The notes below the pieces were generated by a model, which was given only the letters and a program-made list of their open reading frames with translations, had not been told where the DNA came from and did no database searches. DNA of 52,575 nucleotides from Psychromonas sp. (lineage in GTDB: Bacteria > Pseudomonadota > Gammaproteobacteria > Enterobacterales > Psychromonadaceae). The stretch is from NCBI GenBank assembly GCA_013619145.1, contig JABXKR010000302.1, forward strand, positions 1 through 52,575, given 5' to 3'. Positions 1 through 52,575 of this stretch are shown here, piece by piece (the stretch's first letter is position 1; every line of letters begins with the position of its first letter). A program made the position numbers and the translations under genes.

Positions 1-218
1 TTATAAATGAGGTTATCGCTTAATTGCACGCCTTCAATATTTTCAGAAAGCGTTATTTCCCCGGAAAGATTTGGGCTGATAGATAAATAATCACAAATAT
101 CGATAAATTGAAATAGAGTTTGTAGTTCATGATATCCATCTTTACGCTGGCCGTTGATATATAAAAATAGATTGAGTTTCGCGGGAGCAGGCCAGCGAAC
201 AGTCTCTGTTTTAATCAT
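1..218 (-). CDS. ispE: 4-diphosphocytidyl-2-C-methyl-D-erythritol kinase, 5' part (window edge)
   Basis: Only the first 72 codons lie in the window; the gene continues past the left edge. The visible N-terminus begins [20 protein letters not shown] and continues with [13 protein letters not shown], which is the start of the GHMP kinase IspE: PAPAKLNL supplies the substrate-binding beta strand. IspE phosphorylates CDP-methylerythritol in the MEP isoprenoid pathway in the cytoplasm. The start is the ATG at 216-218, preceded on the minus strand by GAGA-rich sequence. In many gammaproteobacteria ispE directly follows lolB; here lolB is about 8.5 kb upstream, with two redox genes in between. The reading is seen in the sequence; the function follows from the family. 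Confidence 0.92.
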
Positions 219-327
219 GCTTTCTCTCTTTATTAGTACGGGTAAGTTGTGCTTCTGTTGAGGGTTGAGAATAGTAGTGGCTTAGACTTTTTAAATACAG
301 TGTTTATCCTGTTTTTTTATATTGAAA

Positions 328-343
328 TACGATATTTATCGTA
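328..343. promoter_or_regulatory. Palindrome in the ispE upstream region
   Basis: The 16 bases form two 7-base arms, TACGATA and TATCGTA, around a TT spacer. They lie about 110 bases upstream of the ispE start, in a position suited to an operator. No regulator is recognised and chance is possible in AT-rich DNA. Confidence 0.25.
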
Positions 344-402
344 ATTTGCTCGTGGTAATGAAAGCAGATAGATTTTTTCAGCCCGCTCTAGCTTTTAGGT
401 TA

Positions 403-434
403 ACATCGCCAACCTGAGTTCAGGTTAGCGATGT
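403..434 (-). terminator. Hairpin after the Nfn-like gene
   Basis: Arms at 403-417 and 420-434 pair over 15 positions with a 2-base loop. The single C/A mismatch on the plus strand becomes a U-G pair in a minus-strand transcript, so the stem is complete only in the sense of the upstream operon. It has no clear T-tract. It probably marks the 3' end of the pyruvate oxidoreductase transcript and separates it from ispE. Confidence 0.5.
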
Positions 435-445
435 GTATACCCAAA

Positions 446-3190
446 CTACTCATCAATTAAGTGATGATCGATCTGGCTCTGATATTCTTGCGGTTTAAAT
501 TGACTAAACCGAGGTAAGAACTTATCCCAGTCGATAATATGACTGTTTATTTCAGGACCATCAATACAAGCATGCTTACGGATGAGTTTGCCATTTTCCA
601 TGACTGGCACCATACACGCACCGCACATTCCCGTTGCGTCCACCATGATGGAGTTAAGGCTGGCAATACATGCAACATTATAATCTAGCGTTAAATCACT
701 CACTGCCCGCATCATCATTGGTGGACCAATAGTGATAACTTCTGCAATAGGCTCTCCGACACTGTCTCGATTACTAATCAGCATCTCTTCGAGTGGCATG
801 GTGACAAAGCCTTTAATCCCCAAAGTACCATCGTTACTTGCATAAATGACTTCAAGTAGATCCGGGTATTGGCGACGTAAGGTTTCAACGCGACCGTCTT
901 CTTCTGTCCAGAAGCAAAAATCGAGACCTCTGAACCCTGTGATTAGGGTGACCTTGTTACCTATTTCAAGTTGCGCACGCATAATCGGGTATACAGCAGG
1001 TAAACCCACACCACCGGCGGTGAATATGACGCGCTGCTTTTCAGGATGTTTGACCATATGACTTGCCTGGCCAAGTGGACCTGCAATAGCAGCAAAACAG
1101 TCTCCCTCCTGCATCTGGTTGATGATTTTTGAGCTGCTGCCTAGGCCTTGGATGACCAGCACTATGGTGCCGTCTTCTCGGCTCCAGTCAGCAAGGGTTA
1201 ATGGTAGCAGTTCACCTTTATCATCGGCTAACACGCGGACAAACTGTCCGGCTTTGGCTGATTGTGCAATTAAGGGCGCTTTGATGGTGAATTCAACAAT
1301 GCCATCAGTTAACTGACTGCGTGTAACGATTTCCGCTGCTGTTTGTCCCAAGTCTGTATAGCGACTCGCTTGTTCAACAAGATTGCTAACTTCTTTGCTA
1401 TTGAAATGAAAATCCTGCATGATTTCTTGTGCTGCAGCTTGGCCGTCACCTGCGGCTTTAATCGCAGTAGAGCCGCCGCGGGTTGCATCACCACCACTGT
1501 AAATACCGCTTAACGAGGTTTGTTGTGAGCCTTTGTTGAGGAGTACAGTGCCCCATTTGGATGTTTCTAAATCGGGCTCTGCATCTTTCACAATTGGATT
1601 GGTGTTGTTACCGAGCGCCATGATGGCTAAATCAACCTGCATTAACTCAGTTTCACCCGTTGCCTGCGGGCGGCGACGGCCCGATTCATCCGGCTCACCC
1701 AATGCCATTACCTCGAGTTTAGTACTGGCAAGCTGATGGTTTTTGTCACCGTTAAACTCACAAGGAGAACGCAGCTCTTTAAGCATGATCCCTTCTTCAA
1801 GCGCATGGTGCAGTTCTTCAACGCGAGCAGGCATCTCCTGCTGGGTACGTCGATAGACAATCGTTACGTTAGCACCCAAACGGCATGCGGTACGCGCGGC
1901 ATCCATTGCGGTATTACCACCACCGATGATCATCACCTCTTTGCCTTTCACTTCAGGCAGTGGGGTTTCATACTCTGCTTCATTAGCATGCATCAGGTTA
2001 ACCCGGGTTAAAAACTCATTGGCCGACATGATATTGAGTAGATGTTCACCCGGTACATTCATAAAGCGAGGTAAACCAGCGCCTGTTCCCACAAATATCC
2101 GTGCAAAGCCTGCGCGTTTTAAGTCAGCAAGCGTGGCTGTTTTACCGACAATGTAGTTAGTCACAAAGCGGCCGCCAAGTTCTTTGATTTTGCCAACCAC
2201 ATCATCGATTAACTGATTCGGTAAACGGAACTCGGGAATACCATAACGCAGTACGCCACCGAGTGCGTGAAATGCTTCAAATACAGTGACGGGGTAACCC
2301 GCTTTAGCTAACAGGTAGGCGTTAATCAGCCCTGATGGACCTGAGCCTACGATAGCAACCGGCGGTTTAGTCGCTACAGCCCAAGGGTTGCACACTACGA
2401 CATTGTTTGCTGTTCCGTCATCTAACTCACGTTCCCGTTGTGGTAAGAACCATTCGAGTTGTCCGATTTCAATTGGACGTTCGTTAAGGGTACACACACC
2501 CTGGCACTGCAGTTCTTGAGGACAAACTCGCCCGGTTACATTCGGTAGCGGGTTGGCATCGCGAATAAGTTCAAAGGCGTCTTTAAACTTACCTTCACCC
2601 ATCAGATTCAATGCTTGAGGTATATGAATTTTTACCGGACAACCACCGTCATTTTCTCCGGTTGTCTCACCTTGTTTGTTACAGTGTGGAATACCGACTT
2701 CACAAGGGCTGTCTTCACATTGTTTGTCACGTAATACTTCTAGCCAGACAAACAGATCCACTTCCCGTAAACTGTACCCCAGCCCCATGTAACCAAGATA
2801 CCCCTGGTTAACCAGATCAAAGTCTCTGCGCCGTTCTTGTGCAGGACGGACATAAGGGGGAATATTGTTTTTCCCCGGCCATCCCTCAGATAAACCTTTA
2901 AACATAGGATATCGGGGGGATAGGTATTGATCTAGTCCTTGGATAAATGCACGTTTTTGTTTAAGCGGACTTCTCCATAAATAACGCTGTAAGGCTGTAC
3001 TAAGCTCATTATTTGCCAGTAACAATTCCCACAGTTTTTCTGTAAAGGCCGCGTTCAGCCGGCCCTGTTTGAGCATTTTCCGAATTGCCTGCTGGCTCTC
3101 TTCAATGATCATCTGCTGAAAGCGCAGCGGATCCTGCTCCATCCGCTGCATCAATAAGTCGCGCTGCGATTGAGATAATGTGGCAGTCAT
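446..3190 (-). CDS. Fused NfnB/NfnA-like NAD(P)H:ferredoxin oxidoreductase (GltD-type plus FNR-type)
   Basis: The 914-residue protein joins two enzymes. After an N-terminal extension of about 120 residues comes a GltD/NfnB-type part: cysteine clusters near 184 and 223-233 suited to Fe-S clusters, an FAD Rossmann motif at about 278-305 (VGSGPSGL), an NAD(P) Rossmann motif at about 419-448 (IGGGNTAMDAAR) and GGDATRGGSTA near 567-577. Residues from about 615 form a ferredoxin-NADP reductase-type module ending in a [2Fe-2S] site (Cys856, Cys859, Cys875, with Cys841 nearby) as in NfnA or SudB. Nfn enzymes couple reduced ferredoxin and NADH to NADP+ reduction. The gene starts 2 bases after the pyruvate:ferredoxin oxidoreductase gene, so it probably takes electrons from that enzyme's ferredoxin. 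Whether it bifurcates electrons is inference; a glutamate synthase small subunit is less likely because no large subunit is present. Confidence 0.8.
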   Translation of the reverse strand: MTATLSQSQRDLLMQRMEQDPLRFQQMIIEESQQAIRKMLKQGRLNAAFTEKLWELLLANNELSTALQRYLWRSPLKQKRAFIQGLDQYLSPRYPMFKGLSEGWPGKNNIPPYVRPAQERRRDFDLVNQGYLGYMGLGYSLREVDLFVWLEVLRDKQCEDSPCEVGIPHCNKQGETTGENDGGCPVKIHIPQALNLMGEGKFKDAFELIRDANPLPNVTGRVCPQELQCQGVCTLNERPIEIGQLEWFLPQRERELDDGTANNVVVCNPWAVATKPPVAIVGSGPSGLINAYLLAKAGYPVTVFEAFHALGGVLRYGIPEFRLPNQLIDDVVGKIKELGGRFVTNYIVGKTATLADLKRAGFARIFVGTGAGLPRFMNVPGEHLLNIMSANEFLTRVNLMHANEAEYETPLPEVKGKEVMIIGGGNTAMDAARTACRLGANVTIVYRRTQQEMPARVEELHHALEEGIMLKELRSPCEFNGDKNHQLASTKLEVMALGEPDESGRRRPQATGETELMQVDLAIMALGNNTNPIVKDAEPDLETSKWGTVLLNKGSQQTSLSGIYSGGDATRGGSTAIKAAGDGQAAAQEIMQDFHFNSKEVSNLVEQASRYTDLGQTAAEIVTRSQLTDGIVEFTIKAPLIAQSAKAGQFVRVLADDKGELLPLTLADWSREDGTIVLVIQGLGSSSKIINQMQEGDCFAAIAGPLGQASHMVKHPEKQRVIFTAGGVGLPAVYPIMRAQLEIGNKVTLITGFRGLDFCFWTEEDGRVETLRRQYPDLLEVIYASNDGTLGIKGFVTMPLEEMLISNRDSVGEPIAEVITIGPPMMMRAVSDLTLDYNVACIASLNSIMVDATGMCGACMVPVMENGKLIRKHACIDGPEINSHIIDWDKFLPRFSQFKPQEYQSQIDHHLIDE

Positions 3191-3192
3191 AA

Positions 3193-6100
3193 TTATACCT
3201 CCGCCGCGGCTGGCGCATTGAGGTGGATAATTTCAGCATCACACTCATCAGCGATACGAGCAGCCCGGCTAATCAATTCATCGGTTATTACGGTATTTTC
3301 CAGTGCGTCGGGGATAACGCGGCTGACGACTTTCGCGATACCGTTATCAACAATGGTGACTTTTTCAAATAATTCACCTAACTGCTGATAACAAGTTTTG
3401 CAGTCAGTACATTCGCCTTGTCTTTCATCCGTAATAACAACTAACGGTTTATCAGTGGATAATGCACTGACTGCTGATTGTACGGCTTCCACCTGAGTAA
3501 CTGGAATAGATTGCTCAGGTGAGAAAGCGCCTGTCGTCATCGCCAGTTCTGCTAAGCCATTGGCGATGCTATCGATCGCTTGTTCTTTGGCTTCGACAGC
3601 TTGTTGATAGCGTTGTTGCCATTGCTTAAGCTGCAGTTGGTAATCTTGCTCAATTTTCACAAGCTGTTGACCGCTGATGTACTGCAACATTCGCCAATTG
3701 TTTAAGCGTTCTTCTGTCAGGGCAATAATGGAATCAGAAACACGCAATTGGATTAAATGCTGCTGCTTATCTGTTGACCAGACAAATGGCACTTTCCCGA
3801 TGCGCTCTGATGCGCTTAGCGCAATGTAATCTGCCACCTCTACAAGCGATGCGTTGCTATCGAGCGGTTGGAAATGTTTCTTAAAGCGTCCTTCCTGCAA
3901 AGCAAAATCAGCAGGGGTAAATGGCACTTGTTTTAATTGGGTCATACCATCAGCGTCGGCATAAGTAATGGTTTGCGTTGCCCAGTCCTGCAGGACTTCA
4001 GGGTTTCCTTCTAATGAGAAGCGCTCTGCTAATGTTGCACCTTTACGCGGATCATGAATAAAAACAGGATTCATGCGACTTTCAACGGCCCATCGTGAAT
4101 GACGTGTACTGGCATCATCGGCAATACCGTGTTCACCCATGCATGGCGTATACACGTCAAACAAAGCAGGGGCATCTTGATAGTTCAAGTATTCCATCAA
4201 GCTGGACATGAAGTGACCCTGTAGTGCTGTTGAGGTTTGTACAACCATCACTTTCGGGTGGAAGGTAGCAATAATGCCTAACTCTTTACGCGCCTCTTCT
4301 TTACCGCTGTGCGTGGCGCCGAAACGACTAAGATCAGAGTCTTGAGCCGTGAAGCTTGAGGTCGACGCTTGACCACCAGTGTTAGAGTAACTACCGGTAT
4401 TAAGCACTACGACTTTAATTGGTGTCGATGTTGTCAGTAAGCGGGATAGTGCACCGAAACCAATATCGTAAGTTGCACCATCACCACCTATGCTGAATAC
4501 CGTTGGCAGTAACGCCAGTTCCTGAGCGGAAAGCTGTGTCCACTCAAGATAGCGCAGTTGCTTGTCATGGATTTGTGGATCATAGAGATCATCAATATCT
4601 AATTTTGCACTGCGGATGGCTTTAATTTGCGCAAGCTGATTGGCGACTTCACCTTCAAATAACCCCTTCGCAACAGCCGGTGTATCTTGGAACAGGCTAT
4701 TTACCCAGGGATCATTATAAGGATTTGACGGGAATGTTGATGCATAAACACTACTACAGCCTGTGGCGTTGGCAATAAGGGCATCAGAAGGACCGTTGCC
4801 CGTCGGGCCATGTTCAAAGTGGAATAGACGTTTGTCTAATGTTGCGATTGTTTGTTGGATACGCGCAGATCTGTCTGGATCGTTTTCATCAGACACCGTT
4901 GTAGTGAGCTTAACCTCTAACTGTGCAAGCAGATTTTCTAATTGCCTGATATGGGAATTATAGCGTTGTTGTTGTAGCGCGCGGTTTATCGATGTGACTA
5001 AACGTAGCGCGGTCACTTCACCACAGCCTCGACAAGCACCATGACCGGAACTCATTGCATAGTAATTATCACGATCGAGTAATAAGCGTTTCGCTTCACC
5101 ACTGGACTGGGTTGCCTGTTCGATAAAGCGAATCGGGGTGTTTGGCATTTCTGCTAAGGTGTTAAAACGTTGCTGCATCTGCGTGTTGAGTTCGCTGGTT
5201 TGGCGTACTTTTACAAGTGCTTTAGGGCCGCAAACCTCGACACATTCCATACAGCCGCTACATTTGCTTGGGTCAACAGCGACACTAAATAGCCCGCCCG
5301 ATCCCGGCAGTGCATTTTCCATGGCATCGAAAAAAGGTTTAGTGCGGCTCATTGGTATATTTTCAAGCATGACACAAACACTGGCTAGGTGTTGTTGCAC
5401 TGCTTGGTTATCAAATGTCATGTTATCGACAACTTTTGCCATGAGATCATGTAAAGTCGGCGTTTCTCCTTTAGCTGCACTGCGATATTGATGACGGATA
5501 GCATCACAAAGAGGGGGAACCTGTGCCTTAAGAAGTTCAAGTTGTGCTGGTGGCAGAGTAAGCTTGGCGATGGCGATGTTTAAAATATCGTGGAGTTCAT
5601 GCACGGCATTAGGAATTGCGCCGTCTGGACAGGCAATCGTACACTCCATACACCCCGTACATTTGTCAGCGTTGAATGAGGGGACATTTAAACGGAACAA
5701 GCCTTTATCTTTAGTTACAGCACTCGCAGGCGGCAGAAACATGCCTGAACCGGGAATAACAGGAGCTTCGCTGATGCTACCGTCGGCGTAGCTTTTACCG
5801 GCAATATTATCAAAGTAAGCCTGGTCGAATAAGCCACAGCTGGCGTTGCTGGCTTTATTGTGTTGTTTCTGTGTTGCTGCTGTTTCGATTGTTTCATTAT
5901 CAGTGAAGTCGGCGTAACACACTGCTTGTGTTGCTTGCACGCCATCCCGAATCACCGCCATATTACTGGCAACGACTTTTTCACCTTTCACGGCAAATTT
6001 CTTCTTAATTTGCCGTTCAATACGCTCTAGCATTTGCTGTGCATCAGCACCTTCAATCACCTGCTTGGCATGTCCGCACAAGGCACCAATAAAGGCAATG

Positions 6101-8202
6101 CCCATCATTCTAATTTCTAAGTCAGGCGTCGGCGCATGCTTACGCGCAACTTTAAAGGCATCGACGACATAAAAATTAATATTTTTCTCGCGTATGTATT
6201 GACGGGCACTTTGCGGTAGCTTTTGCCATGCCTGCTGCGGCGTATGGTGGGTTTGCAAAATAAAAGTGCCGTTTTCAGTCAGCCCTGCGAGTGGGTTGGT
6301 ATGCATGAACACCTTGTGATCTGGCGACAAGACAACCTCAATTTGCTGAAGTTCGGCGTTGGTAATTTTGATCGGCTCGGGTGACAGGGTTATGAAGAAA
6401 TTAGTCGGCGCGCCACTTTTTTCTGAACCGTATTTAGGCATTGACTTAGAATGTAAACCGAGTGCTCCAGCGAGAATGTCGGTGAGCAGTTTACCCGTTG
6501 CAATGGTGCCGTAACCACCAACAGAGTGGAAACGAATGCGCATTGCACTTTCCGGCAGCAAGTTCGGGTTTTCACCGGTTTCTAATGCCATCAGCTCGGT
6601 ATCTGGGTAAGCTTGACGCAGACGCTGTTGGCTATCGTTTAACTCTCCCGATGCTTGATGTGCAAAGAACTGACTACCTAAATAGAAAAAAGGTTTACTG
6701 TTTTGTGCAAACATATTTTCAAATGCAGCGATCAGATGACAAGGCTGTAAATCATGGCCGCCTAATCCAAAGATACCGGTATTGATTTGCGGTGGATTCG
6801 TGAGCGGCATAATGCCTTTGTGACGAAGGGTGACAGCATTTTCACTGGCTTTAAATAAAGCCCGTGAGACTCGTTCTGTAAGGCGCGTTTCATCACAACG
6901 CTCAAGAATGGTAACTGATTTTTTACCCGCTAGTTTTTCAATTAATTGTGCTTCAGGAAACGGGTGCAGTTGTTTAATGGAAATCACCCCCACTTTATGA
7001 CCTTGGCTGCGCAGATAACTGGCAACAGCTTCTGCATCATCAGTAACAGAGCCTAAACCAAGCAGCAGGTACTCTGCATCAGTGCACATAAATTCCATAA
7101 CCGGTTCATATTTACGCCCTGTTAATTGTGTGTACTCATTCATCGCTTGTTCGATAAACTGCGGTACATCACTCATAAAATGGGTACTATGATCGACGAT
7201 ACCAGCTTGATAATCGGGTTGATTCTGCACACCGCCGGTTAAGCCAGGATTGTGCGTGTCGACTAAAGCGGGCACGCGTTGACGACTGTCTTTTTGATAG
7301 GCATTTAGCCATGTGCGTCGCCATTTTTTTTGTAACTCTGCTGGAATGAACGCATTGCTTTCGCTAAGGCGCTCGCCATTACTATCAGCTTCTAACTGCT
7401 CACAATACTGGTCAATATAGTCCTTTAAAGCTTGGCACTTATCCGGCCAGAACTGATCCTGATATTTGTCAATAAACCGGGTGAGCTGCCATACTCGTCC
7501 TTTCGCACCATAAAGCATTCGTTGCGCTTCTGTTGGTGCTGCAATACGCGCGCTAGGGTCGCCGAGATAGTGTTTTAGCATTTCCGGCTCAGGCAGCATA
7601 ACTTGACTTTGAATGTGGCTGGTGGCAAAACCGTCCATCGTATTGGCGACAGGAATTAGAGAAAGGGCACTGACACGATAAGAGATGGCTGCTAAATCGG
7701 CCGCCTGTTGGGCGTTGCTGGCAAATAATGTGGTATAGCCGGCAGAGAGCAGGGCGTAGACATCATCATGGCCAGCCATGACGTTTAGTGAATGACGCGA
7801 GACAGATCGTGCTGCAACATGAAGTACAAACCCTGCCGCCTTTTTGCCAACCGTAACATAATGAGATTCTAAAGCGTAGAGGATACCCTGACTGGAAGAA
7901 GCATTGGAAATATATTTCCCACCAGTTAACGCGGCTCCTAATGCACCACTTTGTGCGGAGTGCTCACCTTCAGGCTCAAAGAAAAAGGGGTGCTCACCCC
8001 AAACATTGCATCCGCCTTGTGCACGGAATTCTTCATATAGTTCAGAAATTTCTGTCGATGGTGTAATTGGATAACCAATCACCCCACCGCAAACATGATC
8101 CATAACATGTGCAACCGCGCCATTACCATGAATAACAGTTGCTAACCCCGGGTATTGCGGAAAATCTTGTTGCTGCTTAGCTGATTTGGACAATAAAGAC
8201 AT
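3193..8202 (-). CDS. Pyruvate:ferredoxin (flavodoxin) oxidoreductase, very long fused form
   Basis: The enzyme oxidatively decarboxylates pyruvate to acetyl-CoA and reduces ferredoxin or flavodoxin. All parts of the 2-oxoacid oxidoreductase family are in one chain of 1669 residues: alpha domain (GYPITPSTEISE near 43-55), gamma domain (GYGTIATGKLL near 565-580), two ferredoxin-type CxxCxxCxxxC motifs near 846-857 and 978-990, and the TPP-binding beta domain (CRGCGE near 1051; GDGATYDIGFG near 1238). Common NifJ proteins are close to 1170 residues. The excess comes from an insertion after the first alpha segment, longer linkers, and a C-terminal region of about 170 residues holding a CTDCKTC cluster near 1596. 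The start is the ATG at 8200-8202 with AGGAG just upstream. It forms an operon with the Nfn-like gene. The exact 2-oxoacid substrate is inferred. Confidence 0.88.
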   Translation of the reverse strand: MSLLSKSAKQQQDFPQYPGLATVIHGNGAVAHVMDHVCGGVIGYPITPSTEISELYEEFRAQGGCNVWGEHPFFFEPEGEHSAQSGALGAALTGGKYISNASSSQGILYALESHYVTVGKKAAGFVLHVAARSVSRHSLNVMAGHDDVYALLSAGYTTLFASNAQQAADLAAISYRVSALSLIPVANTMDGFATSHIQSQVMLPEPEMLKHYLGDPSARIAAPTEAQRMLYGAKGRVWQLTRFIDKYQDQFWPDKCQALKDYIDQYCEQLEADSNGERLSESNAFIPAELQKKWRRTWLNAYQKDSRQRVPALVDTHNPGLTGGVQNQPDYQAGIVDHSTHFMSDVPQFIEQAMNEYTQLTGRKYEPVMEFMCTDAEYLLLGLGSVTDDAEAVASYLRSQGHKVGVISIKQLHPFPEAQLIEKLAGKKSVTILERCDETRLTERVSRALFKASENAVTLRHKGIMPLTNPPQINTGIFGLGGHDLQPCHLIAAFENMFAQNSKPFFYLGSQFFAHQASGELNDSQQRLRQAYPDTELMALETGENPNLLPESAMRIRFHSVGGYGTIATGKLLTDILAGALGLHSKSMPKYGSEKSGAPTNFFITLSPEPIKITNAELQQIEVVLSPDHKVFMHTNPLAGLTENGTFILQTHHTPQQAWQKLPQSARQYIREKNINFYVVDAFKVARKHAPTPDLEIRMMGIAFIGALCGHAKQVIEGADAQQMLERIERQIKKKFAVKGEKVVASNMAVIRDGVQATQAVCYADFTDNETIETAATQKQHNKASNASCGLFDQAYFDNIAGKSYADGSISEAPVIPGSGMFLPPASAVTKDKGLFRLNVPSFNADKCTGCMECTIACPDGAIPNAVHELHDILNIAIAKLTLPPAQLELLKAQVPPLCDAIRHQYRSAAKGETPTLHDLMAKVVDNMTFDNQAVQQHLASVCVMLENIPMSRTKPFFDAMENALPGSGGLFSVAVDPSKCSGCMECVEVCGPKALVKVRQTSELNTQMQQRFNTLAEMPNTPIRFIEQATQSSGEAKRLLLDRDNYYAMSSGHGACRGCGEVTALRLVTSINRALQQQRYNSHIRQLENLLAQLEVKLTTTVSDENDPDRSARIQQTIATLDKRLFHFEHGPTGNGPSDALIANATGCSSVYASTFPSNPYNDPWVNSLFQDTPAVAKGLFEGEVANQLAQIKAIRSAKLDIDDLYDPQIHDKQLRYLEWTQLSAQELALLPTVFSIGGDGATYDIGFGALSRLLTTSTPIKVVVLNTGSYSNTGGQASTSSFTAQDSDLSRFGATHSGKEEARKELGIIATFHPKVMVVQTSTALQGHFMSSLMEYLNYQDAPALFDVYTPCMGEHGIADDASTRHSRWAVESRMNPVFIHDPRKGATLAERFSLEGNPEVLQDWATQTITYADADGMTQLKQVPFTPADFALQEGRFKKHFQPLDSNASLVEVADYIALSASERIGKVPFVWSTDKQQHLIQLRVSDSIIALTEERLNNWRMLQYISGQQLVKIEQDYQLQLKQWQQRYQQAVEAKEQAIDSIANGLAELAMTTGAFSPEQSIPVTQVEAVQSAVSALSTDKPLVVITDERQGECTDCKTCYQQLGELFEKVTIVDNGIAKVVSRVIPDALENTVITDELISRAARIADECDAEIIHLNAPAAAEV

Positions 8203-8788
8203 GAGCTATTTCTCCTAGTATGTATTAGGCAAGCTAATTGGTCGATGACTTTGGCCAACAACATACAAATCACCATTAAATTCCGGCAGTTCAGGAACTT
8301 TAGGCGCGTATCTCAGCTTTAAACCATAACTGTTTGAAAAACAAAATGTGTGCCATTGAAATACTAGACTAGTGGCCAGCAGAAAATGCGCCGATCTTCA
8401 CAAAAAAAGACTTAAATTGCTTGTATTACAGATCTGATGATGGAGGTACTTGGAAGAAATTCTTTAACAGAAAAAACGGTTGCTCTTGTTCGCCAGAAAT
8501 TATACCAATTCCGTTAATTGGGAGATCTATTTAAGCGTGGGAAAAATGGATGAAAGCATCTATCTAGTAAGTTTTCTAGCTGGCAGAAGTGATTCCCAAA
8601 GCCAACCTTTGCTCGGGCTGCGTGATAGTCAACCGCAAGATGCATTAAGATTGATGAAACTTGCCCTGCAGCTAGTGGATCAAAAATGGGGTATATGAAG
8701 AGATTGCGACACGTAATACAAGCCATTTTACCCCTTATTGAAGGGATAACCCCGTGACGGGGGAGATTCGTTACTGGTAATGGCTTAC
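8203..8788. other. 586-base gene-poor gap between lolB and the pyruvate oxidoreductase gene
   Basis: The part next to the oxidoreductase start should hold its promoter and a long leader, but I cannot name a clear -10/-35 pair or an FNR box. An inverted repeat (CCAATT at 8505-8510, AATTGG at 8516-8521) and a short GC stem (CCCCG/CGGGG near 8750-8761) frame a block that is open on both strands. It includes a minus-strand reading of 92 codons (8514-8792) whose ATG overlaps the lolB stop as ATGA. Neither reading matches a family I know. The block may be a decayed insertion, which would fit the separation of lolB from ispE. Confidence 0.35.
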
Positions 8789-9391
8789 TCATTTCGCAGT
8801 GGGAATATTAACTTCCCACTGCGAAATGGCGAATTTTAAGCGTAAATCTAAACGTTTTAGTTGAAGTTTGTGCGGTAAATTGATCTGTTGCGTGGTTTTA
8901 TAATTACTGTATTCAATAGACCAGAGGGAATTTTTTCGATCCAGGCCAGATAAGCTAACGACTTGATTGTTTTCGCTAACCTGGTAACTGGCATCTCTGG
9001 GGTTACCTTTGATCCATTGCTGCAAAACATCAATTGGGATCACCAAACCAGATAATTGTTCAATTAAAGCTTCTGTATCTTCACCAAAAAAGAGATCGCC
9101 GTTATTATCGATAATTTCTGTACCAAATTGTGTTTTCTTCACATCTAAAACAGTCGAACCTAAAAAGGTTGTTAAAGTGATATGAAAGTTATTATCTGAT
9201 TGTAACCAATAGATGTTCAGGCTATGCCTCTCTTTTGGGGTAATGATCGCAAGCTTTCCTGTTAAAGCCCAGTCGGTTAAATTTTCTAACTGCTGTTGGT
9301 GGGTAAGCCAGGAGATACTTTGTGGTGCGGGTGTTTGTACACAACCAACAAGCACAAATGTAAAGAGGAGTATAAGAAAACCTGTTTTCAT
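8789..9391 (-). CDS. lolB: Outer-membrane lipoprotein receptor LolB
   Basis: The 200-residue protein has a lipoprotein signal peptide with lipobox LVGC (Cys17) and then the LolB pattern: WLTHQQQLENLTDWALTGKLAI, GSTVLDVKKTQ and the late NLPHKLQLKRLDLRLK strand. LolB takes lipoproteins from the periplasmic carrier LolA and inserts them into the outer membrane. The length fits the family (about 200 residues). The extreme C-terminus is encoded within a 16-bp inverted repeat, so its last residues may have been altered by a rearrangement. It is usually followed by ispE; here that link is interrupted. The identification rests on motifs and on ispE as the separated partner. Confidence 0.88.
   Translation of the reverse strand: MKTGFLILLFTFVLVGCVQTPAPQSISWLTHQQQLENLTDWALTGKLAIITPKERHSLNIYWLQSDNNFHITLTTFLGSTVLDVKKTQFGTEIIDNNGDLFFGEDTEALIEQLSGLVIPIDVLQQWIKGNPRDASYQVSENNQVVSLSGLDRKNSLWSIEYSNYKTTQQINLPHKLQLKRLDLRLKFAISQWEVNIPTAK
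8790..8828. repeat. Perfect 16-bp inverted repeat over the lolB stop codon
   Basis: Arms at 8790-8805 (CATTTCGCAGTGGGAA) and 8813-8828 are exact reverse complements with a 7-base loop. The distal arm encodes the last residues of LolB and the proximal arm includes its TGA. There is no T-tract. It could stall ribosomes or protect the mRNA 3' end, or mark the joint of an insertion. Confidence 0.75.
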
Positions 9392-9500
9392 AAATGTTAA
9401 ACCGATTATAAAAGAATGAATATTAACCGATAAATGAATAAATCGATAAACAATTATCTAAGTTGTTTGGATAGTCATTTAATGCTTAATGGAGGAGATC

Positions 9501-10586
9501 TTAGAAAAAGTCTAATTGATCTTCATGAAACTTTGCTTTTGTTACTTTTCCTTGTGTAGCTAATGTCTCATAAATTTGCACTTGATTTCTGCCATGGTGC
9601 TTTGCGTAATATAACGCATTATCTGCATCAGAGATAACGTTTCGCGGATCTGTCTGATGGGTGATCTCTTTTCCGCCAATACTTACGGTTAAGGTATCTA
9701 TTTTGGCATAGTGATGTGATTCGATAACACGTCTGATGCGCTCAAAGGCTAATAGCGCATCCTCTTGATCAAAAGCCCTGACGATAACCACAAACTCTTC
9801 ACCCCCAAAGCGAAAAATTTTATCGCAATCACGGACACTTTTTTCGAGTAAACGGGCAACAAGAATCAGGATCTCATCACCATAAATATGGCCATATTTA
9901 TCATTAACTAATTTAAAATGGTCAATATCTAAGATACACAGCCAATGCTTTAGCACGCCTTTATTGTGCCGCACATTATCCTCTATCTGTTTATTCGTAT
10001 CTGTGTAGGTAGGACTGCTGGGATTATTATTGTGAGTTAAGATTCGTTCTATTTCAGACTCTAATGTTTCGCGATTTAACAGGCCGGTTAATTTATCGCG
10101 TTTGCTAATTTCAATAAGTTCAAGATAATTGGAATAGATGCGCAAGAAACCATGAACGAGGTGTTTCACTTCGTAATCAAGTTGTTTGGTTGTTTGGATT
10201 AAAATCGCAAATATTTGCTCATTAGCATCAAAGGCCGGGTAAATAATTTGTATTTCCGGGCTACTTTTTTCCTGCCTTATTGAAATAATATTACCGTTTT
10301 TTATAACATCAAAAATAGCCTGCTGGAAATACTCGGGCAACTCCTGCCTTTTGATCTCTTCTGCGGTAATGATTTTATTATGAGAAGCGTAAGCTAGCAG
10401 GCCTAATTCTATGGATGGTTCGAGTGTAAGAACCTGATAGAGGCGAAAATTACTTTCTGTTTCAAATTCTAACAATGTATTGAGTAAACTGCGTTCAATT
10501 CTTTCACGATCTCGATGACTTGTAATTTCAGCTAAAGAGTCGATAAACTTGATTGAATTGAAATTGACAGCATTGAGTTTTTTCAA
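9501..10586 (-). CDS. Soluble diguanylate cyclase, GAF-like plus GGDEF
   Basis: The 361-residue protein makes cyclic di-GMP from two GTP. The C-terminal GGDEF domain starts at RDKLTGLLNR (about 160), carries ILDIDHFKLVNDKYGH and an intact GGEEF near 258-264. An RxxD inhibitory site (RDCD) sits five residues before it, so product inhibition is expected. The N-terminal 150 residues resemble a GAF-type sensor fold without membrane segments; the ligand is unknown. The start is a TTG (10584-10586) with AGGAG six bases upstream and no better in-frame start. The next gene downstream on the same strand after the intervening DNA is lolB, and an HD-GYP gene lies upstream, so synthesis and breakdown of the signal are encoded side by side. 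Confidence 0.88.
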   Translation of the reverse strand: MKKLNAVNFNSIKFIDSLAEITSHRDRERIERSLLNTLLEFETESNFRLYQVLTLEPSIELGLLAYASHNKIITAEEIKRQELPEYFQQAIFDVIKNGNIISIRQEKSSPEIQIIYPAFDANEQIFAILIQTTKQLDYEVKHLVHGFLRIYSNYLELIEISKRDKLTGLLNRETLESEIERILTHNNNPSSPTYTDTNKQIEDNVRHNKGVLKHWLCILDIDHFKLVNDKYGHIYGDEILILVARLLEKSVRDCDKIFRFGGEEFVVIVRAFDQEDALLAFERIRRVIESHHYAKIDTLTVSIGGKEITHQTDPRNVISDADNALYYAKHHGRNQVQIYETLATQGKVTKAKFHEDQLDFF

Positions 10587-10717
10587 AACACACTCCTAAA
10601 TCAAACAGGCTAAATATTCTGCATTTATCTCCAACCGATTTAAAATGCGGAATCAGCAAGTCGACGGGGATATATTTATAAGTTTTTCCGATTTTAATCT
10701 ACAGTATTAAGATTAGG

Positions 10718-11803
10718 CTAATTTGGGTATCTTTCACGAATTTTAAGAAACTTCGCTAAGTTTTCTAATAATAGATCAACAAGGCCGGGATCAAAATGTG
10801 AACCCCGTTGTTCCTTAAACAGAGTTACTATTTTATCTAATGGCCAGGCTTCTTTATAAACTCGGGCACTGCCTAATGCATCAAATACATCTGCGATTGC
10901 AGTAATGCGTCCATAGATGTGGATATTTTCACCAACAAGTTGCTGCGGATAACCTGAACCATTCCATTTTTCATGGTGCTGGTAAGCAATAATGGAGGCT
11001 GTTTTTAATACTGGTCGGCTGGAGTGATTGAGCAGATGAAAACCGATTTCAGCATGGGTTTTCATTATTTCAAATTCATCATTTGTTAATTTACCTGGTT
11101 TTTTTAGAACCGCATCCGGGATACCGACTTTACCAATATCATGCATCGGTGATGCCAGTTTGATTAACTCCGCCTCAGTTTTGTCGATACCGGTAAGTAA
11201 GGCTAACAGTTCAGAATATTCAGCAACACGGCGGACATGATCCCCTGTTTCTTTTGAACGAGTTTCGCCAATCTCACCCATAGCGTAAACAATCTCTTTT
11301 TGTGTTTCTATTATCTCTTGATTGAGTTCTACTATTTCAGTTATATCAGCTCCGTACACAACGATGCCATCTAACTCAATTGAACCTCGAATCACTAGCG
11401 AATAGACACTGCCGTCTTTTAAGGTGAGTGAACAATGATGGATACGTTCTTGTTTTATGAGGATCTGAATATCTTCTTCAACTAAGTCTTGGAAGATTGT
11501 CACATCAGGGAAAAGGTTTTTAGCGGGTTTGTTAGCAAAAGCGAGTTTATTATCCGATTTAAAAATAAAAACCGGTTGCGGATTATATTTCGGTAAAAAG
11601 TTAACAAACAGGTGTTCTTTCGCCGCTTGAGTTTGTCGCTGCAATAGGTGAGTGATTGGGCATTTATAGGTTAAACCTGTATGGATTAACATCCAGCCTA
11701 TTGGTATTAATAAAAACCACAGAAAGTGAGTTCCAGTGGTAATTAATAGGGTGCCGATAATTACCCTGAAATTGCTCTCTTTTTTACTAAGATTGATTAA
11801 CAT
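10718..11803 (-). CDS. Membrane-anchored HD-GYP phosphodiesterase with DUF2892-like and PAS domains
   Basis: Domain order in 361 residues: an N-terminal hydrophobic region (about 12-48) ending in CPITHLL that looks like the DUF2892/YgaP-type membrane domain, a PAS-like segment (about 75-155), a short helix, and an HD-GYP domain (about 170-355). The catalytic signature is present: HDIGKVGIPD near 219-229 and HHEKWNGSGYP near 270-281, followed by ITAIADVFDAL. HD-GYP enzymes hydrolyse cyclic di-GMP to GMP or pGpG. The neighbouring gene encodes a cyclase, suggesting a local make/break pair; they are 131 bases apart. The membrane domain assignment is from pattern only. Confidence 0.83.
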   Translation of the reverse strand: MLINLSKKESNFRVIIGTLLITTGTHFLWFLLIPIGWMLIHTGLTYKCPITHLLQRQTQAAKEHLFVNFLPKYNPQPVFIFKSDNKLAFANKPAKNLFPDVTIFQDLVEEDIQILIKQERIHHCSLTLKDGSVYSLVIRGSIELDGIVVYGADITEIVELNQEIIETQKEIVYAMGEIGETRSKETGDHVRRVAEYSELLALLTGIDKTEAELIKLASPMHDIGKVGIPDAVLKKPGKLTNDEFEIMKTHAEIGFHLLNHSSRPVLKTASIIAYQHHEKWNGSGYPQQLVGENIHIYGRITAIADVFDALGSARVYKEAWPLDKIVTLFKEQRGSHFDPGLVDLLLENLAKFLKIRERYPN

Positions 11804-11918
11804 ATATGCCTTTTCGCTAGTTTTAAACTCTTTTAAATTAACTATCTTAAAAGCATATCTATAAAGCTAAATGTTGCAACTTAATTACTGAATTAACGTA
11901 TATCCAATAGCAAAGATT

Positions 11919-13595
11919 TTATTGCACTAACAGCTCTTGTGCATTCGCAAGAGTCCGCTCTGTGATGCTGTTTCCGCCTAATAAACGGGCTAATTCATTG
12001 ATACGATCCTTGCTATTAAGTTTAAACATGCTGGTATTAGTTGTTTTACCATCGCTCTGTTTATTAACAAACATCTGTTGATGTCCATTTCCTGCAACTT
12101 GAGGCAAATGGGTAACACAAAAAATTTGTGTATTTTCACCTAAGCTGCGTAATAATTTACCCACAACCGCAGCGGTTGCACCACTAATACCAACATCTAC
12201 TTCATCGAAAATCAGTGTAGGTGTGGAAACGCGCTGGCTGATAATGACTTGAATTGCCAGTCCGATTCTTGATAACTCACCGCCTGATGCGACTTTACCT
12301 AAATCTTGTAATGACTGGCCTGCATTGGTTGCCACTTGAAATTCAATACTGTCAATACCGAGAGGGCTTAACTGTTTGCTCCCACTTTGAGTTAAAGAAA
12401 CGTGAAATTGCCCCTTTTCCATATTCAGTTTTTGAATACTTGCACTTACCTTTTTGCTTATTTCTTTACTGTAACGTAAACGGCTTTGGCTGAGTTTTTG
12501 CGCATGTTTAAAGTAATCCTCTTCAGCCTGCTGCAAATCATGAGTTAGTTGTTCGATCTGTATTTCACTGTTATTTAACTGTTTATACTCTTTGGCCAGT
12601 TTCTGATGATGATGATAAAGTAATTCAGGTTGTACCTGATGCTTACGAGCAAGTGATAACGCCTCACTCATGCGTGTTTCTAATTGTTGGAAATGCTCTG
12701 GATCAAGCTCTAAATTTTCATTGAAATGGCGCAGCTCATAACTTGCTTCTTCTATTTGTATAACCGCTTCCTGGAGGTTGGAAACAATTATCTGTAAATT
12801 TGCATCATGTTCCATTTGCGATTCCAGCAAAGAAACACTTTTACGCAATAAACTCAGCGAATCAACTTCTTCACCTTCATTTAATTGATTTAAGCTGATT
12901 TGACAGGCTTCCTGTAGAGCGCCGCTGTTTGCTAAACGCTTATGCTCCTGTTCGATATTTTGAAATTCATCTTCGCTTAATGCAAACTCGTCCAGCTCTA
13001 CAATTTGATATTCAAGTAGTTGTTTACGTGCTTGTTTCTCTTGCTGGTTTAACTGCTGTTGTTTTAACTGTTTATTTAAAAAGTGCCAGCCCTGGTAAGT
13101 ATCTTTTACTTTCTGCAATAGTGAATGGTGACTTGCGTATTCATCAATAATGGCAAGCTGAATATCATTTTTTAGCAGACTTTGGTGGGCGTGCTGTCCG
13201 TGGATATTAACCAACAACTGACCAAGGCTTTTTAGCTGGGAAAGCGGTACTGGTGTACCATTGATATAAGCACGTGAACGCCCCTCTTTAGTGATAATAC
13301 GGCGTAATAAACATTCACTGTTGCCACTTAAACTATCTTCAAGGTCGTTATTTTTAAGCCAGTGTTGTGCATGCGGGGTATCATTCAGGGTAAACCTGGC
13401 GTTAACTTCTGCTTTTTCAGTACCAGTACGAACCATATTCGCATCAGCCCGTGAGCCTAAACATAAACCAAGTGCGTCAATGGCAATAGATTTACCTGCA
13501 CCGGTTTCCCCTGTGATAGTGGTCATTCCTTGATGGAATTCTAATTCTAAAAATTGAACAATGGCAAAATGTTGAATGGTTAATTGGCTAAGCAT
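11919..13595 (-). CDS. recN: DNA repair ATPase RecN
   Basis: RecN is an SMC-like ATPase that acts at DNA double-strand breaks. The 558-residue product has Walker A GETGAGKS near residue 30, long coiled-coil arms in the middle (glutamine- and leucine-rich, about 150-360), an ABC signature region (GELSRIGLAI) and Walker B TLIFDEVDVGISG near 455-470. I chose the ATG at 13593-13595, with GGGGTG about 10 bases upstream, over the GTG three codons earlier. Two LexA boxes lie 33-71 bases upstream of this start, so SOS induction is expected, as is known for recN in other gammaproteobacteria. nadK precedes it on the same strand. Confidence 0.95.
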   Translation of the reverse strand: MLSQLTIQHFAIVQFLELEFHQGMTTITGETGAGKSIAIDALGLCLGSRADANMVRTGTEKAEVNARFTLNDTPHAQHWLKNNDLEDSLSGNSECLLRRIITKEGRSRAYINGTPVPLSQLKSLGQLLVNIHGQHAHQSLLKNDIQLAIIDEYASHHSLLQKVKDTYQGWHFLNKQLKQQQLNQQEKQARKQLLEYQIVELDEFALSEDEFQNIEQEHKRLANSGALQEACQISLNQLNEGEEVDSLSLLRKSVSLLESQMEHDANLQIIVSNLQEAVIQIEEASYELRHFNENLELDPEHFQQLETRMSEALSLARKHQVQPELLYHHHQKLAKEYKQLNNSEIQIEQLTHDLQQAEEDYFKHAQKLSQSRLRYSKEISKKVSASIQKLNMEKGQFHVSLTQSGSKQLSPLGIDSIEFQVATNAGQSLQDLGKVASGGELSRIGLAIQVIISQRVSTPTLIFDEVDVGISGATAAVVGKLLRSLGENTQIFCVTHLPQVAGNGHQQMFVNKQSDGKTTNTSMFKLNSKDRINELARLLGGNSITERTLANAQELLVQ

Positions 13596-13627
13596 AATTT
13601 TCACACCCCGAATACTGTCTATAACTA

Positions 13628-13643
13628 CTGTTTGTAGATACAG
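13628..13643. promoter_or_regulatory. LexA (SOS) box 1 of recN
   Basis: CTGTTTGTAGATACAG matches the CTGT-N8-ACAG consensus exactly and lies upstream of recN. Together with box 2 it indicates LexA repression of recN. Confidence 0.85.
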
Positions 13644-13650
13644 TTTAATA

Positions 13651-13666
13651 CTGTTTTTTTAAACAG
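13651..13666. promoter_or_regulatory. LexA (SOS) box 2 of recN
   Basis: CTGTTTTTTTAAACAG matches CTGT-N8-ACAG with an AT-only core. Its centre is 23 bases from that of box 1, about two helical turns, which favours binding of two dimers on one face. Confidence 0.85.
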
Positions 13667-13698
13667 TAAAGCGGGTTGTGCGTATTTTCTAAACAATT

Positions 13699-14598
13699 TT
13701 AGAAAAGTTTATTACCCCAGCCAAGTTTATTTTGTAAAACATGAAAATAGTTATAGTTTTGGGGATGCACTAATTTTAATTTGTGCTGGGTTTTTTTGAT
13801 AAACACTTCATCACCGGGTAATACCGATAAATTGACATGGCTATCGCAACTGATTTGCATCTCGGTTGTATTCTGTTCTGAAATTTTCAAGCGTACACAA
13901 CTGGTTGCATCAATAACTATCGGACGGCTATTTAAAGTGTGCGGGAACATGGGTAGCAGGCTAATCGCATCAAGATTCGGTGTTAAGATTGGCCCGCCAC
14001 CAGATAGAGAATAAGCGGTTGATCCTGTTGGTGTTGAAATAATTAAACCATCGGCACGTTGATTGAGCATAAAGTCATCGTTCACATAAACTTCAAATTC
14101 AATCATATGGGCAATTTTATCCGGATGTAATACCGCTTCATTGACTGCGGTATTGCTGCTTTTCATATGTCCATGGCTATGCACTTGCGCTTCAAGTAAA
14201 AAGCGGTTTTCTATTTGATAATTTCCTTTTAACACTTCTTCGAGCGGTTGCTGAAAATCATCGGGATCAAGATCGGTTAAAAAACCTAAGTTACCACGGT
14301 TTACACCTATTACAGCAATATCAAAGCGTGCCAAAACGCGTGCGGCGCCTAGCATATAGCCATCACCACCAACCACAATCGCTAAATCACATAACTCACC
14401 AATTTCGACAAGATCAGCACTGTTTACGGTTTCAATAGGCAGATCGTCAGCAATTCGACAATCAACAATCAGCTTTAGACCTTTCTTTTGTAAGAAATGA
14501 TATAAAGCAAGTAAGGTTTGCTGTGCTTCTGTATGTTGAGGCTTTCCGATTAAACCGATAGTTTTAAATTCAGTTAGATCAGTATCTTGAACGCGCAT
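13699..14598 (-). CDS. nadK: NAD kinase
   Basis: The 299-residue enzyme phosphorylates NAD to NADP. The catalytic GGDG motif is near residues 74-77, followed by the family patterns [27 protein letters not shown] and [18 protein letters not shown]. The residue after GGDG is Tyr (GGDGYML), where Asn or Thr is usual; the neighbouring residues are normal, so activity is still expected. The start ATG at 14598 has AGGTG five bases upstream. Gene order nadK-recN, with grpE divergent, is the same as in Escherichia coli and relatives. Confidence 0.94.
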
Positions 14599-14721
14599 AA
14601 AGCACCTGTATTTGGTGAAGTTTAATTAACTTTGAGTATAACCTGATTGAATATTTTTATAATAGCAATTTGCTTGATTTTCGTTTAGAGGGAAAGAATT
14701 TAGGTATATTGATACAACGGG

Positions 14722-14749
14722 CTTGAAACTATTATTGCGATCCCCATAA
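14722..14749 (+). promoter_or_regulatory. Sigma-32 heat-shock promoter of grpE
   Basis: The -35 element CTTGAAA (14722-14728) and -10 element CCCCATAA (14742-14749) are separated by 13 bases. This matches the RpoH consensus CTTGAAA-N(11-16)-CCCCATnT closely. It lies 45 bases before the grpE start. Confidence 0.85.
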
Positions 14750-14793
14750 TATAGGCAACTAACTTAATTGAACAAAAATGTAGGATTGGATAG

Positions 14794-15402
14794 ATGAGTG
14801 AAGAACAAAACGTAACACCTGAAGAGCAAGTTGAAGATCTACAGACTGAAAATGTTGAATCAGCAGAAGCGCAAGTTGAAACTGAAGGTACCGAAGGTAC
14901 AGTAGAAACTGCAAAAGAGTCAGATATGATTGCAGAGCTTGGCAAAAAGTTAGCACTTGCCGAGCAAAAAATAAAAGATCAACAAGACTCTGTTATTCGC
15001 GCTAAAGCTGAAATGGAAAATGTTCGTCGCCGTGCAACACAAGATGTTGAAAAAGCACATAAATTTGCGCTTGATAAATTTGCTGACGGTTTACTTCCGG
15101 TGATCGATAGCATGGAGATGGCAATCAGTCATGCAGATCAAGAAGATGAAGCACTAAAACCTATGATTGAAGGCGTTGAGTTAACGCTTAAATCTATGCT
15201 TGCTACGGTTGAGAAGTTTGGCTTAAAGCCAATCGATCCAAAAGATGAAGTCTTTGATCCTGAAAAACATCAGGCGATGAGCATGCAGGCGGTTGAGGGC
15301 GTGCCTGCTAACCAGGTTATTGCTGTGATGCAAAAAGGTTATGAATTAAATGGACGTTTAATTCGCCCGGCAATGGTGATGGTTTCTAAAGCAGCTGAAT
15401 AA
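14794..15402 (+). CDS. grpE: Nucleotide exchange factor GrpE
   Basis: GrpE releases ADP from DnaK. The 202-residue protein has an acidic, disordered N-terminus (about 1-45), a long helix with [27 protein letters not shown] (about 70-97) and the C-terminal beta domain ending in [18 protein letters not shown]. These are the family signatures. The start ATG has AGGATTGG upstream. A sigma-32 promoter precedes the gene and a hairpin follows, so grpE is a separate heat-shock unit from dnaK, although the two are adjacent. Confidence 0.96.
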
Positions 15403-15424
15403 TAGTTATTGTGCATATTTACAA

Positions 15425-15447
15425 AAGGCACAACAGTGCCTTTTTTT
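15425..15447 (+). terminator. Rho-independent terminator of grpE
   Basis: A GC-rich stem (AGGCAC/GTGCCT) with a short AACA-type loop is followed by a run of T, just after grpE. Confidence 0.85.
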
Positions 15448-15486
15448 GTGAGAGAAAATTAATTTAATTTTTTTTTCATGGTTAGC

Positions 15487-15514
15487 CTTGAAAGTAAAAA
15501 ATATTCCCTCATAT
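15487..15514 (+). promoter_or_regulatory. Sigma-32 heat-shock promoter of dnaK
   Basis: CTTGAAA (15487-15493) is followed after 13 bases by CCTCATAT (15507-15514), seven of eight matches to CCCCATnT counting the free position. Spacing equals that of the grpE promoter. It lies 87 bases before the dnaK ATG, leaving a leader of about 80 bases. Confidence 0.8.
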
Positions 15515-15601
15515 ATAAAAACATCAAAGCGATAATGTCATTAGATACATAAGTCGGCTTAAAAATAAAACGTAACATTAATAAGTTTGGAGAAAAGTAA
15601 G

Positions 15602-17521
15602 ATGGGTAAAATAATTGGTATTGATTTAGGTACAACGAATTCATGTGTTTCTGTACTTGATGGTGACGTAGCTAAGATCATTGAAAATGCAGAAGGTGAA
15701 CGTACCACTCCTTCAATTATCGCTTACACAGATGGTGAAACGTTAGTTGGTCAACCGGCTAAACGTCAATCAGTAACTAACCCACAAAATACACTTTTTG
15801 CTATCAAACGTTTAATCGGTCGTCGTCACGAAGATGAAGAAGTACAACGTGATATCAAAATTATGCCTTACAATATTGTTAAAGCTGACAATGGTGATGC
15901 ATGGGTTGAAGCGCAAGGCAACAAAATGGCACCACCGCAAATCTCTGCTGAAGTTTTGAAAAAAATGAAAAAAACAGCGGAAGAGTACTTAGGTGAAGCT
16001 GTTTCTGGTGCTGTAATCACAGTTCCTGCATACTTTAATGATGCACAACGTCAAGCAACAAAGGATGCCGGCCGTATTGCAGGCCTTGATGTTAAGCGTA
16101 TTATCAATGAGCCAACCGCAGCTGCATTTGCTTACGGCGTAAACACTGCTAAAGGTGACAGCGTCGTTGCTGTATATGACTTAGGTGGTGGTACTTTTGA
16201 TATCTCAATCATCGAAATTGATGAAGTAGATGGCGAAAAAACATTTGAAGTACTAGCGACAAATGGTGATACACACTTAGGTGGTGAAGATTTTGATAAC
16301 CGTCTCATTAACTTCCTGGTTGCTGAATTTAAATCTGAGCAAGGTTTTGATCTAACTAACGATCCGCTTGCTATGCAACGTGTTAAAGAAGCGGCTGAAA
16401 AAGCTAAGATAGAACTATCTTCAGCGCAGCATACAGATGTTAACCTTCCTTACATCACAGCTGATGCAACAGGTCCTAAGCATCTAAATATTAAGATCAC
16501 GCGTGCAAAACTTGAATCACTTGTTGAAGATATGGTTAAAGCAACACTTGAACCGCTACGTATCGCATTAAAAGATGCGGATCTTAGCGTTGGCGAAATT
16601 AATGATGTTATCTTAGTAGGTGGCCAAACACGTATGCCTTTAGTTCAGTCTGTTGTTGCTGAATTCTTCGGTAAAGAAGCACGTAAAGACGTTAACCCTG
16701 ATGAAGCTGTAGCAATGGGTGCTGCGATTCAAGGTGCGGTACTTTCTGGCGATAAAACTGACGTACTTCTTTTAGACGTTACGCCACTATCAATGGGTAT
16801 TGAAACAATGGGCGGTGTGATGACTAAAGTTATCGATAAAAACACAACCATTCCTACCAAACAGTCACAAACATTCTCAACAGCTGAAGATAACCAAAGC
16901 GCAGTAACGATTCATATTTTACAAGGTGAGCGTAAACGAACAAGTGATAATAAATCTCTAGGTCAGTTTAACCTTGAAGGTATCCGCGCGGCAACTCGTG
17001 GTACTCCACAAATCGAAGTGACGTTTGATATGGATGCGGACGGTATCTTACATGTATCTGCTAAAGATAAAGAGACTAACCAAGAGCAGAAAATCACTAT
17101 TAAATCTAGCTCAGGTCTTTCTGATGAAGAGATCCAACAAATGGTCAATGACGCGGAAGCAAATGCCGAAGCGGATAAAAAGTTTGAAGAAGTAGTGCAA
17201 GCGCGTAATCAAGCTGATGCAATGGTACATGCAACACGTAAGCAAATTGAAGAAGCGGGTGATGCATTAGCAACTGATGAAAAAGAGAAAATCGAAGCTG
17301 CTGTTAAAGAGCTGGAAGACGCAGCTAAAGGTGAAGATAAAGAGGTAATTGAAGCTAAAACAACTGCACTTGCTGAAGCTTCACAAAAGCTAATGGAAAT
17401 CGCACAACAAAAAGCACAAGCAGAGCAGGCGGGTGGCGCAGAGCAACCTCAAGGCGAAGCAAAGCAGGAAGACGATATTGTTGATGCTGAGTTTGAAGAA
17501 GTAAAAGACGATAAAAAATAA
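15602..17521 (+). CDS. dnaK: Molecular chaperone DnaK (Hsp70)
   Basis: The 639-residue Hsp70 has the ATPase domain first ([16 protein letters not shown] at 1-16, [15 protein letters not shown] near 195, [11 protein letters not shown] near 340), then the substrate-binding domain (about 390-605) and an acidic, Gln-rich tail ending in EEVKDDKK. The length is that of the E. coli protein. I chose the ATG at 15602 with TTGGAGA eight bases upstream; an earlier in-frame TTG would overlap that ribosome-binding site. It refolds client proteins together with DnaJ and GrpE, both encoded here, and feeds back on sigma-32 in related species. Confidence 0.98.
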
Positions 17522-17567
17522 TTCATAAACTGTTTTAGTTTCAATGAATTAGTTTTTATTTTAAATA

Positions 17568-17598
17568 ATGCGGGTTATGGTTTTTCCATAATCCGCAT
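17568..17598 (+). terminator. Hairpin between dnaK and dnaJ
   Basis: Arms ATGCGGGTTATGG (17568-17580) and CCATAATCCGCAT (17586-17598) pair over 13 positions with one G-U pair and a 5-base loop. GTTTGTTTT follows. As dnaJ starts only 36 bases later with no promoter seen, it may be a partial terminator that lowers dnaJ relative to dnaK. Confidence 0.6.
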
Positions 17599-17634
17599 GT
17601 TTGTTTTAAATTTTCAATATATTTGAGAAGAAAA

Positions 17635-18762
17635 ATGTCAAAACGTGATTGTTATGAAGTACTTGGCGTAAGCAGAAGTGCAACAGAGAAAGAAGTAAAA
17701 AAAGCATATAAGCGCTTAGCAATGAAATATCATCCAGATCGTACTAAAGGTGATGATGCCCTTGAAGAAAAATTCAAGGAAGTAAAAGAAGCTTACGAAA
17801 TTCTAAACGATCCGCAGAAAAAAGCCGCTTATGATCAATATGGTCATGAAGGTGTAAATCAAAGTCACGGCGGCGGCGGATTCGGTCAAGGTGATTTTGG
17901 TGATCAGTTCGGTGATATTTTTGGTGATATTTTTGGTGGCGGTCGTCGCGGTGGTGCACAGCGCCCGCAACAAGGTTCAGACCTTCGCTATAATATGGAT
18001 TTAACGCTTGAAGAAGCGGTAAAAGGTATTTCCAAAGAGATCCAGGTGCCAACACTTGTACATTGTGAGCAGTGTAATGGCTCTGGTGCTAAAAAGGGCA
18101 CACAAGCTAAAACTTGCGGTACTTGTCATGGTCAAGGGCAAGTACAGATGCGTCAAGGTTTCTTTGCTGTTAATCAGACCTGTCCAACATGTCGTGGGAA
18201 AGGAAAAATTATTACCGATCCATGTCATAAATGTCATGGTGACGGGCGTTATGAACGCAGTAAAACATTATCAGTTAAAATACCTGCAGGGGTTGATACA
18301 GGCGATCGTATTCGTTTAAGCGGCGAAGGTGAAGCCGGAGAGCATGGCGCACCAGCTGGTGATCTGTACGTACAGATGAATGTTCGTGAACATGAAGTAT
18401 TTGTGCGTGACGGTAATAACCTTTATTGTGAAGTACCTATTAGTTTCACTGAAGCAGCCTTAGGTGGCGAAATTGAAGTACCAACTCTTGACGGGCGTGT
18501 AAAACTGAAAATTTCATCAGAAACACAAAGCGGTCGTATGTATCGCATGCGCAATAAAGGTGTTAAATCGGTACGCAGCCACAGTACTGGTGATTTAATG
18601 TGTAAAGTTATTGTCGAAACACCAGTGAAACTATCAAGTAAACAACGTGAGCTATTAAAAGAGTTTGAAGCATTATGCTCATCAAGTGCCAAAAAAAATA
18701 AACCTAAGTCAGAAAGTTTTCTAAAAAGCTTAAAAACGTTTTTTGATGACTTAAGCAGTTAA
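17635..18762 (+). CDS. dnaJ: Co-chaperone DnaJ (Hsp40)
   Basis: DnaJ stimulates the DnaK ATPase and delivers substrates. The 375-residue protein has the J-domain (1-70, with HPD in [10 protein letters not shown]), a Gly/Phe-rich linker (about 75-115), four zinc-binding CxxCxGxG repeats ([32 protein letters not shown], about 140-205) and the C-terminal peptide-binding domain. I chose the ATG at 17635 because the [13 protein letters not shown]-terminus matches the family; an upstream in-frame TTG adds four residues and overlaps the GAGAAG ribosome-binding sequence. Expression probably comes from the dnaK promoter through the intergenic hairpin. Confidence 0.97.
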
Positions 18763-18791
18763 TAACTCATTATTGTTAGTTTTATTTATTA

Positions 18792-18820
18792 AATACCATC
18801 CTTTGAGATGGTATTTTTTT
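18792..18820 (+). terminator. Rho-independent terminator of dnaK-dnaJ
   Basis: AATACCATC (18792-18800) and GATGGTATT (18807-18815) enclose a 6-base loop and are followed by T residues to 18820. Confidence 0.88.
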
Positions 18821-19150
18821 ACAGGTTATTAGCTCGCGAAACATTTAATTATTGCTGCTATCCGCACTGCTAAAAGTGAATGTAGTTAGTAATAGATCAG
18901 CTTATAAAGCGGCTAAGCAATATTCAATCTAAGGTTATTACCGTCTTAGGATAAGTTGGTTGTGGTTTGCTTGCTGATCGACAATTGCAGCCTTGTTATG
19001 CAATAAGCTCGGTGAATTAAATAAAAAAATAATTTTTAAATATTTTTAATTTTCCTCTTTAAAAGTAAATATTACTCCCCATATTAATATAAATCGCTAA
19101 CAAAGGGCGCATCTTTAGGGTGCATCCTCTCACTAAATAAGAGAATAAAT
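18821..19150. other. 330-base gap before fklB
   Basis: No gene or known RNA is recognised. The left half is of ordinary composition; the part from about 19020 is very AT-rich and probably holds the fklB promoter and leader. I cannot assign a definite promoter. Confidence 0.5.
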
Positions 19151-19771
19151 ATGTCTGAATTACAACTAAGCACTCAAGAACAACAAGCAAGCTACGGTAT
19201 TGGTCTACAAATGGGTGAGCAACTTGCTTCTAATCCTTTTGACGGTTTAGAAATCTCTGCAGTGTCTCAAGGTCTTGCTGATGCATTTGCTGGCGCTGAA
19301 AGCAAAGTTGCTCAAGCAGACTTACAAGCGGCTTTCCAAGTTATCTCTGAGCGTATGCAAGCAGCAGCTGCTGAACAAGCAAAAATATTAGGTGCAGCTG
19401 GTGAAGCGTTCCTTGCTGAAAATGCAAAAAAAGAGGGTGTTGTTACTACTGAATCTGGTCTTCAGTACGAAGTGATCACTACTGGTGAAGGTGAAAAACC
19501 AACTGCAGAATCTACTGTTAGCGTTCATTACCACGGTTCTTTAACTGACGGCACTGTATTTGACAGCTCTGTTGAACGCGGCCAGCCTGCTGAATTCCCT
19601 GTTGGCGGTGTTATCGCGGGTTGGACTGAAGCTCTACAACTTATGACGGCTGGTTCAAAATATAAACTAGCTATCCCGGCGGATCTTGCATACGGTGAAC
19701 GTGGCGCAGGTGCTGCAATCGCTCCTCACTCAGTATTAGTATTTGAAGTCGAATTATTAGCAGTTAAATAA
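19151..19771 (+). CDS. fklB: FKBP-type peptidyl-prolyl isomerase FklB (FKBP22-like)
   Basis: The 206-residue protein has the N-terminal dimerisation helices of FkpA/FklB/Mip proteins (LSTQEQQASYGIGLQMGEQL, then two more helices to about 85) and a C-terminal FKBP domain (about 115-206) with VSVHYHGSLTDGTVFDSS, GVIAGWTEAL and PADLAYGERG. There is no signal peptide, so it is cytoplasmic, matching FklB rather than FkpA. It catalyses cis/trans isomerisation of prolyl bonds, a slow folding step at low temperature. It is monocistronic: a long leader precedes it and a strong terminator follows. Confidence 0.92.
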   Translation: MSELQLSTQEQQASYGIGLQMGEQLASNPFDGLEISAVSQGLADAFAGAESKVAQADLQAAFQVISERMQAAAAEQAKILGAAGEAFLAENAKKEGVVTTESGLQYEVITTGEGEKPTAESTVSVHYHGSLTDGTVFDSSVERGQPAEFPVGGVIAGWTEALQLMTAGSKYKLAIPADLAYGERGAGAAIAPHSVLVFEVELLAVK

Positions 19772-19808
19772 TTTATTTTCCGTTAAGCAACGGGAGTCAA
19801 AAATATTC

Positions 19809-19845
19809 AAGCCCCTAACTTGGTAACAGGTTAGGGGCTTTTTAT
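19809..19845 (+). terminator. Rho-independent terminator of fklB
   Basis: AAGCCCCTAAC (19809-19819) pairs with GTTAGGGGCTT (19830-19840), followed by T residues. The A-run on the left lets it act on the converging minus-strand gene as well. Confidence 0.88.
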
Positions 19846-19879
19846 TAGTTTTTAATTCGTACTTACCAGAATATATGTT

Positions 19880-20647
19880 TTACTTTTTGTATTTTTCAAA
19901 AATAGCATCATAGACGCCATTTTTCTTAATCGAGCGTAGGCCTAAATTAAAGTCATCGCGGATCTGCTCAGTTATAAAGGCAAATTTATATCTACTCGGC
20001 GGAAAAATACAATGATACTGCACCTTTTTCTGCAGTTCATCCTTGTGCTGAAAAAAAGCCAGCTTTCCCTGCTCCAGCGCCTCTACGGCCCGAATCTTGA
20101 AGTAATTAAAAATTCTCTTATCCATCACAACTACGTCGGTTCTTTCTTTAAAGAGCAGATTGAGTTGGATCGACTGATCAGCTATTTCGAGATAATCCTT
20201 ATTTTGTTCAGCCATTGTGCCAAATTCTGTCCCCAGGATCTTCGAAGCCATCTGGAAAGCAACTATTCGTTTATCTGCCAGATCCTCGATAGTGTCGATA
20301 TTGAAATTATTATCCTTCAGGCTGATCGCACAATTTTGAAAATTGATGACTTCATCTGAATAGAAGCCATCGACAAAACCTTCTTTGACATTGAGTACCC
20401 CATCGGTTTTGCCTTGATTAAAATGCATAAAGGTACGGGCTAAGGGGAGAAACACAGGGGTGACAGTATAACCTTTGACCTTGAAGGCCTCCCGGAGGAT
20501 CTCCAGCTCAAGACCAGTACCGGCATCTTTGATTACGTAAGGAGGGATGGAGAAGCTGATACCGATACTCAATTGTTTGGCGAAAAACTGCCCCGGGAAA
20601 AATATACCGGCAGCCAGCAAAAGAATAACTCCCAATTTATCTTTCAT
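19880..20647 (-). CDS. Periplasmic substrate-binding protein, family 3 type
   Basis: The 255-residue product has a signal peptide (MKDKLGVILLLAAGIFF, cleavage near FFAKQ) and a two-lobed family 3 solute-binding fold: SIGISFSIPPYVIKDAGTGLELEILREAF at the start of lobe one and VVVMDKRIFNYF in lobe two. Such proteins bind amino acids or similar small solutes. No permease or ATPase gene is adjacent, so it may be an orphan binding protein. I chose the ATG at 20645-20647 with GGAG eight bases upstream; the longer reading would bury the signal peptide. The ligand cannot be told. Confidence 0.78.
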   Translation of the reverse strand: MKDKLGVILLLAAGIFFPGQFFAKQLSIGISFSIPPYVIKDAGTGLELEILREAFKVKGYTVTPVFLPLARTFMHFNQGKTDGVLNVKEGFVDGFYSDEVINFQNCAISLKDNNFNIDTIEDLADKRIVAFQMASKILGTEFGTMAEQNKDYLEIADQSIQLNLLFKERTDVVVMDKRIFNYFKIRAVEALEQGKLAFFQHKDELQKKVQYHCIFPPSRYKFAFITEQIRDDFNLGLRSIKKNGVYDAIFEKYKK

Positions 20648-20680
20648 AGAATGCTCCACCAAACGGCTACTGCCATCCAA

Positions 20681-20889
20681 TCCAAAACGGTTAGATACTT
20701 CTAGTCAGCAGCTGCGCTAAACTAAGGCTGGCGAGATCGATGTCTCGAAGGCAGGTTTTGCTGTTCATAGCAAGTGTATAGACCACGAAAGAAGGTGCGC
20801 CACGAGTATAATATAAATAATAAGCACTCTTTTTAATTTAAGCAAGCATCACATAACAGTATCTAAGTGAGTGAGCATTTGCCAAATTA
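20681..20889. other. Gap before the decayed IS200 element
   Basis: About 200 bases without a recognisable gene, RNA or clear promoter. It borders the insertion remnant and may include other decayed DNA. Confidence 0.4.
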
Positions 20890-21376
20890 AACATTGATCC
20901 CCCCAGTTCAGCTAGTATCACTTGTATATGTGGGGATCTATTTTACTCGACCAAAAATAAAGAGGAAAGTGCCTATGTGAGACTATATGGGTTTGCCTCA
21001 TACCCGTTGTGATTGTAAATACCATATTGTATTTATCCCTAAAAAAAAGGCAAAAGTTGATATATGGAGCGCTCAGAAATCGCTTAAGTGAGACGTTTCA
21101 TGAATTAGCAAAAGAAAAGGTGTATTACTCGAAGAAGAGCATTTAATGAAAGATCATGTTCATATTTGCTTGGGTATTCCTCTAAAATTTTGGGCTCGAT
21201 GCTATTTTGTATCGACAGTTGCTTTAGTTGAACATATGGCTTTTGATTATATTTGTAACCAATAAAAAGACGATCAACACCGATATCAACTCAAGCTTTA
21301 ATGTAGTGTGTCTCGGGTGCTTATTTCAGCCCTTTGAGGGTGTAATCAAATAAGCCTCCGGATCTGTCGGAGGTAA
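20890..21376 (+). mobile_element. Decayed IS200/IS605-type insertion sequence
   Basis: The block contains a broken Y1 transposase (20975-21265) and ends in a hairpin CCTCCG-GATCTGT-CGGAGG (21355-21373), placed like the right-end hairpin of IS200-type elements. On the left, GATCCCC (20896-20902) pairs with GGGGATC (20932-20938) just before the transposase, as with the left-end structure of this group. Such elements lack terminal inverted repeats, so the exact limits are uncertain. Confidence 0.65.
20975..21265 (+). pseudogene. tnpA: IS200/IS605 family Y1 (HUH) transposase, broken
   Basis: Fragments in several frames give the family pattern in order: HTRCDCKYHIVFIPKK (20996-21043), then in another frame IYGALRNRLSETFHELAKEK, then LLEEEHLMKDHVHICLGIPLKF with the HxH of the HUH nuclease, then WARCYFVSTVALVEHM...YICNQ, the region with the catalytic tyrosine. 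Damage: a TGA right after the first ATG, at least two frameshifts, and an internal deletion joining GIPLKF directly to the WARGYFVSTVG-like segment. It cannot make active transposase. The family call rests on these motifs. Confidence 0.82.
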
Positions 21377-21428
21377 GTTAATTAAATGCTGGTCGTTGTG
21401 CTGTATATACTGCTGAATAGGCTTAAAA

Positions 21429-22409
21429 TCAAGAATGGTTATTTAAAGTGATAAATTCAAGTAACAGTGGAAGAAAAGTATAGCCTGAGATACAAATCAA
21501 CCAAAACCAGGCGCTAAGACTTAGGCGCTGCAGTGATTGTTCTATTTTGTCTACGCTAGGGGCTCCGCCTAAACCAAGTGTGGCATAGGTTGTTTTTTGT
21601 TGTTGATAAAGGCGTACGCCACCGAGTTCAATCTGCATGCTTAATGCAAAACTTGAGAGCATTAAACCTGATGAGAAATGATGCCAGTGAATACTTTGTT
21701 TAAATTTTTTGGGGAGATTTTCTAGCGGTTTATCATAAAGCGCAAAAGTAAAGCTGACGATTAAATGTACAGGGAATAGCATTGTTGAGTAAATAAAGGA
21801 GGGGATACTGCTTAATGAAGTGAATTGAGTTTGTTTTGAATTCCATTGTTGCGCACAAATTTGTACTGTGCGGTAGAAAATAGCACCATAAATTCCAGTT
21901 AATAAATACCAAAAAACCACTGCAAACCATGATGCAGTTAACTGCAGCACCATTGATTCAATACTTGCTTTATTAATGCCCATTAATGACAGAGGTTTTG
22001 TTTCCCGCTGGGTTAATGATGCGAGTTTGAATTTAGCTTGAGCAAGGTTATTACGTTTTAAGGCATCAAAAACTTGTAAGTAAGTGATTTTTTTGTCGTG
22101 CCATGAAAGTAATACAAATAATAACAGCATCTCTAAGAAAATAGACTGAAAAACGACGTTATATAACTGACTAACAATTAATATGCTTGGGAAATAGATT
22201 AAGGAGATAGATAAAATGCTTGCAAGACGCTTATAACCGTCACTGCGATTATCCAAATTTACTTTTCTAGCTATTTGTTGAAACATTAACTCAACTGCCG
22301 AAAGCGGATTAAGATCTTTCGGTAGTGAGATAATAAATGAAAATAGTGCAACGCTCAGAAAGCTAAAATAATCACTGTTTTGTATGATAAAGCTAATAAA
22401 ATCTTGCAT
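21429..22409 (-). CDS. CobD/CbiB-like integral membrane protein
   Basis: The 326-residue protein has five or more hydrophobic segments and the CbiB-type central motif: NKASIESMVLQLTASWFAVVFWYLLTG followed by GAIFYRTVQICAQQWN, and later SSGLMLSSFALSMQIELGG. CbiB joins aminopropanol to cobyric acid in cobalamin synthesis. No other cobalamin gene is nearby, so the role in this organism is uncertain, and it may be a paralogue used elsewhere. Its ATG follows the mtnN stop directly (TAAATG), so the two genes are co-transcribed and probably translationally coupled; I recall the same pairing in Vibrio. Confidence 0.7.
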   Translation of the reverse strand: MQDFISFIIQNSDYFSFLSVALFSFIISLPKDLNPLSAVELMFQQIARKVNLDNRSDGYKRLASILSISLIYFPSILIVSQLYNVVFQSIFLEMLLLFVLLSWHDKKITYLQVFDALKRNNLAQAKFKLASLTQRETKPLSLMGINKASIESMVLQLTASWFAVVFWYLLTGIYGAIFYRTVQICAQQWNSKQTQFTSLSSIPSFIYSTMLFPVHLIVSFTFALYDKPLENLPKKFKQSIHWHHFSSGLMLSSFALSMQIELGGVRLYQQQKTTYATLGLGGAPSVDKIEQSLQRLSLSAWFWLICISGYTFLPLLLEFITLNNHS

Positions 22410-23105
22410 TTAGTCCAGTCGATTTAGGATTGCTTCAACTAGTATAGATGCATTTTTTGCTGCAATTGGAAGATATTGTTCAAATGAGATCTCTGAGGTC
22501 TTGCCGGCAATATCAGATAAAGAGCGTATAATCACAAAAGGTACTTTAAACTGATAACAAACTTGTGCAATAGCAGCCGCTTCCATTTCACATGCCGCCA
22601 TATTTGGGAAGTTATTGCGGGCAATTTCAGCTTTTGTAGGATCGGCCATAAAAATATCACCTGTGCAGATCAGGCCTTGGGTTATTTTCAGTGAATCTAA
22701 TGTCTCAGCTGCTTGCTGTGCAATATTTATCAGTTTTTTATCTGCTTCAAAGGCGGCTGGTAATTGTGCCATCTGACCAATTTCATAACCAAATGCAGTT
22801 AAATCTACATCGTGAAAACGTACTTCTGTTGAAATGACAATATCACCAACATTAAGAGATGTATTATAACCACCTGCTGAGCCGGTGTTAATTATAGTGT
22901 CAGGAGTAAATTTTTCTAATAAGAGTGTTGTTGCCACAGCAGCTGCAACTTTACCTATACCTGATTTTGTTAAAATTACTTGCTTAGCGTTTAATTCACC
23001 TTGGTAAAATTCACATCCGGCAATAACGGTTGTCTGCACGTTATTCATTTTTTCTTTTAGGATGCGAACTTCTTCATCCATTGCCCCAATAATGCCTATT
23101 TTCAT
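22410..23105 (-). CDS. mtnN: 5'-methylthioadenosine/S-adenosylhomocysteine nucleosidase
   Basis: The 231-residue enzyme cleaves adenine from methylthioadenosine, S-adenosylhomocysteine and 5'-deoxyadenosine; it feeds methionine salvage and is the step before LuxS in autoinducer-2 formation. Signatures: MKIGIIGAMDEEVRIL with catalytic Glu near residue 12, TIINTGSAGGYN, ACEMEAAAIAQVC near 172 and IRSLSDIAG near 195. Length and start match the E. coli protein. It is the first gene of a pair with the cbiB-like gene and is divergent from tyrS. Confidence 0.96.
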   Translation of the reverse strand: MKIGIIGAMDEEVRILKEKMNNVQTTVIAGCEFYQGELNAKQVILTKSGIGKVAAAVATTLLLEKFTPDTIINTGSAGGYNTSLNVGDIVISTEVRFHDVDLTAFGYEIGQMAQLPAAFEADKKLINIAQQAAETLDSLKITQGLICTGDIFMADPTKAEIARNNFPNMAACEMEAAAIAQVCYQFKVPFVIIRSLSDIAGKTSEISFEQYLPIAAKNASILVEAILNRLD

Positions 23106-23250
23106 CTGTTCTGTTCTCTGAAATTCCTATAAAGTCGCAATGCTAACATAATCTTAGCCAGATCTTCACTCTATGGTTTTTTTGTGTGTCCGAACTGTGT
23201 AAAATCTCGCACATTAAAATTGAATAAGCAATGATCAGGAACCGAAACAA

Positions 23251-24522
23251 ATGAATGCCTTACTTGAAGATTTAAAAGAGCGTGGTTTAGTTGCGCAAAC
23301 AACAGCTGATGAAGAGTTACATGAACATTTATCAAGTGGCTGCCAAACACTTTATTGTGGTTTTGATCCTACAGCGGATAGTTTACATATCGGTAGTTTA
23401 GTTCCGCTGCTGACTTTAAAACGCTTTCAACTTGCAGGCCATAAACCATTAGCGTTAGTTGGTGGTGCAACGGGTCTAATTGGTGATCCTAGCTTTAAAG
23501 CAAACGAACGTAAATTGAATACTGACGATGTCGTTGAGAACTGGGTTGGTAAAATTAAAACTCAAGTGAGCGCTTTTATTGAATTTGGAGATAAAGAAAA
23601 TTCAGCTGAGGTTGTAAATAACCTGGATTGGATTGGTCAAATGGACAGCATCTCGTTTTTAAGAGATGTGGGTAAGCACTTCAGCGTAAACGCAATGATC
23701 CAAAAAGAATCGGTAAGACAGCGTATCGAGCGTGAAGGTTCAGGTATTTCATTCACTGAATTTAGTTACATGTTATTACAATCCTATGATTTTGCAGCCT
23801 TAAACAAGGCAACGGGCTGTTCACTGCAGATTGGTGGTTCAGATCAATGGGGTAATATTACAGGCGGTATCGAACTAACACGTCGTATGAACAGAGAGAA
23901 AGTGTTTGGTTTAACCTTACCTCTGGTTACTAAATCAGATGGTACAAAATTTGGTAAAACAGAATCAGGTACAATTTGGCTTGATCCATCTAAAACCTCA
24001 CCATATGCATTTTTCCAATTCTGGATCACTACATTAGATGCTGATGTATATAAATTCTTACGTTACTTTACTTTTTTATCAATCGAAGAAATTGAAGCCA
24101 TTGAAGAAAAAGATAAAACCATTCAAGGTCGCCCTGAAGGGCAAGGTATTTTAGCGCAAGAAGTTACGCGCTTAGTACATGGTGTAGAAGGTTTAGCTTC
24201 AGCGCAACGTATTACTCAAGCCTTATTCTCTGGTGATTTAAGTGCATTAAGTGAATCTGATTTAGCACAGCTGGCACAAGATGGTTTGCCGACAACAGAG
24301 GTGTTGGAAAACCAAAAATCTTTGATTGAATTACTGACCAGCTGTGAACTGGCTAAATCAAACAAAATGGCGCGCGAATTTACCAAAAATGGTGCAGTAA
24401 GCATTAATGGTGAAAAACAGCTGGATAGCGAGGTTATTTTACAAAAAACAGATGCCTTATATGGCAAGTACACAGTGATTAAACGTGGTAAGCGTTTATT
24501 TAACCTATTTATCTGGAAATAA
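23251..24522 (+). CDS. tyrS: Tyrosyl-tRNA synthetase
   Basis: The 423-residue class I synthetase charges tRNA-Tyr. It has the HIGH-type motif in [14 protein letters not shown] (about 40-54), the tyrosine-binding region ([28 protein letters not shown], about 173-200), a KMSKS-type loop written KFGKT (about 232-236) and a C-terminal S4 RNA-binding domain (about 358-420). The ATG follows AGGAAC. The beta-barrel gene starts 14 bases after the stop, suggesting a shared transcript. Confidence 0.97.
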
Positions 24523-24536
24523 GGTCAAGTTTAAAG

Positions 24537-25187
24537 ATGCTAAAATTTAAAACAGTTAAATTATTAGGTATTTCGCTATTATCTGCTTTTGCCACTCAAG
24601 CTGTTGCAGGACAAGAAAGTAACACTGATTGGGTTGATTTTAGCGACCCAACAGCTATTTATTCCAGAGCAGGACTAGGTGCGGGCACTGAAGGTGTTGA
24701 TCTTTATGCTGCTTTTGGCGGTTATTTAGGAGGTCAATTCAAGCATCAGCTTACTGTTGAAGCAAAGCACGATCTAGATTATTACAATGTTAATTATTTT
24801 GCATTTAATACCAGTAATGATACGGGCTTCTCTTTAGATACAACCTGGGGTGACGTGCATGATAAAGCTTCAATTGGAGCGGTAAAAAAGCTTACATTAG
24901 AAAATAAAAGCATTAAAATTTACCCATCCATGAACCTTGGTATGATGTGGGGAGATTCAATCGACACCACAACTTATATTGAAGTTGATGCTGCCGTGCG
25001 TTATTCAGTCAATCGTGCATTTTGGTTTGGTGTAACACCAAGTTACACTTATGCTATGAAAGGTATTGATATTAAAGAGTTAAATGCAACTGTTGATGTC
25101 GGTTATCAGCTTGCCAAAGAAATTGCAGTGTCGGCACACTTTAATAATGACGAAGAAGTGTGGGCTGATTTTACCTTTGCGTTTTAA
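24537..25187 (+). CDS. Predicted outer-membrane beta-barrel protein, unknown function
   Basis: The 216-residue product begins with a signal peptide (LLGISLLSAFATQAVAG, cleavage near AVA/GQ). The rest alternates polar and hydrophobic residues in strands separated by short turns, rich in Tyr, Trp and Gly, and ends in WADFTFAF with a terminal Phe, the usual recognition feature for the Bam machinery. An eight-strand barrel would fit the length. No named family is recognised. It follows tyrS by 14 bases and is closed by a terminator. Confidence 0.7.
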   Translation: MLKFKTVKLLGISLLSAFATQAVAGQESNTDWVDFSDPTAIYSRAGLGAGTEGVDLYAAFGGYLGGQFKHQLTVEAKHDLDYYNVNYFAFNTSNDTGFSLDTTWGDVHDKASIGAVKKLTLENKSIKIYPSMNLGMMWGDSIDTTTYIEVDAAVRYSVNRAFWFGVTPSYTYAMKGIDIKELNATVDVGYQLAKEIAVSAHFNNDEEVWADFTFAF

Positions 25188-25214
25188 GCTGAATTAACTT
25201 AAAACGGTTAAATT

Positions 25215-25240
25215 AAGGCCACTGTATAGTGGCCTTTTTT
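25215..25240 (+). terminator. Rho-independent terminator after the tyrS unit
   Basis: AAGGCCACT (25215-25223) pairs with AGTGGCCTT (25228-25236) and is followed by T residues. Confidence 0.88.
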
Positions 25241-25258
25241 ATTATTTGAGAAATTTTA

Positions 25259-26182
25259 ATGCAACTAACTGATTTTGTTAATACGCTAGGTTCTGATTTA
25301 AAAAAACGTTATGCTGAAAAGGTCCATAAACTCACTTTGCATGGTGATTTTAGCTGCCCTAATCGAGATGGCACGTTAGGTAAAGGAGGCTGTACATTTT
25401 GTAATGTCGCAGCCTTTGCTGATGAAAACCAGGCGGGCCTGAGCATAAAAAATCAACTCGCACTGCGCGCTCAAGAAGTATCCCATAAAGCTAAGAAGTA
25501 TCTTGCTTATTTTCAAGCTTATACCAGTACCTATGCTGAAATTGAGCAATTGGCTTCACTTTATGAGCAAGCAACAGTTAATAATAATATTGTTGGAATC
25601 TGTGTTGGTACACGTCCTGACTGTGTTTCTGATGAAGTATTAAATTTATTAAGCAGTTATCTGTTTCGTGGATACGAAGTATGGTTAGAATTAGGTTTAC
25701 AATCAGCCAATGATAAAACACTTAAGCGCATTAATCGTGGTCATGGTTTTGCTGAGTATCAATCAGTTTGTATCAAAGCACGGGCACGCGGTATAAAAGT
25801 ATGTACTCACTTAATATTAGGTTTACCCAATGAAAAGCAATCAGACTACCAGCAAACATTAAATCAGGTTATTGAAACGGGTGTTGATGGTTTAAAGCTC
25901 CACCCATTACATATTGTGCGTGGCGCAACTATGGAAAAATCTTGGCAAGCTGGTCGCTTAACTACGTTATCTTTAGAAGAATATAGCCAAGCTGCGGTTG
26001 ATTTAATTCGCCACACTCCAAAAGAAATTGTTTTTCATCGAATCTCTGCAACAGCAAAAATTGAACAGTTGCTCTCACCACTGTGGTGTGAAAAACGCTG
26101 GCCAGTGCAAAATAGGATGGGCAAATTAATGCAGCAATTGGGGGGGCAAGGAACAGCTCTGAAATTGAACGTTAACTGCTAA
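25259..26182 (+). CDS. yhcC: Radical SAM protein, YhcC/TIGR01212 family
   Basis: The 307-residue protein has the family start (YAEKVHKLTLHGDFSCPNRD) and a cysteine cluster CPNRDGTLGKGGCTFC around residues 31-46 that binds the [4Fe-4S] cluster used with S-adenosylmethionine. Later patterns GICVGTRPDCVSDEVL, VWLELGLQS and HLILGLPNE are typical of the Elp3-like radical SAM fold, and GLKLHPLHIVRGATM is specific to YhcC. The reaction is not well established; a role in RNA modification or metabolism is possible. The length matches the E. coli homologue. Confidence 0.88.
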   Translation: MQLTDFVNTLGSDLKKRYAEKVHKLTLHGDFSCPNRDGTLGKGGCTFCNVAAFADENQAGLSIKNQLALRAQEVSHKAKKYLAYFQAYTSTYAEIEQLASLYEQATVNNNIVGICVGTRPDCVSDEVLNLLSSYLFRGYEVWLELGLQSANDKTLKRINRGHGFAEYQSVCIKARARGIKVCTHLILGLPNEKQSDYQQTLNQVIETGVDGLKLHPLHIVRGATMEKSWQAGRLTTLSLEEYSQAAVDLIRHTPKEIVFHRISATAKIEQLLSPLWCEKRWPVQNRMGKLMQQLGGQGTALKLNVNC

Positions 26183-26457
26183 CTGCAGTACTGACAAATG
26201 ATTAAACTATGATATTGAGCCGTAAGCTAGGATTAGTTTGCGTTAAATTTGTATTAAATGAGAATTTGAATTTAAGCACAATTAATATTTCTCGTTTTTT
26301 ACTGCCACTCCCGCATTTCTTATTTGCGCATACGTTTTATTTTAATAGATGTGTTTATGTGCAAGTTTCCAGCATCTAAATACATCTAATAATTATATTT
26401 AATCAAGCAGTGGGCTAGAATAAGCAATTATGCCTTATATTTGAAATAGATATCATT

Positions 26458-28980
26458 ATGCTGAAATTGTTTTCATTTCTTTCTTTATTGTTTTGCTTAA
26501 GCCCTGCGTTGGGAGAGTTAAACGAATCAACAAAACCTAGTCAACTTAATGTTTACATTGAGCAAAATTTGCCATATTCAGGCTTTAATTCACGCCAAAA
26601 TCCTCAAGGTTTATTTGTTGATTACTGGCAACAGTGGTCACAGCACACGGGGATTACCGTTAAATATTATCCTTATGTAAAACAAGATTTATCTCAATTG
26701 TTAAGTGATAATCAGCCCGCTGTTTACAGTGGCTTACAAGGAGATGCAAAAAACTTAGCAAACCTTAAAAAGGGGAGTTTATTTGCAGTTGAAAGTCAAT
26801 TTTATTATTTTGCAAAGCGTAGTTATGATATTAAATTTTCTATTATTGATAAAAAATCGCCGATCATTGTCGGTGGTTTATTACCTGAAGCACAGCAATT
26901 ACCACTTTTGGCAACAACACCCACTATTATTTATAAAGAATATCCTGGTTTATTAGAGCTGTTACTCGATGTTTATTATGAAGAGATTGATGGATTAGTT
27001 ATATTTACTGGAGAGCAGCAAAATTCGAATTTATTAGATCGATTTTTGTCTTTTATATTTGAGAAACATTTATTAAATGCCTCCAGTAACGAACTATTTG
27101 TTTATACATCTCAAGATCAGGAAACAGTTTTAGATTGGATCCAATGGGGGAGTCAACTTGAAAAAATGCCCGGTAAAATTGCATTCGCGATTGAAAAAGC
27201 AGCGAAGCCGCTTTGGGGGGCTTCTACTGAGGTGGCGACAAAGATACTGGTTATTGCCTGTTTTATTATTTTATTTTTTATGTTTAGTCGTTCAAGACGC
27301 AAAAAAGATCGTCAATTCAGAAATATATTAGATTCTTCACCTTATCCTTTAGCTATTTTTTCATTAGACGGAAGTACTATTTTTTATCTCAATGATGAAG
27401 TTAAATCGTTATTTCCGTTTAAACAGAAAAAAAACAGATATTCATTTGAAGAAGCTGAAAATCAGCTTTTATTGTCACGTGTTATTAATAAGGCAAGTCA
27501 TCAAATGATGATTGAAGATAAACGGCTTCGTTTGCTGGTTAATGATACTTTTCATGATATTGAAATATCAGCCAAAAGAATTCATTACAAACGAAAAACG
27601 GCTTGGTTCTGTTATTTAAAAGATGTTACCGCATTATTTCAGGCAGAGCGGAAATTAACAGAAGAACGAGAGTTATTACGTAAAGTGCTTGATTCAATTC
27701 CGCAACAGATAGCCTTTAAATCACCTAAAGGCACCATTATAGGTTGTAATAAATCATGGGCAGCTGCAAATAACACCACGGTTGCGCATGCTACTGGGCG
27801 TCGTATTTTGGATATGCTATCAGTTGATAATGTTAGTAAACAAAAACAGCAGGAAGCGGATGTTTGGACGGGGGAAACGTTTAATACACAAGAGTGGGTT
27901 CATCAAAATAACCGTGACTTAAGTTTAATCAATATCGTTAAGTTACCTTTATATAATAACAAAGGGACTATCTTTGCTATTTTAAGCATTGATAGTGATA
28001 TTACTGATTTATATAAATTGAATGAAAAGTTGAAGGATGAAAACTTACAACGTCAAAAAACAGAAAAAGCATTATCCAAGCAAAATCTATTATTAAGTAC
28101 TGTTTTTTCAGCTAGTCTTGATCCGATTGGTTTATTAGATTATGAAGGGCGCGTGGTTGATGCAAATAATGCATTTGCTAAATTAATGGATGCAAATGCA
28201 GAAGATATTATCGGTAAGCTGCAAAGTGAGCTTTTATCTCCGGATCGTGCTGACTGGGCTGAACGTCAAAATCATGACGTTATTGAATCAGGAGAACCAC
28301 TTATATTTGATGAATTGATATTTTCTGAAGGTAAAAAGATTTGGTATGAGGTGCATAAAACGCCATTTAAAGATCCTGAAAGCGATTATCAAGGCATTGT
28401 TATTATGGCGCGTGACATCACGTTACGTAAACAAACAGAAGAAAAATTGAGTTCTGATGCATCGGATTTTGAAGTTAAGATGCTGCATGACCAATTAACC
28501 GATCTTGCTAACCGTCGCGCCTTTGATCTTCAGTTCACTAAACTTTGGCAAGAAGCTTGCGATGAGCAGGAATTATTGTCCCTGGTGATGTGTGATATTG
28601 ATTTCTTTAAATCTTATAATGACAATTACGGCCATCAAAAAGGTGATCAGGCACTACAGAGTGTTGCAAATACACTGCAGAGTATATGTGAAACATTAGA
28701 CTGTTTTGTGGCGCGTTATGGCGGGGAGGAGTTTGTTATATTAATCAAAGGTGGTAATGCAACAAAAGCCCTGAAAGTCTCGGAAAATATACGCTTAGCG
28801 ATTGAAAAAGCGAAGATTGAGCATCTCTATTCTTCAGTAAACAGCATAATTACAGTGAGTATGGGGTTATCAAGTATGTTTCCAAGTGAATTAAATTCAA
28901 TGAAAATGTTATTAGCTGAAGCCGATAGCGCTTTATACGATGCAAAAGGTAATGGGCGCGATCAAATCTGCGTTAGATAG
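26458..28980 (+). CDS. Membrane multi-sensor diguanylate cyclase
   Basis: The 840-residue protein carries a signal peptide (1-19), a periplasmic solute-binding-like sensor (about 25-245, starting LNVYIEQNLPYSGFN), one transmembrane helix (about 259-278) followed by positively charged SRSRRKK, then three PAS-like domains (about 285-395, 400-515, 545-660) and a GGDEF domain (about 670-840). The cyclase motif YGGEEF is intact near 752-758, and CDIDFFKSYNDNYGHQ supplies the metal and GTP contacts. The RxxD inhibitory site is not kept: the four residues before the CFVARY segment read ETLD. It should make cyclic di-GMP in response to a periplasmic ligand. The next gene downstream is a degenerate derivative of this GGDEF module. 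Confidence 0.88.
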   Translation: MLKLFSFLSLLFCLSPALGELNESTKPSQLNVYIEQNLPYSGFNSRQNPQGLFVDYWQQWSQHTGITVKYYPYVKQDLSQLLSDNQPAVYSGLQGDAKNLANLKKGSLFAVESQFYYFAKRSYDIKFSIIDKKSPIIVGGLLPEAQQLPLLATTPTIIYKEYPGLLELLLDVYYEEIDGLVIFTGEQQNSNLLDRFLSFIFEKHLLNASSNELFVYTSQDQETVLDWIQWGSQLEKMPGKIAFAIEKAAKPLWGASTEVATKILVIACFIILFFMFSRSRRKKDRQFRNILDSSPYPLAIFSLDGSTIFYLNDEVKSLFPFKQKKNRYSFEEAENQLLLSRVINKASHQMMIEDKRLRLLVNDTFHDIEISAKRIHYKRKTAWFCYLKDVTALFQAERKLTEERELLRKVLDSIPQQIAFKSPKGTIIGCNKSWAAANNTTVAHATGRRILDMLSVDNVSKQKQQEADVWTGETFNTQEWVHQNNRDLSLINIVKLPLYNNKGTIFAILSIDSDITDLYKLNEKLKDENLQRQKTEKALSKQNLLLSTVFSASLDPIGLLDYEGRVVDANNAFAKLMDANAEDIIGKLQSELLSPDRADWAERQNHDVIESGEPLIFDELIFSEGKKIWYEVHKTPFKDPESDYQGIVIMARDITLRKQTEEKLSSDASDFEVKMLHDQLTDLANRRAFDLQFTKLWQEACDEQELLSLVMCDIDFFKSYNDNYGHQKGDQALQSVANTLQSICETLDCFVARYGGEEFVILIKGGNATKALKVSENIRLAIEKAKIEHLYSSVNSIITVSMGLSSMFPSELNSMKMLLAEADSALYDAKGNGRDQICVR

Positions 28981-29824
28981 TTATATACCCATGATACCTC
29001 AAGGAGCTTTATCAGGGCTCAGCTCGGAGACCAGAATAAGGCACTGCATGAGGGTAATGGTTGCTCCCTTATCGAATGCTGCAACGCAGTATTGGTTTTC
29101 GAGCTAGTGACCCACGGGGAAAGCCGTGAGGCAAACATCTTCGTTGTTGCGAAGTCTCGATTTAACCCGTTAGATCTTCACCTTCACGCCTAGAACCTGT
29201 TCACCTCTCGACTTGCTGATTTTTGCATCTTGAATGATAACGGGTATTAATACCGATATATTCATAGCTGGACTTCTCTGAGCATGCTGAATCGTGTCTA
29301 GCTTCGCTATTATAAAGCTTCAATTTAGTATGACTATATTGGTGCTTTATGCACAGCTTATCTCCTTATCAAAGAAGTCGTTACTTCCCGAACTGCTGAA
29401 TTGTGTATTTCCAAGCGGGAATATAGCATTGATTAAAATGTCGTGATAAATGTAGGTCAAGAGAATTCTTGTATTTTAAATGAAAGAATCATATTGAGAA
29501 CATGATTAAACTGTGAACATTAGCAAGTTACGCTTATCTAAAAACAAATATTGTGTGAACTAAATTTCTGTAAGGCTTACAATGCTAATCAAAATATCAA
29601 TCCGTCTAAAAATCACATATAGCACAGCATGTGAATCTTAGATAAACAACACCATCACCTTGAGCATGGATTTTAGCAAAATTACATATTGCCGAATAAT
29701 ATTCACACAAAAGTTGGTACTTTAATTGCTTGATGTATATGGATATATAGCAAATGATGGAGCATGGGCTCAGAGATAAATTCTGAGCAGCTAAATCTGG
29801 ACTGGGAATCTAAAGGAATAATTT
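28981..29824. other. 844-base gene-free region between two GGDEF genes
   Basis: The first 200-250 bases (about 28990-29170 by my count near 52% G+C) are clearly richer in G+C than the flanking DNA. They include short hairpins such as CACGG/CCGTG near 29112-29128 and CTTCG/CGAAG near 29138-29155. A plus-strand frame stays open without a start from 28981 to a TAG near 29190 but matches nothing I know. The remainder from about 29300 is AT-rich and probably includes the promoter of the next gene. A remnant of a mobile element or a structured RNA are both possible. Confidence 0.4.
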
Positions 29825-31069
29825 ATGGCGCAATATAAACAAGCAGAAGATAGAATAAATTCTGATACATTCGATTTTGAGCTGGAAAAGCAAGATGGTG
29901 ACAGCAAAGGTGTTGTTGATATGGCTAAATATAAACAACCCGAAGAGACTGTAAGTGCTGAAACATCTGCTTTTGAACAAGTTATGTCACAGATGAATAT
30001 TGCGGATCGTGGCGCTTTTGACAATCAATTTGCGCAGTTGTGGCAAGAAGCCGGTGATGAGAATGAATTGTTATCTGTACTCATGTGTGAGATAGATTTC
30101 TTTAAAGCTTACAATGATAATTATGGGCATCAAGGTGCATCATTTATGTTACTTGTGGTTGGCCTCGCTTTAAAGAATACATGTGAAAAATACGGCTGCT
30201 TTTTGGCGCGTTATAAAAATGAAGAATTTGCCATTTTGATGAAAGGTGGCAATGAGCAAAAAGCATTGGAAGTAGCTGAAAGTTTACGTCAAGCTGTTGA
30301 ATCATCGCGTACTGAACATAAATATTCGAGTGTCAGTAAAGTAGTTACCTTGAGTATTGGAATATCAAGCATTTATCCAACTTCAATGAAGATGTTAATG
30401 CGGGAAGCTGATAGTGCATTGTACGATGCAAAAGCATCAGGCAGAAATCAAGTCTGTGGAAATTTCTCGCAGAAAAATGAAAATAGTGTCTCACAAACAA
30501 CACTTGCAACAGAACAAAATATACAAACGCAAGAGAAGCCTACCGTTAATACTGAAGCATCTGATTTTAAGCAGATTATGTCAGATATGAATATTGCGGA
30601 TCGCAGTTCTTTTCATCATAACTTTGTGAAACTTTGGCAAGAAAGCACTGATGAGCAAGAGTTATTATCTATGCTTATGTGTGAAGTTGATTTCTTTCAA
30701 GCCTATATTGATAATTATAGTGAAAGAGCCAGTGAAGATATATTACTCATTGTTGCTTGTGCTTTACAGAAAATAGGTGAAAAATTTGGCTGTTTTGTCT
30801 CTCATGTTGAAGGCGAAAAATTTATTATATTGATTAAAGGTGGCAATGCGACAAACGCATTGAGAGTAGCTGACGTTTTACATAGATCGGTAGCTGAATC
30901 AGCTACCGAACATAAGTACTCTGAGGCAAGTGATGTTGTGACAGTGAGCATTGGTTTATCAAGCCTTTTCCCAAGTGATATTAATTCGAAGAAAATGTTG
31001 ATGGTTGAAGCCAATACGGCATTGCATGCAGCGACAACGTCAGGGAGAAATCAGATCAGTGTACATTAA
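29825..31069 (+). CDS. Soluble protein with two degenerate GGDEF domains
   Basis: The 414-residue protein has no signal peptide or membrane segment. It contains two copies of a unit that resembles the linker and GGDEF domain of the upstream 840-residue cyclase (shared runs such as FKAYNDNYGHQ, ILIKGGNAT, EADSALYDAK, GRNQ). In copy one the active-site motif is KNEEF (near 130); in copy two it is EGEKF (near 328), and the metal-binding Asp at the DIDFF position is Glu (EIDFF, EVDFF) in both. A partial third copy of the linker appears at the N-terminus (MAQYKQAED, then MAKYKQPEE). Catalysis is unlikely. It could bind GTP or cyclic di-GMP, pair with active cyclases, or be decaying. A normal start with ribosome-binding site and full-length reading speak for expression. 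Confidence 0.82.
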   Translation: MAQYKQAEDRINSDTFDFELEKQDGDSKGVVDMAKYKQPEETVSAETSAFEQVMSQMNIADRGAFDNQFAQLWQEAGDENELLSVLMCEIDFFKAYNDNYGHQGASFMLLVVGLALKNTCEKYGCFLARYKNEEFAILMKGGNEQKALEVAESLRQAVESSRTEHKYSSVSKVVTLSIGISSIYPTSMKMLMREADSALYDAKASGRNQVCGNFSQKNENSVSQTTLATEQNIQTQEKPTVNTEASDFKQIMSDMNIADRSSFHHNFVKLWQESTDEQELLSMLMCEVDFFQAYIDNYSERASEDILLIVACALQKIGEKFGCFVSHVEGEKFIILIKGGNATNALRVADVLHRSVAESATEHKYSEASDVVTVSIGLSSLFPSDINSKKMLMVEANTALHAATTSGRNQISVH

Positions 31070-31089
31070 TAGCCTGTAGCTAATTAATA

Positions 31090-31116
31090 AAAAAGGGAGC
31101 ATTTAGCTCCCTTTTT
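31090..31116. terminator. Bidirectional terminator between the GGDEF gene and folE2
   Basis: AAAAAGGGAGC (31090-31100) and GCTCCCTTTTT (31106-31116) enclose ATTTA. A- and T-runs on both sides let it serve both converging genes. Confidence 0.9.
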
Positions 31117-31146
31117 TATTAATTAGCAGTTCAGGTTTGCCTATCT

Positions 31147-32067
31147 CTAAGCAGAATAACCGCCTTGAACCCCTTTAGTGGTAATAGAAACAGCATCATG
31201 TGCATGTAAACTTTCATAATGGTTAACACGCAGCCAAAAGTCATCAAACTTATCCTGTTGGTTAAGCGCATACTGTAAATGGCGAGCTGCATCCTCACAG
31301 AACATTAGGTTTTGACCATTTAAGCGTGCAAATTCTTGTTCATCTTCACGTTTAACGGCTGCTTGCACAGGTGTTTTTAAGGTGTTTTCAATTAAGTCAA
31401 TAAGCTCAACAAGTGGGAAAGTTTGGTTTAACTTATTTAATTTCACTTTCACTTCAACCACACTGCGTTGACTGTGCGGTGTTGCAACAATCCCTTGTGT
31501 TGAGCCTAACCAATTTACAATCTCATCTTTATCAATTTGTGTTTGTTGTGAGTATTTCAGAGTGAATTCACGTTGAATCAGTTGGCGTGCCAGAGCCGCA
31601 GAGCAGGGGCAAGTTGAAGAGTAAGGCACATTTACCTGCAGTTCAAATTCAAGCTTACCATTGATAAGTTGACCAATAACTGTAACAGGATAAGCTTTCC
31701 AGCCACGCTTTTCGCTGATTAATGATTTTCGGCGAAGATGATAATCAAATGAGAATTTAACAAAAGCTTCCTGACTCAGCTCATGATGACTTTCAATAAA
31801 ACCTTGCAGCAGGGTGCTTAATGTTGCAAGTGTTAATTCTGATTCAGTTGAAAGTTGATCAAGTTGCAAATACAAACGCGACATATGGATGCCTTTTGCT
31901 TGTGCATCACCCAGATTAACAAACAGTTCCGCACTGGCGCTTACTTGTTGTGGTGCACAATCATCTGTTTGTACCATTAAAGGTAACTCGATATTACTCA
32001 TACCAACTCGGTCAAGAGTACCTTCAGTTTGAGCTTGTGCGCTATTTGCGATATCTGGCATTGCCAT
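31147..32067 (-). CDS. folE2: GTP cyclohydrolase FolE2 (type IB)
   Basis: The 306-residue enzyme converts GTP to 7,8-dihydroneopterin triphosphate, the entry to folate and queuosine synthesis. FolE2 signatures: [11 protein letters not shown] near 22-32, the N-terminal [14 protein letters not shown]-like strand, and the metal-binding cysteine in [14 protein letters not shown] (about 151-164), then HSQRS. Unlike FolE it uses metals other than zinc, so it often serves under zinc shortage. I saw no convincing Zur operator upstream. It may be the only GTP cyclohydrolase I of this organism or a back-up copy. A second Met at codon 3 is a possible start. Confidence 0.94.
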
Positions 32068-32377
32068 TAGGAAAAACTCCCTTAAACATGATTAAGCATG
32101 TATTGATAATTTAAGCGGTGCATTATAGACGTGTTATAAAAAATTAAAAACCATGAAATGCAAAGGATTAGCTGCAATCAGTTAAATTGCGCGATTTCTA
32201 ACCAATCAGTATAATTTTGAAGTAGCAATAGAGTATATTTTCAATTTAAGCTTTAAAATCACTAATATATTTAATATGTCAAACGATTTATGATTACAAT
32301 AAATCAATTTTATTTACTTATACTCAATCCCTTCGAAATCTGTATTTTCAACAGGCATGAGTATAACAGAGGGCGCT

Positions 32378-34636
32378 GTGAATATATTTAATCTTAAAAC
32401 ATGGGTTCATTATTATGTGGCTTTATTAAAGCGATTGGGTGCATTTCGCTTCAGCCTGATTCTTGCTTTCGCGATCATTAGTGCTGATTCTGTATTACAA
32501 ATGCTACTGGCATATTATTTTAATGAACCTTTAGATATTGTCGTTGTTTCACGTTCATTTATTTTAGGTTTATTGATCACACCTTGGGCGGTATATTTTC
32601 TAACAGTCGTGGTTGGTGATTTAGAAGAAGCCAGGCAAAGTCTTGGCCATACGGTTGCTAAATTGCAGGTGCTTTTGAAAAATGATCAGCAAAAAACAGT
32701 GGCACTCGAACACGAAATTATTGAGCATCAAAAAAGCCAATGTCAACTTGAAGAAGCTGCTATTTTAATACGCTCATTTTTAGATACTTCCCCTGATCTG
32801 TTTTTTCATCGTGATTTAAAAGGTTGCTTTGTGAGCTGCAATAAGGCGATGGAGGCTTTAACGGGAAAAACAGAAAAGCAATTAATTGGCTTAACACCTT
32901 TTGATATTTATCCTGAATTTTATGCCAAGAAAGTAGTTGAGCGTGATCAGAGAGTTCAGGATACGCAGCAGGAGCAAATTCATGAACACTGGTTACATTA
33001 CCCAAATGGCCGACAGGCTTATTTTGAAGTGCGTGCATTACCCCTGTATAACAGTCATAAACAGTGTGTTGGTATTATAGGTTTCGGTCGAGATATTACC
33101 GAGCGTAAAAAACATCAAGAGTTTTTAGAGAAAGCCAGTCGAGACAAAACGACATTTATTTCTACGATTAGCCATGAGCTGCGTACCCCGCTAAATGGCA
33201 TTGTCGGTTTAAGCCGTATGCTGTTAGATGAACAACTTAGCAGCGAACAAATTAAACACCTTAAAACCATTCATATGAGCGCAATTACCTTAGGTAATAT
33301 ATTTAATGATATTGTCGATTTGGATAAGCTAGATCGCCGCCGTTTGAATCTAGTAAGTAATCATATTGATATGTTTGATTTTATGAGTGATTTAAAAAGC
33401 TTGGCGTTTATTCAAACGGAACAAAAAGGGTTAACGTTACGTTTTGAACAAAACAGTGTGCTGCCAAACTATATTGATGCAGATGATACACGTTTAAGAC
33501 AGGTTCTATGGAACTTGATCAGTAATGCTGTGAAATTTACCAAACAAGGCTCGGTGAGTCTTCGTTGTTTCTGTGAAAGTGAAGTTAACCATCAAACAAG
33601 ACTTTGTTTTGAAGTGCAGGATTCAGGTATCGGTATTCCAGAGGATCAACTTGATAAAATTTTTGCTATGTATTATCAGGTTAAAGGAAATGCACATGCA
33701 ACGGGAACGGGAATAGGTTTAGCCGTTTCATCACAAATAGTCAAAGCGATGGGGGGGGAGCTCACGGTAAACAGTGAGCTTGGTAATGGTAGTATTTTTA
33801 AATTATGTATTCCTGTTGATTGTCCTAATAATGAGCCGAAACAAAAAGCAGTTTTATCAACAGTGCCGTCACTATCTATTTTATTAGTCGAAGATATCGA
33901 GCTTAATATTATAGTTGCAAAATCATTGTTAGAAAAACTAGGGCACCAAGTTGACAGTGCGGAAAATGGCAAACAAGCACTGCAAAAAGTTGCTGATAAA
34001 GATTACCAGTTAATATTAATGGATATTCAGCTGCCTGATATGGATGGTTATCAAATAACGACACAGTTACGACAAACACATGGGGATATTTTGCCGCCAA
34101 TTGTCGCTCTTACCGCGAATGTATTTGCAGACAAGCAACAGTTTATTGACCAAGGTATGGATGATGCATTAGGTAAACCGCTTAGTATTGAACCATTAAA
34201 TGAGATGATTGCAAGACTCTTTGTATCGACAGAGCAAGTGGAAAAAAGTAGAGCGCTATTACCTTGTAAAGTACAAGAAAAAACAGAACAGTTATTTGAT
34301 GAGGTAATGCTAACGGAATTATTAGATTTTTTACCTGTCTCTGTAATGTTAGATAACGTTGCTTTGTTTGCCAAGATGATGCCGGATTATCTACAGGTTT
34401 TAGATTCCAATATGATTGCAAAAGATAAAAATGGCATTGTTAGCGAAGCACATAAAATTAAAGGTGCAGCAGGCTCAGTGGGTTTAAAGCGTATTCAGGA
34501 GTTATCACAAAAAGTGCAGTCACCTGATTTACCCGCATGGTGGGATAATATTGATGATTGGGTCGAGTTAATTAAATCACAATATCAAAGTGATATTATT
34601 GAACTGAAAAAATGGATTGTGGCTCACGGGAGTTAA
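32378..34636 (+). CDS. arcB: Aerobic respiration control hybrid sensor kinase ArcB
   Basis: ArcB senses quinone redox state and phosphorylates ArcA. The roughly 752-residue protein has two N-terminal transmembrane helices with YYVALLKRLGAFRF just before the first, as in E. coli ArcB, a coiled linker, a PAS domain (about 130-245), the histidine kinase domain (SHELRTPLNG, His near 265; GTGIGLAVS), a receiver (phosphoacceptor Asp in LMDIQLPDMDG near 547) and an HPt domain (AHKIKGAAGSVG, His near 691). I chose the GTG at 32378 because GAGG lies just upstream and the N-terminus then matches the family; an ATG at 32357 would add seven residues. No ArcA gene is here, which is normal. Confidence 0.93.
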   Translation: MNIFNLKTWVHYYVALLKRLGAFRFSLILAFAIISADSVLQMLLAYYFNEPLDIVVVSRSFILGLLITPWAVYFLTVVVGDLEEARQSLGHTVAKLQVLLKNDQQKTVALEHEIIEHQKSQCQLEEAAILIRSFLDTSPDLFFHRDLKGCFVSCNKAMEALTGKTEKQLIGLTPFDIYPEFYAKKVVERDQRVQDTQQEQIHEHWLHYPNGRQAYFEVRALPLYNSHKQCVGIIGFGRDITERKKHQEFLEKASRDKTTFISTISHELRTPLNGIVGLSRMLLDEQLSSEQIKHLKTIHMSAITLGNIFNDIVDLDKLDRRRLNLVSNHIDMFDFMSDLKSLAFIQTEQKGLTLRFEQNSVLPNYIDADDTRLRQVLWNLISNAVKFTKQGSVSLRCFCESEVNHQTRLCFEVQDSGIGIPEDQLDKIFAMYYQVKGNAHATGTGIGLAVSSQIVKAMGGELTVNSELGNGSIFKLCIPVDCPNNEPKQKAVLSTVPSLSILLVEDIELNIIVAKSLLEKLGHQVDSAENGKQALQKVADKDYQLILMDIQLPDMDGYQITTQLRQTHGDILPPIVALTANVFADKQQFIDQGMDDALGKPLSIEPLNEMIARLFVSTEQVEKSRALLPCKVQEKTEQLFDEVMLTELLDFLPVSVMLDNVALFAKMMPDYLQVLDSNMIAKDKNGIVSEAHKIKGAAGSVGLKRIQELSQKVQSPDLPAWWDNIDDWVELIKSQYQSDIIELKKWIVAHGS

Positions 34637-34643
34637 TGATTTT

Positions 34644-34675
34644 TATGCCTAATAATAGTTTTATTATTAGGCATA
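34644..34675. terminator. Terminator between arcB and the TPR gene
   Basis: TATGCCTAATAATA (34644-34657) and its exact reverse complement (34662-34675) enclose a 4-base loop. It lies between two converging genes and can act on both. Confidence 0.75.
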
Positions 34676-34694
34676 GATAACTCATTGCTAATGC

Positions 34695-35561
34695 TCAAGA
34701 TACCTCATGTGCGATTAATGCTTCAAATTTTTCATTACCTCTTAAGTTTTCAAAATCAGCTTCATCGGCTGCTAATTCTCGTAATGAAATACTACCTGCA
34801 ATAGCGCGCGTTAAATCATAAATAGCCTGTTCTTCTACACCTAAACAAGCATAAGCGCAGGCGCGTTGATATAGTGCATTTTCATTATTATCATCCACCT
34901 CTAACACGCGATTACAGATACTCAGCGCCCAATGGAACTCTTTAATTGCCATGGCGGCATCGGCCTTTGATGTTAGAGCTTGCAAATCACCAGGGCGAAT
35001 TTTTAATATCTGATCATAAACTTCCATTTTTTGCTCTGGTGTTTGGCTTTTTTGAGCGCGTAACCATAAGTTATGGATCTCATTAATCTTTTCTATTTCA
35101 ATATGGTTATCGGCGATACGGCGTGTTTTACGTCTTAAATCTTTTTCTAATATTTGGAACTGTTTTTCATATTGTTCGGAGATTATTTTGATCTGTTGGT
35201 TGGCCGCTTTTTTGGTGTTCTCTCGGATCTCTCGTAATGACTGCCAGCCGATCAAGGCGATTAATGACGCCACGCCTGCAATAATATAAAAGAAGTAAGT
35301 TACTGTATTTGAAGCATAACCTAATGATTTATCAGCAACTGCTAATTCGCGATCGGTGATCTCAATAATTAAACGGCGTTCTAAATCTTGTTGTTCAGTA
35401 CGTAATGACTTGAGTTCATCTAATACGTAACGCTCAACCAAAGGTTTTTCATATATACTTTTGTCGCTTTGATTTCCAGCCGCAATTAATGGATTTTCAG
35501 CGGCAATTAATAAGCTCTGCATAAGTAGCATTGTTAGCAATAAAGTAAATTTTCTGAACAT
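34695..35561 (-). CDS. Membrane protein with coiled coil and TPR repeats
   Basis: The 288-residue protein has a signal peptide or first membrane segment (1-21), a short extracytoplasmic part with a coiled coil (about 40-75, ELKSLRTEQQDLERRL), a transmembrane helix (about 88-106, TYFFYIIAGVASLIALIGW), a second charged coiled coil (about 107-160) and at least two TPR-like helix pairs (about 175-255, PGDLQALTSKADAAMAIKEFHWALSICNRVL and NALYQRACAYACLGVEEQAIYDL). TPRs bind partner proteins, so a cytoplasmic scaffold on the inner membrane is likely. No specific family is recognised. It is divergent from the S49 peptidase gene by 193 bases. Confidence 0.7.
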   Translation of the reverse strand: MFRKFTLLLTMLLMQSLLIAAENPLIAAGNQSDKSIYEKPLVERYVLDELKSLRTEQQDLERRLIIEITDRELAVADKSLGYASNTVTYFFYIIAGVASLIALIGWQSLREIRENTKKAANQQIKIISEQYEKQFQILEKDLRRKTRRIADNHIEIEKINEIHNLWLRAQKSQTPEQKMEVYDQILKIRPGDLQALTSKADAAMAIKEFHWALSICNRVLEVDDNNENALYQRACAYACLGVEEQAIYDLTRAIAGSISLRELAADEADFENLRGNEKFEALIAHEVS

Positions 35562-35754
35562 GATTTTCCCTTAAGCCGTTTGATAATATATTGCTTTAAA
35601 ACAGAATAAGTATGGACTAAGCATTGTTTTAAAAAAAGAGCGTGATGAAAAATAATAAATGATAAGAACAGTGGTATTGTTTAATGTAGCTGCTGGCTTG
35701 TAATTGTTATCCATAACAGGTTGAATAGTTTAATTAAACTAACAGGAATAAATA

Positions 35755-36627
35755 ATGAAAAAAAATAGTGAACAGGAAGATAAATGGGTGGAAGAGATTA
35801 TTAAAGAGACTTTTTCCGAGCAGAAAAAAGCCCGACGCTGGGGTATCTTGTTTAAAAGTTTAACCTTTATTTATCTGTTTGTTGTGCTTATTTTATTTAT
35901 CGGTTCTCCTTTCAATAATGGCAGTGATAAAGAAAATGCAGCACACACAGCAATGGTGACAGTCAATGGCATTATTGCAGCAGATCAAGATGCAAATGCA
36001 AACTTTATTGTTACAGGGTTACGCGAAGCCTTTGAAAGTGAATTTAGCCAAGCTGTGATGCTGGTGATAAATAGTCCCGGCGGAAGCCCTGTTCAGGCGG
36101 GTTATGTCTATGATGAAATTAAACGTCTTCGTGCTTTATATCCGCATAAAAAACTGTATGCCGTGATTGCCGAATTAGGCGCCTCTGGTGGATATTATAT
36201 GGCGGCAGCGGCAGACCAAATTTATGCCGATAAAGCCAGTTTGGTTGGCTCAATTGGTGTGACCGCATCAAGCTTCGGATTTGTTGATCTAATGAAAAAA
36301 ATGGGCGTTGAACGTCGTCATTTCACCTCGGGTGAGCATAAAGCTTTTTTAGATCCCTTTTCGCCAACCAAAAACAGTGAAAGAGAGTTCTGGCAAGAGG
36401 TATTAGATGTGACACATCAGCAGTTTATCAAGGTAGTGAGAGAAGGGCGAGGTGAGCGCATTGATAAAGGTGAAAACTTAGCTAAGTTATATTCAGGGCT
36501 GATTTGGAATGGTGAACAAGCACTTGAGCTTGGCTTGATTGATGGATTAGGCAGTCCGGGATTTGTCGCAAGAGAGATTGTCAAAGCGGAAAATATAGTT
36601 GATTATTCTGTTAAATTCTGCTATTGA
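35755..36627 (+). CDS. S49 family signal peptide peptidase (SppA-like), 3' end frameshifted
   Basis: The 290-residue reading has one N-terminal membrane anchor (about 37-58) and an S49 peptidase domain: LVINSPGGSPVQAGYV, ELGASGGYYMAAAAD with the catalytic Ser in ASGG, DKASLVGSIGVTAS, and GLIWNGEQALELGLIDGLG. Such enzymes degrade cleaved signal peptides in the membrane. The reading ends early as VDYSVKFCY, but the next frame continues with LNSAIEAFTRKLGLSIGSG and ends NFNLR at 36713-36715, which is the expected tail. A single-base insertion near 36608-36612 (or a sequencing error) explains this. The lost tail is non-catalytic, so activity may remain. Confidence 0.86.
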   Translation: MKKNSEQEDKWVEEIIKETFSEQKKARRWGILFKSLTFIYLFVVLILFIGSPFNNGSDKENAAHTAMVTVNGIIAADQDANANFIVTGLREAFESEFSQAVMLVINSPGGSPVQAGYVYDEIKRLRALYPHKKLYAVIAELGASGGYYMAAAADQIYADKASLVGSIGVTASSFGFVDLMKKMGVERRHFTSGEHKAFLDPFSPTKNSEREFWQEVLDVTHQQFIKVVREGRGERIDKGENLAKLYSGLIWNGEQALELGLIDGLGSPGFVAREIVKAENIVDYSVKFCY

Positions 36628-36715
36628 GGCATTTACCAGAAAACTGGGTTTATCAATTGGATCAGGGATTGCTAATCAGTTAAAAACAGAAAATAACGAT
36701 TTTAATTTAAGATGA
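36611..36715 (+). pseudogene. Out-of-frame C-terminal tail of the SppA-like gene
   Basis: In the +1 frame relative to the upstream reading, 34 codons starting LNSAIEAFTRKLG run to a TGA at 36713-36715. The amphipathic tail is typical of SppA-like proteins after the VDYS position, so it is the natural end of the gene separated by one base. Confidence 0.75.
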
Positions 36716-36727
36716 TCTTGATTGAGA

Positions 36728-36756
36728 GGCTCGGGCGTAAAGTTTACGCCCGAGCC
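36728..36756. terminator. Bidirectional hairpin between the SppA-like gene and bepA
   Basis: GGCTCGGGCGTAAA (36728-36741) and TTTACGCCCGAGCC (36743-36756) are exact reverse complements with a single base between. It is GC-rich, without a long T-tract, between two converging genes. Confidence 0.65.
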
Positions 36757-36768
36757 CACTGTTGCGAC

Positions 36769-38223
36769 TTATTCCTGTAACCCTTTTAAACGTAAATCAT
36801 CTTTTTTATAGAATTCAATTTTAGCGCTGTAGCGCGCTTGGTCTAGTTTGTTATCTGCATAAACCAGCGCACTCCCCATCTCTTGACTTGCTTCTCTAAA
36901 GCGTCCTTGTAGCGCTAAATATTGTGCTTTGCTGGCGTGCTCTTTGGCGCGGTTTTTCATTGTTTTATAAAGATCTATTGCCAGTAAGTGAGCCAAAATA
37001 TGTTGAGGATGGGAGCGTATAAATAACTCAAGTTTCTTTTCCGCTTCTTTATATTGTTTATTCTCCTGTAATGCATTTACTAAATTGAGCGTGAAAACGG
37101 CATTTTCAGGATACTTTTTATAATGTTGTTGTAGCAGTTGGATTACTGCGTCGGCTTTATTTAGTGTAAGTGAAGTGTCGGTTAGCAGATCGATAAAAAA
37201 GAGATTGTTTGGTTGTCGTTTCAATAAATCCAAAGTGATTTGGTGTGCTTTTATATAATTTTCATTTTTAAAATGCGCCAAAGCGAGACCATATAATGCC
37301 GCTTCTTTAAGTTGGTATTTATGGTTTTTAAGCTGGCTTTGATAATAATTTACAGCCGCACTGCCCGAGATTTCATTATAACGAACAGTGATCCGCACTT
37401 TACTTAATTGGTAATCTAAGCTGTTTTTAATACGTTTTATATCAAACTGGCTGGCACGTAAACGCGCTTCAGCCAAACGTGTTACAGGTAAGGGGTGAGT
37501 TGATAACATTTGTGGTGGTAAACTGGCGTATTTATATTTCTCTGCCAGTTTGCCAAAGAAGTTTGCCATACCATAAGGATCATAACCGGCATCAACCAGT
37601 ATTTTTATGCCGATCCGATCCGCTTCATACTCATGCAAGCGCGTATAGTTAATTTGAGACTGCATGGTTAGAGCCATGCTTGTGGTTAGCGCTGCCATTC
37701 CCGCTGCGGGCGAAACTAAGGCAAGTAAAACAGAGCCTGCCAGTGCCGCTAATGTTGCCGGGTTACTATATGATTGTTGCTCCAACATACGGGCTAAGTG
37801 GCGTTGTGTGATATGCGCTATTTCATGCGCGATAACACTCGCTAGCTCACTTTCATTTTTAGCGTATAAAAATAAACCTGTATGAATTTTTACATTTCCC
37901 CCTAAAAATGCGGCTGCGTTAATCTCTTTATCTTCAATAAGAAAGAAATTAAATGGCAGCTTAACCGAGTCTGCATGACCGACAAGATTCTGACCGAGCT
38001 CATTTATATAATGGTTAAGGATAGGATCATGAATAATAGGAAGAGCTTGATTTGCCATTAAACGAAATGCCCAGCCATACTCTTTTTCTTTTTCAATTGT
38101 CAGTGCCCCGGCGCCAACCGTACCAATATCAGGAAGCGTATTCGTTGAATTTGCAATATTTGAGAACAATAGAAAGAAAAAATAGAGTGAAATAATCAGG
38201 GATTTGTTAAGCACAGTAACCAC
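36769..38223 (-). CDS. bepA: Periplasmic M48 metalloprotease BepA
   Basis: The 484-residue protein has a signal peptide (about 1-26), the M48 protease domain with HEIAHITQRH near 132-141 (zinc-binding HExxH) and EADRIG further on (third zinc ligand), and a C-terminal TPR region (about 300-470). BepA (YfgC) helps LptD and other outer-membrane proteins assemble or degrades them when assembly fails. The adjacent divergent perM (YfgO) and tusA-like genes match the known bepA neighbourhood. Length is the same as the E. coli protein. Confidence 0.93.
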   Translation of the reverse strand: MVTVLNKSLIISLYFFFLLFSNIANSTNTLPDIGTVGAGALTIEKEKEYGWAFRLMANQALPIIHDPILNHYINELGQNLVGHADSVKLPFNFFLIEDKEINAAAFLGGNVKIHTGLFLYAKNESELASVIAHEIAHITQRHLARMLEQQSYSNPATLAALAGSVLLALVSPAAGMAALTTSMALTMQSQINYTRLHEYEADRIGIKILVDAGYDPYGMANFFGKLAEKYKYASLPPQMLSTHPLPVTRLAEARLRASQFDIKRIKNSLDYQLSKVRITVRYNEISGSAAVNYYQSQLKNHKYQLKEAALYGLALAHFKNENYIKAHQITLDLLKRQPNNLFFIDLLTDTSLTLNKADAVIQLLQQHYKKYPENAVFTLNLVNALQENKQYKEAEKKLELFIRSHPQHILAHLLAIDLYKTMKNRAKEHASKAQYLALQGRFREASQEMGSALVYADNKLDQARYSAKIEFYKKDDLRLKGLQE

Positions 38224-38349
38224 TCATCACCAAAGGAATAATAGAAAACAGAATAAAATCATAAACAAGCTTCAATTTATTGCAAGTGATGATTGTCTTA
38301 TATCTATACAAAGATGATAATCTACTCCTTTTATTTAAAATAGAAGTCG

Positions 38350-38580
38350 ATGGAAATTATAGATTTACGCACAAAACAGTGTCCAATGGCATTAGTGATA
38401 TTAAAACGTTATTTATTACAAAATGATATTGCAGAAAAATCGAAAATCAGTCGACTTTGTGTACTTTTTTCAAATGAGCAGGCGATGCAGGATATTATGT
38501 TGTACCTTGATAAAAAGGGATATGATTATTCAACTAGTGTGCTGGATAATAATGTTTCACTACATATGCAACTCAAATAA
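38350..38580 (+). CDS. TusA-like sulfurtransferase domain protein
   Basis: The 76-residue protein begins MEIIDLRTKQCPMALVILKRYLL, the TusA/SirA pattern in which the Cys of CPMALV carries sulfur. It is shorter in the second half than typical TusA but keeps the overall length. It probably passes or binds sulfur in an unknown pathway; it is not the canonical TusA of tRNA thiolation, which has CP(x)P. It starts the operon with perM (21 bases apart). Such small TusA-like proteins beside bepA and perM are known in related genomes. Confidence 0.78.
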   Translation: MEIIDLRTKQCPMALVILKRYLLQNDIAEKSKISRLCVLFSNEQAMQDIMLYLDKKGYDYSTSVLDNNVSLHMQLK

Positions 38581-38601
38581 TAACAAAGGGTAAAAGAATT
38601 T

Positions 38602-39678
38602 ATGTTTGGACAATTAACTGATTGGTATCGGCATCGTTTTGCAGATCCTAATTTAAGCGCGCTTTTTTTACTGCTAATTGCAGCTTTTTTAGTTTTTTAT
38701 TTTTTTGGAAATATTTTAGTACCGCTGTTTGTTGCATTAGTACTGGCATATCTACTTGATTGGCCTGTTAATTATTTAGTTCGCTGTAAAATAAACCGGA
38801 CTGTTGCGACATTTATTGTCATGCTACTTTTTTTATCTTTAGCTGTATTCGCTTTTCTCGGTGTCTTACCGACCGTATTTAGACAGGGGGCAGCATTAAT
38901 TCGTGACTTGCCGGCGATGTTTAACCAGATACAGGATTACGTGCTAACACTGCCCAGTCAGTATCCGGAGGCTATCGATCCGGTCACTATTACCCATATA
39001 GTAGAAAATCTACGATCTTATTTGTTAGATAGCGGCGGTTTTTTATTATCACAATCCTTTGCTTCATTGTTAAATATTGCCGCATTAATTGTTTACGCGA
39101 TTTTAGTACCTTTAATGATGATTTTTATGCTCAAAGATAAAGCATTTTTAATCAATAGTTTTGTACAATTTTTACCGAGAAACCGAAAATTAGCGGATCA
39201 GGTTTGGATTGAGATGAACGGACAGATTATGAACTATATTCGCGGCAAGGTGATTGAAATTCTGATAGTCGGGGTTGTTACTTATTTCACCTTCTTTTTT
39301 ATGGAGTTACGTTATTCCGCACTGTTGGCTATGTTAGTCGCTTTATCGGTGTTAATTCCTTATATTGGAGCGGCGGCTGTTACCGTACCTGTAGCTGTTG
39401 TTGCGCTGTTTCAGTGGGGGATATCTCCGGATTTTGCATACCTGATGGTGGCCTACATTATTATCCAAGCGCTTGATGGTAACTTAATTGTTCCCATTTT
39501 GTTTTCTGAAGCGGTTAATTTGCATCCGGTTATAATCATTATGTCTGTGCTTATATTTGGTGGAATGTGGGGCTTTTGGGGGGTGTTTTTTGCCATTCCA
39601 CTGGCAACGTTAGTGAAAGCGGTATTAAACGCTTGGCCGAACCGTGAACAGTTAGACAATATAGAAGAGAGTAATTAG
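38602..39678 (+). CDS. perM: AI-2E family (PerM-like) membrane transporter
   Basis: The 358-residue protein has about eight hydrophobic segments, starting with LFLLLIAAFLVFYFFGNILVPLFVALVLAYLLDW, and the family motifs near the C-terminus: SVLIPYIGAAAVTVPVAV, ALDGNLIVPILFSEAVNLHPVI and GVFFAIPLATL. The family includes TqsA (autoinducer-2 export) and PerM. The neighbourhood (bepA, bcp) points to PerM/YfgO, whose substrate is not settled. A terminator follows. Confidence 0.88.
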   Translation: MFGQLTDWYRHRFADPNLSALFLLLIAAFLVFYFFGNILVPLFVALVLAYLLDWPVNYLVRCKINRTVATFIVMLLFLSLAVFAFLGVLPTVFRQGAALIRDLPAMFNQIQDYVLTLPSQYPEAIDPVTITHIVENLRSYLLDSGGFLLSQSFASLLNIAALIVYAILVPLMMIFMLKDKAFLINSFVQFLPRNRKLADQVWIEMNGQIMNYIRGKVIEILIVGVVTYFTFFFMELRYSALLAMLVALSVLIPYIGAAAVTVPVAVVALFQWGISPDFAYLMVAYIIIQALDGNLIVPILFSEAVNLHPVIIIMSVLIFGGMWGFWGVFFAIPLATLVKAVLNAWPNREQLDNIEESN

Positions 39679-39691
39679 GGCTACGATAGCC

Positions 39692-39714
39692 AAAAAGGGC
39701 GTAAAGCCCTTTTT
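39692..39714. terminator. Bidirectional terminator between perM and bcp
   Basis: AAAAAGGGC (39692-39700) and GCCCTTTTT (39706-39714) enclose GTAAA, between converging genes. Confidence 0.88.
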
Positions 39715-39728
39715 AGCTAAATTGCAGT

Positions 39729-40193
39729 TTAGTTTTGCAGATAGTCTAAAATCACTTGATGATGATCTTTAGTTTTAAATTTATCAAACACCTTTTCAAC
39801 CGTGCCTTGCTCATTGACTAGAAAGCTGATGCGATGAATGCCATCATAGGTTTTGCCCATAAATTTCTTTTCTCCCCAGACACCAAATGCATCCGCAACC
39901 GCATGATTTTCATCTGACAGTAATGGGAAATTAAGCTCTTTTTTCTCCACAAAGAGTGCCAGTTTTTTTACAGGATCTGGGCTGATACCGTAAACAACAG
40001 TATTTAATGCTTCAAGCTCAGCTTTTACATCACGCAGACCACATGCCTGGGTAATACAACCAGGTGTTAATGCTTTGGGATAAAAATATACTAATACTTT
40101 TTTACCAGCTAAGTCCGCTAATGATACGTTATTACCTTGGTTATCTTGAAGCGTGAATAATGGGGCTTTATCGCCCGCGACTAATCGATTCAT
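39729..40193 (-). CDS. bcp: Thioredoxin-dependent thiol peroxidase Bcp
   Basis: The 154-residue peroxiredoxin reduces hydrogen peroxide and organic peroxides. The peroxidatic Cys46 lies in YFYPKALTPGCITQAC and the resolving Cys51 is five residues later, the atypical 2-Cys arrangement of Bcp/PrxQ. The canonical TPGCT is TPGCI here. The ATG follows a short gap after uspE on the same strand (9 bases between stop and start), so the two stress genes form an operon. Length and flanking genes match E. coli bcp. Confidence 0.94.
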   Translation of the reverse strand: MNRLVAGDKAPLFTLQDNQGNNVSLADLAGKKVLVYFYPKALTPGCITQACGLRDVKAELEALNTVVYGISPDPVKKLALFVEKKELNFPLLSDENHAVADAFGVWGEKKFMGKTYDGIHRISFLVNEQGTVEKVFDKFKTKDHHQVILDYLQN

Positions 40194-40202
40194 AAATATC
40201 TC

Positions 40203-41138
40203 TTATAGCTTAATGGGGCTTATAAAACCTTGTGGTTTTAAAGCGAGTAAGTCGCAGTTTAAGCTGTCTATCACTTGCTCTGCTGTATGTCCTAATAAAG
40301 TTGCGCTTAAACCAGAGCGACCGACAGTGCCTAGAATAACCAGCTCCGCATCGATTTCTTGGGCAACGTCACTGATCACATCTTCAGGTAAACCTTGCAT
40401 TAGATGAGTTTTCTGCTCTGGAATTTCATAAGTTTGAGCGTATTCATTTAACGTTTTCTGGTGGAATTTTTTTAAACCATCTTCATAATTTATGGGATCA
40501 AACTCGGGTAATTCCAGCATAATATTCATTGGAGGGCTGGGATAAGCGTTAACGATATGAATATTTGCGTCTACTATCTCAGCCATTGTTTTTGCTTCAC
40601 TTAAAATTTGCTGATTAAGTTGATGATGCTCTTCGTCTTGAATACTTTTGCAGTCAATAGCGCAAAGAATATTACCATTTTCTGGCCACTGGTGGTGTTT
40701 AACTAACAATACTGGCACGGGACATTTTCTTAATAAATTCCAATCGCTAGGGGTAAATAAAATAGCACTTAATTTGGAATGTTGGTGAGTTGATTTAACT
40801 ACTAAATCATGTTCATTTTTTAAAACTTCAATAATGGCTGCCTGGAATGGTCGATTGTGCCAGATAACTTGAGTGTTAATCTTTAAGCCCTTTTCTTGGT
40901 AAGGTAAGGCTAAGGCTTCTAACCAATCCCGATTTTCTTTAATAACGATGCTTTGCATTGCCTGACGCTCATCGCTTGAGCTTAGTGAGGTCATTTCATA
41001 ACTAAGATCGTAACAGCACAAAAACAGGGTGATTTTTGCCTCTTTTTCTTTTTCGGCAATATGAACAGCTCGTGCAAGGGCTGGTTGAGACTCTTGGGTT
41101 GGATCGATAAAAACTAAAATATTCCGGTATTTAAGCAT
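40203..41138 (-). CDS. uspE: Universal stress protein UspE
   Basis: The 311-residue protein consists of two tandem Usp domains (about 1-150 and 155-305). The first begins MLKYRNILVFIDPTQESQPAL and contains VKSTHQHSKL and CPVPVLLVK; the second ends with ELVILGTVGRSGLSATLLGHTAEQVI, matching the ATP-binding G-2x-G-9x-G pattern. UspE affects motility, aggregation and stress survival in E. coli, where it also follows fnr. Here fnr is 123 bases upstream on the same strand, so control by FNR or read-through is plausible. bcp lies downstream. Confidence 0.92.
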   Translation of the reverse strand: MLKYRNILVFIDPTQESQPALARAVHIAEKEKEAKITLFLCCYDLSYEMTSLSSSDERQAMQSIVIKENRDWLEALALPYQEKGLKINTQVIWHNRPFQAAIIEVLKNEHDLVVKSTHQHSKLSAILFTPSDWNLLRKCPVPVLLVKHHQWPENGNILCAIDCKSIQDEEHHQLNQQILSEAKTMAEIVDANIHIVNAYPSPPMNIMLELPEFDPINYEDGLKKFHQKTLNEYAQTYEIPEQKTHLMQGLPEDVISDVAQEIDAELVILGTVGRSGLSATLLGHTAEQVIDSLNCDLLALKPQGFISPIKL

Positions 41139-41261
41139 AGTAGGCCTCTAATAGAGAAAAAGAAGATACTTATAATTTAGATCAGATGGCTTAAAATCGA
41201 TAGCCTTTCCCGTCACGAAAAGGCGATTTAATTGAGGAGAGTGTCAGAACAGCGGCTTATA

Positions 41262-42005
41262 TCAATCTTTTTTCTTTTCACCAGCGAGTTCTGCAAGCAT
41301 TACTTCATCTAAAATGCTGATATATTTGCCTTTTACCGCAATCATCTCATTTTTTTGGAAGCGTCCTAAAAGACGACTAATTGTCTCAACGGTTAGGCCT
41401 AAATAGTTGCCAATATCACCACGAGTCATTGATAAACGAAACTCTCTAGGGGAGAAACCGCGCGTGGCAAAACGCATTGATAGATTATGGATAAAGGATG
41501 CGAGGCGCTCTTCTGCATTTTTCTTTGACAGCAGCAAAATCATATTTTGATCTCCAACAATTTCTGCGCTCATCAAACGTAAAATTTGTTGTCTCAGCTT
41601 CGGCATACTTGTCGAAAGATTATCAAGTGTATCGTAAGGAATTTCACAAATCATTGCCGTTTCAAGTGCTTGGGCAAAACTTGGGTGTGTTCCTGAGTTA
41701 ATACCATCAAAACCGACCAAATCACCTGCAAGATGAAAAGCGGTGATCTGTTCATCACCTTGTTCTGTGATTGTGTATGATTTAAGCGTGCCAGAGCGAA
41801 TGGCATAAAGACATTTCATCTCTTGCCCAGCTTTAAATATTTCCTGACCTTTTTGAATCGGTTTTTTACGCTCAATAATATTATCTAAACGATCTAATTC
41901 GGTTTCATTTAGAGAGTAAGGAATACATAACTGATTAATGCTACAGTCTTGGCAACGAATGGCACAACCACCCGTTTGAATACGATTTGTATTACTTTTT
42001 TCCAT
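41262..42005 (-). CDS. fnr: Oxygen-sensing transcription regulator FNR
   Basis: The 247-residue regulator has the [4Fe-4S] ligands in the N-terminal [16 protein letters not shown] (Cys18, Cys21 and Cys27 correspond to E. coli Cys20, 23 and 29) plus a central Cys in AMICEIPYD. The cyclic-nucleotide-like sensor domain and the helix-turn-helix with [12 protein letters not shown] follow; Glu and Arg in this helix read the TTGAT half-site. Without oxygen it dimerises and controls anaerobic and microaerobic genes such as ccoNOQP. A near-consensus FNR box lies 20 bases upstream of the start, which suggests autoregulation. Neighbours uspE and the cco cluster fit the usual fnr context. Confidence 0.97.
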
Positions 42006-42024
42006 AGTTCTTTTATTTTCCTTT

Positions 42025-42038
42025 TTGACTTAAATCAA
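42025..42038 (-). promoter_or_regulatory. FNR box before fnr
   Basis: TTGACTTAAATCAA matches TTGAT-N4-ATCAA at nine of ten fixed positions. It lies 20-33 bases upstream of the fnr ATG, close to where transcription should begin, a position that fits repression of fnr by its own product. Confidence 0.72.
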
Positions 42039-42172
42039 TATTAACACTAATTAAAGTCGCTTTGAACACTTTCCAATGATTTGTGTAGTTCTCCGGCATT
42101 TTACGGTTAAAATTGTGTGCTAAGCGGTAAATTATCTACAAAAGAGACCATCACAAATAAAATTATTTGTCA

Positions 42173-42856
42173 TTAATATAATTGAACGAGTGCGATATAA
42201 AAGGTGTGAATAGCAAAGGTTGCTAGCAGTAAGCCACTGCCATATCTAAAGTAGTGGTGGTTTAAATAATATTTTAGTTGTTGGCTAAGCGATCCGACGC
42301 TGAGCATGGCCGGCAGGGTGCCTAAACCAAATCCGAGCATAATAATAAAACCGCTGCTGGCACTGCCGCTGCTGGCGGCCCAGGATAATGTTGAATAAAC
42401 TAGCCCACAGGGTAACCAGCCCCATAAAAAACCTAAAGGGAAAGCGTATACAGGGTGTTTTAAGGGAATAAAAAGTTGCGCAATTGGTTTTATAAATTTC
42501 CAGATTAACTGACCCGCCTGCTCAAGTTTTAATAATCCCAACCAAATACGGGAAATATATAGTGCTAAGAGCAGCATTAAAATTGCCGCCAGCAAACGCA
42601 GATAAATTAATGCCTCTTTCCCGCCGAAAAAGAGTATCAGTGCGCTACTACTGCCTGCAAACAGAGCGCCTGCAATAGAGTAACTACTTACCCTTCCTAA
42701 GTTGTACAATAATAATGAGAGCAGTGAAGATAATTTACTTTGATCCGCTTTTACCGAAAAGGTGATCGCACTGGCAATTCCTGAGCACATACCTAAACAA
42801 TGCCCCGCTCCGAGTAAACCTATTAGCAGTGCTGCGATAAAATCATTGCTTAGCAT
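42173..42856 (-). CDS. TauE/SafE-like membrane protein of the cco cluster
   Basis: The 227-residue protein has about six transmembrane segments. It begins FIAALLIGLLGAGHCLGMCSGIASAI, a pattern (GxxHCxGMCGG) seen in membrane proteins next to ccoS, and repeats the feature with FPLGFLWGWLPCGLVY. Cys and His near membrane surfaces suggest metal handling, and homologues in this position are proposed to help copper delivery to the oxidase; that role is inference. Its start overlaps the ccoS stop by 14 bases, so translation is coupled. fnr lies downstream after 167 bases. Confidence 0.82.
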   Translation of the reverse strand: MLSNDFIAALLIGLLGAGHCLGMCSGIASAITFSVKADQSKLSSLLSLLLYNLGRVSSYSIAGALFAGSSSALILFFGGKEALIYLRLLAAILMLLLALYISRIWLGLLKLEQAGQLIWKFIKPIAQLFIPLKHPVYAFPLGFLWGWLPCGLVYSTLSWAASSGSASSGFIIMLGFGLGTLPAMLSVGSLSQQLKYYLNHHYFRYGSGLLLATFAIHTFYIALVQLY

Positions 42857-43067
42857 GATCAGTTACCGAATCTGCTTTTTCTGGAGTACTTTTCTGTGCA
42901 TTATTATTGTTTTCAGCGTCAGTTGCGGGCTCTTCATCGAATAAAATATTAATACCTTCTCTGTCTAAATCATCAAATTGATTTGATTTTACCGCCCAGA
43001 AAAAGACTATTACCGCGATTGTGACAAAGATCATTGCGATTGGAATTAACACATAAATGATACTCAT
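42843..43067 (-). CDS. ccoS: cbb3 oxidase maturation protein CcoS
   Basis: The 74-residue protein has one N-terminal membrane helix (about 4-27) followed by AVKSNQFDDLDREGINILFDEE, the CcoS signature, and an acidic, Asn-rich tail. CcoS is needed for heme and copper insertion into the cbb3 oxidase in Rhodobacter. It sits between ccoI (38 bases upstream) and the TauE-like gene (14-base overlap). The tail is longer than in minimal CcoS. Confidence 0.92.
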   Translation of the reverse strand: MSIIYVLIPIAMIFVTIAVIVFFWAVKSNQFDDLDREGINILFDEEPATDAENNNNAQKSTPEKADSVTDHAKQ

Positions 43068-43105
43068 TTTAGCAACCTTGTTAAATGATGAATAATAGAG
43101 CGCTT

Positions 43106-45499
43106 CTATTTTAATAATCGCAGTGAGTTACTAACAACGATCAGTGAACTGAAAGACATACCTATTACCGCAATATAAGGGGGAACGTGCCCCATAATGG
43201 CAAGCGGAACAATAATGAGATTATATCCGATTGCCCAGCCAAGATTTTGTTTAATAATAGCCGTAGTTTTTTGCGCTGTTTGCTTAAGTACTTTAAGTTT
43301 ATTTAAATCTTCCCCTAATAAAATAACATCTGCACTATTTTTGGCAATATCGCTGCCGCTTGCTAATGCAACAGAAACATGGGCGCCGGCTAAGACGGGG
43401 GCATCATTAATTCCATCACCGACCATTAACACTTTATCTTCAATTTGCAGTTGTTGTAGATGTCGAAGTTTACCTTCAGGTGTAACGCCTTTAATTAAAT
43501 GGTCGATTTTCAGTAAGTCACATACTTCTTCACTTTTAGCCGAAATATCACCCGTTAGCAGGGTGGTTTTGATTTTTTTAGTCGAGCAGTAGTTAACAAT
43601 AGCTGAAGCACTGTCTCGTAACTCATCGCCTAATTCAAAGGTTGCTAATAATTGATTATCTAGGGTCAGGCAAATGAGCAGCTCTTTACTGTCAATAGGC
43701 TTATCTATTGCACAAAACTGTGCGTGGCCTAGCTTTAACGTTTGCTGTTTATAATCACCCTGTAAACCTTGAGCGGGTATATTGGAAACATTATTTATGA
43801 TTATTGTTTTTTGTTGTAGTTTTTGAAACGCCAGTGAAATTGGATGTTCAGATACTTTTTCTAATTGTGACGCAAAATCAATACACTGCTGTTTTGAGTA
43901 ATCACCATAAACGGTTGTGTTAAGCAGTGAAAAATTGCCTTTGCTTAAAGTACCTGTTTTATCAAATACCATATGATTAATTTTATTAAGCGTTTCTAAT
44001 ACATGGTGCTGTTTAATTAGAATGCCTTGTTTATTAAGTTGTGCGGTAGCACAGGTTAATGCCGTGGGGGTTGCTAAAGAGAGAGCGCAAGGGCAGGTGG
44101 CAACTAATACGGAAAGGGTTATCCAAAATGCTTGAGCCGGTGCAATAACACTCCAACCTATATAAGTTAGTGATGCGACAATAAGCAAAGCGGCAACAAA
44201 ATAACGGGAGACGATATCGGCAACAATTTCGATGCGTGGTTTATTAAGTTGGGCACTATCCTGCAGATGAATAATATCTGCGATCAAAGTGTTGTCTGTG
44301 AGTTTTTCAACGCGAATTGTTAGCGGGCTGGTAATGTTAACCGTACCTGCAAAAACAGGATCATTTTTATCTTTTTTAACGGGCAGGTGTTCGCCGGTTA
44401 ACATTGACTCCTCAATATTACTTAACCCGTTGATAATAGTGCCATCAACGGGTAGTGTCTCGCCCGCTTTCACTAAAATAATCTCACCAATATTTAGTGT
44501 TTTTGCTGGAATTACGGATTGTAGCTGTGGTTTATTTATATCTTTAATTAAGGTTGCCATCGACGGTAACAGACGTAATAAATTGCTGCTAGTTTCCGAG
44601 GCTTTACGTCTTGCGCGCAGTTCTAATAATCTGCCAAGCAATAATAAAAAGGTAAACATGGAAACAGATTCAAAATATACCTCACCACGACCAACAACAG
44701 TGGCATAACCTGATGCACTGTAGGCTCCTAGCAGGGCAATTGAAATAGGAATATCCATACCTAAGGTTTTATTGCGAATATTGCGCCACGCATTGATATA
44801 AAAGGGTTGTGCGCTATAAAGTAATACTGGCGTTGCTAAAATAAAACTCACCCAACGGAAATAGTGGATAAACTCCTCTTCCATGCCGGAAAAAAAATCA
44901 GAATACAGGGCGATTGCAAACATCATAACTTGCATGGTCGCAAGTCCTGCAAGTCCTAAGCGTCGCAGATATGATTTTGCCTGCTGTGTATAAAAGGCTT
45001 CCTGTTTATTAACTTGAAAAGGGTAAGCCTTGTAACCTATCTTTTGGATCTCTTTTAAAATCAAACTTAGTTTGAGTTGTCGGTTATCCCACTTAATGAC
45101 GGCGCGATGCAGGGTGGTATTTACATTAATAAAAAGCAAACCAGGCATAAAACGAAGCTGTTTTTCGATTAACCAAGCACAAGCGGCACAGGTGATCCCC
45201 TCAACCGTCAGGGTTATTTCATTGCTATTTTCATTTTGTTGAACAAAATCTTCCTGGATCTGCTTGATATCATAATGGTCAAGTTGTTTTAGCTCCTCAG
45301 GAACTAACGCTGCCATTTTTTCTGCATTTTCGCTGCGGTGCGTATAATAGGAGGTTAAACCGCTATCAACGATAGTTTGCGCAACTGCCTCACAGCCAGG
45401 GCAGCACATGGTTTGAGATTGACCATTAATCGTTACCCGGTAGTGGCTATTTTCTGGATTAGGCTCCCCGCAATGAAAGCAATTTTTTTGCTCTGTCAT
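43106..45499 (-). CDS. ccoI: Copper-exporting P1B-type ATPase CcoI (FixI)
   Basis: The 797-residue copper pump delivers copper for cbb3 oxidase assembly. Features in order: an N-terminal zinc/copper-like Cys cluster (CFHCGE and CCPGCEAVA, residues about 6-40), a heavy-metal-associated domain with CAAC near 98-102, the transmembrane CPC motif (TCPCALSLATP near 470), the phosphorylation site DKTGTLSKG near 514 and GDGINDAP near 692. The start ATG shares its A with the stop of ccoH (TAATG), so translation is coupled. CcoI proteins are slower than CopA and serve assembly rather than detoxification; that distinction rests on the gene context. Confidence 0.94.
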   Translation of the reverse strand: MTEQKNCFHCGEPNPENSHYRVTINGQSQTMCCPGCEAVAQTIVDSGLTSYYTHRSENAEKMAALVPEELKQLDHYDIKQIQEDFVQQNENSNEITLTVEGITCAACAWLIEKQLRFMPGLLFINVNTTLHRAVIKWDNRQLKLSLILKEIQKIGYKAYPFQVNKQEAFYTQQAKSYLRRLGLAGLATMQVMMFAIALYSDFFSGMEEEFIHYFRWVSFILATPVLLYSAQPFYINAWRNIRNKTLGMDIPISIALLGAYSASGYATVVGRGEVYFESVSMFTFLLLLGRLLELRARRKASETSSNLLRLLPSMATLIKDINKPQLQSVIPAKTLNIGEIILVKAGETLPVDGTIINGLSNIEESMLTGEHLPVKKDKNDPVFAGTVNITSPLTIRVEKLTDNTLIADIIHLQDSAQLNKPRIEIVADIVSRYFVAALLIVASLTYIGWSVIAPAQAFWITLSVLVATCPCALSLATPTALTCATAQLNKQGILIKQHHVLETLNKINHMVFDKTGTLSKGNFSLLNTTVYGDYSKQQCIDFASQLEKVSEHPISLAFQKLQQKTIIINNVSNIPAQGLQGDYKQQTLKLGHAQFCAIDKPIDSKELLICLTLDNQLLATFELGDELRDSASAIVNYCSTKKIKTTLLTGDISAKSEEVCDLLKIDHLIKGVTPEGKLRHLQQLQIEDKVLMVGDGINDAPVLAGAHVSVALASGSDIAKNSADVILLGEDLNKLKVLKQTAQKTTAIIKQNLGWAIGYNLIIVPLAIMGHVPPYIAVIGMSFSSLIVVSNSLRLLK

Positions 45500-45975
45500 T
45501 ACAAATGAAAAGTGCTGGTCGGTAAGGTGACCGTTTTTTGTAAACGCCAGCTTTTATCAAAGGGTTCGATGCGCAGTTGCCATTTACCTGTAAGATCTGT
45601 ATCCGCATCAAAGTGAAAGTCGCCATTGCCATCAGCTGTAAGTAATAAAGAAATATCCCGATTGGCTAATGTAGAATGAAATAAAGAGAGGTTAATTGAA
45701 CTGTTATCCTTAACGCCGTTTAAGCTAATAATAAGTTCGTTATTAGTTTGTGTAACAAGCGCTTTAATATTGAGTTTTTGCGCATTCTTAAGCAGCGTTA
45801 AATCCCTGTTTATCGCCTTACCTTTTGCATAATAATCATCCACTACCATCTCTGGTTTATTGTTAGTGGCGATAATTACGGTAGTAATGCCTCCGACAAC
45901 AGCTATTAGAGGTAATATGATTAAAAACCAAGGCCAGAATTGTTTAAACCATACTTTTTTATTATTGTTTTTCAT
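45499..45975 (-). CDS. ccoH: FixH/CcoH family assembly protein
   Basis: The 158-residue protein has one N-terminal membrane helix (about 15-34, FLIILPLIAVVGGITTVIIAT), then VVDDYYAKGKAINRDLTLLKNA, the FixH pattern, and a periplasmic beta-sandwich domain ending GKWQLRIEPFDKSWRLQKTVTLP. CcoH binds the cbb3 complex and is needed for its stability. It begins the assembly operon ccoHIS after a terminator. In many genomes ccoG lies just before it; it is missing at this place. Confidence 0.88.
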   Translation of the reverse strand: MKNNNKKVWFKQFWPWFLIILPLIAVVGGITTVIIATNNKPEMVVDDYYAKGKAINRDLTLLKNAQKLNIKALVTQTNNELIISLNGVKDNSSINLSLFHSTLANRDISLLLTADGNGDFHFDADTDLTGKWQLRIEPFDKSWRLQKTVTLPTSTFHL

Positions 45976-46007
45976 AATAGCCTTATAAATGAATTAACTT
46001 AGCATAT

Positions 46008-46034
46008 AAAAAGCCTCGAAAACGAGGCTTTTTT
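46008..46034. terminator. Terminator between ccoP and ccoH
   Basis: AAAAAGCCTCG (46008-46018) and CGAGGCTTTTT (46023-46033) enclose AAAA. On the minus strand it ends the ccoNOQP transcript with a T-run, before the ccoHIS genes. Confidence 0.88.
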
Positions 46035-46071
46035 ATTAAATAAACTTAATACTTAGCGTTGTTAGCTATGC

Positions 46072-47031
46072 TTATTTCTCTTGTGAAAGGGAGTAAACAA
46101 ATGCCGCAATCAGGTGAACTTTATCTTCGCCCAGTACATCAGCCCAAGGCGGCATAACGCCATTACGGCCATTACGAATACTATCTTCAACTGCTTTGCG
46201 AGAACCGCCGTATAACCAAATTTTATCTGTTAGGTTTGGTGCGCCAAGCGCGTGAGAACCTTTTCCATCCGCGCCGTGACAAGCCGCGCACATAACAAAG
46301 CGCTCTTCACCTGCTTTTGCTTCAACGGCGTTAACACGTCGACCGCTTAGTTTAAGTACGTAAGTTGCAACTTCTTTAACACCTTGTTCACCTAAGATCT
46401 CTTTCCAAGCTAGCATTGCCCCCTGACGGCCGTGCATTATGCTCTCTTTAATATTTTGTGCTTCACCACCGTATAACCAATCGTTATCAGTCAGGTTCGG
46501 GAAGCCTTTACTGCCACGTGCATCTGATGCATGACACTGAGCGCAGTTTTGCAGAAATAAACGTTGACCTACTTTGACCGCTTCGGGATCTTTGGCGATT
46601 AGCGTGAGATCTTTGTAAACACCATTTTCATCATAAGCAAGCTGCTTAAATACTGCGCCATATTTTTCTTCTGCTGCATTCATTTCTCTTTGATATTGAG
46701 AATGTGAAGTCTCAGCAAGCGCCTGAGATTCTTCCAGTGACATGACACTCTGCTCTGAACTTGTCCAGTTAAGCAAGCCATTCCAGTTTGCTGTATAGCT
46801 TGGGAATGCAAAACTATATAGCAAACCAATCACTATGGTGAACCAAAATAGGCCCGTCCACCATTTTGGTAATGGGTTATTTAATTCTTGAATGCCGTCA
46901 AAACTATGCGGCATGGGTTTGCCTTCTTCCACGCCGGTATTATTTTTTGATGTTGCGTGAAGCAGTACTGCGCAACCAATAATAACGATTAGTGTGATCA
47001 CTGTGATCCATATTGTCCAAAAAATGCTCAT
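46072..47031 (-). CDS. ccoP: cbb3 cytochrome oxidase diheme subunit CcoP
   Basis: The 319-residue subunit has two membrane helices (about 5-25 and 57-78) and two c-type heme sites in the periplasmic part: CAQCH (163-167) and CAACH (248-252). Each is followed by a repeated motif with NLTDxxWLYGG and GRxGxMxxW, which supplies the Met ligand. It passes electrons to CcoO and CcoN. Its ATG overlaps the ccoQ stop (TAATG). The second membrane helix is the form found in gammaproteobacterial CcoP. Confidence 0.96.
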   Translation of the reverse strand: MSIFWTIWITVITLIVIIGCAVLLHATSKNNTGVEEGKPMPHSFDGIQELNNPLPKWWTGLFWFTIVIGLLYSFAFPSYTANWNGLLNWTSSEQSVMSLEESQALAETSHSQYQREMNAAEEKYGAVFKQLAYDENGVYKDLTLIAKDPEAVKVGQRLFLQNCAQCHASDARGSKGFPNLTDNDWLYGGEAQNIKESIMHGRQGAMLAWKEILGEQGVKEVATYVLKLSGRRVNAVEAKAGEERFVMCAACHGADGKGSHALGAPNLTDKIWLYGGSRKAVEDSIRNGRNGVMPPWADVLGEDKVHLIAAFVYSLSQEK

Positions 47032-47222
47032 TATTTTTTAGCTCCCGTATGTTTGCTGTCATTGCTTGCATACGTTGTTGAGTCTTGAGGTTCATCGAAA
47101 ATAGAATTGGCGATCTTCTCAAATGACTTTTTATGTTTTTTACTGTATGCCCATAAAATCAAAGCAACGAAAATAATAATTAAGAACAGCGTATACAGTC
47201 CATTAAATGTTGCGTAATCCAT
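47031..47222 (-). CDS. ccoQ: cbb3 oxidase small subunit CcoQ
   Basis: The 63-residue protein has one membrane helix (TLFLIIIFVALILWAYS) followed by KKHKKSFEKIANSIFDE, the usual basic turn and FD/E motif of CcoQ. I chose the ATG at 47220-47222 with GGAGG seven bases upstream; the longer reading would start before this ribosome-binding site. CcoQ stabilises the oxidase and is not catalytic. Confidence 0.92.
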   Translation of the reverse strand: MDYATFNGLYTLFLIIIFVALILWAYSKKHKKSFEKIANSIFDEPQDSTTYASNDSKHTGAKK

Positions 47223-47273
47223 AAAGCCTCCAGTAGATGGAATCAGCACTCAGTAACTGAGCACTGTGGTTAT

Positions 47274-47876
47274 TTATCTAAATGCGTGACCAAGTGACTG
47301 CAAATAAGCAATTAATGCCTGCATCTCAGTTTTTCCTGCAACAGCTGCTTTTGCACCTGAAATATCTTGATCCGTATACGGTACACCGAAGTTGTTTTTA
47401 AATATCTCCAATTTACGCGCCGTATCTTCACCTGTTAACCGGTTCTCGGCAAGCCATGGGAAGCCCGGCATATTGGATTGTGGTACCACATCTCTTGGAT
47501 TAAGCAGGTGCAGTTCATGCCAGGCATCGGAGTAACGTTGACCAACACGTGCCAGATCCGGACCTGTGCGTTTTGAACCCCATAAAAACGGATGTTCCCA
47601 AACACCTTCACCAGCGACACTGTAGTGACCGTAACGCTCGGTTTCAGCTCGGAAAGGACGAATCATCTGGCTGTGACATACACTACAACCTTCACGGATG
47701 TAAATATCACGACCTTCCATTTCCAATGCAGTATAGGGACGCAGCGTATCAACAGGCTCGTTTGTCTCTTTTTGGAAGAGCAATGGTGTTATTTGCGCTA
47801 AACCACCAAAGCTAATTGCAATGATGATAAAGATTGCCAGTAGACCAACATTCTTTTCAATAAATTCGTGCTTCAT
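47274..47876 (-). CDS. ccoO: cbb3 cytochrome oxidase monoheme subunit CcoO
   Basis: The 200-residue subunit has one N-terminal membrane helix (about 10-32) and the heme c site [15 protein letters not shown] (Cys64, Cys67, His68). Other family patterns: [44 protein letters not shown] (Met ligand) and the C-terminal [12 protein letters not shown]. It receives electrons from CcoP. The ATG has GGGAG seven bases upstream and follows ccoN by 15 bases. Confidence 0.96.
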
Positions 47877-47891
47877 TATTTAACTCCCTGA

Positions 47892-49322
47892 CTAACCAAG
47901 TTCTTGAGGCTTGATAGAGCCTTCTTTTGCGACAACTGTTTTGTATGTGTTGTAAGCCATTACAAACATACCAGATAAGAAGACTAAACCTCCGATGAAA
48001 CGGATAGTGTAGAACGGGTATGACTTCTCTAAGGACTCAACAAAAGTGTAAGTTAATGTTCCGTCATCGTTAACCGCACGCCACATCAGACCTTGCATTA
48101 CACCTGAAATCCACATCGCCACAATGTATAAAACCGTGCCTATTGTTGCTAACCAGAAATGCAGGTTAATCATGGCAACACTGTACATCCCTTTTTGATT
48201 AAATAAGCGTGGGACTAGGTGGTAAATTGCGCCAATAGAAACCATTGCAACCCAGCCTAATGCACCTGAATGTACATGACCAACTGTCCAGTCAGTGTAA
48301 TGAGACAGGGCATTTACTGTTTTTATTGCCATCATAGGACCTTCAAAGGTCGACATACCGTAGAAAGAGAGTGATACAACTAAGAAACGTAAAATAGGAT
48401 CCGTACGTAGTTTATGCCAAGCTCCCGATAACGTCATAATACCGTTGATCATGCCGCCCCAAGATGGCGCAAATAAAATCAATGACATAACCATACCTAA
48501 AGATTGTGCCCAATCGGGTAAGGCGGTGTAATGAAGGTGATGCGGGCCTGCCCAGATATAGACTGCGATTAGAGCCCAAAAATGGATAATAGATAAACGG
48601 TAAGAGTAAACAGGGCGTTCTGCTTGTTTTGGTACAAAGTAATACATCATCCCCAAGAAACCAGCGGTTAATAAGAAACCAACCGCGTTATGGCCATACC
48701 ACCACTGCACCATTGCATCGACAGCGCCAGAATAGACAGAGTAAGATTTCATGCTGCTCATTGAAACAGGAATGGCGAGGCTGTTGACAATATGCAAGAC
48801 AGCAACAGTCAAAATAAATGCCCCGAAGAACCAGTTTGCAACATAGATATGTGATGTTTTACGTATCGCTAATGTGCCGAAGAATACGACTGCATAGACT
48901 ACCCATACCGCAGTGATAAGCAGATCGATTGGCCATTCAAGTTCTGCATATTCTTTTGAAGTGGTATAACCTAAAGGCAGTGAAATAGCCGCAGAAAGAA
49001 TGACTAATTGCCAGCCCCAAAATACCACCGAAGCAAGAGAGCCGCCAAACAAACGAGTTTGACAGGTACGCTGCACCACGTAAAAAGAGGTTGCCATTAA
49101 TGCCGAAGTACCGAATGCAAAGATTACTGCATTAGTATGTAGCGGACGTAAACGGCTGTATGTTAACCAAGGCGTATCGAAGTTAAGTACGGGCCAGACC
49201 AGTTGAGCTGCGATTAGTACCCCGACAGTCATACCAACAATACCCCAGAATATGGTGGTAAGTGTAAACTGACGGACAACTTTATAGTTGTAGTCAGGTT
49301 GAATTGTAGTTGCGGTTGTCAT
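47892..49322 (-). CDS. ccoN: cbb3 cytochrome oxidase catalytic subunit CcoN
   Basis: The 476-residue subunit with about 12 membrane helices carries the low-spin heme b and the heme b3-CuB centre and reduces oxygen to water at low oxygen. Conserved His segments are visible: [25 protein letters not shown] (CuB and Tyr cross-link region), [11 protein letters not shown] and [15 protein letters not shown] chose the ATG at 49320-49322 (MTTATTIQ) because GGA lies nine bases upstream; an ATG six codons earlier has no ribosome-binding sequence. It begins the operon ccoNOQP. A possible FNR box lies 59-72 bases upstream. Confidence 0.96.
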
Positions 49323-49380
49323 TATTTTGATTCCATGCATTTATTTACAATGTACGTGTGTTATGACGTAATATAAGTAA

Positions 49381-49394
49381 TTATTGTCCATCAA
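49381..49394 (-). promoter_or_regulatory. Possible FNR box before ccoN
   Basis: TTATTGTCCATCAA matches TTGAT-N4-ATCAA at eight of ten fixed positions, with one perfect half-site. It is 59-72 bases upstream of the ccoN start, where activation by FNR would be possible. The region is AT-rich and chance cannot be excluded. Confidence 0.4.
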
Positions 49395-49553
49395 CAAATC
49401 ATATTTTTAATTACGCTATAAAAACATATCTATTTGCGCAGAAGTTTACGTGAAGATGTTTAAAATGAACAGAATTTGGTTGCTTAATTGTTAATAAGTT
49501 TGCTGTTTATGTTAAAAGGCGGGTGTTACTCACTATTTTTACAGGGGTTTTAA

Positions 49554-50036
49554 ATGTTAACGAAAAGTAGAGTTGCGCTGTTGTTTATTATGCTGCTAAT
49601 TGTTCTAGCGCTAGTGGCATGGAGGACGGTCGATAACGTGCACGGCTCTCTGATAAATTCTGAACTCAACGCCAGTGAACAGTTAAAAGCTAATCTTGTC
49701 CGCTGCGATTATTTCAGTCCCTGTGAGTTTATTACCAAGCAGGGGACATTTTGGTTATCTGTTAATAATCCTCCTATCAAAGCTGAGCAGTGGATCGATT
49801 TTAATTTACAATCCGAATTGAAAACGTGGCGGGTAAAGGAAGCAAAAATTGTAGGAAAAAGTATGTTTATGGGACGTATTCCAGTTTTCTTTAAACCCAT
49901 AGATAAGGGGTTATTTACTGCCAAAACTCTGCTTGGAGCTTGCAGCACTTCTGAGATGATTTGGCAGTTACAAATATCGGTCGAAGTGAATGATATTACC
50001 GAAGTGCTGTTGTTTGATTTTGTGGTTCGCCATTAA
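49554..50036 (+). CDS. Membrane-anchored protein of unknown function, divergent from ccoN
   Basis: The 160-residue product has one N-terminal hydrophobic segment (about 7-24, ALLFIMLLIVLALVAW) and an extracytoplasmic domain with three cysteines: two close together in VRCDYFSPCEF and one later in LLGACSTSEM. The domain has a beta-sandwich look (WLSVNN, WIDFNLQS, WQLQISVEV). No family is recognised. Its place between the cbb3 oxidase and the bufferin operon, the Cys residues and a resemblance in layout to FixH-like proteins suggest a role in copper or oxidase assembly, but this is a guess. A long hairpin follows. Confidence 0.65.
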   Translation: MLTKSRVALLFIMLLIVLALVAWRTVDNVHGSLINSELNASEQLKANLVRCDYFSPCEFITKQGTFWLSVNNPPIKAEQWIDFNLQSELKTWRVKEAKIVGKSMFMGRIPVFFKPIDKGLFTAKTLLGACSTSEMIWQLQISVEVNDITEVLLFDFVVRH

Positions 50037-50046
50037 TGCAGTGGAT

Positions 50047-50078
50047 AAATTCTGCCTGAAATTATTCAGGCAGAATTT
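50047..50078. terminator. Bidirectional terminator between the unknown gene and doxX
   Basis: AAATTCTGCCTGAA (50047-50060) and TTCAGGCAGAATTT (50065-50078) are exact reverse complements with a 4-base loop, between converging genes. Confidence 0.85.
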
Positions 50079-50085
50079 GCATAAT

Positions 50086-50532
50086 TTATTTTATTAAAAA
50101 ACGTTTTTTCAGTAGCTGGTCAAGCGAGATTAGCCCCGCGCCCCAAACCACATTGATAAGAATCATTAATCCCCATAATTTGTGATCATAGAAACCGCCA
50201 TCCCAAAGTACGGGATATGAAATAACAGCCATTATATTGAAAACAAATAAAACAGCAGCCATGGGTCTTGTCAATAATCCGAATAATAGAAATATCGGGA
50301 TTATCAATTCAGCGGCGGTGCCTAAATATGCCGCCATTTCCCATGGCAGAAAGGGGACTTGGTACTCTTCTTCAAAAAGGTATAAGGTGCTATCCCAAGT
50401 GGTTATTTTCAAATAACCGGATTTAAAAAAGACACTCGCCACCCAAAAACGTGTAAATAACAGCAGAATAGGTATGAAGTAGCAGTGCATTTTTTGCACT
50501 GCTTGCTGATAAAGTTCGAGTAAAGCTTTCAT
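50086..50532 (-). CDS. DoxX family membrane protein of the bufferin operon
   Basis: The 148-residue protein has four membrane segments and the DoxX pattern: ILLLFTRFWVASVFFKSGYLKI, YLGTAAELIIPIFLLFGLLTRPMAAVLF and DHKLWGLMILINVVWGAG. DoxX-type proteins are common in bufferin and related operons and may act as a quinone-linked redox partner; the exact role is unknown. Its start overlaps the stop of the DUF2063 gene by 4 bases (ATGA), so it is translated as the fourth gene of the operon. Confidence 0.85.
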   Translation of the reverse strand: MKALLELYQQAVQKMHCYFIPILLLFTRFWVASVFFKSGYLKITTWDSTLYLFEEEYQVPFLPWEMAAYLGTAAELIIPIFLLFGLLTRPMAAVLFVFNIMAVISYPVLWDGGFYDHKLWGLMILINVVWGAGLISLDQLLKKRFLIK

Positions 50533-51281
50533 AAATCTTCCTTAATAGTAAATCCGTTGAGTAGATCTTTTTCCATTAATGCAGGTAAAAACTGATGTAA
50601 ATCATAAGGTTCTACTTGTCCTAAACATTGATGGTTGGAAATTTGTTGAACCAGTAAAAACTCCTCTCTGCTTAAGGTGATAAGTTCAATACTGAAATCG
50701 GCTTGTTTTTTTAAAGCCATATAACAAGGCGTGTTTAAGTCTGTTTCCTGTACTTTGTTGTCAATAATCATCTGATACAAATATTGGATATTTTGCTCAC
50801 TTGCAAAGAGATTAATTTGTGATGGAACTTGAAATGTCATTATTGCAAATTGTTCAGCTTGTACAGTTGCAAGCTTTTTAATATCTAGTCTCTGGGTTTG
50901 CAGTTGCGCATTGCTTGTTTGTTCTAATAACCATTCAAAACGAGCCATTTCAGCAATATATGGCAAACTCTTTAGCTGTTTTAGGTTTTGTAAAAAATCA
51001 CTAAAACCATTACCGTAGCTGATTATGTTATTTTCCTGTGGTGGTTGTTGTAAAATGAACTGCCGGGCTACGACATTAAAAAACTCTTCCCCCACTAGAG
51101 ATAAGGTATGCTGATAAGTAACTGCAAGCGCTTCTGTTACTCCCATTACAAAACTATTGCGGTAAACTTGTAGTAACTCATTGCTCGAGAATGCATCTTT
51201 TTCTTGAATTTCAGACTCAATCAAATCGTTTTTATATAACAGTGCTTCACTAAATTGCTGCTGCAGTTTATTAAGTTTCAT
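50529..51281 (-). CDS. DUF2063/HvfC-like partner protein (BufC-like)
   Basis: The 250-residue protein starts LNKLQQQFSEALLY and contains LQVYRNSFVMGVTEALAVTYQHTLSLVGEEFFNVVARQFILQQPP, the DUF2063 pattern. In bufferin and related MNIO systems this family binds the precursor and brings it to the MNIO enzyme. I chose the ATG at 51279-51281 with GGAGG ten bases upstream; it overlaps the end of the MNIO gene by 11 bases. A longer reading from 51338 would lie mostly inside that gene. Function follows from family and operon. Confidence 0.84.
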   Translation of the reverse strand: MKLNKLQQQFSEALLYKNDLIESEIQEKDAFSSNELLQVYRNSFVMGVTEALAVTYQHTLSLVGEEFFNVVARQFILQQPPQENNIISYGNGFSDFLQNLKQLKSLPYIAEMARFEWLLEQTSNAQLQTQRLDIKKLATVQAEQFAIMTFQVPSQINLFASEQNIQYLYQMIIDNKVQETDLNTPCYMALKKQADFSIELITLSREEFLLVQQISNHQCLGQVEPYDLHQFLPALMEKDLLNGFTIKEDL

Positions 51282-52128
51282 CAATACTGCCTCCATCAAT
51301 ATATTGCCTGATTCTTTTGGCTTTGTTGTGCTCCTCAATTAATGTTTCAAGTGGTGGGATATCTAAGTCCCACTCTATTAGTGTGATTGCATCTGTTTTT
51401 GTAGATTTTATATATTGACTATAAATATCCCAAACATCAGTGCTAACAAAGGTGCTGTGGGTATCAATTAAAATCGAATCATTATTAATAAGCTTTTTAG
51501 TAAAACCCGCTAAATGAATCTCTTGTACTGCTTGGTCATTTATAACATCAAGATATTTTTCAACTGAAAATTGATGATTAGTCGCACTGACATAAATATT
51601 ATTAAGATCGAGTAACAATCCACAACCTGTTTGTCTGGCTATTTCATTAATAAATTCAGGTTCGCTCATTTCACTGTTTTTATACTCTAGATAGGAAGAG
51701 GGGTTTTCGATAAGTATCTGCCTTTGTAAATGATCTTGAACTTGATTGACATTGTTTACAAAACAGGACATTGCATCTTTGGTGTAGGGAATCGGTAACA
51801 GGTCGTTAAAGAAATTGCCCTGCAGTGAGCACCAACTTAAATGATCAGAAACCAGTGCAGGTTGAAAGCGATCAACTAACTGCTTTAGGTTATTTAAGTG
51901 GCTTTTGCTGATCGGATCACTACTGCCAAGTGATAAGCCAATGCCGTGAAAGCTCATTGGGTAAAATTCAGCAATTTGTTGAAGATAAAAATGATTTTGA
52001 CTGTGTGGGTTAAAATAGTTTTCGCTGTGTATTTCTAAAAAGCCAACTTCAGGTAAAGAAGATAAAACATCTTGATAGTGGGGCGAACGTAATCCTATTC
52101 CAACTGTACCCTTATTCATTTTTTTCAC
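51271..52128 (-). CDS. DUF692 multinuclear non-heme iron oxidase (BufB-like)
   Basis: The 285-residue TIM-barrel enzyme has the MNIO (DUF692) signatures: GFLEIHSENYF, SFHGIGLSLGS (His61), SDHLSW (Asp95, His96), ILIENPSSY (Glu141), LLLDLNNIYVSA, EIHLAGF (His205), DTHST (Asp222, His224) and IEWDLDIP (Glu252). These supply iron ligands. MNIOs oxidise peptide cysteines; in bufferins they form thiooxazole-type rings that bind copper. The start is a GTG (52126-52128) with AGGTG upstream. It follows the precursor gene after a hairpin. The reaction on this precursor is inferred from the family. Confidence 0.9.
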   Translation of the reverse strand: MKKMNKGTVGIGLRSPHYQDVLSSLPEVGFLEIHSENYFNPHSQNHFYLQQIAEFYPMSFHGIGLSLGSSDPISKSHLNNLKQLVDRFQPALVSDHLSWCSLQGNFFNDLLPIPYTKDAMSCFVNNVNQVQDHLQRQILIENPSSYLEYKNSEMSEPEFINEIARQTGCGLLLDLNNIYVSATNHQFSVEKYLDVINDQAVQEIHLAGFTKKLINNDSILIDTHSTFVSTDVWDIYSQYIKSTKTDAITLIEWDLDIPPLETLIEEHNKAKRIRQYIDGGSIDET

Positions 52129-52156
52129 AAAAACACACCTTTTTAATTAAACCTGG

Positions 52157-52180
52157 AATTAGGGAGTAAACTCCCTAATT
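52157..52180 (-). terminator. Hairpin between the precursor and MNIO genes
   Basis: AATTAGGGAG (52157-52166) and CTCCCTAATT (52171-52180) pair perfectly with a 4-base loop, 12 bases after the precursor stop. On the minus strand it is followed by an AT-rich stretch with TTTAATT. It probably acts as a partial terminator or RNA stabiliser, giving more precursor than enzyme. Confidence 0.75.
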
Positions 52181-52192
52181 ACATAAAAAATT

Positions 52193-52465
52193 CTAAGACG
52201 CTTTGGGTGCTTTGGGCGTTAAACTACCCCCTGCTAATTTTTCACATAAACCTTTCGGTACAGCAAGAAAGGCATCACCCTGGTTATCAACTTTTGAAGT
52301 ACCAGCACATGAGCTTGTTTTTGTTGCGCAGTCATTTTGCCCTGCAGCTGCAACGCCATAACATTTCTCTTTACTTGCAGCCATTGCTGGTGTTGAAACA
52401 AGCGCGCTACCCACGGCAATAAGTGTTGAAACAGTTGCAGCTAAAGCAAGATTTGATTTTTTCAT
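52193..52465 (-). CDS. DUF2282 bufferin-type precursor peptide (BufA-like)
   Basis: The 90-residue precursor has a signal peptide (1-29, cleavage near AMA/A) and a core with four cysteines: Cys35 ([14 protein letters not shown]), Cys46, Cys53 ([16 protein letters not shown]) and Cys74 ([13 protein letters not shown]). This is the DUF2282 pattern of bufferins, peptides whose central cysteines are oxidised by an MNIO enzyme and which bind copper in the periplasm. I chose the ATG at 52463-52465 with AGGA upstream; a longer reading from 52498 has no ribosome-binding site and would add 11 residues before the signal peptide. The enzymes are the next genes. Confidence 0.9.
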
Positions 52466-52575
52466 AATAGATGTCCTGTATATAATAAAATTAAGCAAGC
52501 ACGGTTTGTGCGTTTAGTTGTTGTATTCAATAATATAAACCGAGGAATCAGCAAAAAAATTTCAAATTTTTTTAA

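Follow-up and report, generated by a model that had tools for sequence, protein, structure and literature searches.

A complete Buf1 bufferin operon, with its precursor, maturase, partner and DoxX genes all on the minus strand, lies beside the cbb3 oxidase (cco) genes of a Psychromonas genome, and we consider that it probably provides stress-induced buffering of periplasmic copper from an ECF promoter of its own, its place next to cco being gene order inherited within Psychromonas, without co-transcription. The evidence that carries this reading is gene content, a promoter motif and its conservation, the single clade formed by the MNIO maturases, insulation of the operon from the oxidase genes, and the presence or absence of the operon at the site in related genomes. 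The window, that is, the whole stretch of DNA analysed, is contig C68 of genome G000 at its full length of 52,575 bases, and the contig ends 110 bases upstream of bufA.

Under the favoured reading, BufB (the MNIO) and BufC would convert Cys46 and Cys53 of the precursor to thiooxazoles in the cytoplasm, after which the modified peptide would be exported by the Sec route and would bind excess copper in the periplasm, with DoxX as a putative accessory membrane protein. Transcription would start at a dedicated ECF promoter, TGAAAT-N16-CGGT, once a DUF3379 membrane anti-sigma factor had freed its sigma factor upon envelope metal stress.

The bufferin operon

That the window holds a bufferin-type RiPP operon, as the original prediction had it, is borne out by matches of the four products to PF10048, PF05114, PF09836 and PF07681 (Table 1) and by the MNIO, which passes the NCBIfam MNIO_BufB cut-off (368 against 310 bits) and falls under that for HvfB. 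The gene order and the overlaps between the last three genes are likewise as predicted, with 11 bases shared by bufB and bufC and 4 by bufC and doxX. The four cysteines claimed for the precursor are present (Cys35, Cys46, Cys53 and Cys74) and are invariant in an alignment of 22 relatives; the claimed signal peptide was recognised by eye, the N-terminus resembling a Sec-type signal with KK, a hydrophobic stretch and an end in AMA followed by AS. The precursor misses the NCBIfam BufA2 equivalog cut-off (33 bits against 60), so is not filed under BufA2, and has no match in the PDB, whereas the MNIO aligns with solved DUF692 and MbnB structure chains. A single-protein scan of named genomes returned one locus, in P. 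aquimarina, whose MNIO is 76% identical, in keeping with assignment to Psychromonas.

The part of PMC12452194 that deals with Buf1 bufferins describes clusters with the same core gene set as found here, and peptides in which the two central cysteines are modified and the outer two are joined in a disulphide. The bufferin class is already known, and this operon is another example of the Buf1 type.

Table 1. Features of the operon, its promoter and the neighbouring oxidase genes
Feature	Position in window	Strand	Evidence or remark
bufA, DUF2282/Buf1 bufferin precursor, 90 aa	52193..52465	-	PF10048 DUF2282, E 1.2e-24
bufB, MNIO (DUF692) maturase	51271..52128	-	PF05114, E 6.2e-103; NF050167 (NCBIfam MNIO_BufB), 368 bits
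bufC, DUF2063 partner protein	50529..51281	-	PF09836, E 2.2e-20; start at ATG 51281
doxX, DoxX-family membrane protein	50086..50532	-	PF07681, E 1.8e-16
ECF-type promoter TGAAAT-N16-CGGT	52534..52564	-	-35 element starts 99 bases before bufA start
Strong terminator between convergent doxX and g160	50046..50079		15-pair stem; fold z-score -6.2; 0/200 shuffles as good
g160, one-helix-anchored, probably periplasmic protein, MxMG...C....MxW	49554..50036	+	CrdA-like predicted model; cco locus
g160 homologues in other genomes			loci L073, L074, L080, L084, L085, L088, L203, L204, L206, L214
cbb3 oxidase cluster: ccoNOQP, ccoH/FixH, ccoI, ccoS, DsbD_2 protein, FNR-type regulator	41262..49340	-	neighbour, outside operon
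ccoN	47892-49340	-	TIGR00780, 767 bits

A probable dedicated promoter before bufA

Comparison of the stretches upstream of bufA brought out the element TGAAATTTT-N13-CGGTWTMTA. A strict pattern, TGAAATTT-N14-CGGTWTNTA, was first drawn from these stretches and then searched genome-wide: 16 of the 24 Psychromonas genomes have a single site and none has two, its reversed control occurs in 0/24, and in the genome of the window the bufA promoter is the only match. Thirteen of the sites precede a bufA of the type found in the window (type 1), at a distance of 97-188 bases in twelve genomes and about 580 bases in G013; the fourteenth genome with such a gene, G017, has no strict site. Transfer RNA genes, hinted at by tRNA-like frames, were considered as the content of the longer interval in G013 and rejected, as they lie beyond the ECF pair; G013 has five consecutive tRNA-Asn genes next to its ECF/bufferin region (L106:12145-12774).

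The strict site is kept before bufA where the operon lies away from cco (G016) and where the ECF pair described below is found elsewhere (G000, G004 and G022). It is also present in G008, G019 and G020 at the empty place, with no operon behind it, and a search there for remnants of bufA or the MNIO gave nothing better than chance. In these three genomes (L099, L113 and L115, between the ECF gene and g160) a block of 50 bases, about 250 bases past the promoter, is conserved as well; promoter and block may be a relic or an uncharacterised small RNA, and the stretch from G019 has no match in Rfam.

A looser pattern is too unspecific alone, with 35 matches in 60 genomes and 30 when reversed as a control; 18 of the 35 are the strict sites plus the bufA genes of G032 and G034. 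The core TGAAA[TA]-N16-[AC]GGT occurs within 250 bases in 13 of the 22 stretches from Psychromonas (the second-type bufA of G019 accounts for one) and outside the genus in 3 of 17 (G032, G034 and G325); every other spacer length from 11 to 21 yields 0 or 1 match. This spacing comparison covered 37 of 42 loci, which supplied 39 stretches; G045, G104, G213 and G232 (twice), where the bufA core pattern was unmatched, were left out. Scored for the full motif against 500 shuffles, the stretches before bufA in three genomes of other families stand out to differing degrees (G032, 17/18, 0/500 shuffles as good; G056, 15/18, 0/500; G034, 14/18, 8/500), and G058, G043, G029 and G325 score no better than shuffled sequence.

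A candidate sigma factor and its anti-sigma factor

An ECF sigma/DUF3379 gene pair is divergent from bufA in nine of the eleven intact operons on the cco side, with one extra frame between in G009. In the genome of the window the pair is on another contig, C102, and in G004 and G022 it is similarly found elsewhere, not next to bufA; the DUF3379 frame of G005 contains a stop. The anti-sigma family (PF11859 DUF3379, E 1.8e-69) has one membrane helix, followed by Cys159 and His168 in 25/25 rows of an alignment of frames of 200 aa or more, from which G005 was left out. A homologous ECF/anti-sigma pair (53% and 29% identity) is directly divergent from bufA in G325, a genome of another order, where TGAAAT-N16-AGGT precedes bufA. 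The DUF3379-linked ECF sigma factor is the likely reader of the bufA promoter.

Alternatively, a different sigma factor would read the promoter, with the pair present there as a bystander. G016 (350 contigs) has operon and promoter with no DUF3379 match, so that another sigma factor may act there; the ECF gene has no strong copy of the bufA motif upstream that would suggest self-regulation; the genome of the window encodes two weaker ECF homologues; and G001, G014 and G018 retain the pair without the operon. Nevertheless, the pair stands divergent next to bufA in two orders, and a DUF3379 match is found in the genomes other than G016 that have a good motif; we regard this alternative as rather unlikely, albeit the one to be taken most seriously. 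The term DUF3379 was not found in the literature searched, so a function for the family would be useful. A specific promoter together with a sigma/anti-sigma family makes the bufferin-inducing signal in marine Gammaproteobacteria testable, and we offer the ECF/DUF3379 promoter, along with g160 (below), as leads to new, testable parts of the locus.

Relation to known systems

The closest parallel is the Buf1 operon CC3254-3257 of Caulobacter, for which PMC3511200 gives the same order of precursor, MNIO, DUF2063 and DoxX genes, ECF sigma/anti-sigma genes (sigF-nrsF, CC3253-3252) beside the operon, and a SigF promoter of the same hexamer-N16-tetramer form, GTAACC-N16-CGAA as against TGAAAT-N16-CGGT here. 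The same paper places the bufferin operons among the few targets of SigF, notes a conserved cysteine in NrsF and, in a section heading, states that metal resistance does not depend on sigF or on the bufferin-operon genes tested, CC2906/CC3255, a result that counts against the favoured reading. The systems differ in that the Psychromonas operon lies beside cco, with the ECF pair of the same genome on another contig, and in the anti-sigma factor: NrsF (DUF1109) has six helices, DUF3379 proteins have one, and the latter may at most work alike and are not members of the NrsF family. By analogy, SigF-NrsF offers a model for control of bufA by the ECF/DUF3379 pair.

A further alternative is another ligand, in which case the peptide would handle some other metal or an oxidant (gold, chromate or cadmium) and not mainly copper. 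According to PMC3511200, chromium and cadmium elicit a response of the Caulobacter SigF regulon, of which bufferins are part, and gig operons are named for gold in PMC12452194; yet the latter paper also reports that the Caulobacter Buf1 bufferin studied binds copper and aids growth in excess copper, and a main role outside copper seems to us improbable.

A second relative is the hvf system of Haemophilus, whose Oxazolin/EGKCG captophorins are, according to PMC13097082, 5-thiooxazole copper peptides made with an MNIO, a partner and a DoxX-like protein, as would be the case here. The precursor of the present operon is a DUF2282 protein without the EGKCG repeats, and its MNIO, unlike an HvfB, lies on the BufB side of the two cut-offs.

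Insulation from the oxidase genes

The original prediction set the operon one gene away from ccoNOQP-ccoHIS, a cluster with its own copper ATPase, and both statements are correct: g160 is the sole gene between the operon and ccoN, and ccoN is followed by ccoOQP, a FixH-like ccoH, a ccoI-type copper P-ATPase, ccoS, a DsbD_2 protein and an FNR-type regulator (ccoI was assigned from a copper P-type ATPase model, FixH and DsbD_2 by their own matches, and ccoO, ccoQ, ccoP, ccoS and the FNR-type gene by eye). This is physical closeness only, as the terminator and a convergent gene insulate the two units. Because g160 is convergent with doxX, with the terminator between them, and divergent from ccoN, transcription of the operon is unlikely to run on into cco. 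An FNR-type site was sought as a shared switch, and the best matches before ccoN and bufA are only at shuffle level.

Adjacency within and outside Psychromonas

The comparison took in 24 Psychromonas genomes, that of the window included, and another 36 from the same order, with inspection of the junctions. Of the 24, 13 carry a type-1 operon whose MNIO is intact, and in eleven of these (G000, G004, G005, G006, G007, G009, G011, G013, G015, G021 and G023) it abuts cco, with doxX followed by g160 and ccoN; G016 and G017 carry it elsewhere, away from the cco site. At the same cco-side site the MNIO frame is interrupted in G022, and G002 retains DUF2063, the remnant of an MNIO and a short doxX next to what resembles, by eye, a transposase frame. 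The cco site is resolved and operon-free in six genomes (G001, G003, G008, G010, G019 and G020). Contigs end near cco in G012, G016 and G017, and G014 and G018 have no ccoN match. The order amt, anti-sigma, ECF, [buf], g160, cco, FNR-type, usp is syntenic whether or not the operon is there.

In the MNIO tree the 13 type-1 sequences form one clade (support 95/97). Its nearest neighbours are G034+G058 and G043, joined to it in an unresolved fork, and second-type MNIOs fall outside it. One supported pair (G015+G023) is common to the MNIO and ccoN trees, most forks of which are unresolved, and no supported forks conflict; in the ccoN tree the empty-site genomes fall in three places (G001; G003+G010; G008+G019+G020). 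Since the MNIOs are one clade, we read the adjacency as a single inherited arrangement and not as evidence of coupling. The operon beside cco is best read, with the direction of change inferred from these trees and sites, as one ancestral arrangement that was later lost several times, a reading helped by the orphan promoter at the empty sites of G008, G019 and G020.

Continuity in relatives, the test named in the original prediction, applies to most of the Psychromonas genomes with an intact operon and, in the genomes checked, ends at the genus boundary. Among the 36 non-genus genomes, 14 exceed the cut-offs for both DUF2282 and ccoN, and in 0/14 do the two lie within 40 kb on one contig, the nearest approach being about 44 kb in G024. 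In a class-wide sample of 281 genomes, DUF2282 was found in 71, ccoN (E up to 1e-150) in 155 and both in 42, among the matches listed; here too among the matches listed, and the genome of the window aside, DUF2282 is close to ccoN in one genome, the distant G293, as a broken frame of 51 codons 3.7 kb away. The DUF2282 and ccoN lists were joined by genome by eye at both levels. For eight of the 42 genomes, those whose ccoN position lay outside the matches listed, the surroundings of DUF2282 were inspected: 10 stretches reaching about 9 kb to either side, some of them cut short where the contig stops, contained no ccoN. Outside Psychromonas, among the genomes checked, no intact operon adjoins cco.

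These observations bear on the possibility that assembly of the adjacent cbb3 oxidase draws on copper supplied or buffered by the bufferin, with selection preserving the linkage. The eleven adjacent operons, the broken frame of G293 and the position of g160, a CrdA-like gene linked to ccoN, between operon and oxidase would all fit, but all type-1 MNIOs are one clade, cco is kept without the operon at six resolved sites, the operon has decayed in place or lies elsewhere in four further genomes, the wider gene order is conserved anyway, and the 14 relatives outside the genus with both gene sets lack the adjacency; we therefore think such coupling improbable. Of the two roles first proposed, protection from copper is the likely one, and supply to the oxidase, against which clade, losses and insulation all speak, is unsupported. 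DUF692, cbb3 and copper were not found together in the literature searched.

Several further features of these loci were seen in passing. A second, divergent bufferin operon is present elsewhere in G008, G012, G013, G019 and G020, with parts in G002; genes for an AraC/cupin regulator, a YHS-domain protein and a thioredoxin-like protein stand in front of it (L093, L100, L105, L107 and L116), and bufA is in tandem in G008 and G020. In G005 and G021 a CAP-domain (PF00188) gene, its product secreted as judged by eye, lies between the MNIO and DUF2063 genes (L096:8695-9423, L117:5153-5878). The broken bufA frame of G293 (L190:13350-13451) is near a divergent ccoI-ccoN; on a second contig of that genome (L191), the tail of a copper-ATPase-like frame precedes a bufferin operon, which is followed by ECF-like and formylglycine-enzyme-like genes (named by eye).

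A candidate copper protein of the cco locus

Of the 20 non-genus genomes with enough sequence upstream of ccoN (G059 was left out, its contig ending too soon), 10, members of other families among them, have a g160 homologue with the motif M-x-M-G...C-x4-M-x-W in the upstream region, divergent from ccoN; of the other ten, G043 has a homologue without the motif, and none was found in nine. By this comparison g160 belongs to the cco side of the junction. It has no Pfam family and, by sequence, no match in the PDB. Its predicted model is a beta sandwich on a helix (pLDDT 86), and in VIA-align the top match to this model is Helicobacter pylori CrdA with silver (97 residues, Z 11.2, rmsd 2.1), with the copper proteins FetP, P19 and PmoD also listed, amid unrelated sandwiches at Z 8-10; Foldseek gave weak, mixed matches, with CrdA not among the first 50. 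The apparent likeness to CrdA is one of predicted fold: the two share 13% identity, CrdA has no cysteine and a Met-rich MMXEMPGM region, and g160 has MxMG, Cys130, a membrane helix and linkage to cco. CrdA is a periplasmic copper protein in the part of PMC9182242 that describes it.

From its motif and model, g160 can be read as a candidate Cu(I) protein of the cco locus, and it is a better candidate than the bufferin for supplying copper to the oxidase. Copper delivery to the cbb3 oxidase is only partly understood, and the g160 family provides a concrete candidate for the route. It would be a long shot to take the ECF/DUF3379 pair, the bufferin operon, g160 and cco as one periplasmic copper locus, in which g160 would hand Cu(I) to cbb3, the bufferin, controlled by a metal-sensing ECF system of its own, would set the level of free copper on which g160 draws, and DUF3379 anti-sigma factors would be a new class of envelope copper sensor through Cys159 and His168. 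In the two genomes with no ccoN match, G014 and G018 (L155 and L156), g160 lies beside the FNR-type gene with the ECF pair in order, the cco genes being missing from between them.
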